Source: Patescibacteria group bacterium
GTDB taxonomy: Bacteria; Patescibacteriota; Minisyncoccia; Minisyncoccales; Staskawiczbacteraceae
Direction: 5' to 3'
Length of the DNA stretch: 49,557 nucleotides
NCBI GenBank assembly: GCA_018829965.1
Contig: JAHJTG010000005.1
Location: forward strand, 1-49,557
In this document: piece after piece, positions 1-49,557 of the stretch
Layout of the letters: the number at the start of each line of letters is the position of its first letter
Numbering within the stretch: the first letter of the stretch is position 1
The notes under the pieces: generated by a model
The model's database searches: none
Seen by the model: only the letters and a program-made list of their open reading frames with translations
What the model was told of the DNA's origin: nothing
Position numbers and translations under genes: made by a program

Positions 1-41
1 ACAATTACTAAAATACTCGCTACTAAAATTTTGCTTTTCAT
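1..41 (-). CDS. 5' end of a truncated CDS (MKSKILVASILVIV..., signal-peptide-like)
   Basis: ATG on minus strand at 41 followed by a basic/hydrophobic start; runs off the window. Confidence 0.35.
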   Translation of the reverse strand, partial: MKSKILVASILVI

Positions 42-251
42 ATTTTTATAATTATTTTATTAATATAATAATATAATGACCTTTTTTTTATCTTATCAAA
101 GAACCACCTCAATTGAAAGGTGGTTCTTGACACGACTTGATGACTCCGCGGATGGGACGATTTTCGAACTTTGAGATGGGTGGATTTTATTGAAAAACCT
201 GAAAAGTTATTAGATAATGCTAAGATTGTTCTGACACAAATAACCTTAAGT

Positions 252-1220
252 TCAGACTTCACTAATCACGTCAAATCCTTTAAAACTACCGGTGATAGAT
301 ATCCCTATAACATTTTTTGCAATTTTTTTATCTTTCACTTGTTTGGCTACCTGATTTAAGGTTGCCCCGGAACCTACGGCATCATCAATAAGAAGTAAAT
401 TGTTATATTTACCACTTTCTGTTAGGACTAAAGTCTTTCCCGCATTTTCAATACGATCTTCCAATTTTGATAGAGTTTTCTGCGGAACAATGATCTCCGT
501 TTTAATTTTCTCAATTTTAATACTCTTAACATTAAGATTGAGTTGCTTTTCAAGCTCACGAATAAATTGAACCTCTCTCTTTACTGTCCAAGGTATAAAA
601 CCGACTGCATCGATACGGAACTTTTTAATCAACGAATCAATTTTAGGTTTTATCTCTGCAACTATTTGTTTAATTATTACCTTATTCCCACTTTGTTTAC
701 CATAAAGAAGAAGCTGTCCAAGCCTTGTCTTACCAAATCTTTCTATACTATAAAAATCTAAGTAGAATATTTTATCAATATACACCCTACTGAATGTACT
801 ATTAAATTTTTGCAACCCGTCAATCAAACCGCCCCTCTTAAATTTATCGTATTTATTTAAAACTTTTATATATTCATCCGCAGTTTTACTAACGTCTAGA
901 TTATTTTTATTGCACCAGTAATTAAAACCAGCGAATCCATCTTTTTTTTCTCCGCTAGGAGTAATAATGAGGTAGTTCTTTTCAATTATTTCCTTTCTCT
1001 TTTTATTTATGACTACATCTTCCTTTTCTTCTACTGAGCTTTTCAATAAATAAAAAACCTTAGGGGGTCTTCCAATCTTATCTATTTCCCCATTTCTTAA
1101 AAGATTCGCTAATTGTTTTCTTACAGCACGATTACCTATTCCTAAATAATTCGATAACTCACTTCCAGTCACCCTATTTTTTTCTTTTAAATATTTCTTT
1201 ATTTTAATACTTGTTTTCAT
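252..1220 (-). CDS. winged-HTH domain fused to phosphoribosyltransferase-like domain
   Basis: N-terminal HTH-like segment (VTGSELSNYLGIGNRAVRKQLANLLRNGEI); PRPP-binding-loop-like LLLIDDAVGSGATL. Confidence 0.75.
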   Translation of the reverse strand: MKTSIKIKKYLKEKNRVTGSELSNYLGIGNRAVRKQLANLLRNGEIDKIGRPPKVFYLLKSSVEEKEDVVINKKRKEIIEKNYLIITPSGEKKDGFAGFNYWCNKNNLDVSKTADEYIKVLNKYDKFKRGGLIDGLQKFNSTFSRVYIDKIFYLDFYSIERFGKTRLGQLLLYGKQSGNKVIIKQIVAEIKPKIDSLIKKFRIDAVGFIPWTVKREVQFIRELEKQLNLNVKSIKIEKIKTEIIVPQKTLSKLEDRIENAGKTLVLTESGKYNNLLLIDDAVGSGATLNQVAKQVKDKKIAKNVIGISITGSFKGFDVISEV

Positions 1221-1372
1221 GGCTCTACTATAACATAAAAGGTTCCTAGTTCCTATTTTATTAGGAACTTTTTATATTAGGGGGATTTAAATTAAGAAAT
1301 CTATTTCTAGAAATTAGCTCTGCATCGTGGACGTTGTTGGAACTAGGATAAGAGAGAAGGAGGAGTTTGTGC

Positions 1373-2071
1373 CTATCCCTTGTCTACCCCCTCCGGCTTC
1401 CCTTTTTCATAACCGGAATCGGCATCTCTAATATATTCCGAATATTCCTCAAATAGTTTTTGGCTGTTCATTCTTACTACTTCTGCCCATTTTTGAGCGG
1501 TTTTAATTTCTTCCCGCCAATTCTCTTTTGACACCCTAAACATAATGAAGGGATAAAAATCGCTCTGCTTAACGTCTGCTGGCAGCTCCCAACGCATAAA
1601 ACTATGCTCCATTGGTCTTACATACACCCTCACCGCTGTTTCCGGATAACCATATGCTTTGCCAAATTCAATTTGATTTTTTGCTTGCAAAATATTTTTA
1701 AGACTTTGTTCATCTTTGCCGATGGCAAAATCTTTTACTTCCCTTCTTTCTCCTTGTTCGGCGTTGTCAGTAGACGTCTGCACATCCGTACGTACCCTTT
1801 TCTTTTTATAAGGCAAGCTCAAGACAGATAAAAGATCTTCAACCGATTTTACATCTTCCTCCCTAAGGTGCTTTTTTTCTTTCCCTTGCGACCACCATTC
1901 TCCACCAACAGTAATATCTGTGACGGGCTTGTCTCCTGTTTTTAAAAGCAGGAGTCCTACCTTCTCGTCCACATATATTGAGGCGGCTTCTATTTTTTCA
2001 ACGGTTTCTTTGTCTAATATTTCTGGCCCGTTTTCTTGGGATGATGTAAATTTTTCAATTGATTCTGTCAT
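1373..2071 (-). CDS. hypothetical protein
   Basis: 232-aa ORF, typical coding composition, no recognised motif. Confidence 0.6.
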   Translation of the reverse strand: MTESIEKFTSSQENGPEILDKETVEKIEAASIYVDEKVGLLLLKTGDKPVTDITVGGEWWSQGKEKKHLREEDVKSVEDLLSVLSLPYKKKRVRTDVQTSTDNAEQGERREVKDFAIGKDEQSLKNILQAKNQIEFGKAYGYPETAVRVYVRPMEHSFMRWELPADVKQSDFYPFIMFRVSKENWREEIKTAQKWAEVVRMNSQKLFEEYSEYIRDADSGYEKGKPEGVDKG

Positions 2072-2232
2072 AATTCTAATTAATTTAATTATTCCATCGT
2101 ATCAAAAAACCACCTCAGTTAAAAGGTAGTTTTAGTAAAAGCTCTCCGTGATACGCGAGTTTAGAACCGCAATTAAAGAGCATCGTAGCTACTGGAAATT
2201 CTACACTGTCCGCGAATGGCCTGAAGTTCTGG

Positions 2233-2709
2233 CTAATTCAAATACCAGATAAAGTAGTTAAGAACACTGGCAAAACTAACCCAGAGCAAGTATGGAATTA
2301 AGAGATAGGTCGCCCATCGATTGATCTTCCAGAATTTAATCATTAAAGCGATGATTAAGAGCCAGATAATGATGATGTTTATAAAAGCCAGGCCAGGGTT
2401 TTGAAGCCCGAAAAATATTATTGACCAGATAGCGTTGAAAAACAAATGAATCCAAAACAGCCACATCGCGCCTCTGGCTGTTTTGTTTTTCTCAACTTTC
2501 TGCCAAATAAGATAAATACTGATACCCATTAGGATATAAAGCATAATCCAAACCGGGCCAAACAGCCAATTGGGAGGGCTAAAACTCGGCCTCTGTAAAG
2601 TCGCATACCAAGTAGGGATGGCTGAAGTGGTAAAAAGCGAGCCGACAATCCCGGCCAGTTCACAAACGCCGACAGCAATAATCAATTTTACAAAATTATT
2701 CAGCTTCAT
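2233..2709 (-). CDS. TspO/MBR family protein
   Basis: Five hydrophobic segments; WYATLQRPSFSPPNWLFGPVW and FNAIWSIIFFGLQNP motifs of TspO/MBR. Confidence 0.92.
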   Translation of the reverse strand: MKLNNFVKLIIAVGVCELAGIVGSLFTTSAIPTWYATLQRPSFSPPNWLFGPVWIMLYILMGISIYLIWQKVEKNKTARGAMWLFWIHLFFNAIWSIIFFGLQNPGLAFINIIIIWLLIIALMIKFWKINRWATYLLIPYLLWVSFASVLNYFIWYLN

Positions 2710-2718
2710 AAGTTTATT

Positions 2719-3123
2719 TTACCACCTTTCGGGACTATAATACCACTTCATGTTCGGATCTTTTAGTTTTTTCTCGATACCGATTAAACACTCGTCGCAT
2801 CCTTCCGGGCAGGTATCACAGCCATTGATACAAACCGCGCAGGGATTCTCTACTGCCGCAAGTTCAGGATATAATATCTTGCCCCAAAATGTCACATAGT
2901 AGCCGCCCTCGCAACTTGCCACCCACCTGCCAAAAGGCGCCCACATCACATTATAATCGCAAATCAGCTCGCCGGTGTATTTATCAATCGTGCCGTCAAT
3001 TTCAGCTCGTTCCTCAAATACCTTATTGTGCAAACTCTGATTATCCAGCCAGGGTGCCCGAGCGAATATAACAACGACAGCAGTAATTATTGCAATGATA
3101 ATGAGTTTTTTATTTCTGGTCAT
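2719..3123 (-). CDS. hypothetical membrane-anchored Cys-rich protein
   Basis: N-terminal TM segment; CAVCINGCDTCPEGCDEC cluster. Confidence 0.6.
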   Translation of the reverse strand: MTRNKKLIIIAIITAVVVIFARAPWLDNQSLHNKVFEERAEIDGTIDKYTGELICDYNVMWAPFGRWVASCEGGYYVTFWGKILYPELAAVENPCAVCINGCDTCPEGCDECLIGIEKKLKDPNMKWYYSPERW

Positions 3124-3544
3124 ATACCTGATTGAATTTCTCTTTAACTATTTTTATAACTCTATCAAGCTCTGCTTTGTCTACATTTTTGCAATCATAT
3201 TCATCAACAAATTTCACCCATTCATCGTTCCGGGGAGTGAAAAATCGTATCTCATCTATTGAATACGCGCTTTCGTCGGGCTTCAACACCTCCATTCTTC
3301 CGCCGGCCCAACCCTTATATTTAGGATCCTGAATAATTTCCTCAATAAATGAAATAGTATACTCCTTGTCTCTTTTCTTTTCAGAATCAACAATTTTCTC
3401 TACCTCTTTGTTGGTAATTTTTGAACCAGAAAGCCGCATTGAGGCGCCAGTGCTCTCAATTAATGTTTTTCTTTTCTGTTCCTTCCAAAACTCGGTGTTA
3501 AACCGATTGCCAGAAGGACGCTTTTTTGTTTTTTTCTTTGTCAT
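3110..3544 (-). CDS. hypothetical protein
   Basis: 144-aa ORF overlapping the downstream gene start. Confidence 0.55.
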   Translation of the reverse strand: MTKKKTKKRPSGNRFNTEFWKEQKRKTLIESTGASMRLSGSKITNKEVEKIVDSEKKRDKEYTISFIEEIIQDPKYKGWAGGRMEVLKPDESAYSIDEIRFFTPRNDEWVKFVDEYDCKNVDKAELDRVIKIVKEKFNQVYDQK

Positions 3545-3640
3545 GTTTTGGATATACCAAATATGTCCAATCCGCTATATCCACTATAACGAACTGTAGC
3601 GAATTGGATAGAGGCTAATTGCCTCCCTATACAGAAAGAC

Positions 3641-6600
3641 TTATAAATTCTTTATAAACTGATCCAGTAGTCTCACTTCAATAAAATTAACTTCGGTCTT
3701 AACTGGCGGAAATTTTGTCCACCAAAATCCCATCTTCGTTGCAAAAACAGAAATGACCTTGGGATCCAAAGTTGGAGTATCCCAACCCAATTTTGTCACC
3801 AAATCCCTACCTTTAGTTTTTAAGTGATTTGCTCTTTTTTCAACTCGTTGGAGATAACCCCCCTTAAAGATGGTATCCCTTTTCATCTCTCCAAATATTT
3901 TTCGTTGCATTCTCCCAGAATCTTTATTGCTATACGGCGGGTCAATAATCTTTGATTCAATGTTGAGTAAAACATTTTTATTTTTCAAATATGCGAGCAC
4001 ATCGTAATCACCGATATCGGTAATTGTTTCATCATACTTGTGGGGGTATACACCTTTTTCTACATTGTTCGTATGCCGCAAAGCAATTTCTTTTATCTTC
4101 TCCACCAAACAATTTCTTAGATTTTCATGTCCCCTATTTAAAACTGCCTTTACCGTAGGTGCATCTAGATCAGATGGCAATTTATGCTTACTAGATATGC
4201 CCATCCAAATATGACTAGTCCGATCAATAGAGTGAGGACCCCAATAATAATGACCATCGATTTTTATGAGCGGTCTAATATCAAAACGCATTGGGCGTTT
4301 AGTATGCTCCCAGACAGGAATATCCTCTGCGGGTTCTTGTTCACCTTTAATGGTTAATATCCCTTCTGGCTTAAGAGCCAAGAAATTCAGAATAGCGTCC
4401 GTCTCTGATATATCGTAGCCTTTTATTTGTTTAGCGCACGCAGAGGCTATTTCTTTTGAAGTAGCATAATAGTAAGTACCCTCGCCTTTTTCAGTGTCAA
4501 CAGCCCATAATGCCAGCACCTGTTGCACATTCACAAAATTCTTAAGACCGAAAGCAAAATCTTTTTTAAAAGCTCTATCTAATTCATCCAAATAATCCTC
4601 AATAGGAATATTTGAATCGGCTGTATCCTCCTTCTTGCCAATGATTCCGAGGTTAATTTTTGCTTGTTCCTTGCCATATTCCTTTTCCATCGAAGCAATG
4701 TCGTTTTTTTCATCACTTGTTGAAACGATATAATCTCTGTCAATGTTCACATTTACCGGGTAAAGTTCGTAATTAATAAAATCACTTGCAACATATATAT
4801 CAATGAGCCGATCTGCAAATACAAGCAACTCTTTTAAATGCTGGTTGCTAAATTTTGTATTACCTCCGGGTTGCAACTGAACAAACTTTTCGATTAGATA
4901 TCTATAAACCTTATACCAATGGAGAAACTTTTTTTCGTTTTCTGACGATTTTCCTTCTCTTTCATAATCAACCTCATGGTCGCGGGAAGCTTTGATTTCT
5001 TCTTCAGCATGCCACGAATCATGTATTAACGCATTACTTTTTTCTAGCAATACAGGAATAGCATCGCCCAAGTTATGCCCCTGAATTTTAATGTTTAAGA
5101 ATTGGACTAGTTTATTCCTAAGATTATTTAATTTTCTCTTGCCTTCATCAGCCGAATAACTTCCGGGTTGTATATTTAACCCTAGGGCTATTTTTGCTAT
5201 CTCTTTATCCGCCAACTTATATTCTTTCTGATCTGGCAATAGAGTTCTGATTCCTTCTGGGAAAGAAACTTTTTTCTCGACCATAAATGTTTTAAATCGA
5301 GCCTTTTTGTTTTTTTCCTTTTCTAGCTCGCTTCTTATATTTGCCAAATCTGGTTCCGCCACCAAGGTGTTAAGTTGTTCAAGCACATCAACCAATAACT
5401 GGATTTGGATAGACCTATCAGCGACTATCCTAAGCGCTTCCATCATTTTTTCTAGGTTATATACAACTCTTACTCCGTAATCCATTGATTGTAGTCGCGC
5501 ACAATCCATAGCCCAAAGATTAGTATTTTGCACGAGATGTCTCACATGAGCAAGCTCATCCTCTTTAAGTGCTATCGATGATGGGCAAAAGAATATCTGA
5601 ACTTTATTGTGAGATTTAGTAAAATTGAGCTTCTCAATAATATTCGGATAGATATCGATTGCATCAAATAAACTTTGCATTATTGAATCATTAATTCCTC
5701 CTTCATCTAATTCCATCCGATGAACAGGTGCATTAATAAAAAACGAAGCTTGTCCTATTTTCTGATAATAAGCATATCCAAAAAAAGTCCGTGAATTGAG
5801 AATAAAACCGGTCTTTGTTTTCCTGTCGGCAGGTATAGTCCAACCCCTAGGATGACCAAAGAAATTCTCTTCTGGAAAAATTTCCCAGAATTTTGATAAT
5901 GAACGATAACGAAAATCTGTTCCCCAGTGTGGATCAAGCACAACGAGGTTGGGCGTGTTGGCGCCAGGAATCAATACGCTGTGAGAATCTCTAAATGATC
6001 CAAATCGATCCAAATAAGAAGTCATTGGCGACAAACTAAATGAATCTTGCATACTTTCAACATATTCAAAAAAATCAGCTATCTCGTGTAAGTCTTCTAT
6101 TTCATCTATAATTCCCAAAAACTGATCGAGCCCAATAATTTCTCCGACTAAGTCCTTTGGCTGTCCAATCATGCCGAAATCGGTAGTAATATGCGGGATG
6201 ACAGTAATAATTAACGGTTCAAGGGCCGTTCTGCCTTCTCCTTTTGTAGATTCAAATTGAACCATTTTCTCCTCACCGTGTAAACCTAATCTTGTAGGTG
6301 ATTTAGTAAAAAAATTTTGGGCTTCTTGAAGTTCGGGAATAAGAGACTCGAGCATTTTTTGTTGTGTAGTACCAGCAGTCGGTGGAGGTAAGACATGAAC
6401 CAATATAAGTTTATTTTTTGAGCGAAACGCCGTAGTGAATATCGTTTTATGAGGTTTTAGATCGTCCTGTATTGCGCTACAAATAAAAAATAATTCTTCC
6501 TCTCGCACCCGTTGCTTTATAAAGTGATACAGTTCAACTCCTATTTTAATTTCATAATGTTTTATCTCTTTTACGGTTGATGGATAATGTTCTGATAAAA

Positions 6601-7390
6601 TTTTCCCCCACTTATCAAACAATACTGCGAAATATTTTCGTGGAAGTACCGGGAAAAATCTGCCAGATTTTTTAAGAAAGAAATAAAAACAATTTTTTCC
6701 ATCATGAGCACGGCTCAAAAAGTCTTCTTCGGGAGGGACTTCAATGGGGCGAGCGGAATCTAAATCCTTTGTATATTCTTTAATTAGATCGGGGCTAAAA
6801 TTTGAAGTAGGATCAAAATTGTCTAAAAACCCCACCGCGGCTTGCCAAAATTCTTCTGAGGGCAAACTAAAGCCCCCCAACTCCACATCTCGTTTATCTT
6901 GCGCCTTAACATCGATTCCGTTGATTATTTTGTCTTGGACAGTCAAACAGAATTCAAACTCTTTTATCGGAGACCGTCCAAGTTTCTCTAAATAATATTC
7001 TTCAAAACCCCTATGGATTACCTCAAACGAATAACAAAAGTCGTAAGGATTAGATAGGTCGCCACCATAAAGCGTCCTGTAGAATTTTTTATTCAAAAAG
7101 TATTTAATTTCACCCCAATCGTTCTCTGGAAGATAATCTTCCATCATTGGGAAAGAGGGAACAATCAGAAGTAATTCTTGCACAAATTTTTTAAAGTGAT
7201 TGTATTCAGTAATTTTATTTTCTTTAGGGAGCTTGTCAAAAATGGACTCAAAAATGACATAAAGATATTGAGACTTTATGGGGCTAGCGACATTAGGAAG
7301 CCATAAATTCAATACGAAAAAAGACTTCAATAGATCCTCGATGCTATAATCCAAAAGAAAGTTTTTTAATTTTACATTATTTTCGTCCAT
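3641..7390 (-). CDS. large protein with C-terminal PD-(D/E)XK nuclease-like domain
   Basis: 1249-aa ORF; C-terminal GDYDVLAYLKNKNVLLNIESK resembles a D-x(n)-ExK core; divergent from the LexA-methylase gene. Confidence 0.7.
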   Translation of the reverse strand: MDENNVKLKNFLLDYSIEDLLKSFFVLNLWLPNVASPIKSQYLYVIFESIFDKLPKENKITEYNHFKKFVQELLLIVPSFPMMEDYLPENDWGEIKYFLNKKFYRTLYGGDLSNPYDFCYSFEVIHRGFEEYYLEKLGRSPIKEFEFCLTVQDKIINGIDVKAQDKRDVELGGFSLPSEEFWQAAVGFLDNFDPTSNFSPDLIKEYTKDLDSARPIEVPPEEDFLSRAHDGKNCFYFFLKKSGRFFPVLPRKYFAVLFDKWGKILSEHYPSTVKEIKHYEIKIGVELYHFIKQRVREEELFFICSAIQDDLKPHKTIFTTAFRSKNKLILVHVLPPPTAGTTQQKMLESLIPELQEAQNFFTKSPTRLGLHGEEKMVQFESTKGEGRTALEPLIITVIPHITTDFGMIGQPKDLVGEIIGLDQFLGIIDEIEDLHEIADFFEYVESMQDSFSLSPMTSYLDRFGSFRDSHSVLIPGANTPNLVVLDPHWGTDFRYRSLSKFWEIFPEENFFGHPRGWTIPADRKTKTGFILNSRTFFGYAYYQKIGQASFFINAPVHRMELDEGGINDSIMQSLFDAIDIYPNIIEKLNFTKSHNKVQIFFCPSSIALKEDELAHVRHLVQNTNLWAMDCARLQSMDYGVRVVYNLEKMMEALRIVADRSIQIQLLVDVLEQLNTLVAEPDLANIRSELEKEKNKKARFKTFMVEKKVSFPEGIRTLLPDQKEYKLADKEIAKIALGLNIQPGSYSADEGKRKLNNLRNKLVQFLNIKIQGHNLGDAIPVLLEKSNALIHDSWHAEEEIKASRDHEVDYEREGKSSENEKKFLHWYKVYRYLIEKFVQLQPGGNTKFSNQHLKELLVFADRLIDIYVASDFINYELYPVNVNIDRDYIVSTSDEKNDIASMEKEYGKEQAKINLGIIGKKEDTADSNIPIEDYLDELDRAFKKDFAFGLKNFVNVQQVLALWAVDTEKGEGTYYYATSKEIASACAKQIKGYDISETDAILNFLALKPEGILTIKGEQEPAEDIPVWEHTKRPMRFDIRPLIKIDGHYYWGPHSIDRTSHIWMGISSKHKLPSDLDAPTVKAVLNRGHENLRNCLVEKIKEIALRHTNNVEKGVYPHKYDETITDIGDYDVLAYLKNKNVLLNIESKIIDPPYSNKDSGRMQRKIFGEMKRDTIFKGGYLQRVEKRANHLKTKGRDLVTKLGWDTPTLDPKVISVFATKMGFWWTKFPPVKTEVNFIEVRLLDQFIKNL

Positions 7391-7423
7391 TTTTGTTGAA
7401 TTGAAAGCCTGTGGATAAGTAAT

Positions 7424-7461
7424 TTGGCTTTCTATTTATTTTCTATTATACTATAAGTATA
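7424..7461 (+). promoter_or_regulatory. promoter with -10-overlapping palindromic operator candidate
   Basis: TTGGCT (7424-7429), 17-nt spacer, TATACT (7447-7452); TATACT-ATA-AGTATA inverted repeat at 7447-7461. Confidence 0.5.
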
Positions 7462-7487
7462 GAAGTAAACCAAACCAGTGTCAAACT

Positions 7488-9026
7488 ATGCTTACTAAAA
7501 GAAGAAAAGAAGTCTTGGACTTCATAAAAAAATATAAGGCTAAGAAAAAATATGCTCCCTCGCTTGAGGAAATACGGAAGCATTTTCGGCTTGCCTCCGT
7601 CTCAACCGCCCATTTTCATGTAAAGAAATTACAAGAAGACGGCTATCTGCAAAAAGAATACAATCAACCACGAGGCATTGATGTAATCAAACGCGATGAA
7701 ATAATAAAAATTCCAATAATGGGAACTATTACTGCGGGCCAACCGATTGAAGCAATAGAAGTCCCAGATTCAATGGTCGCAATTTCTAAAAAAGAAATAA
7801 CTGCGAACCAAAAACATTATGCTTTACGGGTCCGAGGCGATAGCATGATCAATGATGGTATATTTGATGGCGATGTTGTTGTAATTCGCAAGCAAGAGAC
7901 CGCCGACGATGGCCAAACAGTCGTAGCAATTATTGATGATAATGAGGCTACTCTCAAAAAAATTTACACAGAAAAATCGCGCATTAGATTACAACCAGCA
8001 AATCAAGAAATGTTGCCTTTCTACCGAAAAGAAGTAGAGGTGCGAGGTGTTGTAGTCAAAATCATAAGAAATTTAGAAAATGGCACCCAGGATAATACAC
8101 TCGCTTATAAGAAAAAAGTCTTTTTGGATCGCATAAAAAGCTCTAACCCCAAAAGTCAAAATAAATATAAAAGGGTTGTCCTTTCCCCTATTAGATATGC
8201 CGGGGGGAAAACTTTAGCAGTTGGGCATGTTATTGAATTATTGCCCGATAATACAAAAAGAGTTGTTTCACCTTTCTTCGGCGGTGGTTCAATTGAAATA
8301 GCTATGAGCAAAGAGTTAGATTTAGAAGTAATCGGTTATGACATTTTTGATATTCTTTGCAATTATTGGAAATTTCAAATAGAAAAACCAGAACTTCTTT
8401 ATAATAAATTAAAGGAATTAAAACCAAACAAAAAAACCTTTGAAAAAATAAGGTTAATTTTAAACGATGTGTGGAAGAAAAAGATTAAGTTAGACCCGCT
8501 AACACTCGCAGTTTATTATGTCTATAACTTTAATCTCTCCTATGGTCCCGGATTTATGGGCTGGTCGTCTGAGATTTACTTGGATGATAAAAGATACAAA
8601 AGAATGATAGAAAACATTCGGGATTTTAACCCCAAAAATCTAAGGGTGGAATGTGCGGACTTTCAAGAAGTAATTAAAAATCATCCTAATGACTTTCTAT
8701 ATTGCGACCCTCCATATTATATCGGAAAAGACTCAAAAATGTTTAAAGGGATCTATCCGATGAGAAATATACCTGTTCATCACAACGGATTCCCACATGA
8801 AGCCCTAAGAGATCTATTAAAAAATCATAAAGGCGGTTTTGTGCTTTCTTATAATAATTGCCCAACAATAAGAGAATATTATAAAGATTTCCAGCAATTC
8901 TTCCCCAGTTGGCAATATACAATGGGCCAAGGAGAAACAAGAATTGGCTTAAATAGAAAAAATGGCAACGGTAGCCATGTAAAAGAATCTCATGAGATAA
9001 TTGTTTTTGGTCCGCCTAAAAAATAG
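7488..9026 (+). CDS. LexA-type repressor fused to D12-class DNA N6-adenine methyltransferase
   Basis: LexA wHTH, ITAGQP cleavage motif, RGDSMI serine and ATLKKI lysine; then PIRYAGGK, PFFGGGSIEIA, YCDPPYY of Dam/D12 MTases in one ORF. Confidence 0.9.
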   Translation: MLTKRRKEVLDFIKKYKAKKKYAPSLEEIRKHFRLASVSTAHFHVKKLQEDGYLQKEYNQPRGIDVIKRDEIIKIPIMGTITAGQPIEAIEVPDSMVAISKKEITANQKHYALRVRGDSMINDGIFDGDVVVIRKQETADDGQTVVAIIDDNEATLKKIYTEKSRIRLQPANQEMLPFYRKEVEVRGVVVKIIRNLENGTQDNTLAYKKKVFLDRIKSSNPKSQNKYKRVVLSPIRYAGGKTLAVGHVIELLPDNTKRVVSPFFGGGSIEIAMSKELDLEVIGYDIFDILCNYWKFQIEKPELLYNKLKELKPNKKTFEKIRLILNDVWKKKIKLDPLTLAVYYVYNFNLSYGPGFMGWSSEIYLDDKRYKRMIENIRDFNPKNLRVECADFQEVIKNHPNDFLYCDPPYYIGKDSKMFKGIYPMRNIPVHHNGFPHEALRDLLKNHKGGFVLSYNNCPTIREYYKDFQQFFPSWQYTMGQGETRIGLNRKNGNGSHVKESHEIIVFGPPKK

Positions 9027-9028
9027 AG

Positions 9029-9568
9029 CTATTTTCTATTCAATCTCTTTCGATGGTACAAATTATGTTTTTTGGCTAAATCTGGTGGATACGGCTTATG
9101 ATTCTCTTGGAAATTCCAATCGGGATATTTCTTCTCTCTTAAAAAATAGTCAGATTTACACAAATCTTCCATCTCTTTAAAGCTTGCGATTTCTACTTTT
9201 TTAGGACCAAACAACCCGTTAACCGTAGCCAATGTTCTAGGAGAAGTTATCATAAATAGTTCTACCTTTGATTTGCTTTTAAGAGCTCTTTCAATAAGTA
9301 AATGAGCAACAAACCGAGGGACGCCCGGACTGCCCGTCATAGCGGATACATAAAAAATCATAGTTGCTTTAATCCCTCCTTTTGAAGTAGAGCCGCCAAT
9401 TTTTTTAATAATCCCGTCTTGAACTATTAAATAAATCCTTGCCGAATTATCAGTAAGCACCTTCTTATCAAGGGTAGGCAGATATTTAATATCTATCTTA
9501 TTTCTATGATGTTTTTTTAATATAAAATCGCCTACTTTAATTGCTGTTTTTACATCTTTAATATTCAT
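9029..9568 (-). CDS. putative GIY-YIG-like nuclease
   Basis: ARIYLIVQDGIIKKIGGSTS resembles GIY-x(9-11)-YIG spacing; convergent with the methylase, 2 nt between genes. Confidence 0.45.
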   Translation of the reverse strand: MNIKDVKTAIKVGDFILKKHHRNKIDIKYLPTLDKKVLTDNSARIYLIVQDGIIKKIGGSTSKGGIKATMIFYVSAMTGSPGVPRFVAHLLIERALKSKSKVELFMITSPRTLATVNGLFGPKKVEIASFKEMEDLCKSDYFLREKKYPDWNFQENHKPYPPDLAKKHNLYHRKRLNRK

Positions 9569-9685
9569 AAAAATTATGTGTTAAAATCACGATTTATACT
9601 TTTAGGATAGCACCTCGAATAAAAATTGGCAATCTTTTAATGGTGAAATCCGACAAAATATGTCAGAATAGAAGATAGATGAAAA

Positions 9686-10414
9686 ATGAGTATGGAAAAT
9701 AATATGACACCAGAAGAAAAATTTAATCAAAAAATGTGGTGGCTTTTACAGCAAATCAAAGAAGCTGATCTTTTGAGATCTCCCGAGGAACCATTTGAAT
9801 TTTTAATCCAGCAACAAAAAGACGCACCCCCCAAAGACGACCAAAGAAAACTCGTTTATAAATTAGAAAACTTAAAAGCCATAAAGATTAGTAAACAATT
9901 TACCTATATAGACTCCGGCCTTACTAAAGTTATATTTAAAGAAAATGCTTCAGAAAGTGAAGCAAATGGCTTTCATTTAAAAATCCTGCCGAAATTTGAT
10001 GAAGTTTATGGGGAATTTAGAGAAAAAGCCGAATTGTTAAAAGAGAACACAACTAAAAAAGAATTAAAACAAAAGAGTGGCACAATTGATAAAATCATTA
10101 TTGTAAAACCGAAAGACGGTAATAGATTCAAAATAATAATCAATGATGATTATCACCAAAGGCCGCTTGATGGCGACATGGCCAAGCCAAGCTGGAATTT
10201 ATTATTCAGAGTGGCCGATGGTGATCTTATCGAAGATCAAGAATATAAATCATCATTTGATTTTTTTAATAGTAATGAAAAATGCAGATTATATACACAA
10301 ACGGGCTATCCAAAAACAAAAATACTAAAAAGAGAAAGCGGGTATATCAAACCGGCTGTTAAAATGGAAATCATCACCGAGAAAGCATACAAACAAAGAT
10401 GTAAAAAGGGCTGA
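9686..10414 (+). CDS. hypothetical protein; C-terminal region resembles that of the 15498-16667 product
   Basis: 242-aa ORF; shared pattern sGxIxKIxIxxxKD..NDDY..FNxNxKCxxY..EIIxExxYxxR. Confidence 0.6.
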   Translation: MSMENNMTPEEKFNQKMWWLLQQIKEADLLRSPEEPFEFLIQQQKDAPPKDDQRKLVYKLENLKAIKISKQFTYIDSGLTKVIFKENASESEANGFHLKILPKFDEVYGEFREKAELLKENTTKKELKQKSGTIDKIIIVKPKDGNRFKIIINDDYHQRPLDGDMAKPSWNLLFRVADGDLIEDQEYKSSFDFFNSNEKCRLYTQTGYPKTKILKRESGYIKPAVKMEIITEKAYKQRCKKG

Positions 10415-10453
10415 AATACGGCTTAAAAAAACTTAAAATGTGGATAACTTCGG

Positions 10454-10480
10454 CACCGCTTCAAAAAAGCGGTGTTTTTT
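10454..10480 (+). terminator. Rho-independent terminator
   Basis: CACCGCTT...AAGCGGTG hairpin followed by T6. Confidence 0.75.
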
Positions 10481-10567
10481 AATTACGCTTAAAAGTTTTC
10501 GGCATTTTTTAAGCGTTTTGTAATTGATAAATTTTAGATAGAGATAAAATTACTAACTTTTGTGAAC

Positions 10568-10735
10568 ATGTCGAACAAAAACGCACAACTGAATATCAAG
10601 CAAATTGAGGAAATGGTGGCCGAACGGCTGGCCGAGATTTTAGTTCAGCAATTGGAATGGCAGAGAGAACAGCAAGAAAAAATTAAAGAGAAAAATAAGT
10701 ATGGAAAAGATAAAAGAAAAATTCATAACCAGTGA
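10568..10735 (+). CDS. small hypothetical protein (55 aa)
   Basis: MSNKNAQLNIKQIEEMVAERLAEILVQQLEWQREQQEKIKEKNK...; below ORF-track size cutoff; overlaps next start. Confidence 0.5.
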   Translation: MSNKNAQLNIKQIEEMVAERLAEILVQQLEWQREQQEKIKEKNKYGKDKRKIHNQ

Positions 10736-10949
10736 TTTCTATACCGCTGTCTTTTTAATGGCCAGCGGATATAAGCTATTCGGAATCAACAAAACCGAGC
10801 CTCGGCGCTATCGCTTTATTTTTGAGGACGATAAAAATAGAGCGAAACTGCTCGAGGATTTTTTTAATAACAAAACAAAGGTTGAAGCAAGAAAGTTTAT
10901 TGGCGCCATAAAAGAGCTGAAGTCGCTGATGTATAACGACGCTATTTAA
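10701..10949 (+). CDS. DUF5659-like small protein
   Basis: 82 aa; FITSDFYTAVFLMASGYKLFGI...RYRFIFED pattern. Confidence 0.55.
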   Translation: MEKIKEKFITSDFYTAVFLMASGYKLFGINKTEPRRYRFIFEDDKNRAKLLEDFFNNKTKVEARKFIGAIKELKSLMYNDAI

Positions 10950-10963
10950 GCCGGCAAATCAAT

Positions 10964-11779
10964 ATGGAAAATGTAAAACCAACAATTGATAATAATGACT
11001 TCATCCGGCTACCAAGAAGCATAAAGGAATTTTATCTGGACAGATTTTTACTGCTCGAGGAATTTATTGTCTTGGTTTGGCTCTGGTTCGGCGCCAATCC
11101 CAAAACCGGCAGGATTAATGTCAGCTACGAAGGATTGAGTAAAGATTTTCAGGAAAGATACTCAAAAAATCAGATTAACAAGATAATGCTCGAGCTTAAG
11201 CGGAAGAAGCTGATATGGTATCCCAGACAGCAAGGCCGCAGAAGTTCTTTTAATGTGGATATCCAGAATTATCCGCTAAGTAAAGGCAAGCCCAGAGATA
11301 TTACTGAATTGTTTAATGGCAACTCTGGCAGAAGTTCCAGCAGAAGTGAAAGTGATAATCCAGCAGAAGCGCCGGCAGAAGTTAAAACATCTTGGCAGAA
11401 GTTAAAAACCGAAAAAAAGAGCTTAATAAAGCGATTTTCTACACCCTTCAATAATGACTCTGGCAGAAGTTACAATAACGATAACGAGAAAGAAAATTAT
11501 AATAAAAATCGATCGTCTTTTAATAAAATTTATGATCGGGTCGGTTTAATGGACTTTACTCCTAAGAGCTACGAGGAAGAAAGGTGCTGGCACATAGCAA
11601 GATATCTGGACGAAAAAGATATGAGGTTTATGCGCTCAGCTCTTAAGAAATACGGATTTCACGCCATAGAGAGCGCCTATAACGAAATTAAGGAAAGACC
11701 GCCGGGATCAATTCAAAATAAAGGCGCCTATTTCAATGAATTATCAAAGAGGTCTACAGATAAAAACAAATCTACTTAA
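10964..11779 (+). CDS. phage/plasmid-type replication initiator (lambda O / DnaD-like)
   Basis: N-terminal winged-helix-like segment, low-complexity linker, C-terminal DnaD-like helical segment (ALKKYGFHAIESAYNEIKERP...NKGAYF). Confidence 0.55.
   Translation: MENVKPTIDNNDFIRLPRSIKEFYLDRFLLLEEFIVLVWLWFGANPKTGRINVSYEGLSKDFQERYSKNQINKIMLELKRKKLIWYPRQQGRRSSFNVDIQNYPLSKGKPRDITELFNGNSGRSSSRSESDNPAEAPAEVKTSWQKLKTEKKSLIKRFSTPFNNDSGRSYNNDNEKENYNKNRSSFNKIYDRVGLMDFTPKSYEEERCWHIARYLDEKDMRFMRSALKKYGFHAIESAYNEIKERPPGSIQNKGAYFNELSKRSTDKNKST
11238..11471 (+). repeat. seven direct GCAGAAGT iterons (candidate origin)
   Basis: Copies start at 11238, 11328, 11340, 11363 (GCAGAAGC variant), 11375, 11395, 11463; all same orientation. 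Confidence 0.75.
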
Positions 11780-11790
11780 CGCTACTTTTT

Positions 11791-12294
11791 ATGCCTAAAT
11801 TGAAGCGCTTAACTGAATATCACAAAAGAGCGATGGAGCTGAAATATAAAGGTAATTCTTATCAAGAAATTGCCGATTTTCTCAATGAAAAGTTTAAAAA
11901 AAGTAGAAAAACAAAAAGCGGCCTTTCTTTTACAGAACAGACCATCAAGGATTGGTTTAAGGAATCCGGCACGCTCTGCGAGGATCATCGCCTCTATGAG
12001 GAAGAAATGGATGAAATTCACAAAGAGACAATAGATGTAATCCGTAAAGCCGGCATCCAGATTCGAGAACAAAACTTTCGCTTAGCCAACGAAATGCTGA
12101 TCGCCCTAATGGGAAGCGATAATGACAGCATCAAGCTCGCCGCAATTAAAGAATTGCTAAATCGAGTGGAAGGCCAACCAAGACAATTTTTGGATGTCAA
12201 AAAAGACGAGGAGGGACTTCTTGTTTATGAATCAATTATTAGAAAGATTGAACAAGAAAAAGAAGAACAAGAACAAACTGGAAAACAAGAATAA
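11791..12294 (+). CDS. HTH protein, possibly terminase-small-subunit-like
   Basis: KGNSYQEIADFLNEKF...TEQTIKDWFKESG HTH-like N-terminus; sits between Rep-like and recombinase genes. Confidence 0.4.
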   Translation: MPKLKRLTEYHKRAMELKYKGNSYQEIADFLNEKFKKSRKTKSGLSFTEQTIKDWFKESGTLCEDHRLYEEEMDEIHKETIDVIRKAGIQIREQNFRLANEMLIALMGSDNDSIKLAAIKELLNRVEGQPRQFLDVKKDEEGLLVYESIIRKIEQEKEEQEQTGKQE

Positions 12295-12362
12295 CCAGCT
12301 GTGGGTAACTCGCTTGGCTTGTGCCAAGGGTAAGCACATAATGGGGGTTGCCAAAAAACAAT

Positions 12363-14063
12363 ATGAAAAATGCATTAATTTACTGCCGAGTATCAACCGA
12401 AGAACAAGTTAAAGAAGGCTACTCTTTAGACGCGCAGGAAAAATTCTGCGCTAAATTTGCTGAAAACGATGACTACCGAATCGTGGAAGTATTTAGAGAT
12501 GAAGGCAAAAGCGCCACCACCCTTGATAGACCAGCCCTTCAGGATCTTTTAGCCAAATGCCAGCAGGATGACTCTGTTGACGCTGTATTCGTTCAGGAAA
12601 CAGACCGGCTGGCCAGAAACACCAAAGATCATCTGACCATCAGGGCTGTGCTCCAAAAAGCAGGAGTTAAGCTCGTTTCTGTTGCCCAGCCAATGCTTGA
12701 TGACAGCCCGGAAGGCAATATGATTGATACGATTTTGGCCAGTGTTAATCAATTTCAATCTGACCTTAACAGCCGAAAGACCAAAAAAGGCCTGCAGGAA
12801 AGATTTGACCAGGGCTGGTGGCCGGGCTGGGTGCCGCTCGGTTATCTTAATGTGGGTGTGGGCGGCAACGCTGACGGCCGCAAAGCCAAAAAGATTATTA
12901 AAAAAGACCCGAAAAGATTTGATCTGATTAGAAAAATGTTTGATATGGTTTTGAGCGGAAACTACTCTGTCCCTCAAACTCACACTATCGCAGTTACCGA
13001 GTAGGGTTTTAGAATGCCCAACGGAACTAAAATGTCCCGAAGCACTTTTTACTCTGTTATTGGCAATCCTTTTTATTATGGCTATTACGAATATCCAAAA
13101 AAGTCTGGCATCTGGCATAAAGGAAAACACCCGGCCATGATCACCAAAGACGAATACGATCAAATTCAAAATATGATCAGGCCAGACAATATCAAGCCAA
13201 TGAAGCACGTATTCGCTTTTACGGGTTTAATTAAATGCGGTGAGTGCGAAGCCACGATCACAGCCGAACATAAAACCAAAAGACAAATAAATGGCAATGT
13301 CCATTATTACACTTACTACCACTGCACTAAACGAATAAACAAAAACTGTTCTCAAAGAGTAATTCAGGTGCAAGATTTAGAAAAAGAGATCGCTGAGATA
13401 TTGGGAGGTTTGACCATACCGCCAGAATTCAATGAATGGGCAATGAGCTGGCTTAAAGACGAAAACCACAAAGAAGCTGATGATAGAAACGATATTTTAG
13501 ATACTCAACAAAAATCATACAATGAATGCATTAAGAAAATTGACAATCTGATTGATATGCGAGCTGGCGGTGAGATTAGCGAACAGCAGTTCAAAGACAA
13601 GAAAGCCAAAATTGTTAAAGAAAAAATGCACTTGCAGGAATTATTAAAAGATACAGACAAACGAGTAGACAATTGGCTGGAACGAGCAGAGGAAGCGTTG
13701 ATATTTGCCCAAAACGCCAAACTTGCCTTTGAAAATGGAACATTACAGAGAAAAAGAGAGATACTAAACACCTTAGGTTCGAACCTCCTGTTAAAAGACA
13801 GAAAACTGCGTATTAACTTGGAAAATTGCCTTTTGCCCATGCAAAAAGTCGATACTGGGTCCGGCAACAAAAAAAGCGGGTTCGAACCGCTTGATTTGTG
13901 CGTAGATAAAAGGAAAAACACCGCTTCAGGCGGTGTTCGTCCAGATTGGCTCCCCTTCAAGAACGCACTTACTCGGTTTGATTGGAGAGCATTTAGGGTT
14001 GAGCTGGACGCCTTTGTCTCAACTTATAATATCTCTTTGGGCGGAAATTGGGGCGGAGTATAA
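12363..14063 (+). pseudogene. large serine recombinase interrupted by an in-frame TAG (13002-13004)
   Basis: ALIYCRVSTEEQVKEGYSLDAQ resolvase start and DRLARN; after TAG the same frame continues GFRMPNGTKMSRSTFYSVIGNPFYYG, then Zn ribbon (CGECEATI...YYHC); 3' end uncertain. Confidence 0.8.
13911..13937 (-). terminator. Rho-independent terminator for the 14024-14770 gene
   Basis: On minus strand: ACACCGC-CTGA-AGCGGTGT-TTTTCC. Confidence 0.5.
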
Positions 14064-14770
14064 CAACTTCCAGAAACATTTGTATCAGCAGGGATAGCTT
14101 GAGTATTGGTGGTAATTGTGGTGCTTTCTTGGTTTATATTTTTGAGAATACCCGTCTGCAATTTCCAAGTCCATTCTAAAATAAACTTCTGTTTTTCTGC
14201 AAATTGTTGAGCCTTATTTTTATCGGCTTCTAACTCTTGATATATGTTTTCTATTGCCTTTTTGGTATCCTCAAAAAAACAACTTACACTTAACCAGACG
14301 TGAGGCGTTTCCGAGCTTTTATCCTGAATTTGCAAGTGTCTGCCATCGGGGAGAGTGGTAATGAAGTTGTGAACGAAAAAACTATGGCTAAGTCTGTGCC
14401 TAATTAAATTAAATAAAAAACTGATAAAATCCTTATTCTTATAATTGCCGCTCATTTTAGAGAGATAATTAACACAGAAAAACTCAAAATCATCTGCCTT
14501 ACCAACCCTCTCAAACTCATTATTTTTTTCTCTTGCTTCTGAGGGAACACTCCAATTAGTATCAAAATTTATGCAATAACCAAAAAAGGCTACGATATTT
14601 AACAAATATAAAATAGAGGGATAACCTACCTGTTCTTTTATCATTCGGTTCATATCGTATAAAAAATAAGAGCTTACATTCTGTTGATGTCTTTTGGCGT
14701 GAGCTTCATTCCATTCTTTGCCGTCATAACCAACATATAACTCAAAAAATTTCTGTATATCTTTGTCCAT
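14024..14770 (-). CDS. hypothetical protein with HEPN-like RX4H motif
   Basis: 248 aa; FNLIRHRLSHSFF. Confidence 0.5.
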   Translation of the reverse strand: MDKDIQKFFELYVGYDGKEWNEAHAKRHQQNVSSYFLYDMNRMIKEQVGYPSILYLLNIVAFFGYCINFDTNWSVPSEAREKNNEFERVGKADDFEFFCVNYLSKMSGNYKNKDFISFLFNLIRHRLSHSFFVHNFITTLPDGRHLQIQDKSSETPHVWLSVSCFFEDTKKAIENIYQELEADKNKAQQFAEKQKFILEWTWKLQTGILKNINQESTTITTNTQAIPADTNVSGSCYTPPQFPPKEIL

Positions 14771-14835
14771 TTATTTAACAATGGTTTACTTTTATATTAA
14801 GTTATTCTAAACTAATCTAATAAAATAGTAAACGA

Positions 14836-15501
14836 ATGGTTTTAGACAATTATAAAAATATAATTAACGAAATAGTAATCTACAAAGATAAGGAGAAAGA
14901 CCCCGAAAAAAAGAAAAGTTGGGAGGCTTTTGAGCTTAACACCAGACGACTTGATAGAACTATTGAAATCCAAAATAGAATAAAATTACTATATAAACAA
15001 AATAGGTTTATTGAATGTATTTGCTTTATAAGTCAGTTTGCTGAATTTAAGTTAAAAGAGCTTATTAAATTGTATGTTGATTTATCCTTACTGCTTAATA
15101 AGAAAATAAAAATTGGGGAGAATTGGCAAGAGAAACCATTGGGGACACTAACCAATACAGCAAAAAAATTGTTAACCGATGACAACTTAATGAAAAGATT
15201 GAAAGATTTTAACAATTTGAGAATAAAATCAATACATAAAATCTTTGATGTTAATTATCAAATAGCAGAAGTTGAGGAAGAGATAAATCAATATCTGAAA
15301 ACTAATGATTATTACGAGAACATTATAAACCCCATACAAAGATACTCCACGATAATAACAAAGGAAATTTTTGATTACAAAACTAATCTTGAACCCGTGC
15401 CAGAAGAAAGCAAAATTATCGTTTCTAATCTGTTGCGAGAAATGGAAAAAATTGACCCATTGCTTAAAAATCAAGAGCTGAAAAAACAAATAAAATTATG
15501 A
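14836..15501 (+). CDS. hypothetical protein with HEPN-like RX4H motif
   Basis: 221 aa; FNNLRIKSIHKIFD; helical-rich. Confidence 0.5.
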   Translation: MVLDNYKNIINEIVIYKDKEKDPEKKKSWEAFELNTRRLDRTIEIQNRIKLLYKQNRFIECICFISQFAEFKLKELIKLYVDLSLLLNKKIKIGENWQEKPLGTLTNTAKKLLTDDNLMKRLKDFNNLRIKSIHKIFDVNYQIAEVEEEINQYLKTNDYYENIINPIQRYSTIITKEIFDYKTNLEPVPEESKIIVSNLLREMEKIDPLLKNQELKKQIKL

Positions 15502-16667
15502 GTAGCGTAGCCGAAAACTTAGAGCGACATTATAGAGCTTTTATAGACCAGCAAAATGAGTGGGGGTTTTTCTTGGGACTGGCTTATTATGTAAACTTTA
15601 TTTTAGAAACACCAGAGACCGATAAAATTACCGATTTACTGCTTAAAGAGAGAAGAAATGAAGAGAAGAAGATAAAAGACTTAGGAGATGAAGTGTTGAA
15701 GGAAGTAGAACCAGTAATAAAAGATTTAATTAGAAAAATACAAAATGCAAAAATATCTTATCCTGCCCTTGATAATGAGATAAAAGACTACGAAGGATAT
15801 AAAAATAAAACAATCAAAGGAAGCGAACCTCCTCCCGTTTGCTTTGGCAGGATTTTACATAACACAATAAGAAGCCTTTCTGAAAATGGGCATAAAGAAT
15901 TAGTAAAAGATTATATTAGAGAAGAAAGGGGCATTCTTTATACAGACAAACACAAATTTTCAAAAAAATTATACGCTTATAATTTAGCAAGGAAGAAATA
16001 TGATGAAAAATTAGAAATTACTTTCTGGGGGTTTTGGGATTATATCTCTTTTGCCTATCTTGCGGTTTTGAAAGCGGACGAAACGCTTGAAAATCTAAGA
16101 AGAGAAAAGGCAGACTGGTTTACTATCAGTAATTTGGTCGGATATTTCGGTGAAATGAAAACGATTAAAGATGGCGATATTAGAGACTTAATAGTTGAAT
16201 TTAAGAGAGAGAAATACGAACCCTATGCGACAAACCTACATAATTATTTGCTTAAAGAATTGAGCACTAATAATAAAAAGGCAAAGCAAAAAGTTGAAAT
16301 CGGGAAGAGTGGTAAAATTAAAAAAATAACTATAATAGAATTGAAAGACAGAAAACACCTGCTCGCCGTTAATGACGACTATAAGAATGTTAAAAAAATA
16401 AGGAAATCAAAATACTACCCTATTTTTATTGAGGAAATTGCAAAAAGAGAAGTTCTTAATAGAACTGATAATAACAAAATTTCTAATGAAATGGCGGAAT
16501 ATTTTAATAATAATAAAAAATGTCTTGCTTATATGAATGGTAAATATGGATTAACTGCCATTTTTACTGGCGACGAAGAGGAGAGGGAGATTAACTGGGA
16601 GATAAAAACAGAAATAATCAACGAAGATGATTACTTGAAACGCCTTAGAAAAATAACAAAAAAATAG
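15498..16667 (+). CDS. hypothetical protein, C-terminal region resembles that of the 9686-10414 product
   Basis: 389 aa, start overlaps the upstream stop. Confidence 0.6.
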   Translation: MSSVAENLERHYRAFIDQQNEWGFFLGLAYYVNFILETPETDKITDLLLKERRNEEKKIKDLGDEVLKEVEPVIKDLIRKIQNAKISYPALDNEIKDYEGYKNKTIKGSEPPPVCFGRILHNTIRSLSENGHKELVKDYIREERGILYTDKHKFSKKLYAYNLARKKYDEKLEITFWGFWDYISFAYLAVLKADETLENLRREKADWFTISNLVGYFGEMKTIKDGDIRDLIVEFKREKYEPYATNLHNYLLKELSTNNKKAKQKVEIGKSGKIKKITIIELKDRKHLLAVNDDYKNVKKIRKSKYYPIFIEEIAKREVLNRTDNNKISNEMAEYFNNNKKCLAYMNGKYGLTAIFTGDEEEREINWEIKTEIINEDDYLKRLRKITKK

Positions 16668-16695
16668 CTTACCAAGCTTACCAAGACTTACCAAG
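16668..16695 (+). repeat. CTTACCAAG x3 tandem repeat
   Basis: CTTACCAAG at 16668, 16677 and 16687, directly after the upstream stop codon. Confidence 0.8.
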
Positions 16696-16708
16696 CATTT
16701 TAGAAAGT

Positions 16709-16736
16709 AAAAAGCCGAACAAAATCGGCTTTTTTT
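16709..16736 (+). terminator. Rho-independent terminator
   Basis: AAAAAGCCGA acaaaa TCGGCTTTTTTT. Confidence 0.85.
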
Positions 16737-16781
16737 GTTTGTGTTCGCAAGGTTGAGGTAAGCTTCTTGGTTGTGAAATAA

Positions 16782-16976
16782 TTGGGGCAGAAGCTAAAAA
16801 GTATGAAGTTAGAAAGCCCCAACGAAAATCAAATAAAGAAAGACGAAGCATACTGGAAAGCGAGGCAAAACCTTTTCGGATTTTTTAGTTTGCTTTTAGA
16901 AGTTGATATGAGAGTTAATCCGCACCTTTACAAAAATAAAGAAACTAAAGAACCGAAAAAAGAAACTGAAAAATAA
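16782..16976 (+). CDS. small hypothetical protein
   Basis: 64-aa ORF just upstream of the excisionase-like gene. Confidence 0.4.
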   Translation: MGQKLKSMKLESPNENQIKKDEAYWKARQNLFGFFSLLLEVDMRVNPHLYKNKETKEPKKETEK

Positions 16977-16980
16977 TCCT

Positions 16981-17361
16981 ATGCCTAAATATAATATCAA
17001 CTTAATTACGGCAAGGAGGAGCTACTACATAAACGAGATAGTGTTTCTTTTGAAAATAACCAGAAAAACCTGCGGACTTTGGATAAAACAGGAGGGATTA
17101 AAAACCATTGAGGGTATAACTCCTTTTGTGATTAAGGGTTATGATTTGATAGATTTTATAAAAGAAAAACGGGCGAAAGGAAAAATCCCAGTAAAAGAAA
17201 ACGAGTTTTTATGTATGAAGTGCCGACAAGGGGTTAAGCCAAAAACTGGGAGTGAGCAAATACTAAAAACGGGCAAAAGGATAGGGAAAGATAACCACGA
17301 GCAGTTAAGAAAAACAGGGATTTGCGAGAAATGCGGGACACGGCTCTATAAATTTTTATAG
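16981..17361 (+). CDS. excisionase-like HTH protein with C-terminal zinc ribbon
   Basis: INEIVFLLKITRKTCGLWIKQEGLK HTH-like; CMKC...CEKC pairs; adjacent to integrase. Confidence 0.5.
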   Translation: MPKYNINLITARRSYYINEIVFLLKITRKTCGLWIKQEGLKTIEGITPFVIKGYDLIDFIKEKRAKGKIPVKENEFLCMKCRQGVKPKTGSEQILKTGKRIGKDNHEQLRKTGICEKCGTRLYKFL

Positions 17362-17443
17362 GTATGCCAATGGGATTATAGTGTTATTTGCTATTACTCG
17401 TAAATGTTATATCTAAACTATTAAATAATAAACAAAAAAAATT

Positions 17444-18574
17444 ATGAAAATAACTTACAAAAATGAGCGATTAAAAAAGGAATTTTATAAGTGGCTCAAA
17501 AATTCAAAACAATTTTCAGAAGAAACGATTAAATGCTACGAAAAGGCAGTTTGGCTGTGGGAGGATTTTTCAAACAAAGACGATTTTGGCAGTTTCAACG
17601 AAACAACGGCGGAGGCATTTCGGGAATGGGTAAAAAATAAAAGAAAGCATAACTCCCAAGAAATAATTAGCATTACTTATTGTTATCATAATTTACGATT
17701 TCTAAAAACCTTTTTTGTATGGCTATCTAAACAAAAGGGCTATAAATTAAGAATAAAAGAGCCAGCTATTGATTGCCTTAATTTATCAAAAAATGAAGTT
17801 AGGGAGGCTAAGCAGGTTAAGAGCATTAAAAATCCAACACTGGACGAGATAAAAATGGTTATAGAAACCATTAAGGGAAAAACCGAAATTAAAATGAGAG
17901 ATAAAGCCATTTTTTCTTTGGCTTTCTTGACTGGGGCAAGAATTTCGGCGATTAGGACGCTCCCAATGAAAAGTTTTGATAAAAAAGAATTGATTATTTA
18001 CCAAGACCCTGCGTTTGGAGTTGAAACGAAAGGCAATAAAAGGATTGTTTCTGTTTTAATCCCTTTTGGTTATGAAGAGGCAAAGGACTATTTTATTGAA
18101 TGGTTTGACTATCTAACAAATCAGAAAGGGTTTGAGCCAGACGACCCCATATTCCCCGCCACTAAAATTGAAAATGGAAAAGATAACATAAATTTTTACA
18201 ATACGCAGGAGGTTGAAAATAGAAAGATAAAAAGCTCTGGCTCATTAAGGAAGATATTTCAGAAAAGATTTGAGCAAGCAGGGCTTAATTATTATCACCC
18301 CCACACTTTTAGGCATTGGCTTGTTAAAAGAATGGCAGAGTTTTCATTAACAGAAGAGCAGAGAAAAGCGTTTAGCCAATGTTTAGGACACGAAGATGTC
18401 GGGACAACTTTCGGCTCTCGGGGCTATGGGAGAATTGACGAGAGCAGACAAATAGATGTTATGAAAAGCATTGATTTTGAGGGATTAAAAGGAGGGAAAA
18501 AGCAGACAATAAGCGACGAGGATATAAGCCGAATTGCAAAACAAGTTAGCGAGAGTATTAAAAATAATACTTAA
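17444..18574 (+). CDS. tyrosine recombinase/integrase
   Basis: FLTGARISAIRTL, HTFRHWLVKRM, LGHEDVGTTF motifs. Confidence 0.88.
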   Translation: MKITYKNERLKKEFYKWLKNSKQFSEETIKCYEKAVWLWEDFSNKDDFGSFNETTAEAFREWVKNKRKHNSQEIISITYCYHNLRFLKTFFVWLSKQKGYKLRIKEPAIDCLNLSKNEVREAKQVKSIKNPTLDEIKMVIETIKGKTEIKMRDKAIFSLAFLTGARISAIRTLPMKSFDKKELIIYQDPAFGVETKGNKRIVSVLIPFGYEEAKDYFIEWFDYLTNQKGFEPDDPIFPATKIENGKDNINFYNTQEVENRKIKSSGSLRKIFQKRFEQAGLNYYHPHTFRHWLVKRMAEFSLTEEQRKAFSQCLGHEDVGTTFGSRGYGRIDESRQIDVMKSIDFEGLKGGKKQTISDEDISRIAKQVSESIKNNT

Positions 18575-18587
18575 TCCACACTTGCCG

Positions 18588-18616
18588 TTGTCAACTATTG
18601 TCAAATGAAATATAAT
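18588..18616 (+). promoter_or_regulatory. sigma70-type promoter of the R-M island
   Basis: TTGTCA (18588-18593), 17-nt spacer, TATAAT (18611-18616), 17 nt before ATG; TTGTCAA repeated at 18598. Confidence 0.7.
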
Positions 18617-18633
18617 GATAATATAATATAAAA

Positions 18634-19398
18634 ATGAAAGATTTCAAATCATCAGCTTACAAAGTATTAGAAGGGGCTAAAAAGCCGTTGCATAGTAAAG
18701 ATATAACTAATAGGGCTATTAAGGCTGGCTACTTAAAAACGACTGGCAAAACTCCCGAAGCCACAATGAATGCCCTTTTAATTACTGATATAAACGAAAA
18801 AAAGAACAAGTCGGCTTTTATTAAAACAGACCCCTCAACATTTAATATAAATCCCAAGTTTAATAAAAGCGCAATCAGAACTGCCCTTAAAGAAAAGGAC
18901 TATCCCATATCAAAAACAATTTCCTCAAAACAAAAAGGCGACATAGGAGAGGCGAGAATAGCTGAGTTAATAATGTTGTATGGAGAAAACCTGTCTTGCT
19001 ACAAACCCATATCAGACGATGAGGGTATTGATTTAATTATAAAACAAAGAAGTAGTTTCAAAACTTTTCATTTACAAGTAAAAACTCGGTATGGGACAAG
19101 TTCCAATACTTCTTTAATAGCAGTCGCTAAAGAAAAGTGCGTAAAGAAAGATACTGCACTTGGTTTGGTATTTTGTTTTTTTGATACAGAGGACGGCGAT
19201 ATTTGGGATTATATATGGTTTGTGCCAGCAATAGAATTTATTAAACTTGCAAAAAAATCTTATAATAAGAAACTTGGCTCTATCTATAAGTTTATAGCTG
19301 GGAGAAGCCAAAAAGATACAAATAAATGGGCTAAATTTCTTATAGACAAAAGAGATTTGGGCAATAAAATAATAAAACAATTAGAAACATTAAAATAA
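18634..19398 (+). CDS. HARE-HTH domain fused to PD-(D/E)XK restriction-type nuclease
   Basis: AYKVLEGAKKPLHSKDITNRAIKAGYLKTTGKTPEATMNALL (HARE-HTH); GDIGEARIAEL...DDEGIDLII...FHLQVKTR (nuclease core). Confidence 0.8.
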   Translation: MKDFKSSAYKVLEGAKKPLHSKDITNRAIKAGYLKTTGKTPEATMNALLITDINEKKNKSAFIKTDPSTFNINPKFNKSAIRTALKEKDYPISKTISSKQKGDIGEARIAELIMLYGENLSCYKPISDDEGIDLIIKQRSSFKTFHLQVKTRYGTSSNTSLIAVAKEKCVKKDTALGLVFCFFDTEDGDIWDYIWFVPAIEFIKLAKKSYNKKLGSIYKFIAGRSQKDTNKWAKFLIDKRDLGNKIIKQLETLK

Positions 19399-19399
19399 T

Positions 19400-19579
19400 A
19401 TGACACAAGAAAAAGAGTTTTATCTCGTTGAAGAATTGGCTGAGAAGCTAAGAATTTCTAATATGACGATTTACCGCTACATAAAAGCAAAAAAGGTTAA
19501 GGCCTATAAAATAGGCAAGGCGTTTCGCATAGACCAAAAAGAATTTAATAATTTTCTTAATAAAGTTAAAAATAAATAA
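19400..19579 (+). CDS. excisionase/MerR-type HTH DNA-binding protein (59 aa)
   Basis: MTQEKEFYLVEELAEKLRISNMTIYRYIKAKKVKAYKIGKAFRIDQKEFNNFLNKVKNK; missing from ORF track (below cutoff). Confidence 0.8.
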   Translation: MTQEKEFYLVEELAEKLRISNMTIYRYIKAKKVKAYKIGKAFRIDQKEFNNFLNKVKNK

Positions 19580-19581
19580 AT

Positions 19582-20433
19582 ATGAACGCATATAAAGATT
19601 TTCAAAACAGGTTCAAGGTATTAGCAAGCAAACACAGAAATTTAGTCGTGAATACCCTATCAAATATATTTACGATGAGGTTGATTGGTAATAAAACACA
19701 CGGAGATTTGGCGGAAATAGGTATAGCCGAGTTTATCAATCAATTTATGTATGATTTTAAGAGTATACACGTCGGCAAAGACCTTTTCCGAGCTAAAGAG
19801 CACGAGGAAGATATTGTTATCATCAACGAGATAACAAACTCAAAATTTCCAGTTAGCTTAAAGGCGTATGGAGATGGTCCATTACAACTTTCAACTGATA
19901 GCGACCAAAAAATGTTTCCTTATCTTGAAAAGCAAGGGAGAGAAATTACAGACAAAAGAAAGATAGCGGAAATATTTTCTTCTACAGCTTTCTCAGAATT
20001 TAATAATATCAATGTGATGCCACTTATCTATAATGAAAAGAAGAAGCAGTGTAATATAATGATTTTTGACCACGAAAAAGCTATTAAAAATACTGCAAGA
20101 ATTTTATATATAGATAAAGGAGAAAGTCTCGCTGGCAAGAGTAAGGGTAAGAGCAGAAAGCACCCGATTTTTATGTTTTTAGATAAAGATAATAATTATA
20201 TTTGCGAGGTTCGTTATGGCGGTGCGTCGGCGAACGCACTGCAAAGGGGGCTTTGGACACAAACAAAAAATGCTACAAGCTATTTTGATAGCATTACAAA
20301 TGGCTGGATTGATTACTCACACAACCACGCATTAGTAAAATTATTTAGCCTTGCGTTAAATAGCACAGAAGCGGGACATAAAGAAGCAAATAAAATCTTG
20401 CAGGAAGATATTGATAAATTAATAAAGACGTAA
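19582..20433 (+). CDS. putative type II restriction endonuclease
   Basis: HGDLAEIGIAEFI...EEDIVIINEITNSKFPVSLKAYGDGPLQLSTD; immediately upstream of the methylase. Confidence 0.7.
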   Translation: MNAYKDFQNRFKVLASKHRNLVVNTLSNIFTMRLIGNKTHGDLAEIGIAEFINQFMYDFKSIHVGKDLFRAKEHEEDIVIINEITNSKFPVSLKAYGDGPLQLSTDSDQKMFPYLEKQGREITDKRKIAEIFSSTAFSEFNNINVMPLIYNEKKKQCNIMIFDHEKAIKNTARILYIDKGESLAGKSKGKSRKHPIFMFLDKDNNYICEVRYGGASANALQRGLWTQTKNATSYFDSITNGWIDYSHNHALVKLFSLALNSTEAGHKEANKILQEDIDKLIKT

Positions 20434-20434
20434 T

Positions 20435-21643
20435 ATGTCAAAAGAGCTTAGTATATCAAAAAAGCTAAATCTATTTAACGAAAGAGATTTTTCTCATATA
20501 AAAACTCAGGGCATAAAATATGCTGGGTCTAAGTTAAAGATAATTCCCTATATTTTAGAAAGCATAAAAGACTTAGAGATTAAAACGATTTTAGACGGAT
20601 TTAGTGGGTCAACCAGAGTAAGCCAAGCATTGGCTCAAGCAGGTTATAATGTTGTTTCCAATGATACTGCTTGCTGGTCTGAAGTATGTGCAAAATGTTT
20701 TTTGTTGAGTAAGAAAGATAAAAAATACTATCAAAATATACTTGATGAACTCAATTCTCTAAAAGGACGTAATGGCTGGTTCACCAAACATTACGGCGGA
20801 GACAAAGCAATGAAAGTAAAAATGCCCTTTCAAATAAAAAACACAAGGAAATTAGATGCTATAAGAGACAGAATTGACGAACTAAAATTAAATGATATTG
20901 ACAAGTCTGTTGTTCTAACAAGTTTGCTGTTTGCGTTAGACGCAGTAGATAGCACACTTGGACACTTCGTATCATATCTCTCTAAGTGGTCTAAGCGTTC
21001 CCATAATGATTTAATGCTTAAAGTCCCCGAATTAAAAAAAACTAACGGCAAACACAAGGTTCTTAGAGAAGACATTTTTGATGTGATAAAAAATAATACT
21101 TTTGACCTTGCGTATTTTGACCCTCCGTATGGGTCAAATAATGAAAAAATGCCTCCAAGTAGAGTAAGATATTCTTCCTATTATCATATTTGGACATCTG
21201 TTGTTAAAAATGACAAACCAACTCTATTTGGAAAAGTGAACCGAAGAGAGGATACGAGGGATTTAATTTCAGCCTCCATATTTGAAGAATTTAGAAAAAA
21301 CGAAAGCGGAAATTTTATTGCAATGGAAGCAATAAAAAGAATGGTTCAAGAGACTAAGGCAAGGTATATTTTACTTTCTTATAGCTCTGGAGGAAGGGCG
21401 ACTAAAAAAGAACTTGAGCAGATTTTTGAAGGAACGGGAAAAATTCTTAAAATTATTGAGATAGACTACAAAAAAAATATTATGGCAACTATGAGTTGGA
21501 CGAATGAGTGGATAAACTCAGATGGAGAACATAAAGAATACCTCTTCTTAATGGAAAAATCCGCAAATAAGTGCAATGCCCTCACGGAAAATAATAAACG
21601 AAAAGTTCTACTTGATAACATCACCCCGCCCTTAACAGCATAA
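20435..21643 (+). CDS. D12-class DNA adenine methyltransferase
   Basis: GIKYAGSKLKIIPYI, DGFSGSTRVSQAL, AYFDPPYGSN. Confidence 0.9.
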   Translation: MSKELSISKKLNLFNERDFSHIKTQGIKYAGSKLKIIPYILESIKDLEIKTILDGFSGSTRVSQALAQAGYNVVSNDTACWSEVCAKCFLLSKKDKKYYQNILDELNSLKGRNGWFTKHYGGDKAMKVKMPFQIKNTRKLDAIRDRIDELKLNDIDKSVVLTSLLFALDAVDSTLGHFVSYLSKWSKRSHNDLMLKVPELKKTNGKHKVLREDIFDVIKNNTFDLAYFDPPYGSNNEKMPPSRVRYSSYYHIWTSVVKNDKPTLFGKVNRREDTRDLISASIFEEFRKNESGNFIAMEAIKRMVQETKARYILLSYSSGGRATKKELEQIFEGTGKILKIIEIDYKKNIMATMSWTNEWINSDGEHKEYLFLMEKSANKCNALTENNKRKVLLDNITPPLTA

Positions 21644-21646
21644 AAT

Positions 21647-23155
21647 ATGAAAGCAGTAATACTCGCAAGAGTTTCAACAACAAGGCAAGAAGAGGAGGGG
21701 CACTCGCTCCCCGCTCAAATAAGGAGGTTGCAGGAATACGCAAAGAAAAAAGGCTTTGAAATAGCCGAGACTTTTTCTTTTTCTGAAAGTGCGGGAGGCA
21801 AAATTAGAAAGAAATTTGAAGAAGTTATGACCTATATCAAAACTCATAAAGATGTTAAAGTTTTGCTTTGCGAGAATGTTGACCGAGCGACAAGGAACTT
21901 TAAGGACGCTGTTGATTTAGACGAAATGAGAAAAAACGAGGGTTTAGAAATTCATTTCGTCCAAGACGGATTTTTCATAAATAAAAATGCTACTGGCAAC
22001 CAAATGTTTATGTGGGAGGCAAAGGTATTTATTGCCAAGCAATACTTAAACCGATTATCTGATGATGTCAAAAGAAGCAACGAGCAGAAGCTACAAAATG
22101 GCGAATGGATAAACAAGCCCCCGATAGGATACATTGGCACGATAGACCCTAAGGGCAACAAAGGAATGATACCAGACCCGTTAAAAAGCCACCTTGTCGT
22201 TAAAATCTTTGAAATCTATGCTACTGGGAGCTCCTCAATTCTAAAGATTAAAGAAACAATGGACGCTCTGGGTTTAAGAGGCAATACAAGGGACAATAAG
22301 CCCCTCTGTAAGAGCCAAATACACTATATCCTTAATAATCCCTATTACTACGGCTTAATGCGTGTTAACGGGCAATTATACGAACATAAATATGAACCCT
22401 TAATAACCAAACAACTTTTTGATAGAGTGCAGGAAGTATTTAGTGGTTATGATAAAAAACCTTTCAGATATGGTTGTAAGCCTTTTGTATTTAGGGCTAT
22501 GGTAAGATGTTCAGAGTGCGGGTGCTTGATTGGCGGAGAGCTTAAAAAAGGACACTATGTTTATTATTCTTGCAATAATTATAAGAAAGTCCACAAGCAA
22601 AGGGTTTATGTTAAAGAGATTGATATGCTTGAACCAGTTCGCAGGGTTTTAGAAAAGATAAAATTAACAGACCAACAAAAAAACGAACTGATAGAAGATT
22701 TTAAGAAATCAGACAAAAGTAAGAATAAGTTTGTAAGTGCCAAGCTCCCAGAGCTAACGGCAGAGTTTGATTTATACGAAACGAGAAAAAGCGAAACTTG
22801 GAATAAATATGTGGATAAGGAAATAAGTAAGGAGATGTATGACAAAAAATACAAAGAATATGACGACAAGCAGAACGCTATAAAAACCCAAATGGGAAAA
22901 TTCCAAGTAGCTGATGTAGAATTTTACACAACAATAAATATGATTGTGGCTCTCTCTCAAAGAGCCGAAGAAATCTTTGAAAGTTCTGAACCTCACGAGA
23001 AAAGGGCTTTTGCCAATTTCTTACTTCAGAACTGCCAATTAGAAGGCGAAAAGCTGAAATTTGAACTTAAAAGCCCCTTTGACGGGGCTTTATCTGCACA
23101 CGACTGTTCTAACTTGCTCCGCGGCCAGGACTCGAACCTGGAACCTTCTCGTTAA
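21647..23155 (+). CDS. serine recombinase (large resolvase family)
   Basis: AVILARVSTTRQEEEGHSLPAQIRRL; NVDRATRN; Zn ribbon CSECGCLIGG...YYSC; coiled-coil tail; C-term overlaps tRNA-Asn. Confidence 0.92.
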   Translation: MKAVILARVSTTRQEEEGHSLPAQIRRLQEYAKKKGFEIAETFSFSESAGGKIRKKFEEVMTYIKTHKDVKVLLCENVDRATRNFKDAVDLDEMRKNEGLEIHFVQDGFFINKNATGNQMFMWEAKVFIAKQYLNRLSDDVKRSNEQKLQNGEWINKPPIGYIGTIDPKGNKGMIPDPLKSHLVVKIFEIYATGSSSILKIKETMDALGLRGNTRDNKPLCKSQIHYILNNPYYYGLMRVNGQLYEHKYEPLITKQLFDRVQEVFSGYDKKPFRYGCKPFVFRAMVRCSECGCLIGGELKKGHYVYYSCNNYKKVHKQRVYVKEIDMLEPVRRVLEKIKLTDQQKNELIEDFKKSDKSKNKFVSAKLPELTAEFDLYETRKSETWNKYVDKEISKEMYDKKYKEYDDKQNAIKTQMGKFQVADVEFYTTINMIVALSQRAEEIFESSEPHEKRAFANFLLQNCQLEGEKLKFELKSPFDGALSAHDCSNLLRGQDSNLEPSR

Positions 23156-23188
23156 CAGCGAGTTGCACTACCATTGTGCTACCGCGGA
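23117..23188 (-). tRNA. tRNA-Asn (GUU)
   Basis: TCCGCGG/CCGCGGA acceptor stem, ACTCG-CTGTTAA-CGAGA anticodon arm, CCAGG-TTCGAGT-CCTGG T-arm. Confidence 0.97.
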
Positions 23189-23264
23189 ATAATTATTTTT
23201 ATATAAATAAATTATTTACTGGTTATAATATAACCATTGCTAAGAAACAAATCAAGAAAAACCT

Positions 23265-23396
23265 TTAAAAAAACGAGAAGAAAGAAATTACTAAAATAAC
23301 TACAACAGTCACAACGAGCAAAATTATCCAAAAGGAATTATTTCTCTCTGGCGGATTTTCCTTTTTTTCTTCTTCGTATGATAGTATATTGTTCAT
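23265..23396 (-). CDS. small single-TM protein (43 aa)
   Basis: MNNILSYEEEKKENPPERNNSFWIILLVVTVVVILVISFFSFF; below ORF-track cutoff. Confidence 0.45.
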   Translation of the reverse strand: MNNILSYEEEKKENPPERNNSFWIILLVVTVVVILVISFFSFF

Positions 23397-23462
23397 ATTT
23401 TTAATTGATTAAACTATAAAAATACGACCTTTATATACTTACTACCTACTATTTTCTACTTT

Positions 23463-24914
23463 CTAATAGTAATCCTTCACCTTCTTTAATTCATCGTGCT
23501 TTCTTAGTTTTTCAAGAGATTTTGCCTGAATCTGACGAATTCTCTCGCGAGTTACACCGAAGTCAACGCCAGTTTCTTCAAGGGTGTGCATAATACCATC
23601 TTCTAAACCAAATCTCATTGCTAAAATTTTTAATTCTCTCGGGCTTAATTCGCTCGAAAGTTCTTTTAATCGTCTCTTCAAAAGTTTATGAGCAGCCTCC
23701 ATTGATGGCGAAAGAGCCTTGTCGTCTTTAATAAATTCGGCTAAAACGCTCTCCTGTTTATCCTTGTCCTCGCCTACTGGCGTTTCTAAAGATACTGCCT
23801 TTTGAGCAATCTTTTTTATATGATGAACTTTATCAACTTCCAAGCCCATTTCAGATGCAACTTCCTCCGCTAAAGGTTCTCTGCCTAATTCCTGCAAAAG
23901 ATTTTTCCTGACTTTAGTATACTTTGAAATCGTCTCAATCATGTGAACGGGAATTCTAATAGTTCTTGCCTGGTCTGCTAAAGCGCGGGTAATTGCCTGT
24001 CTTATCCACCAAGTAGCATAAGTTGAAAACTTATAGCCTCTCCTCCAATCAAATTTTTTGACTGCCTTAAACAGACCCAAATTTCCTTCCTGAATTAAAT
24101 CAAGCATGGTTAAATTCGGGGACCTGCCGACATATTTTTTGGCGATAGAAACCACTAACCTTAAATTGGCTAAAGCCAGCCTGTTTTTTGCTTCTTCATC
24201 CCCTTTTTCTATCCTTTTAGATAATTCTTTTTCTTCTCTGGCAGTTAAAAAACTTACCTTCCCTATTTCCTTTAAATACATTTGGATAGGGTCAATTTTA
24301 CCTCCAATAAGTATTTTTTTCTTTTTCTCTTTCTTGCCTATTTTTGTTTTAATCTCTAAAAATTCTCGTGATTCTTTAATTTCAACGCCGTTTTCCTGTA
24401 AGGTTTCGTAGATTCTTTCCAACTCTTGGATGTTCTGCTCTATATCGGGGAAAGTATATAAAATTTCAGAGGTGGTAACAAAGCCTCTTTCACGCCCTTT
24501 TCTTACAATATTTTCTATCTGTTCTGGCGTTGCAACTATTTTTTTCCTCTTTACTACTATTTTCTGCTTTTTTACTTTTCTTTTTTTGCGCTTCTTTACT
24601 AACTTGCGAATCCTCTTTTTAATAATCTTTTTCTTCCCGCCTGCACCGCTTGTGGCGAAGCCACTACGGGCAGGTTTCTTTTTTAAAACCTTCGCTTTGC
24701 GGGATTTAACACGACGAATTTTTTTCTTTACCGACCTACGAGCTCTTTTTTTAGCGACTTTTTTCTTTTTCTTCTTTGCCAGTTTGCGAACCGTTTTTTT
24801 AATGGTTTTCCCGCCTGCATCGCTATGCCAGCCAGCAGTAGATACAGCGTTTCTGGCGGGCGAAGCATTGCGGGCAAGTTTCTTTTTTCGACGACTAATT
24901 ATTTTTTTCTTCAT
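23463..24914 (-). CDS. rpoD: RNA polymerase primary sigma factor (sigma70) with Lys/Arg-rich N-terminal extension
   Basis: [84 protein letters not shown]. Confidence 0.97.
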
Positions 24915-24919
24915 AGCAT

Positions 24920-26746
24920 TTAAAGCTCTTTTGTTAATTTATTGAATTGTTCCATTAAATTATTAATTTTTCCAGAATCTTTTTCTGATTCTGCGAGCTT
25001 AATCTGGGCAGAGAGAGCTTTCAATTTATCCTTAACTTCGATGGATTTTAACCCTAAAAGACAAAGTTGAATTTCTTCTTCTACATCTTCATCATATTCC
25101 ACCTCTGCTCTTAAAGAAAGCACCCCAAGAAAATCCTTCAATTCTTCATCAGAGTCTGACTTGTTATATTTTACCGATAAATTATCAATAACCTCTTTTA
25201 AGTCTTTTTTATTGTTTTCTTTATCCCCTAATGATAATTTTTCTTGCTTTAATTTTTCTAAAATGTTCTTTATTTTTTCTGAAAAAAGAGGCAGATGCTG
25301 AATATCAATTAGATTTAAACTATCAGGCTCTTTCAGAATTAAAGATATTATTTTTTCTTCAAGTATTTTTTTTCTGCTAATAGGTTCAGAAAATTCTTTA
25401 ACTATTTTGCTTTTTTCTTCTACCCCCCTAACTAATTCTTGTAAAAAACTTTGTTCAACCTTTACTTTCTTTAATTCTTCTAAAACATCTTGGTCCTTTA
25501 CCGATAAAACTGTTGCCAATTTTTGGACCCAAAACGATTGCTCAATTTTATTTGGTATCTTTTTAATCACAGGCAATACTATTTTCCCAATTTCTTTCTT
25601 TCCTTCGGGCGTATTTTTATCGTATTTTGTAGTTGCAGAATCAAAATAAAAATCTAATATTGAACGCGCCCCAATTAAAGATTTCCCCCACCCTTTCGGG
25701 TCTTTTAATATAACGTCGGCTGGGTCAGAATCAGCTTCGGTCTGTTTTATAATTTTAATATTAAAACCTGCTTCTTGGGCCAAACCAATCCCTCTTTTTG
25801 TTGCGCTATCTCCGGCAACATCCATATCAAAAGCCAAAAGCAGATTCTCGGTGTATCGTTTTAAAATAATAAGGTGAGAAGAGGTTAAAGCTGTGCCCGA
25901 AACAGCAATTGTATTTTCAAACCCTGCCTGATGAGCCATAATTGTATCCGTGTAGCCCTCTGTAACTACGCAACAATTTTCTTTTCTTGCTGCTAATTTT
26001 GCAAAATTTAAACCATAGAGGGTATGGCTTTTATCATAAAGGAGAGTTTGAGGAGTATTAATATATTTTGCAACTTCTTCCTCCTCTGAAACTTTTTCAA
26101 AAACCCTAGCCCCAAACCCGATAACTTGGGAATTTAAATCAAAGACAGGGAATATAATTCTACCGCGGAACCTATCATAAAAGTTTTGTTTGTTTTCAGA
26201 TTTTATTGCCAAACCAGCTTTTTCTATTTCTTCCCTTTGATAACCTTTACCAACTAAAAAATCTGAGAGACCCTGCCAAGTGTTTGGTGAATACCCCAAA
26301 CGCCATTTTTTTATTGTTTCTGCTTTTATTCCTCTGTTTAAAAGATATTCCTGCGCTTTTTTCCCACCTGTGCTCCCATCAAGTTGTTTTTCAAAAAAAT
26401 TACAGGATGATTCGCAAATTTCATAAAGACGTTCTCTGGCAGTTGTTAATTGTGGGTCTTGACGCTTCAATTCTACCCCAGCTTTTTGAGCTAAAATCCG
26501 CAAAGCATCTCCGAATTCAACTCCTTCAATTTTCATTATAAAGTCAAAGATACTACTACCCTCTCCACATCCAAAACAATGCCACATCTGACGAGCCGGC
26601 GAAACAAAAAAAGAGGGTTTTTTTTCTGAATGAAATGGACAAACGCCCCTATAGTTGGCTCCAGTTTTCTTTAGCTTTACATAACTGCCAACTACTTCTA
26701 CTACGTCTAATTTATTTTTAATTTCTTCTATTTGAGAGGTGAACAT
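24920..26746 (-). CDS. dnaG: DNA primase
   Basis: [36 protein letters not shown] zinc finger; [21 protein letters not shown]; start taken at [18 protein letters not shown]. Confidence 0.96.
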
Positions 26747-26810
26747 TAAAATTAATTTTACCACAAAATATTTAAAATTCAACCCATTCCACCTTATTTA
26801 ATAAAAACAT

Positions 26811-26838
26811 TTGACAGAACTTTTTATATTGTTATTAT
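26811..26838 (+). promoter_or_regulatory. sigma70-type promoter upstream of candidate ncRNA
   Basis: TTGACA (26811-26816), 16-nt spacer, TATTAT (26833-26838). Confidence 0.55.
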
Positions 26839-26845
26839 TATATTA

Positions 26846-27079
26846 ATCTGAATTGTAATTTTAAAATTACGATTTATATATGATTTTGCTCTTTTATTCT
26901 TTAATCTGCTGAAAAACAAACTTAAATTAAGAACGATATTGTCACGATTGTAAGTATCGATTTACGATATACGTCAGATTATGATTGTGACAAAGGGTGA
27001 GCCGTAACTCAAAGTTTTGATTTCAGCTCACAAGGTTAAAACTGCGGTACATCGCCACGGCGTATCGCAGTTTTTTTAT
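26846..27079 (+). ncRNA. candidate structured non-coding RNA of unknown family
   Basis: No ORF; interleaved stems TAATCTG/CAGATTA and TTGTCACGAT/ATTGTGACAA, hairpins TATCG/CGATA and GTGAGC/GCTCAC, 3' intrinsic terminator. Confidence 0.55.
27039..27077 (+). terminator. Rho-independent terminator
   Basis: AAACTGCG...CGCAGTTT followed by T run. Confidence 0.8.
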
Positions 27080-27125
27080 TCTAAAAAAACCAGACTGTTA
27101 AGTCTGGCTTTTTAGTTTCGTCTTA

Positions 27126-27575
27126 TTAATTCGCTTTCTTTATTTCTTCTGCCAACTTCTTTAATTCTGAAATATCTGCTTGAGGTCCTAATTGAGTAGA
27201 AATATATCCTATATATTTATCAAAGAATATCCTGTCTTTTGCCCATGTTTCTTGAAATTTTTCTTCTAATCCATATAAAGGATAAAGCTTAAGATGAACA
27301 TGATTCACGCCCATTCCCTCTAACACCATAGCAACTCTTTTTACGCTTAATCCTTTTTCTAAAATCTTGGCAACTTTTTTAGATGCCTGCATTAATTCTT
27401 GATAAGCATCGTCTGACATATCAAAAGCATAAGAATCATAATGCTCCTTAGGCATAACCAAAGTCATGCCGCGAGTATTGGGATTAACATCTAAAATCGC
27501 TAGAAAATCTTGGTCTTCCCAAATTTTTTCAGAATCAATTTCCCCTTTTGCTATTTTACAAAATATGCAGTCCAT
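27126..27575 (-). CDS. HIT family protein
   Basis: CIFCKIAKGEIDSEKIWED...; GVNHVHLKLYP. Confidence 0.93.
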   Translation of the reverse strand: MDCIFCKIAKGEIDSEKIWEDQDFLAILDVNPNTRGMTLVMPKEHYDSYAFDMSDDAYQELMQASKKVAKILEKGLSVKRVAMVLEGMGVNHVHLKLYPLYGLEEKFQETWAKDRIFFDKYIGYISTQLGPQADISELKKLAEEIKKAN

Positions 27576-27576
27576 T

Positions 27577-28338
27577 TTATTTTACACGGTAAATAAGGAT
27601 TACCGTTGAATCAACTTCTTGCTGTCCAGATTGTATTTGTGGAGTAGGAACAACGCCTCCTCCTAACTGCGCAACTTCGCTCTTGTATACTGAATCGTAA
27701 TAACGTGGAGAATAACTATCCTGAACATTTATCAGTTTGCCTAATTTTATTCCAGAGGACTTAGCAATATCTTCTGCTTTTTGTTTTGCCTTTTTTATAG
27801 CTTGTATTCTTGCTTCCTGTTGCGCTTTTTCCAGGTATTCAATAGAAAAACTAATATTGCCGATTAAATTTGTCCCCCTATCGTTTGCTTTAGCTAAAAC
27901 ATCTCCTATTTTTGTAAAATCTCTTATTGATACCAGAATTGTATTGGTTAATTTATAACCAATAAATATCTGACCCTTATCTTCTGTCCAATTGTATTGA
28001 GGAGCTAAATTATATTGGGTTGTCTTGATGTCTTTTTCATCAATCCCCAGCCCCTTTATATCCCCGATTAGCCCATTCATCGCTTCCGTATTCTTCTTAA
28101 TGATATCCTGTATGTCTTTTCCCTCGTTGACCATACTCAAATCTATTGTCGCTAAATCAGGAATGACATAGACTTTTCCCTCTCCGGAAACTGACAGTTC
28201 TTGAGGCGTGTTCCCCGGAATGGTTTTAAACTTATACACTAATCCGCCAATAACTGATAAAACCACGATCAAAATAATAACTACTGCTAAATTGAATAAA
28301 CGATTTGATAATTCTATTTTTTTTGTTTCTTCTTCCAT
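27577..28338 (-). CDS. SIMPL (DUF541) domain protein
   Basis: TM anchor; LSVSGEGKVYVIPDLATIDLSMVNEGKD...; QARIQAIKKAKQKAEDIAKSSGIKLG. Confidence 0.92.
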   Translation of the reverse strand: MEEETKKIELSNRLFNLAVVIILIVVLSVIGGLVYKFKTIPGNTPQELSVSGEGKVYVIPDLATIDLSMVNEGKDIQDIIKKNTEAMNGLIGDIKGLGIDEKDIKTTQYNLAPQYNWTEDKGQIFIGYKLTNTILVSIRDFTKIGDVLAKANDRGTNLIGNISFSIEYLEKAQQEARIQAIKKAKQKAEDIAKSSGIKLGKLINVQDSYSPRYYDSVYKSEVAQLGGGVVPTPQIQSGQQEVDSTVILIYRVK

Positions 28339-28417
28339 TGTATTTTCTTGCCCGCCTCAATATAAAAGCTTTGGGGCGAGTAAATTTGATTATTAATTTT
28401 AAGCGACCTTTTTTAAA

Positions 28418-29566
28418 TTAATTAGTAGTTGGCGTTAAGATTTTCTTATACAAGGCAATCGTTTTCTCAATCATAACATCAGACCTAAATTGTTCCGCAG
28501 TTTCTTTCGCATTCAAAGATAAACGGCGCCGTAAAACAGCGTCTTTAATCAAAAGGCTTATCTTTTCCTCGGCCTCAGCAAGGGTGCGAACAATAAACCC
28601 ATTTTCTCCATCGCGAATAATCTCAGGAGCTACACCGACAGGAAAACTAATGGGAACCAAACGCTGTGACATTGCTTCAATCAAGCTTAAAGAAAATCCC
28701 TCATAGCGAGAAGTTAAAAGAACAACCCCTCCCGCATATCTGTTAAGCATATCGGGGATAGTATCTTTAACCGCATTTACAATAACGGAATGATTTGGAA
28801 TATTGTCTTTCATCCATCGAGTTAATTTTTTATTCCGCGACATTAACACCGAAAATTTATCAACTTCTGGAAACTTCTCAAAAAGACATATAAGACGATC
28901 AACTCCTTTCAATTTTAGCGTAAATGAGTCTTCCCCAATTCTACCTAAGAAAATAAGGGATGGCTTATTATTAAAATCTGCATCTAGGGTTTCAAACCAA
29001 TAATCCTCTATTGCATTATGAATAACTTCAATTTTCTCAATTGCGATACCTACTCCAACAAGATCATCTTTCACTATATTAGACGTAGCTATAACATAAT
29101 TTGTATGTTCTGCTGCATATTTTTCAATGGAAGCAATATCATTTAACGGACGACGTGTCTTTATATTAAGCTCACGAATCGCACCAGATTGTTTTAAACG
29201 GAGAAAAACATCATTACATTCCTTCTCTAAAAGACCTGTTTTCGGAACAGCTCGTAGAAAACCTGTGGTGGTTGAACCAAAATGCGACACTACTGGTTTA
29301 GAAAAACGAAGAAAAGCAAGTGGCGTATAAGTTGTTCCTTGAATAATATCGTGACGCAATACTTCGTCACGTCTTTCTAATAGAGAATAGAAGAAAAGAA
29401 TATTGTTAATACCTTTGAAATGAGTAGGAGTATCATTGAGTAAGAATTGCGGGTAGAAATTATTCACCTCTACTTCTTTCTCTCTCAATTTACCGGCGAT
29501 AAGATCGTTAATAAAGTGGGCACCGGAACCTATCTTTTTATCACTATGAATAAATGCTATTTTCAT
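28418..29566 (-). CDS. GT4-type glycosyltransferase
   Basis: LIFLGRIG, GGVVLLTSRYEGFSLSLIEAMSQRLVPISFPVGVAPEII; start moved to MKIAFIHS because the upstream ORF extension is leader-repeat sequence. Confidence 0.88.
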   Translation of the reverse strand: MKIAFIHSDKKIGSGAHFINDLIAGKLREKEVEVNNFYPQFLLNDTPTHFKGINNILFFYSLLERRDEVLRHDIIQGTTYTPLAFLRFSKPVVSHFGSTTTGFLRAVPKTGLLEKECNDVFLRLKQSGAIRELNIKTRRPLNDIASIEKYAAEHTNYVIATSNIVKDDLVGVGIAIEKIEVIHNAIEDYWFETLDADFNNKPSLIFLGRIGEDSFTLKLKGVDRLICLFEKFPEVDKFSVLMSRNKKLTRWMKDNIPNHSVIVNAVKDTIPDMLNRYAGGVVLLTSRYEGFSLSLIEAMSQRLVPISFPVGVAPEIIRDGENGFIVRTLAEAEEKISLLIKDAVLRRRLSLNAKETAEQFRSDVMIEKTIALYKKILTPTTN

Positions 29567-29658
29567 AAATTTACTACGTGATGAATAGCCTAGGACCTCT
29601 TTCTTATTTTTTATCTTATCAAAAAACCACCTCAATTAAAAGGCTGGTGAGGTGGGAC

Positions 29659-29691
29659 GTCCGCCAAAGGACGGATCTCGCCTAAGGCGGA
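29659..29691. repeat. 33-nt palindromic mini-element, copy 1
   Basis: GTCCGCCAAAGGACGGATCTCGCCTAAGGCGGA. Confidence 0.9.
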
Positions 29692-29723
29692 AACTTAAAA
29701 CTTTTACCATAAAATCGTGTCCG

Positions 29724-30692
29724 TTATTTTAAAAAGTCTTCTACTTTTTGCCTTGCTTCAGACGAATTTTTGACTTTCATAAGACTCTCTCTAAGATCTT
29801 TAGCGCCTTTAAATCCCTTTGCATATTCATGGAAATGTTTTTTCATGCTATCAAACTGCTTACAACAGCCATCTTTTCCAATATCTTTTTTATAAAAATC
29901 GTCAAAAATTTCAGCGTGTTCAATAATAGCATTCAGTCGTTCTAAAATAGACGGGTAATGTCCGGAAAAAAACCAAGGATTTCCTAAAACGCCTCTTCCG
30001 ATCATAATACCGTCTAATCCTGTTTTTTCTACTAATTGACGAGCTTCTGCAATCGACCTTACATCACCGTTTCCTAAAATTAACGTCTCGGGCGCATAGC
30101 GGTCCCTGAGCCTTACAATCTCCTCTGCTAATTCCCAATTGGCAGGAACCCTATACTTTTCATTCCTAGTACGAAAATGTACAGTCAATGCAGCGATATT
30201 TTCCTTAAGAAGGGTAGGAATCCATTCGTCAATTTGTTTCTTCGCATATCCAATGCGCGTTTTTACCGAAACAGGAAGTTTCCCCGCCTCTTTTTTTGTC
30301 GCCCTAATAATCTCTTTTGCTAAACCAGGGCTTTTAATTAATGCTGCACCCCCTCCCTTTTTTTCTATATCTCTATTGGGACAACCCATATTAATATCAA
30401 TGCCATCAAACCCAAGCCCTGCGATCATCTCCGCTGCTTTTTCAAACTGAAGAGGATTTGACCCAAAGACTTGAACGACTATGGGGTGTTCTGCTGGAAA
30501 AAACTTTAAAATTTTTAGGCAGTGTTCTCTACCCTTAGAAAACAAACCGTCTGTTGAGACAAATTCCGTCCAAAAAACACTAGGCCTGCCATATTTCAAA
30601 AACATCAACCGAAACGCTTCGTCAGTTATGCCTGACATAGGCGCCACAACCATAATCGGTTTTTTTAACTTTTTCCAAAAACCAAGTTTCAT
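29724..30692 (-). CDS. dus: tRNA-dihydrouridine synthase
   Basis: APMSGITDEAFR, GIDINMGCPNRDIEKKGGGAAL, LGNGDV, GIMIGRGVLGNPW. Confidence 0.95.
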   Translation of the reverse strand: MKLGFWKKLKKPIMVVAPMSGITDEAFRLMFLKYGRPSVFWTEFVSTDGLFSKGREHCLKILKFFPAEHPIVVQVFGSNPLQFEKAAEMIAGLGFDGIDINMGCPNRDIEKKGGGAALIKSPGLAKEIIRATKKEAGKLPVSVKTRIGYAKKQIDEWIPTLLKENIAALTVHFRTRNEKYRVPANWELAEEIVRLRDRYAPETLILGNGDVRSIAEARQLVEKTGLDGIMIGRGVLGNPWFFSGHYPSILERLNAIIEHAEIFDDFYKKDIGKDGCCKQFDSMKKHFHEYAKGFKGAKDLRESLMKVKNSSEARQKVEDFLK

Positions 30693-30764
30693 AATTCTAA
30701 ACACTTTTTAAAAAAGAACGCCCAGTCTTTCAAATGGACGCTCAACCAGCGGGCCAAGTGGGAC

Positions 30765-30797
30765 GTCCGCCAAAGGACGGATCTCGCCCAAGGCGGA
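30765..30797. repeat. 33-nt palindromic mini-element, copy 2
   Basis: GTCCGCCAAAGGACGGATCTCGCCCAAGGCGGA; 1 mismatch to 29659-29691. Confidence 0.9.
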
Positions 30798-30836
30798 AAC
30801 TTGGAACCTTTTTCCTAAAATTCAAACTATCTGAGA

Positions 30837-31280
30837 CTATACAGAATAAAACTTATTAGACAAATAATTATTCAAAACTTCTTGAGATGGTTGAAAAATT
30901 GGTTTTGGCAAACTACTTAATTCAAACCAACGCCATTCAGTGATTTCATCTGGTTCTTTTATCTCTGGCTCGCCACTAAAATCTTCGCATAAAAATCCGA
31001 CAGTAATGAAATGGGCATCAGAAACAATATTATTAGACAAACTGATAACTTCCATTTTATTAACTTGCATCCCCGTTTCTTCTAAAACTTCCCTTTCCGC
31101 TCCCTGTTCAAAGGTTTCTCCAAAGTGGAGTTTTCCACCAGGCATAGTCCATGTTCCCTCACCATGCAAAGCGCTTGATGCTTTCTCTGGGTCATCATGC
31201 CTTTTTCCTAAAAGAATCTTTTTATCTTTTAGAAGCATAACTCCAAACCCAACACCTACTTTTTTATTTTGTTGATCCAT
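30837..31280 (-). CDS. NUDIX hydrolase
   Basis: GGKLHFGETFEQGAEREVLEETG Nudix box. Confidence 0.95.
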   Translation of the reverse strand: MDQQNKKVGVGFGVMLLKDKKILLGKRHDDPEKASSALHGEGTWTMPGGKLHFGETFEQGAEREVLEETGMQVNKMEVISLSNNIVSDAHFITVGFLCEDFSGEPEIKEPDEITEWRWFELSSLPKPIFQPSQEVLNNYLSNKFYSV

Positions 31281-31410
31281 ATAGTTTAATTTAAAAAATA
31301 ATAATTTGGTGGGGCTTCGTTATTATAACAATAAAATTTATAAATAATTCCTTAGTGGGGCAAGTGGGACGAACTTGGAACCTTTTTTCTAAAATCTTGC
31401 TCGGATAATT

Positions 31411-31827
31411 TTATTTCATATAATCCCTCATTTTTTTAACTATATCTTTAACTTCCAAAAATACCTCATCGTTAACCATGTTTTCCTTTGCGTGGTTAAT
31501 TATCGGCCTAATTGATTCAACTTTATTACCAAATTTATTCATCCATTCATATCTTGGAAAAATCCATAAGTGGAAACCATGTCGTGACCCTTCGTCTTGA
31601 TAAAGACAAACTGTTTTGATACCCAACACATCTTTCATCCCCTTTCTTAACTTCCTAGTTAAATAAAGAAATTCATTCGCTTCTTTTTCATCAAATTCAT
31701 CTAAAGATACTCTATTTTTTATTGAGGCAACAATAAAAAAACCGGGGATAGGAACTTCCCAATCTTGATGAATATCAAAATAATCAGTGACAATTATTTT
31801 TTCATTTGGAAAAAATTGTTCTTCCAT
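31411..31827 (-). CDS. HIT-like protein
   Basis: HGFHLWIFPRYEW and overall length/context resemble HIT superfamily. Confidence 0.55.
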   Translation of the reverse strand: MEEQFFPNEKIIVTDYFDIHQDWEVPIPGFFIVASIKNRVSLDEFDEKEANEFLYLTRKLRKGMKDVLGIKTVCLYQDEGSRHGFHLWIFPRYEWMNKFGNKVESIRPIINHAKENMVNDEVFLEVKDIVKKMRDYMK

Positions 31828-31845
31828 ATTTCAATTCTATCAAAA

Positions 31846-31924
31846 AACCACCTCAATTAAAAGGTGGTTCCATAATCTTTAAAAAGCGGGCAAGATGGGA
31901 CGAACTTGGAACCTTTTTCCTAAA
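31846..31924 (-). repeat. dispersed leader repeat (hairpin plus GGGACGAACTTGGAACC module)
   Basis: AACCACCT...AGGTGGTT then GCGGGCAAGATGGGACGAACTTGGAACCTTTTTCCTAAA; related copies near 101-176, 2108-2131, 29627-29705, 30749-30820, 31357-31394. Confidence 0.8.
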
Positions 31925-32002
31925 GCCTTACACTGATATCCCAAACTTAAGTCCCGCAAATATGGATTAAATATATCAAATTTTAGATTATTTCACAATT
32001 AT

Positions 32003-33028
32003 TTAATTTTTTATTATTTTCTCTAAATTATTCTTAAATTTCTTATGTGATAACAGTCTTATAACCGTTGAAAAGAACAGCCCCTTTAAAAATGGACTTC
32101 TTAGGAAAAACATATATTTTTCCTGATTTCTCTTTTTTGTAGTCCATTTTTCTATTAAATTTGACCCTCTTATACTGATACTGAGAATATCTTTTGCTAC
32201 CTGTTTCCCAGATAAAAAGGCGGAATTTATCCCCTTGCCCAAAATGCCAGAAGTTAGCCCAGAGGCATCCCCTACTAAAAAGATATTTCCAAACTTATAA
32301 CCCCTGTAATCATAGTTAATCAAAGCTCCCTCAAATTTAGCTCCTGTCATATCAAAATTATTATTCTTTAGCCAAAGGTCAAAATTATCTTTTAGCATCG
32401 GCGGTTTTATAAACCTCAAATCGCTCCCGCAACCGATAGAGGTATAATCAACATTAGGGAATATCCACAAATAGCCCGTGCCAAAAAGTTTGGCATCTAA
32501 ATAAACCTTAAACCCGTCTAATCTCTTTGGAATAATATATTGAATTGCAATTTCCATTTTTTTTATCGTTAACCCAAGAAATCTTCTAACCATAGAGTCC
32601 GAACCGTCTGCACCAACCAAAAATTTGAATTGAAGTTTCTCTCCGCTATTTAGCTTTAACGAATTATCAGAAAATATCTCCGAAACCGATGAACCGAATA
32701 AGAAACTGACATTTGGAAATTTTTTAAGACTTTCTAATCGGTGATTTAATATTTTTTCTCTGTTAACGGTTGAAATAATTCCACCATTATTTGGGAATGA
32801 TACCACTTTATTTTTATAATGAATTTTAACTTTTTGAAAATCAAAGTTTATAAGGTCTTTGGATATATAATCTAAGTCATTAATGATAACTCCCTCTGCA
32901 CATATTTTCCTTGAGATTTGTTTCTTCCTTTCAATTACAAGAATAGTTAAACCTGAATCCGCTAAATTTTTGGCGCATTCTAAACCAGCAATTCCAGAAC
33001 CAACAATAATTACATCATAATTTTTCAT
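32003..33028 (-). CDS. FAD-dependent oxidoreductase (geranylgeranyl-reductase-like)
   Basis: DVIIVGSGIAGLECAKNLADSGLTILVIER; VGADGSDSMVRRFLG; IFLVGDASGLTSGILGKGI. Confidence 0.88.
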   Translation of the reverse strand: MKNYDVIIVGSGIAGLECAKNLADSGLTILVIERKKQISRKICAEGVIINDLDYISKDLINFDFQKVKIHYKNKVVSFPNNGGIISTVNREKILNHRLESLKKFPNVSFLFGSSVSEIFSDNSLKLNSGEKLQFKFLVGADGSDSMVRRFLGLTIKKMEIAIQYIIPKRLDGFKVYLDAKLFGTGYLWIFPNVDYTSIGCGSDLRFIKPPMLKDNFDLWLKNNNFDMTGAKFEGALINYDYRGYKFGNIFLVGDASGLTSGILGKGINSAFLSGKQVAKDILSISIRGSNLIEKWTTKKRNQEKYMFFLRSPFLKGLFFSTVIRLLSHKKFKNNLEKIIKN

Positions 33029-33075
33029 ATTCTATAATTCTAACTAAAAATCGCCGAAAAGGCGATTTTAAAAAG

Positions 33076-33159
33076 CGGAGAGAGTGGGACTCGAACCCAC
33101 AAGCCCTTACGGGCGCACGCTTTCCAAGCGTGTTCCTTACCAATTCGGAGCATCTCTCC
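33076..33159 (-). tRNA. tRNA-Ser (GGA)
   Basis: GGAGAGA/TCTCTCC acceptor, ACGC-TTGGAAA-GCGT anticodon arm, long variable arm, GTGGG-TTCGAGT-CCCAC T-arm. Confidence 0.96.
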
Positions 33160-34179
33160 TTAATTATATTTCTGCTTTAAAAAACTCTTTAATCTATGTT
33201 TATGATATAGGTTACTAAATCCCACTTCTTCGGCATAACGATAAACTTCTGATTCCCTGTAAAGATTTACTCCTTTGAAAAAAATTTTGGGATGAAAATT
33301 TAATGTTTTTAATGCTTTATATACAAATTTCAAAATTGGCGTTGAACGATTTGAAAAATTAAGCCCAATATTTAAACAATCACATCCATTAATTCTATGT
33401 TTATGAAGATAGACGCAACCGTCTGTATCTATTAAACCACGAAGGCAATGTTTAGAAAAATTCTTATTTACTTTAATCCAACGTGGGACATCAACTTGTT
33501 GTCTTACCTTATTGCCTATCTTAAGCCCTTTAGCCAATAAAAAATCAATAAAGGATGTACTGAAAATAGTTATGCGTCCAACATTTTTATGACTTCCGTG
33601 ATCGCTGTAATAAACCACCGGACTTATTGAAAACAAATTTTTAATTAAATCACATACAAATAGTATATATTCTTTAGAATCTTCTTTGTGTAAGGTTATC
33701 GCCGCCTGCGTCTTACTGCTAACACCACCATCTCCGAGCATGATACCAATAAACTCCGCTAAATTAATGCTATTTTTAGGCTCAGAAATGATCTTAGGCA
33801 AATTACAATTAGGATAAAGCTTAGGATAAAGCCTTCTTTTCTCCTGCGAGACTAATCCGCCTTTTCTCCGACCCATCGGCGTACCGGGACCTCCATATTT
33901 TTTTGCAACAATAAGTCCTCCCTTTTTACCAGCTTTAACTGTGCTCCAAAAATCAGGCAAAAGTTTATATTCAGGAACTTTGATTTTGTCTTTTGCTAAT
34001 TTCAAAAAAATCCTAAAAGCGTCTTCCGAAATAGTGGATTTTGCTTTTCGCCAATCTAAAATAGTTCTAGAACAAACTTTCGCTTGTTCGCCTAAAGTCG
34101 CCCAGCTCAATTCTGCCTTATGATAGAGATCGTAAAAAAATTCAACTTGACCTTTCTTTTTAATCTTTACTCGTGGCAT
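33160..34179 (-). CDS. free-standing LAGLIDADG homing endonuclease-like protein
   Basis: LAEFIGIMLGDGG and LRGLIDTDGCVY motifs; HTH-like N-terminus; stop codon abuts tRNA-Ser 5' end. Confidence 0.85.
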   Translation of the reverse strand: MPRVKIKKKGQVEFFYDLYHKAELSWATLGEQAKVCSRTILDWRKAKSTISEDAFRIFLKLAKDKIKVPEYKLLPDFWSTVKAGKKGGLIVAKKYGGPGTPMGRRKGGLVSQEKRRLYPKLYPNCNLPKIISEPKNSINLAEFIGIMLGDGGVSSKTQAAITLHKEDSKEYILFVCDLIKNLFSISPVVYYSDHGSHKNVGRITIFSTSFIDFLLAKGLKIGNKVRQQVDVPRWIKVNKNFSKHCLRGLIDTDGCVYLHKHRINGCDCLNIGLNFSNRSTPILKFVYKALKTLNFHPKIFFKGVNLYRESEVYRYAEEVGFSNLYHKHRLKSFLKQKYN

Positions 34180-34231
34180 ATGCTCTTATTATAGCATATT
34201 TTAATTAGCCACTCAAACACCCCTCCAAACC

Positions 34232-35131
34232 TTAAACTCTCATATCACGTAACGCCTTTATTCTCTCCTCTATTGGAGGATGCGTTGAAAACATTCTTAC
34301 AAACCAATCTCTTGCCTGCTTTCCTTTGAACGGCGAGGATATAAAAAGATGGTTAGTAGAATTACTAGCTACTCTTAATGGAACAGAATCTTGAGAAATC
34401 TTTTCTAAAGCTTTAGCTAATCCTTCAGGATACCTTGTTAAAAGCGCGCCTGATGCATCAGCTAAGAACTCTCTTTTACGAGAAATAGCTAATTTTATCA
34501 AATTAGCAGCAATTGGAGCTAAAATAGCAGCGAGCACTGTTAATACTAATAACGCAGAACCTCCTTTGTTATTATTAGAACTACCACGCCTGCTTCTAAA
34601 CCCTATCCTTAAAAACATATTAGACAACATTGCAATAATACCAACCAAAATTACTATTACTGTTCCCAACAGCATATCTCTATTACCAATATGAGCAAGC
34701 TCGTGAGCAATAACACCTTCTAATTCTATCTTTTCTAATTTATTTAAAAGCCCTCTTGTCACAACCACAACAGCATGTTTTGCATCCCGGCCAGTAGTAA
34801 AAGCGTTTATTTGCTGTTCCTCAATAATAAATATTCTAGGGATAGGCAAACCTGCTGTAATGCATAGGTTTTCTACTATATGGTAAAGCCCTGGATTATC
34901 ATCGTGTTTTATAAGAACAGCTTTTGTCATTGCTAAAACAATTTTGTCAGAATACCAATAGCTGCTAATGCTAGTAATAAAACTAAAAATTACAGCGAAT
35001 ATCAAAATCGCTGGGTTGTCCCAGACATAACTAAAAAGCCAACCCAAACCAATTATAAAGATCAAAAAGCCAGTTATCAAAAACCATGTCTTCCTTATAT
35101 TGGAATCCGCTTGCGTATATAGTGTAGCCAT
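34232..35131 (-). CDS. htpX: HtpX-like M48 zinc metalloprotease
   Basis: GVIAHELAHIGNRD HEXXH; TM segments; FSTHPPIEERIKAL. Confidence 0.95.
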   Translation of the reverse strand: MATLYTQADSNIRKTWFLITGFLIFIIGLGWLFSYVWDNPAILIFAVIFSFITSISSYWYSDKIVLAMTKAVLIKHDDNPGLYHIVENLCITAGLPIPRIFIIEEQQINAFTTGRDAKHAVVVVTRGLLNKLEKIELEGVIAHELAHIGNRDMLLGTVIVILVGIIAMLSNMFLRIGFRSRRGSSNNNKGGSALLVLTVLAAILAPIAANLIKLAISRKREFLADASGALLTRYPEGLAKALEKISQDSVPLRVASNSTNHLFISSPFKGKQARDWFVRMFSTHPPIEERIKALRDMRV

Positions 35132-35140
35132 TGATAGAAA

Positions 35141-35695
35141 TTAAAACTTTACGTTGACCGCCTCTCTTTGAGACGCTTCTGCTATTTCAAATAATTCCAT
35201 TTGTTTGAAACTAAAAGCAGACGCAAGAATATTTGTCGGAAAACTTTCTATCTTAGTGTTTAATCCCATAACATTTGTGTTATAGAATCTTCGAGCTGCT
35301 TGAATTTTATCTTCTGTATCTGTGAGTTCTTTTTGTAATTCTAAAAAATTAACTGACGCTTTTAAATCAGGATAATTTTCTGATACAGCAAACAAGCTTT
35401 TTAGAGTGCTTGACAAAGCATTCTCGGCAGAAGCTTTTTCTTTCATTCCTTGAGCTCCGATTGCATTAGCTCTGGCCTGGGTAACCTTTTCAAAAAGCTC
35501 TCTTTCGTGCGACGCATAACCTTTTACCGCCTCCACTAAATTAGGAATTAAATCATATCTTCTTTTTAATTGGACATCAATATCAGCCCAAGCTTCTTTT
35601 GTTCTGTTTCTTGAACGGATTAAACCATTATATATCGCTATTACCCATAGGATTAGAACGACTATAATGATTAAGATAATGTATAGATAGTTCAT
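35141..35695 (-). CDS. lemA: LemA family protein
   Basis: N-term TM; RNRTKEAWADIDVQLKRRYDLIPNLVEAVKGYASHE. Confidence 0.96.
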   Translation of the reverse strand: MNYLYIILIIIVVLILWVIAIYNGLIRSRNRTKEAWADIDVQLKRRYDLIPNLVEAVKGYASHERELFEKVTQARANAIGAQGMKEKASAENALSSTLKSLFAVSENYPDLKASVNFLELQKELTDTEDKIQAARRFYNTNVMGLNTKIESFPTNILASAFSFKQMELFEIAEASQREAVNVKF

Positions 35696-35766
35696 GCTTT
35701 TTAATACTGCTAATTATTAAATCTTGCTCAGCAAAAGATAATAATTAAACAATAAATTAATTAATT

Positions 35767-36300
35767 TTATTTAAAAACCGCTGACCTTATTGTTTCTGCT
35801 ATGTATGGATGTTGGGTATATAGTTTATATCTAAGCATTTCTAAAAGAGTTAAGAAATCTAAAACCTCACTTCTTAATTTTTCCGGACCAAAAAAAATTT
35901 CGCCAAATTCCGTGGCTAAGTTTTTAGAAAAGTTATATAGGATTTCATAATCTGATTTCGCTTTTAGATATTTTATTATTTTTTTAAATTCTCCCCTATC
36001 TAACCAAATTCCTTTACACAAATTACAAAGGTCTACTCTGACTTTTGAATTATCATATTGAACCTCATAAAGAGGCATCCTGCATTGGGGACAAAGTATA
36101 TAGCCGCGAGAAATATCAAATTTCTTTATATCACGCCATAAATCAACATCTAACCAATTTAGCTTTGGGTCTTTCTTATCCTTTATTTGCCTTAATTCAT
36201 CATCATTAAACCAAGTACCAAAACATTTTGGACAGTAGTCCACTTCTATATTTGATAAAATGGCTTTTTCTAATGTTTTTTTACATTTAGGACAATCCAT
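35767..36300 (-). CDS. TFIIB-type zinc-ribbon protein
   Basis: CPKCKKTLEKAILSNIEVDYCPKCFGTWFNDDEL; second ribbon CPQC...CNLCKGIWLDRGEF. Confidence 0.88.
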   Translation of the reverse strand: MDCPKCKKTLEKAILSNIEVDYCPKCFGTWFNDDELRQIKDKKDPKLNWLDVDLWRDIKKFDISRGYILCPQCRMPLYEVQYDNSKVRVDLCNLCKGIWLDRGEFKKIIKYLKAKSDYEILYNFSKNLATEFGEIFFGPEKLRSEVLDFLTLLEMLRYKLYTQHPYIAETIRSAVFK

Positions 36301-36301
36301 A

Positions 36302-37114
36302 TTATTTTATTTCTTCAATAAATTCTTTTAATAATAAAGCGCTGAAAGCATTTTTCTTAAACTTTTTTATTGTTTTGTGCATATATGTATTACTTTCAAA
36401 CCAGACAATGCCGTCTATCACGGCAACGCCAACACAATTTTTATTATTTATCTGCGTAATCCTTAAAGCTCCGTCAAATTGATTATTTTGAGTTCCACCA
36501 TTATCAGTTAAAAATTTTGCCTCACCTAAAATAAACTTGTTTTTTACTTTTAATATAAAATCTGGGCGTCTGTTTAATCTTTTTATCCCTATTTCATTTT
36601 TTGCAAAATCTTTTAATTGGCTATCACTTCCTTTCAAAAAAGACACACTATTATATTTTTTAAATTCTTGCTTTGCTAAAAAAGGGATTTTTAGAGACGG
36701 CAACCAATTTTGGAAAATATTTCCAAATTGACGCGATGATGATTTTGGCTCTATAGCCATTTCAAAAATATCATCTATGCCTATCGATAATAACCTACTA
36801 CCGATACGTTGTATAGTTTTAGGATTTTTCTCCAATAAATTATGATATTTTCTTAAAGAGGCTATGTAGGGATCATTTATAGGAAACCTTGGAAGTTCTA
36901 ATAATTTTTTTATTAATTCTTTTTTATTTTTACTTTTAAAAGCACTCTCTATTTTTATCTTTAAGTCATTTGGAATATCGCGCTTTAAATTTAAACTCAC
37001 AGGATAAACCCTGAAAAGATCGTCTAAATATCCACGAGAATTAGCTAAGGTTATGCTTTTTTCAATCCATTTATTCATATTTTTTAACAAATTAATTTTC
37101 CCTGCTACAAACAA
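36302..37114 (-). CDS. putative type II restriction endonuclease
   Basis: RRPDFILKVKNKFILGEAKFLTDNGGTQNNQFDGAL PD-(D/E)XK core; overlaps the methylase gene. Confidence 0.78.
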   Translation of the reverse strand: MFVAGKINLLKNMNKWIEKSITLANSRGYLDDLFRVYPVSLNLKRDIPNDLKIKIESAFKSKNKKELIKKLLELPRFPINDPYIASLRKYHNLLEKNPKTIQRIGSRLLSIGIDDIFEMAIEPKSSSRQFGNIFQNWLPSLKIPFLAKQEFKKYNSVSFLKGSDSQLKDFAKNEIGIKRLNRRPDFILKVKNKFILGEAKFLTDNGGTQNNQFDGALRITQINNKNCVGVAVIDGIVWFESNTYMHKTIKKFKKNAFSALLLKEFIEEIK

Positions 37115-38232
37115 GCTACTTTATTAAAATAGATATAATTTAAAAACTTATAAGCAAGGTCGAAAGAAATTCTTTTTCTGTTATTATCACGGAAATTTGT
37201 AAGAAAGAAAGAAGAATACTTTTCGCGCTCTTGATTTAGCTCTTTATTAAAATTTTCCATCAACGCTTCCTGTTCTCTGATTGGGATTTCTTTTTTAAAA
37301 ATTAAATGTGCCATATTACGGGAAGTATTCTTCCCTACTAATCCATGTATATTATAATTTCTTATATCTTCTAATTGAATTTTTTTGCCATTCTTGCTGT
37401 CAATTGCTCTCAAAAATAAAATATTTTTTCCCAGCGCTTTTTTTATGTTTTGGTTTATTTTAAAAACCCTTTTATCTTTTATATTCTGCAAAGCCATCTC
37501 TATTTCATACTCTCCTGATTGCAAATAATCTTCGGTTAGACGAAAAATTCCTAAATAGTTTTTTGTGCTCTTTATTTTATCTATAAAATCGCCTCCGAAT
37601 TGCCACCCGAATTTTCTTTCAAGAATAAAATTAATGTTTTTGTTGTCAGGGATAATAGTCGCTGGAATTTCGTTCTTGCCACTAATTTTATTTTTCTTTT
37701 TATAATAAAAAGAGACAACATTATAGGTCGTATCTTCAAAGACTTGCTCAGAAAAAATATTCAATTTTACAATTTCAAATTTATCAAAAAATAGATTTCT
37801 GATTTTTTTTGAATTTTCCGCACAAAGGAAATTTAGTGGAACTATTAAAATACCTTCCTTACAATTCAATATTGAAAATATTGAAACTTGATATAAGTCA
37901 TCAAAATTCGAACAAATGCCGGAAAAAAATCTTTCTTTCGTTTTTTGGTCAGCTTTGTTTTTATGCAAATACGGGGGGTTCGTACAGATAAATTTGGATT
38001 TTTTAGAATAATTTATTGAATCATTATAAAAAACATTTTTATTGTCAACGTATCTTTTATCGCAATCAAAACCAATTACTTTCTTGCAATTATTTTTTTG
38101 AGCCCACTTCAGTAAATCTTGATTGCCAGCAAAAGGGTCAACAACTTCTTTGTTTTTTACAAATTTTTCTAATCCTTGTAAAATATAATCTGAGTTAGTC
38201 GTAAAAAATTGACCGGATTGTTGTTTATTCAT
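37105..38232 (-). CDS. DNA N6-adenine methyltransferase
   Basis: GQFFTTNSDYILQGLEKFV, VDPFAGNQDLLKWA, FICTNPPYLHKNKAD. Confidence 0.9.
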   Translation of the reverse strand: MNKQQSGQFFTTNSDYILQGLEKFVKNKEVVDPFAGNQDLLKWAQKNNCKKVIGFDCDKRYVDNKNVFYNDSINYSKKSKFICTNPPYLHKNKADQKTKERFFSGICSNFDDLYQVSIFSILNCKEGILIVPLNFLCAENSKKIRNLFFDKFEIVKLNIFSEQVFEDTTYNVVSFYYKKKNKISGKNEIPATIIPDNKNINFILERKFGWQFGGDFIDKIKSTKNYLGIFRLTEDYLQSGEYEIEMALQNIKDKRVFKINQNIKKALGKNILFLRAIDSKNGKKIQLEDIRNYNIHGLVGKNTSRNMAHLIFKKEIPIREQEALMENFNKELNQEREKYSSFFLTNFRDNNRKRISFDLAYKFLNYIYFNKVACL

Positions 38233-38329
38233 CTTTGTTTATTCATCTTTATAAATTTCTTTTATTCTAACAAAAAATCCTCCGGATTTCAACAAGAGGA
38301 TTTTTTATATCTATACCCTATACCCTATA

Positions 38330-39973
<1,644 letters not shown>

Positions 39974-39976
39974 TCA

Positions 39977-40026
39977 GTATAAATCCGTGGATTGTAGCTT
40001 GAAGACTATTAACCACTGATTTATAC
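39977..40026. repeat. imperfect inverted repeat in groES-groEL spacer
   Basis: GTATAAATCCGTGG ... CCACTGATTTATAC; nearby extra copies of ATCCG/CGGAT. Confidence 0.7.
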
Positions 40027-40058
40027 GGATTAAAACGGATTTATGCGGATTTTTGTGT

Positions 40059-40346
40059 TTATTCAATAATTGCGAGAATATCTTCTTCTTTAGCAATTAA
40101 ATATTCTTTGCCATCAACCTTTATTTCGCTTGGTCCGTATTTAGTAAAGATAACTTTATCTCCGGGTTTAACTTCCAAAGGGAATATCTTTCCGTCAATA
40201 TTTTTACCACAACCCACGGCAATCACCTTGCCTTGTTCTGGTCTTTCTTTTTCAACCGTATCAGGAAGCAAAATACCGCTTTTGGTTTTTTCTTCCTCTT
40301 TAATCGGTTCAATTAAAACGTGATCTGATAATGGTTTTATGTTCAT
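40059..40346 (-). CDS. groES: 10 kDa co-chaperonin GroES
   Basis: MNIKPLSDHVLIEPIKEEEKTKSGILLPDT; start moved inside the ORF. Confidence 0.98.
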   Translation of the reverse strand: MNIKPLSDHVLIEPIKEEEKTKSGILLPDTVEKERPEQGKVIAVGCGKNIDGKIFPLEVKPGDKVIFTKYGPSEIKVDGKEYLIAKEEDILAIIE

Positions 40347-40353
40347 AAAATGT

Positions 40354-40381
40354 GAAACATAAAACATGAAACATGAAACAA
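40354..40381. repeat. 7-bp tandem repeat in groES leader
   Basis: GAAACAT AAAACAT GAAACAT GAAACAA. Confidence 0.85.
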
Positions 40382-40473
40382 AATAAAAAAGGTTTCAAGC
40401 TTCAGGTTTTAACGTTCAGAATTTTTTTCTAATAATTTAATCTATAGGATAAAAAATCTATTGTCAAGGACAA

Positions 40474-40513
40474 TACAGCCCCTTGTCCGCCGAACGGCGG
40501 ACAAGGGGCTGTA
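40474..40513. repeat. perfect 18-bp inverted repeat, 4-nt loop
   Basis: TACAGCCCCTTGTCCGCC-GAAC-GGCGGACAAGGGGCTGTA. Confidence 0.95.
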
Positions 40514-40529
40514 CGTTTTAAAATTTTTC

Positions 40530-40928
40530 TTATTGTATTTTGATTTTATCCACTAACAGCTCTAACAAGTTTTTAACGTTTTCTTGGGCGTCACTTTCGG
40601 TCTTACTCTCTATAAATTTATTCCATCGCCCTAAAATTTCCTCATCGCCTAAATTTTTCACCGCATTTTCTAATTTTAATCTTGTTTCAAAATCAACTTC
40701 GGTTTCGGCTTTTAACACCTTTTCAATAAATAGTTTAGCAAACTCTAAAACTTTTTCATTGGTTCGCTGGATTTTCAAAGCCACTTTTGTCGTTTCTAAC
40801 TCCTTCTGTAAAACAAAATATTTATAGCCGAAAAAGACAACGCAAACCAATAGAATTAAAACCGGAATAATCCAAAATAGATTTGACGAGGCGATGGGTT
40901 TGTTTAATGGATTTTTTGAATTCAGCAT
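40530..40928 (-). CDS. hypothetical membrane-anchored protein
   Basis: TM segment FWIIPVLILLVCVVFFGYKYF then helical domain. Confidence 0.6.
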   Translation of the reverse strand: MLNSKNPLNKPIASSNLFWIIPVLILLVCVVFFGYKYFVLQKELETTKVALKIQRTNEKVLEFAKLFIEKVLKAETEVDFETRLKLENAVKNLGDEEILGRWNKFIESKTESDAQENVKNLLELLVDKIKIQ

Positions 40929-40934
40929 ATTTTT

Positions 40935-40955
40935 GAATTATGAATTATGAATTAC
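40935..40955. repeat. 7-bp tandem repeat
   Basis: GAATTAT GAATTAT GAATTAC. Confidence 0.85.
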
Positions 40956-40967
40956 GAAAAACAATTA

Positions 40968-43900
40968 TTAATTTTTTATTCTATCACGAATTTTATCCCG
41001 ATAAAAATTGTACCCTATTAATAAAATCAGAATAATCAAAAGAGCGGTTTTCCAGTCAATAACTCTCAGCCACCAGTATTTGGTTTTCAATTCAATATTA
41101 ATATGAACTCCGCTGCCTTCTTTAATTTGAAATGGTTTGCCGTCATAAAAAAGGTAACCGGGCGCCTCAACTTTAAGATAATAAAAGCCCTCTGGCACCA
41201 AAAAGAAATAAGTGCCTCTGACGTCGGTAGTTTGGGGATTTTCCTGCTGATATTCTTTGGCCGACCATAACTCATATTGCTTGGTTTCCGGATTTAGCCA
41301 GAAAAGAGATATAATAGCTCCGGGGATGCGGGTTTCTTTAACGCCGTCTTTCTCATAGACATAGCCTTCGGGATCAACTACTGTAATTAATCTGGTTTCT
41401 TTTGTCGCTAATTTCGGATCGTCGTAATCCATCACCGTGATAATCTCGTATTCGCCTTCAACAATTGGCGCTTGAACTTCAGCCGTATAAATACCATCCC
41501 CATCCGGGTCAGTATATTCAAATTCCAGCAAGACCAACTTGGTTCCTTGAAGCTTGGAACTTGAAGCTTGAAGCTTGTTTTCTGGAATACTACCTCCTTC
41601 TAAAGCAATATAATGACTCGGCTCAGCGGGGCTAACAAATATCGGAGTAGCGAAAATTAAGGAAGCGGTTAGGTCTTGAAACTTAAAACTTGGAACTTGG
41701 AACTTTTGGATTTCGGGTTTCAAATTATAAGTTACAGGTTTTTTAGATTTGAAAATAATATATCCTTTAACGCTTTTTACCGACTTGTCCGGTTTAACCA
41801 TTAATTGTAATGGCTTGTCGGAGATGGTGGTGATTTTCTGTTGGGGTTCACCTTTTTCCGTAATAGACAAAGCAATATTAAAATCAATCAGCTGACCGCC
41901 AGTTTTAGCAAAAACGATTTCGGTGGGTATCTGTTTTTTTATTTTCGACGATAACTCAGCGAGTGGTATACCCCGCGGTAAAGCGAATTTTCCCAGCTCA
42001 ACTTTCGCAGTCGGTAAACCGACTCTTTCTGTTAATCCCGGCAGAGTTAATTTTACGGTTTTTAACTTCTCAATATCAGTGATTTTTGTTATTCCGATTT
42101 TTTTCAAAGTTTCTCCAAGTTCCGGAAATTTTTCGGCTAAATCTCTGATTTCTTTTGGTAGAGGAGTTAAAACAAATTCATTAATCGGCTTTGGCGGCAA
42201 TAATTGCCATTTTCCCCGCATTGTCAGGGGCGCCTCTTTTAATACTATTTCTTCTACTGGCGGCAGTTTTGGTTTTTCTTCTATTTCTTTTGGTTTAATT
42301 ATTTCTTTGATTTTCTCAGAAATCTTTTTGATTTCTTCAATTGTTTTTTTCGGTATTTCTTTGAGTTCTTCTACTATTGATTTTTTTTCTTCGTAAACAA
42401 TTGTGCTAGAAATAATTTCCGAAGATTGCCCGTATTGAGTGTAAAATTTAACATAGACTGCCTTTATTCCTTCTCCTTTTGATAAGGTCCATTGTCCGGC
42501 TGATTGAAAAGGTTCTTGAATAGCATCGCGGAAATCGGAAAAATTAGAAATAGCCATTCTGACTGTGTCTGAACCAGCTGTAAAATTTAAAGTAATTATC
42601 AGATTATTGGTAGATTCGTCTCCGTTATTGATTAACACCTTAAAACCACCTTGAGGGTTTCCAAAAGTTGGAGTAGGCGAAGAGGGCGGATTGTAAGCCA
42701 CTACTGGCAAACCTCCTCCGCCGCAGCCGGAAGTGTCAACGCTATTTGTATCAGTCCATTCTGTTTCTGTGCTGTCTCCGTTTTTAGCTTTAACTCGGAA
42801 AGAGTAAGTTTTTCCGCAGCTTAAACCAGCAGAACTCCAGGAAACATCTGTTACCCAGTCGGAATTAGTGCCAGCAGTAGTGTTTTCAATATAGTAGGAG
42901 GTGTCGGTAGGATTGGAATTGGCTGACCAGGAAGCAGTGACCTGGGAGCCCGAATCAGCGGTCAAACTAAGACTGGAAGGAACATTGGCTAAAGTGTATT
43001 TGGAGGAAGTGGAGGAATAATCAGATTCATTGCTATTTGCGTCTTTAGCTCTAACTTTGTAGGTGTATTGAGTGTTAGATGATAACCCAACATCTGTATA
43101 GGAAGGCAACTCTTGATAACCAGAGGAAGTAGCTCCTGTGTTGCCTGTTGTTTCTTGGAATTGATAAGGGGTAGCATGAAGACCCGAGCCAGAATCGGTT
43201 GCTGTATCAGCAATTATGGTTAATTGAGTAGATGAGTCAGCTATGATTGAGGATATTTCTACATTAGTGGGAGAAATTGCGTCCATATAACCGACCACAA
43301 CTCTTATGTCTGCCGAGGTAGTTCCGCCATTTTGATACGTCGATGTTATCAGCAATGGAATCTGCTCAGACGCGTTGCCAGTCATCTGTGTATATAAGTG
43401 GTTGTATCCACTCTCGGATGTTATATCTTCAACTTTGCTCCAAGTATCGCCAGCATCACTACTACGATATCTTTGCAACTCAACGACGCCGTTAACATCA
43501 TAAGTGCTTATTAGGTCAATAAGAGTATTGCTGTAAGCGAAAATCTTATAGACGGTATTATACCAAAAAGTTGTGCCTGGCGAGGGGATAGTCTGGTTAT
43601 CAAACGGTGTTATGCTTTTTTCAACCCACGACGCTCCGTCATAGTAGCGCAATTTTGTGTTCTTTGTCCACGGATAAGCTATTGTGGCTTGCGGGTTTTC
43701 TCTGATAACAAAAAAGACCCGTCCCTCAGGCGACAGGGAAGCGGTTTCTACACCGTTGATTATATCGTATGTACCGGAGTCCCTTAACACGTAATTAGCG
43801 TCAAGTATGACCTTTGTTAATGCCCCATTAACAGAAACATTATGCGAATAAGAGCCGTCAATATTTGTAAATATGTTGCCATCTACACTCTCAAGATAAT

Positions 43901-45842
43901 AAATTATTTTATAAGTGCCGCTTACGCTTTCCTGCGTTTTGTCAGCCATATTTATTACAATGCGTATTTTGTCATTGACTGCCTGCTGAACAAAACCAGT
44001 ATAAGCCCAGTAACTGCCACTTCCAAAATCAACAATAGTTACAGGCGTTGACCAACTTGTTCCTGAATTATCGGTATAACTTAAATCAAGTTTTGAGACA
44101 AGATTTCTGCCGGTTAAAAATATTCTGTCACCAATTCTGTAAAAATGAGGATAGCTTAGTTCAGACCCAACGCTCGCAACCTGTTCAAAAGAACTGATAT
44201 CTTCCGGGTTGACAGAACGTTTAATTAAAAACGGACTTTGGTGATTACTTGGACCGTTAAGTTTCTCGTGTGCCACCAAGATATAACCATCGCTTGTAAC
44301 CATAATATTACCGTGCCCATGAACATCTCTGGCATCCGGATAAAATGCGCCCACACTTACCGATGGAGAAAATATCTCTGTTTCGTGGTCATAATAAGCT
44401 ACAAAATTATCAATGCCGTATTGCCCGCTGGAATAAATTCTTTGCATCCACAGGAAATAAGTTTTTCCGTTGTAATACCATAACTGCGGACTAAAGTTAT
44501 CTCCCGTAATTGCCTGATTTGGGTCGCCCCTTAAATTGGTAGGATAAATTTGATTTTGAGCAACAATATTGAACGCGGACGAAGTTATGCCCGTGAGAGC
44601 AGGATTGGAAGTAAAACTAAGAGTGTAGCTTGTGCCAACCTTATCAATGATTAAATTGCTAAAAGTAACCACGCCGTTTACCGCAGTAACCGTGGTGGTG
44701 CCGGAGAGGGTTCCTCCGCCGGGGTTGGCGCCGATAGTTGCGGTTACTTGGGTGGAATTATCATTAGTAACAGTAATACCATTAGCATCTTGAATATATA
44801 ACTCAGGCTGGGCTACCCAGCTAGTAATACCTTCAATCATAGTAACAGTACCTTCTCTGGGTTGGGTTTTCATCCCGAGTTTGGTAGCTGCTCCAAAGAT
44901 TACAACTACACCACTGGTACCGGTTTTGCTATCTGCGCTTGTGGCCGTAAATGTATGACTTCCTGTTGTCCCGGTAAATTTCATTCCCAAACTTGTTAAA
45001 TCGGCTATTCCGTTTACAAAATCTCCTGCCTGATTCAGCACATTGTTACTACCTGAACCTAATCCGCTGATTGTTCCGTCTGCTGGATCTGAGGTTAAAG
45101 TTACATTATTTTCTGAAGCATTAAATGCGATTATTGTCTTGTTGCCGGCAGCCTGAGCGATTAGAGTGTTTGTTCCGCTAAATGCTACGTCATTTTGCTG
45201 AGAACTTGCCAAACTGAGAGCAAAATGGTCTAACGGACTATAATAAACAGTTATCTGGATGTGGTCAATGAAGGTATAAAAATAATCTTGATCTTGATAC
45301 TCTTCTATCTCTACTTTAATTCCATTTATTACAGAATTTGTAGGGATAGAAAATCCAAAATTACTTGCATTAAGATAATGTGAGCAGCCATTCTCTCCGC
45401 ATACTCCAAAAATAACTCCAAAATTAGAAGCATTTATTTGTTCGGCTGTTGGATCACTTATTCCCGGTAAATACGAAGAATCCCCGAAAGATATATACGC
45501 TTCCGACAATGGCACAGATGTATTTTCTAACCACCCTGCCCAATTAGCTTCGGAAATTCCTCCGCCGTACACAATTACCTCGGAATTATACCAAGCTGCT
45601 TGCCAAGGATCGTAAACTACTGCATAAGCATTATCACTTAATTCTGCATTTTCGGGATTTGTCCATTGAAAGGTTCCTCCTGATGAATCATCATCTATCA
45701 CTTCGGTCGGACTCCTGGTAGAACTGTCAGCATAGCAGACCCGAATATTACCGCACAAACCAAAGACAACCACGCCTATCAATACGGCTAAAAAAACAAG
45801 CGCTAATTTTTTGGTTTCTAGAAAAGATATTTTTTTCAGCAT
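40968..45842 (-). CDS. giant surface protein (signal peptide, Ig-like, sialidase/BNR-like, FnIII-like domains, C-terminal TM)
   Basis: 1624 aa; N-term hydrophobic signal; repeated FnIII-like ANVPSSLSLTADSGSQVTASWSANSN; ends TALLIILILLIGYNFYRDKIRDRIKN. Confidence 0.85.
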   Translation of the reverse strand: MLKKISFLETKKLALVFLAVLIGVVVFGLCGNIRVCYADSSTRSPTEVIDDDSSGGTFQWTNPENAELSDNAYAVVYDPWQAAWYNSEVIVYGGGISEANWAGWLENTSVPLSEAYISFGDSSYLPGISDPTAEQINASNFGVIFGVCGENGCSHYLNASNFGFSIPTNSVINGIKVEIEEYQDQDYFYTFIDHIQITVYYSPLDHFALSLASSQQNDVAFSGTNTLIAQAAGNKTIIAFNASENNVTLTSDPADGTISGLGSGSNNVLNQAGDFVNGIADLTSLGMKFTGTTGSHTFTATSADSKTGTSGVVVIFGAATKLGMKTQPREGTVTMIEGITSWVAQPELYIQDANGITVTNDNSTQVTATIGANPGGGTLSGTTTVTAVNGVVTFSNLIIDKVGTSYTLSFTSNPALTGITSSAFNIVAQNQIYPTNLRGDPNQAITGDNFSPQLWYYNGKTYFLWMQRIYSSGQYGIDNFVAYYDHETEIFSPSVSVGAFYPDARDVHGHGNIMVTSDGYILVAHEKLNGPSNHQSPFLIKRSVNPEDISSFEQVASVGSELSYPHFYRIGDRIFLTGRNLVSKLDLSYTDNSGTSWSTPVTIVDFGSGSYWAYTGFVQQAVNDKIRIVINMADKTQESVSGTYKIIYYLESVDGNIFTNIDGSYSHNVSVNGALTKVILDANYVLRDSGTYDIINGVETASLSPEGRVFFVIRENPQATIAYPWTKNTKLRYYDGASWVEKSITPFDNQTIPSPGTTFWYNTVYKIFAYSNTLIDLISTYDVNGVVELQRYRSSDAGDTWSKVEDITSESGYNHLYTQMTGNASEQIPLLITSTYQNGGTTSADIRVVVGYMDAISPTNVEISSIIADSSTQLTIIADTATDSGSGLHATPYQFQETTGNTGATSSGYQELPSYTDVGLSSNTQYTYKVRAKDANSNESDYSSTSSKYTLANVPSSLSLTADSGSQVTASWSANSNPTDTSYYIENTTAGTNSDWVTDVSWSSAGLSCGKTYSFRVKAKNGDSTETEWTDTNSVDTSGCGGGGLPVVAYNPPSSPTPTFGNPQGGFKVLINNGDESTNNLIITLNFTAGSDTVRMAISNFSDFRDAIQEPFQSAGQWTLSKGEGIKAVYVKFYTQYGQSSEIISSTIVYEEKKSIVEELKEIPKKTIEEIKKISEKIKEIIKPKEIEEKPKLPPVEEIVLKEAPLTMRGKWQLLPPKPINEFVLTPLPKEIRDLAEKFPELGETLKKIGITKITDIEKLKTVKLTLPGLTERVGLPTAKVELGKFALPRGIPLAELSSKIKKQIPTEIVFAKTGGQLIDFNIALSITEKGEPQQKITTISDKPLQLMVKPDKSVKSVKGYIIFKSKKPVTYNLKPEIQKFQVPSFKFQDLTASLIFATPIFVSPAEPSHYIALEGGSIPENKLQASSSKLQGTKLVLLEFEYTDPDGDGIYTAEVQAPIVEGEYEIITVMDYDDPKLATKETRLITVVDPEGYVYEKDGVKETRIPGAIISLFWLNPETKQYELWSAKEYQQENPQTTDVRGTYFFLVPEGFYYLKVEAPGYLFYDGKPFQIKEGSGVHINIELKTKYWWLRVIDWKTALLIILILLIGYNFYRDKIRDRIKN
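41546..41573. repeat. 7-bp tandem repeat inside CDS
   Basis: CTTGAAG CTTGGAA CTTGAAG CTTGAAG; encodes KLQASSSKLQ on minus strand. Confidence 0.85.
41675..41702. repeat. 7-bp tandem repeat inside CDS
   Basis: CTTGAAA CTTAAAA CTTGGAA CTTGGAA; encodes KFQVPSFKFQ on minus strand. Confidence 0.85.
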
Positions 45843-45850
45843 CTTTTTAA

Positions 45851-45982
45851 TTATAATACTATAAAAAACGAGCGGTGTAAAGGGAATGTACTAGACGGGT
45901 ACATAGGTAACACTTTTAGGTATTTAACCTGAAAGTTAATTGGTGATATATATCCCAGTGTTTGGTGCGGCCTTCTGAAGTT
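45851..45982 (-). pseudogene. C-terminal remnant of a DDE (IS481/IS3-like) transposase
   Basis: Frame reads NFRRPHQTLGYISPINFQVKYLKVLPMYPSST...; no upstream remainder present. Confidence 0.7.
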
Positions 45983-46018
45983 AACATTGGGACGTCATAC
46001 GTCCCAATAACTTGTTAA
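45981..46018. repeat. REP-like palindrome downstream of RAYT
   Basis: TTAAC ATTGGGACGT CAT ACGTCCCAAT aactt GTTAA. Confidence 0.9.
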
Positions 46019-46021
46019 TTA

Positions 46022-46753
46022 TTATTCTGAAATAATATCACCAAGGTCTTTTAACTCTTTTTTGTATTTTATCCAGTTATTAATAAACTCTCGGCAACCT
46101 TCGGCACCATTCATTATATCTAACAAAAACTCTCTTTCTGTGACTGACGGGAAGTTTTTCTTTCCTAAATAATCTGGGTAACTATGCCATTTGTCATTTT
46201 CCAAAAATTCTATTACTTTTTCTGGATTTTTAATTCCCGCCTCTTTCCAGCCAGGTTCTATTATAGAAATCCGGTTTGTATGAATATATGTGAATACATT
46301 TTTAAGTTGTTCGTCGGTTTTAATGTGGACTACTTGGAATCTGCTAAAAAGATGGCCCTTGCGACTATATTTATCATTAAAATATTTAGCATAGCCACCA
46401 CCAACTTTTTTCATAAATTGAGTGATGCCATTATCTTTTAATTGTTTTAGTAATAAATGCAAATGGTTGGACATAAAGGAGAAAGCAAAAACTTCAACTG
46501 TCTTTTCTCTTTTATCTAAACATTGGGACGTATGACGTCCTAATGTTTGTCCCGATGATTCTAATAACTTTTCTTTTTTACGCTGTTGTCGCCGTAACCA
46601 TATCTCTACAGAATTGCTGTTATTAAATTCATAAATTGAAAAAATTCCTCGATAAAAATCTCTTTCATTTTTAAAAACTACGGTGTCGCCCACTGCCCGG
46701 ATAACAACATGATAAATTTCATTATTAATTAGTTCGGGTCTTTTTATCGGCAT
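46022..46753 (-). mobile_element. REP-associated tyrosine transposase (Y1/IS200-like, RAYT)
   Basis: MPIKRPELINNEIYHVVIRAVGD; FSFMSNHLHLLLKQ HuH motif; FMKKVGGGYAKYFNDKYSRKGHLFSRFQV. Confidence 0.9.
46518..46548. repeat. REP-like palindrome inside the RAYT CDS (inverted relative to the flanking copies)
   Basis: AAACATTGGGACGT-ATG-ACGTCCTAATGTTT. Confidence 0.9.
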
Positions 46754-46821
46754 AAAAACATAGATTAAAATATTTAAATCTCCCTTTTATTCTACCAAAT
46801 AAAAACTATACTACAAAATAG

Positions 46822-46858
46822 AATTAACATTGGGACGTCATACGTCCCAATGTTAATT
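46822..46858. repeat. REP-like perfect palindrome upstream of RAYT
   Basis: AATTAACATTGGGACGT-CAT-ACGTCCCAATGTTAATT, 17-bp stem. Confidence 0.95.
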
Positions 46859-46993
46859 TATCTCTACTATGAATGGCAGAGTTTGATGTTAGAGAAAATT
46901 GAGAAGAAAGGTAAAGTATTGATCCTATCACCTTTCTGGAAAAGGTGAAGGGTTGATATTCTTTTAAAATCTGGTATCATTGATATAACAATA

Positions 46994-47392
46994 ATGAGAA
47001 AATTAATTTCTCAAATTTTAGCAGGTATTTTAGGCCTATGGTTAGCTGTTTCTTTTGTGCCTAAAATTAATATTAAGATTTTACCCAACTCAAACTTTTT
47101 TGGGTTTCCGTTGGCTACAAATTGGCACATTATAATTCTTTTAGGGGTTATTTTAGGAATAATTAATGTATTCTTAAAACCAATTTTAAAAACAATCACC
47201 CTACCTTTAAGGATTATCACTCTTGGATTCTTTAATTTGGTAATAAATTTAATTTTAATCTGGGCAGTTGATTTAATTTTTGAAGAAATAACTATTCCTT
47301 GGTTCTTGCCTCTTTTTTGGACAACGCTCATTATCTGGGCGTTAGGCATTATTTTCGCAATATTATTAAAGAAAAAAGAAGGAGAACTATAA
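46994..47392 (+). CDS. phage holin family / 4-TMS (YvlD-like) membrane protein
   Basis: Four hydrophobic helices; GVILGIINVFLKPILKTITLPLRIITLGFFNLVINLILIWAVD. Confidence 0.85.
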   Translation: MRKLISQILAGILGLWLAVSFVPKINIKILPNSNFFGFPLATNWHIIILLGVILGIINVFLKPILKTITLPLRIITLGFFNLVINLILIWAVDLIFEEITIPWFLPLFWTTLIIWALGIIFAILLKKKEGEL

Positions 47393-47520
47393 CGCGATAC
47401 CAATATACGAATGGCATACTAATGAAACGAATACTTCAATAAATCCAGCATAAGTAATTAGTATTAGTATAATTAGTATGTTAATTAGTGTCATTAGTAT
47501 CGCATAATAGCGAAGCGTAT

Positions 47521-47742
47521 ATGCAACAATATTTATTGATCTTACAAATAATAGTTTCTATACTTTTAATAATCTGCATCGCATTACAACAGAGAGGGAC
47601 TGCTTTGGGTTCTGCTTTTGGAGGATCTAGTGGCGGAGAATTCTATGCCAGCCGAAGAGGACTGCAAAAAAAGCTTTTTTACGCCACAATAGGCCTATCT
47701 ATTATTTTTATCATTTTAGGCATTATCAATCTCTTAATTTAA
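47521..47742 (+). CDS. secG: preprotein translocase subunit SecG
   Basis: LQIIVSILLIICIALQQRGTALGSAFGGSSGGEFYASRRGLQKKLFYATI. Confidence 0.92.
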   Translation: MQQYLLILQIIVSILLIICIALQQRGTALGSAFGGSSGGEFYASRRGLQKKLFYATIGLSIIFIILGIINLLI

Positions 47743-49557
47743 TGCAGCCTATCAAACTCCCGAAATTTTCACAGTGGAAAAGAATTTTTAAAATACTACA
47801 CAAAAAAGAAAAAATAACATTTTTAGTGTTTTGTATTTTAACCTTAGCATCCTTGATTTTTATCGGGACGTCTCTTTATTTAAAAAATACTAAAATAGTA
47901 CCGGCTACCGGAGGAAAATACATTGAAGGGGCGGTGGGCCAGCCAAGATTTCTAAACCCCATTTACGGAGAAACTAATGATATTGACCGTGATTTAATTG
48001 AACTTATTTTTTCTGGCTTAATGTCTTACGATAATAATGGCCAAATCGTTAAAGATTTAACTGATGATTATAAGATTTCAGAAGACGGAAAAACTTACGA
48101 GTTTAAATTAAAAGACAATATATTTTGGCACGACGGAAAATCATTAACATCAGAGGATGTGGTTTTCACAATTAAAACAATCCAAAATTCTGATTACAAG
48201 AGTCCATTAAGAGCAAACTGGTTAGAAGTAGAATCAGAAATAATTTCAGAAAAATCTTTCCGCCTAAGATTAAAGGCTCCCTATAATGCTTTTTTAGAAA
48301 ACTGCACTTTAAAAATAATACCAAAGCACGTTTGGGAAAGTATTCTACCTGAAAATTTCAATTTGTCTTTTTACAACCTCCAGCCCGTAGGCTCCGGCCC
48401 ATATAAATTTAAAGATTTGAGACAGCTAGATACTGGATTTATTAAATCTATAAATTTAAAATCTAATCGGAATTATTATAAAAATCCTCCCCATATTTCC
48501 GATATCAGTTTTATTTTCTTTGAAGGAAAAGAAGATTTAATTAAAGCCGCCGATTCAAAAAAAATAGACGGATATTCTACCGTATTTTTGGATAATGGTT
48601 TGTCTTTTTCAAAAAGTTTTTCTGCGCGCTATTTTTCAACACCAAGATATTTTGCAGTTTTTTTTAATGAGCAAAAATCAGAATTCTTTTTAGATAAAAA
48701 AATAAGGGAGGCTCTTAATTATGCAACTGACAAAAAAGAGATCGTTGATACATTAGAGGCCACTTATGCTAAAAAATATAACACAAATGTTTTCCAAATA
48801 GTTGAGTCCCCTATTCTACCTGATTTTTTCGGATATAAGGAACCTACAAATATTTATTCTGCTGATATTGAAAAAACAAAAAGTCTTTTAGATTCGGCTG
48901 GTTTTAAAAAAAACGATAATGGATTCAGAGAAAAAAATATTGACAAAAAGCCTGCTTTCCAATTTAAGACAGCTCTTTCAACGGGAGCAAAAAGTAAAGA
49001 AGTGGAAGAATTGCAAAAATGTTTATTAAAAGACCCTGATATTTATCAGGGAGATGTCACTGGATATTTTGGTTCAGCAACAAAAGAAGCTGTAACTAAA
49101 TTCCAAAAAAAATATTTACCAGACTTAGGGACAAAATACTTGGGAGCCGTTGGAAAATCAACGCGAGCAAAGCTAAATGAACTTTGCACCCCGCCAGCGC
49201 AAGAAACCTTACCGCTACAATTTATTTTAACAACCATTAACCAACCCTTATTGGTTCAAGTTGCTAATATTTTAAAATCTCAATGGGAAAAAGTAGGCAT
49301 TCAAGTAGAAATTAAGGCATTAAGTATACAAGACTTAAAGCCTATTATTAAAGAAAGGGATTACGATGCCCTCTTGTATGGAGAATCCCTGGGTATGCTT
49401 TTTGACCCATATCCTTTTTGGCATTCAAGCCAAAAAATAGACCCGGGGTTGAATTTGACAGGATATGAGAATAAAGACGCCGATAAACTATTAAAAGAAG
49501 GCAGAGAGACATTAGATATTGAAGAAAAGAAAGAAAATTACGAAAAATTCCAAGATG
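47742..49557 (+). CDS. ABC transporter peptide-binding protein (SBP family 5) with embedded peptidoglycan-binding-like domain, truncated by window end
   Basis: YEFKLKDNIFWHDGKSLTSEDVVFTIKTI; PVGSGPYKF; inserted LSTGAKSKEVEELQKCLL...GYFGSATKEAVTKFQKKY; ATG overlaps secG stop. Confidence 0.88.
   Translation, partial: MQPIKLPKFSQWKRIFKILHKKEKITFLVFCILTLASLIFIGTSLYLKNTKIVPATGGKYIEGAVGQPRFLNPIYGETNDIDRDLIELIFSGLMSYDNNGQIVKDLTDDYKISEDGKTYEFKLKDNIFWHDGKSLTSEDVVFTIKTIQNSDYKSPLRANWLEVESEIISEKSFRLRLKAPYNAFLENCTLKIIPKHVWESILPENFNLSFYNLQPVGSGPYKFKDLRQLDTGFIKSINLKSNRNYYKNPPHISDISFIFFEGKEDLIKAADSKKIDGYSTVFLDNGLSFSKSFSARYFSTPRYFAVFFNEQKSEFFLDKKIREALNYATDKKEIVDTLEATYAKKYNTNVFQIVESPILPDFFGYKEPTNIYSADIEKTKSLLDSAGFKKNDNGFREKNIDKKPAFQFKTALSTGAKSKEVEELQKCLLKDPDIYQGDVTGYFGSATKEAVTKFQKKYLPDLGTKYLGAVGKSTRAKLNELCTPPAQETLPLQFILTTINQPLLVQVANILKSQWEKVGIQVEIKALSIQDLKPIIKERDYDALLYGESLGMLFDPYPFWHSSQKIDPGLNLTGYENKDADKLLKEGRETLDIEEKKENYEKFQD

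Follow-up and report, generated by a model that had tools for sequence, protein, structure and literature searches.

Short repeats in a fixed register inside a Rep-like gene of Patescibacteria suggest an undescribed initiator family with an in-gene origin

Introduction

Why does a protein-coding gene of Patescibacteria carry seven copies of one short DNA word, and do these copies serve the protein or the DNA? The gene lies in a 49,557-nucleotide stretch (contig JAHJTG010000005.1), the whole of which was analyzed and is referred to here as the window. To our knowledge, very little is known of the plasmids and other replicons that Patescibacteria carry, and a literature search found no paper naming both iterons and Patescibacteria. 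The best reading of the evidence described below is that Rep represents an undescribed initiator family with an iteron origin inside its own gene. New here are this initiator family and how widely it occurs in Patescibacteria, together with a register of sites that is fixed across the phylum and a change of the repeat word that is concerted with the recognition helix.

Results

Repeats inside the rep gene. Six exact copies of the word GCAGAAGT lie on the + strand between 11238 and 11470, accompanied by a near copy with one mismatch (Table 1). The original prediction, made from the sequence of the window, had counted seven same-orientation copies in the linker-coding part of the gene. Its orientation and number of sites hold, while the copy at 11363 falls short of exactness; six of the seven encode the predicted disordered linker, and iteron 1 lies in the wing of the winged helix. 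In order, the copies stand in codon frames 1, 1, 1, 0, 0, 2, and 1 of the gene, and all three frames are used as had been claimed.

The exact word occurs 8 times in the whole window against 1.0 expected, a count reached in 0 of 100 shuffles, and shuffles of the gene that preserved both protein and codons never reached six exact copies (0 of 5,000; maximum, 4). No other 8-mer in the whole 49.6-kb window has six copies per 240 nt. The iteron words measure 8 to 10 bp and show no inverted-repeat symmetry when compared with the symmetric iterons of 18 to 19 bp of the lambda type; their spacing is irregular, and no helical phase is common to all.

A possible eighth half-site (AAGAAGT/AAGAGGT) was seen at rep nucleotide 241 (about 11204 in the window), 35 nt upstream of iteron 1. 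It is kept in many relatives, yet it also codes for a conserved Lys-Lys. A DnaA box at 10439-10447 was considered as evidence and rejected as unconvincing, the window having four such boxes against 1.6 expected.

Table 1. Features of the window around the Rep-like gene; register is the position of the CAGAAGT core counted in nucleotides from the start codon.
Feature	Position	Strand	Remarks
DUF5659 gene	10701..10949	+	82 aa; PF18903, E 1e-13; usual upstream neighbor of rep
Rep-like gene, putative initiator	10964..11779	+	271 aa; homologues; AlphaFold2 model
Iteron 1, GCAGAAGT	11238..11245	+	Register 276; codes R-S in wing of winged helix
Iteron 2, GCAGAAGT	11328..11335	+	Register 366; codes SGRS
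Iteron 3, GCAGAAGT	11340..11347	+	Register 378
Iteron 4, GCAGAAGC	11363..11370	+	Register 401; one mismatch to GCAGAAGT; codes AEA
Iteron 5, GCAGAAGT	11375..11382	+	Register 413; codes AEV
Iteron 6, GCAGAAGT	11395..11402	+	Register 433; codes WQK
Iteron 7, GCAGAAGT	11463..11470	+	Register 501; codes SGRS; anchors the register and is present in almost every relative
AT-rich tract, candidate unwinding element	11486..11535	+	82% AT; downstream of last iteron
Helix-turn-helix gene directly after rep	11791..12294	+	30% identity, E 2e-15, to L040:5342-5776
Large serine recombinase, N-terminal part	12348..13004	+	Frame broken at end; 50% identity to intact L040 recombinase
Large serine recombinase, C-terminal part	13014..14063	+	Separate ORF
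tRNA-Asn	23116..23188	-	3' end facing island; likely integration site of island

A fixed nucleotide register in relatives. Protein and profile searches of the order and class gave full-length relatives from other families of the same phylum, and a phylum sample added relatives in 10 of 384 genomes after the removal of one false match; the match in G313 (L031) lies in a ribosomal-protein operon and was rejected. A related-locus search with the single Rep protein of the window had no match. Relatives with 24 to 56% protein identity across Patescibacteria have the same register of sites, with intervals of 35, 12, 20, and 68 nt, and since these are not all multiples of three, each position has its own fixed frame. 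Once a single constant offset is applied, relatives that were retrieved purely by protein search carry sites at 276, 355 or 366, 401, 413, 433, and 501.

All seven register sites are present in L007, L008, and L025. Others keep subsets: 366, 401, 413, 433, and 501 in L009; 355, 401, 413, 433, and 501 in L026; 276, 366, 401, 433, and 501 in L028; 276, 366, 433, and 501 in L010; 413, 433, and 501 in L027; and 276, 401, and 501 in L003. The iteron at 378 is absent from the relatives tabulated, and a site at 355 takes its place in most close relatives. L004 and L029 depart partly from the register, and L002, with C-terminal homology to Rep only, is without such iterons. Alignment of orthologues, a check proposed with the original prediction, showed that both the peptide of the linker and the word of the iterons vary while the nucleotide spacing of the sites is kept.

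The register was also recovered by a scan that used DNA only. The pattern CAGARST-N13-CAGARST-N61-CAGARST, run against 264 Gb of bacterial and archaeal genomes, had 23 matches, 22 of which encode the Rep family of the window in the expected frame. The titles of the matched records point to Patescibacteria wherever they name a lineage. Random DNA of even composition should, by simple arithmetic, give about eight chance matches; one match without Rep was seen (L036), which we take as chance. The same spacing pattern had no match in viral contigs. Broken-frame rep genes were observed in L028/L033 and in L030, with their iterons still in register.

Word change between clades and synonymous sites. 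The word itself differs by clade: GCAGAAGT is that of the clade of the window, TCAGAGGT is found in L003, L006, L009, and L055, TCCGAGGT in L010, TCCGAAGT in L011, and TCCGTAGG in L029. Sites of different frames within one element agree with each other more than sites shuffled among elements do (0.626 versus 0.570; standard deviation, 0.009; 0 of 5,000 shuffles). In five members retrieved by protein search, codons that specify the same amino acid had identical third bases in 152 of 152 pairs inside iterons, compared with 65% elsewhere (P = 1e-5). Because 15 of the 22 Rep-coding pattern matches were additions to the family that owed their selection to a DNA pattern, circularity is possible in such a test, and it was therefore repeated with just the protein-found members and at sites that the pattern does not cover; in 16 close members, third-base identity at sites outside the DNA search was 98.6%, versus 69.3% elsewhere (P = 1e-5).

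These data bear on the possibility that selection acts on linker motifs (SGRS, AEV, and QKL) and that the DNA repeat is a by-product. Linker residues R168 and E139 are invariant or nearly so, as such selection would have it, but the synonymous-site and cross-frame tests contradict it, and we give it next to no credence. One DNA word is read in three frames as different peptides, its synonymous third bases are frozen, and between clades it changes jointly at sites of different frames, a concerted change that peptide selection cannot explain. Judged by these comparisons, selection on the iterons acts at the DNA level, and the register, the third bases, and the cross-frame covariation all agree with the original prediction that protein repetition is not the cause.

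The AT-rich tract. Behind the repeats lies an AT-rich tract at the place and of the character foreseen in the original prediction (Table 1). Segments of 50 nt that are equally AT-rich make up only 2.6% of the whole window and 1% of the rep gene. In a comparison covering 37 genes, a few of which are duplicate retrievals, AT content averaged 72% in the block from 25 to 50 nt past the first base of the last iteron, versus a gene mean of 58%. Synonymous conservation is raised past the last iteron, at 0.84 to 1.0 in most segments over codons 163 to 187, which form the AT-rich tract, and drops below that level where rep encodes the C-terminal part, with values of about 0.63.

The Rep-like protein. 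Structure prediction with AlphaFold2, run on 19 sequences, gave the Rep of the window a winged-helix N-terminal domain (about residues 10 to 118), a disordered linker (121 to 191), and a helical C-terminal domain (about 200 to 270), with a mean pLDDT of 70 and values below 50 in the linker. By sequence, Rep matched no characterized initiator and had no hit above threshold in Pfam, PHROGs, NCBIfam, or PDB sequences. RepA_N (PF06970) had no match in the 19 members (hmmscan against Pfam, E ≤ 0.1), and HTH_36 (PF13730) had only subthreshold matches, in 3 of the 19 (best E, 0.025). A fold search with the whole model returned generic winged-helix matches only, with E values above 0.01 and MarR-type regulators among them; the C-terminal helical domain of the model was without a significant fold match in the PDB.

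Recognition-helix residues 69 and 76 vary with the repeat word. In 13 of 13 CAG-word elements compared they are N and L/I, while 3 of 3 CCG-word elements have D and R, a correlation of which kinship of the elements could explain part. The contrast of N69/L76-CAG with D69/R76-CCG offers a natural experiment on how the specificity of a putative initiator may shift jointly with that of a candidate origin written into the same gene. Between the last two iterons, at linker residues of about 158 to 163, we also observed the F-S-x-P-F-like peptide RFSTPF in several clades; it could be a protein-binding motif.

Discussion

Comparison with known systems. Phage lambda has four O-binding iterons inside gene O with an AT-rich tract behind them (PMC7466680, PMC5043065). 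We located these iterons at nt 349, 369, 393, and 416 of the gene, in frames 0, 2, 2, and 1, with 78% AT behind. The parallel that the original prediction drew with the lambda origin stands in its layout, for in both cases iterons in the middle of an initiator gene occupy three frames and are followed by an AT-rich tract. The two differ in that lambda has four 18-bp near-palindromes within 85 bp, whereas the window has seven nonpalindromic 8-bp words over 233 bp. Moreover, the Rep of the window is without lambda O homology (no Pfam or PHROG match to phage replication proteins), the gene next to it encodes a helix-turn-helix (HTH) protein, and no lambda P-type loader gene was identified.

RepA_N plasmid initiators have a DnaD-like C-terminal domain that binds primase. 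In the Rep of pSK41, an N-terminal winged helix (residues 1 to 120) binds boxes centrally inside rep, and residues 121 to 199 are a linker encoded by the origin, followed by the C-terminal domain (PMC5703833). The initiator of the window is likewise built of three parts, as in pSK41/pPR9 (RepA_N/HTH_36), at about residues 1 to 120, 121 to 191, and 192 to 271, and in its family, as in RepA_N initiators, the repeats, to which Rep would bind, lie centrally in rep in the linker-coding part. Unlike pSK41/pPR9, the family gives no RepA_N match and HTH_36 matches only below threshold, belongs to a different host phylum, resides on elements that carry a serine recombinase and are integrated at tRNA genes, and in the window has seven short sites of 8 to 10 bp in a fixed irregular register. 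The anatomy is closer to that of RepA_N/HTH_36 plasmid initiators such as pSK41 than to that of lambda O. The sequence tests for lambda O and RepA_N both failed. Rep would work like both, and membership in either is not supported.

Proposed function and alternatives. We postulate, with a probability of roughly 0.83, that rep encodes the initiator of an integrative Patescibacteria element and that this initiator binds the seven repeats, which form an origin inside the gene; that the array is a working origin is something we infer. Points against this reading are the irregular iteron spacing, with some sites out of helical phase, the negative searches for an episomal form and for a match to a characterized initiator, and the broken recombinase gene in the window. 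The winged-helix N-terminal domain would bind the iterons, the Rep-bound array would melt the AT-rich tract, the C-terminal domain would recruit the host helicase or primase, and the excised circle would replicate by the theta mechanism. The linker probably tolerates variation at the protein level because its DNA would be the origin. Replicating vectors for Patescibacteria could be built from this phylum-wide initiator family and its candidate origin, which is resolved to the base.

An alternative hypothesis is that the sites are an operator only, through which Rep or the adjacent HTH protein represses transcription or copy number, with the origin elsewhere. A repressor would likewise be a winged-helix protein encoded beside its own sites, the fold-search matches included MarR-type regulators, and operator and origin roles can coexist. 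However, seven sites over 230 bp deep in a coding region, the phylum-wide register, the AT-rich tract with its raised synonymous conservation, the separate conserved helical C-terminal domain, and the neighboring integrative module would all be unusual for an operator but typical of an origin, and we regard the operator reading as improbable. Less probable again, with only a slim chance of being right, is that these are packaging or recombination sites for the terminase-small-subunit-like HTH protein or the serine recombinase and have no part in replication. The HTH and recombinase genes do adjoin rep in many elements, but L027, L032, and L015, which have no HTH gene between rep and the recombinase, keep the sites in register; in addition, the word tracks the recognition helix of Rep, and integration maps to tRNA, not to rep.

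That the elements are phage satellites, integrated at tRNA genes, excised by a serine recombinase, replicated from an in-gene origin, and packaged by a helper phage through a TerS-like protein, seems unlikely to us. A TerS-like HTH gene beside rep on an integrated island recalls PICIs; unlike these, the element of the window has a large serine recombinase, no primase homologue was seen in it, and no helper phage is known. No match to structural genes was found by Pfam among the main open reading frames of the island.

The mobile element. In favor of an integrative element as the setting of this candidate origin, many relatives have an HTH gene and a large serine recombinase downstream of rep and a DUF5659 gene upstream, the DUF5659-rep order being common to L003, L008, L009, L010, and L011. 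L040:5342-5776, the relative of the HTH gene of the window, matches phrog_2538 at 5e-10 and is terminase-small-subunit-like. In L027, L032, and L015 the recombinase directly follows rep. As a separate observation, L027 and L032 are two Rep elements 16.7 kb apart on one contig of G904, each with its own serine recombinase.

At 15 loci, a tRNA gene whose 3' end points to rep lies a few kilobases past rep, and five tRNA-His elements have identical sequence right behind the tRNA CCA. The L015 element spans 5.8 kb between 14-bp att repeats, at 7741-7754 and 13564-13577, that match the 3' end of tRNA-Asp (score of 14 versus 6 to 8 in shuffles). For the element of the window itself, no att repeat was found, and in an empty-site comparison its left neighbor gene (3641-7390) had no homologue in 11 relatives. 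Close to where the first recombinase gene ends, GCGGGTTCGAACCGC at 13873-13895 resembles a tRNA T-arm and is a possible att remnant. A search for an episomal form had no match in plasmid or phage records or viral contigs, and three short contigs showed no terminal overlap.

GC skew in the window is reversed from about 7 kb to 23.1 kb. The tRNA-Asn marks the end of the island, and a second large serine recombinase (21647-23155) runs into it, the open reading frame ending inside the tRNA. The arrangement suggests that the island consists of two stacked elements. With the recombinase adjacent to rep broken, the rep-bearing copy may no longer move and is perhaps immobile. The stretch from 14.1 to 23.1 kb looks like element accretion at one tRNA; it holds a HARE-HTH/PD-(D/E)XK protein, a type II restriction enzyme and methyltransferase, a tyrosine integrase, and the second large serine recombinase. 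To the left of the island, at 7488-9026, a LexA-type repressor (LexA DNA-binding domain and S24 peptidase) is fused to a D12 adenine methyltransferase in one open reading frame.
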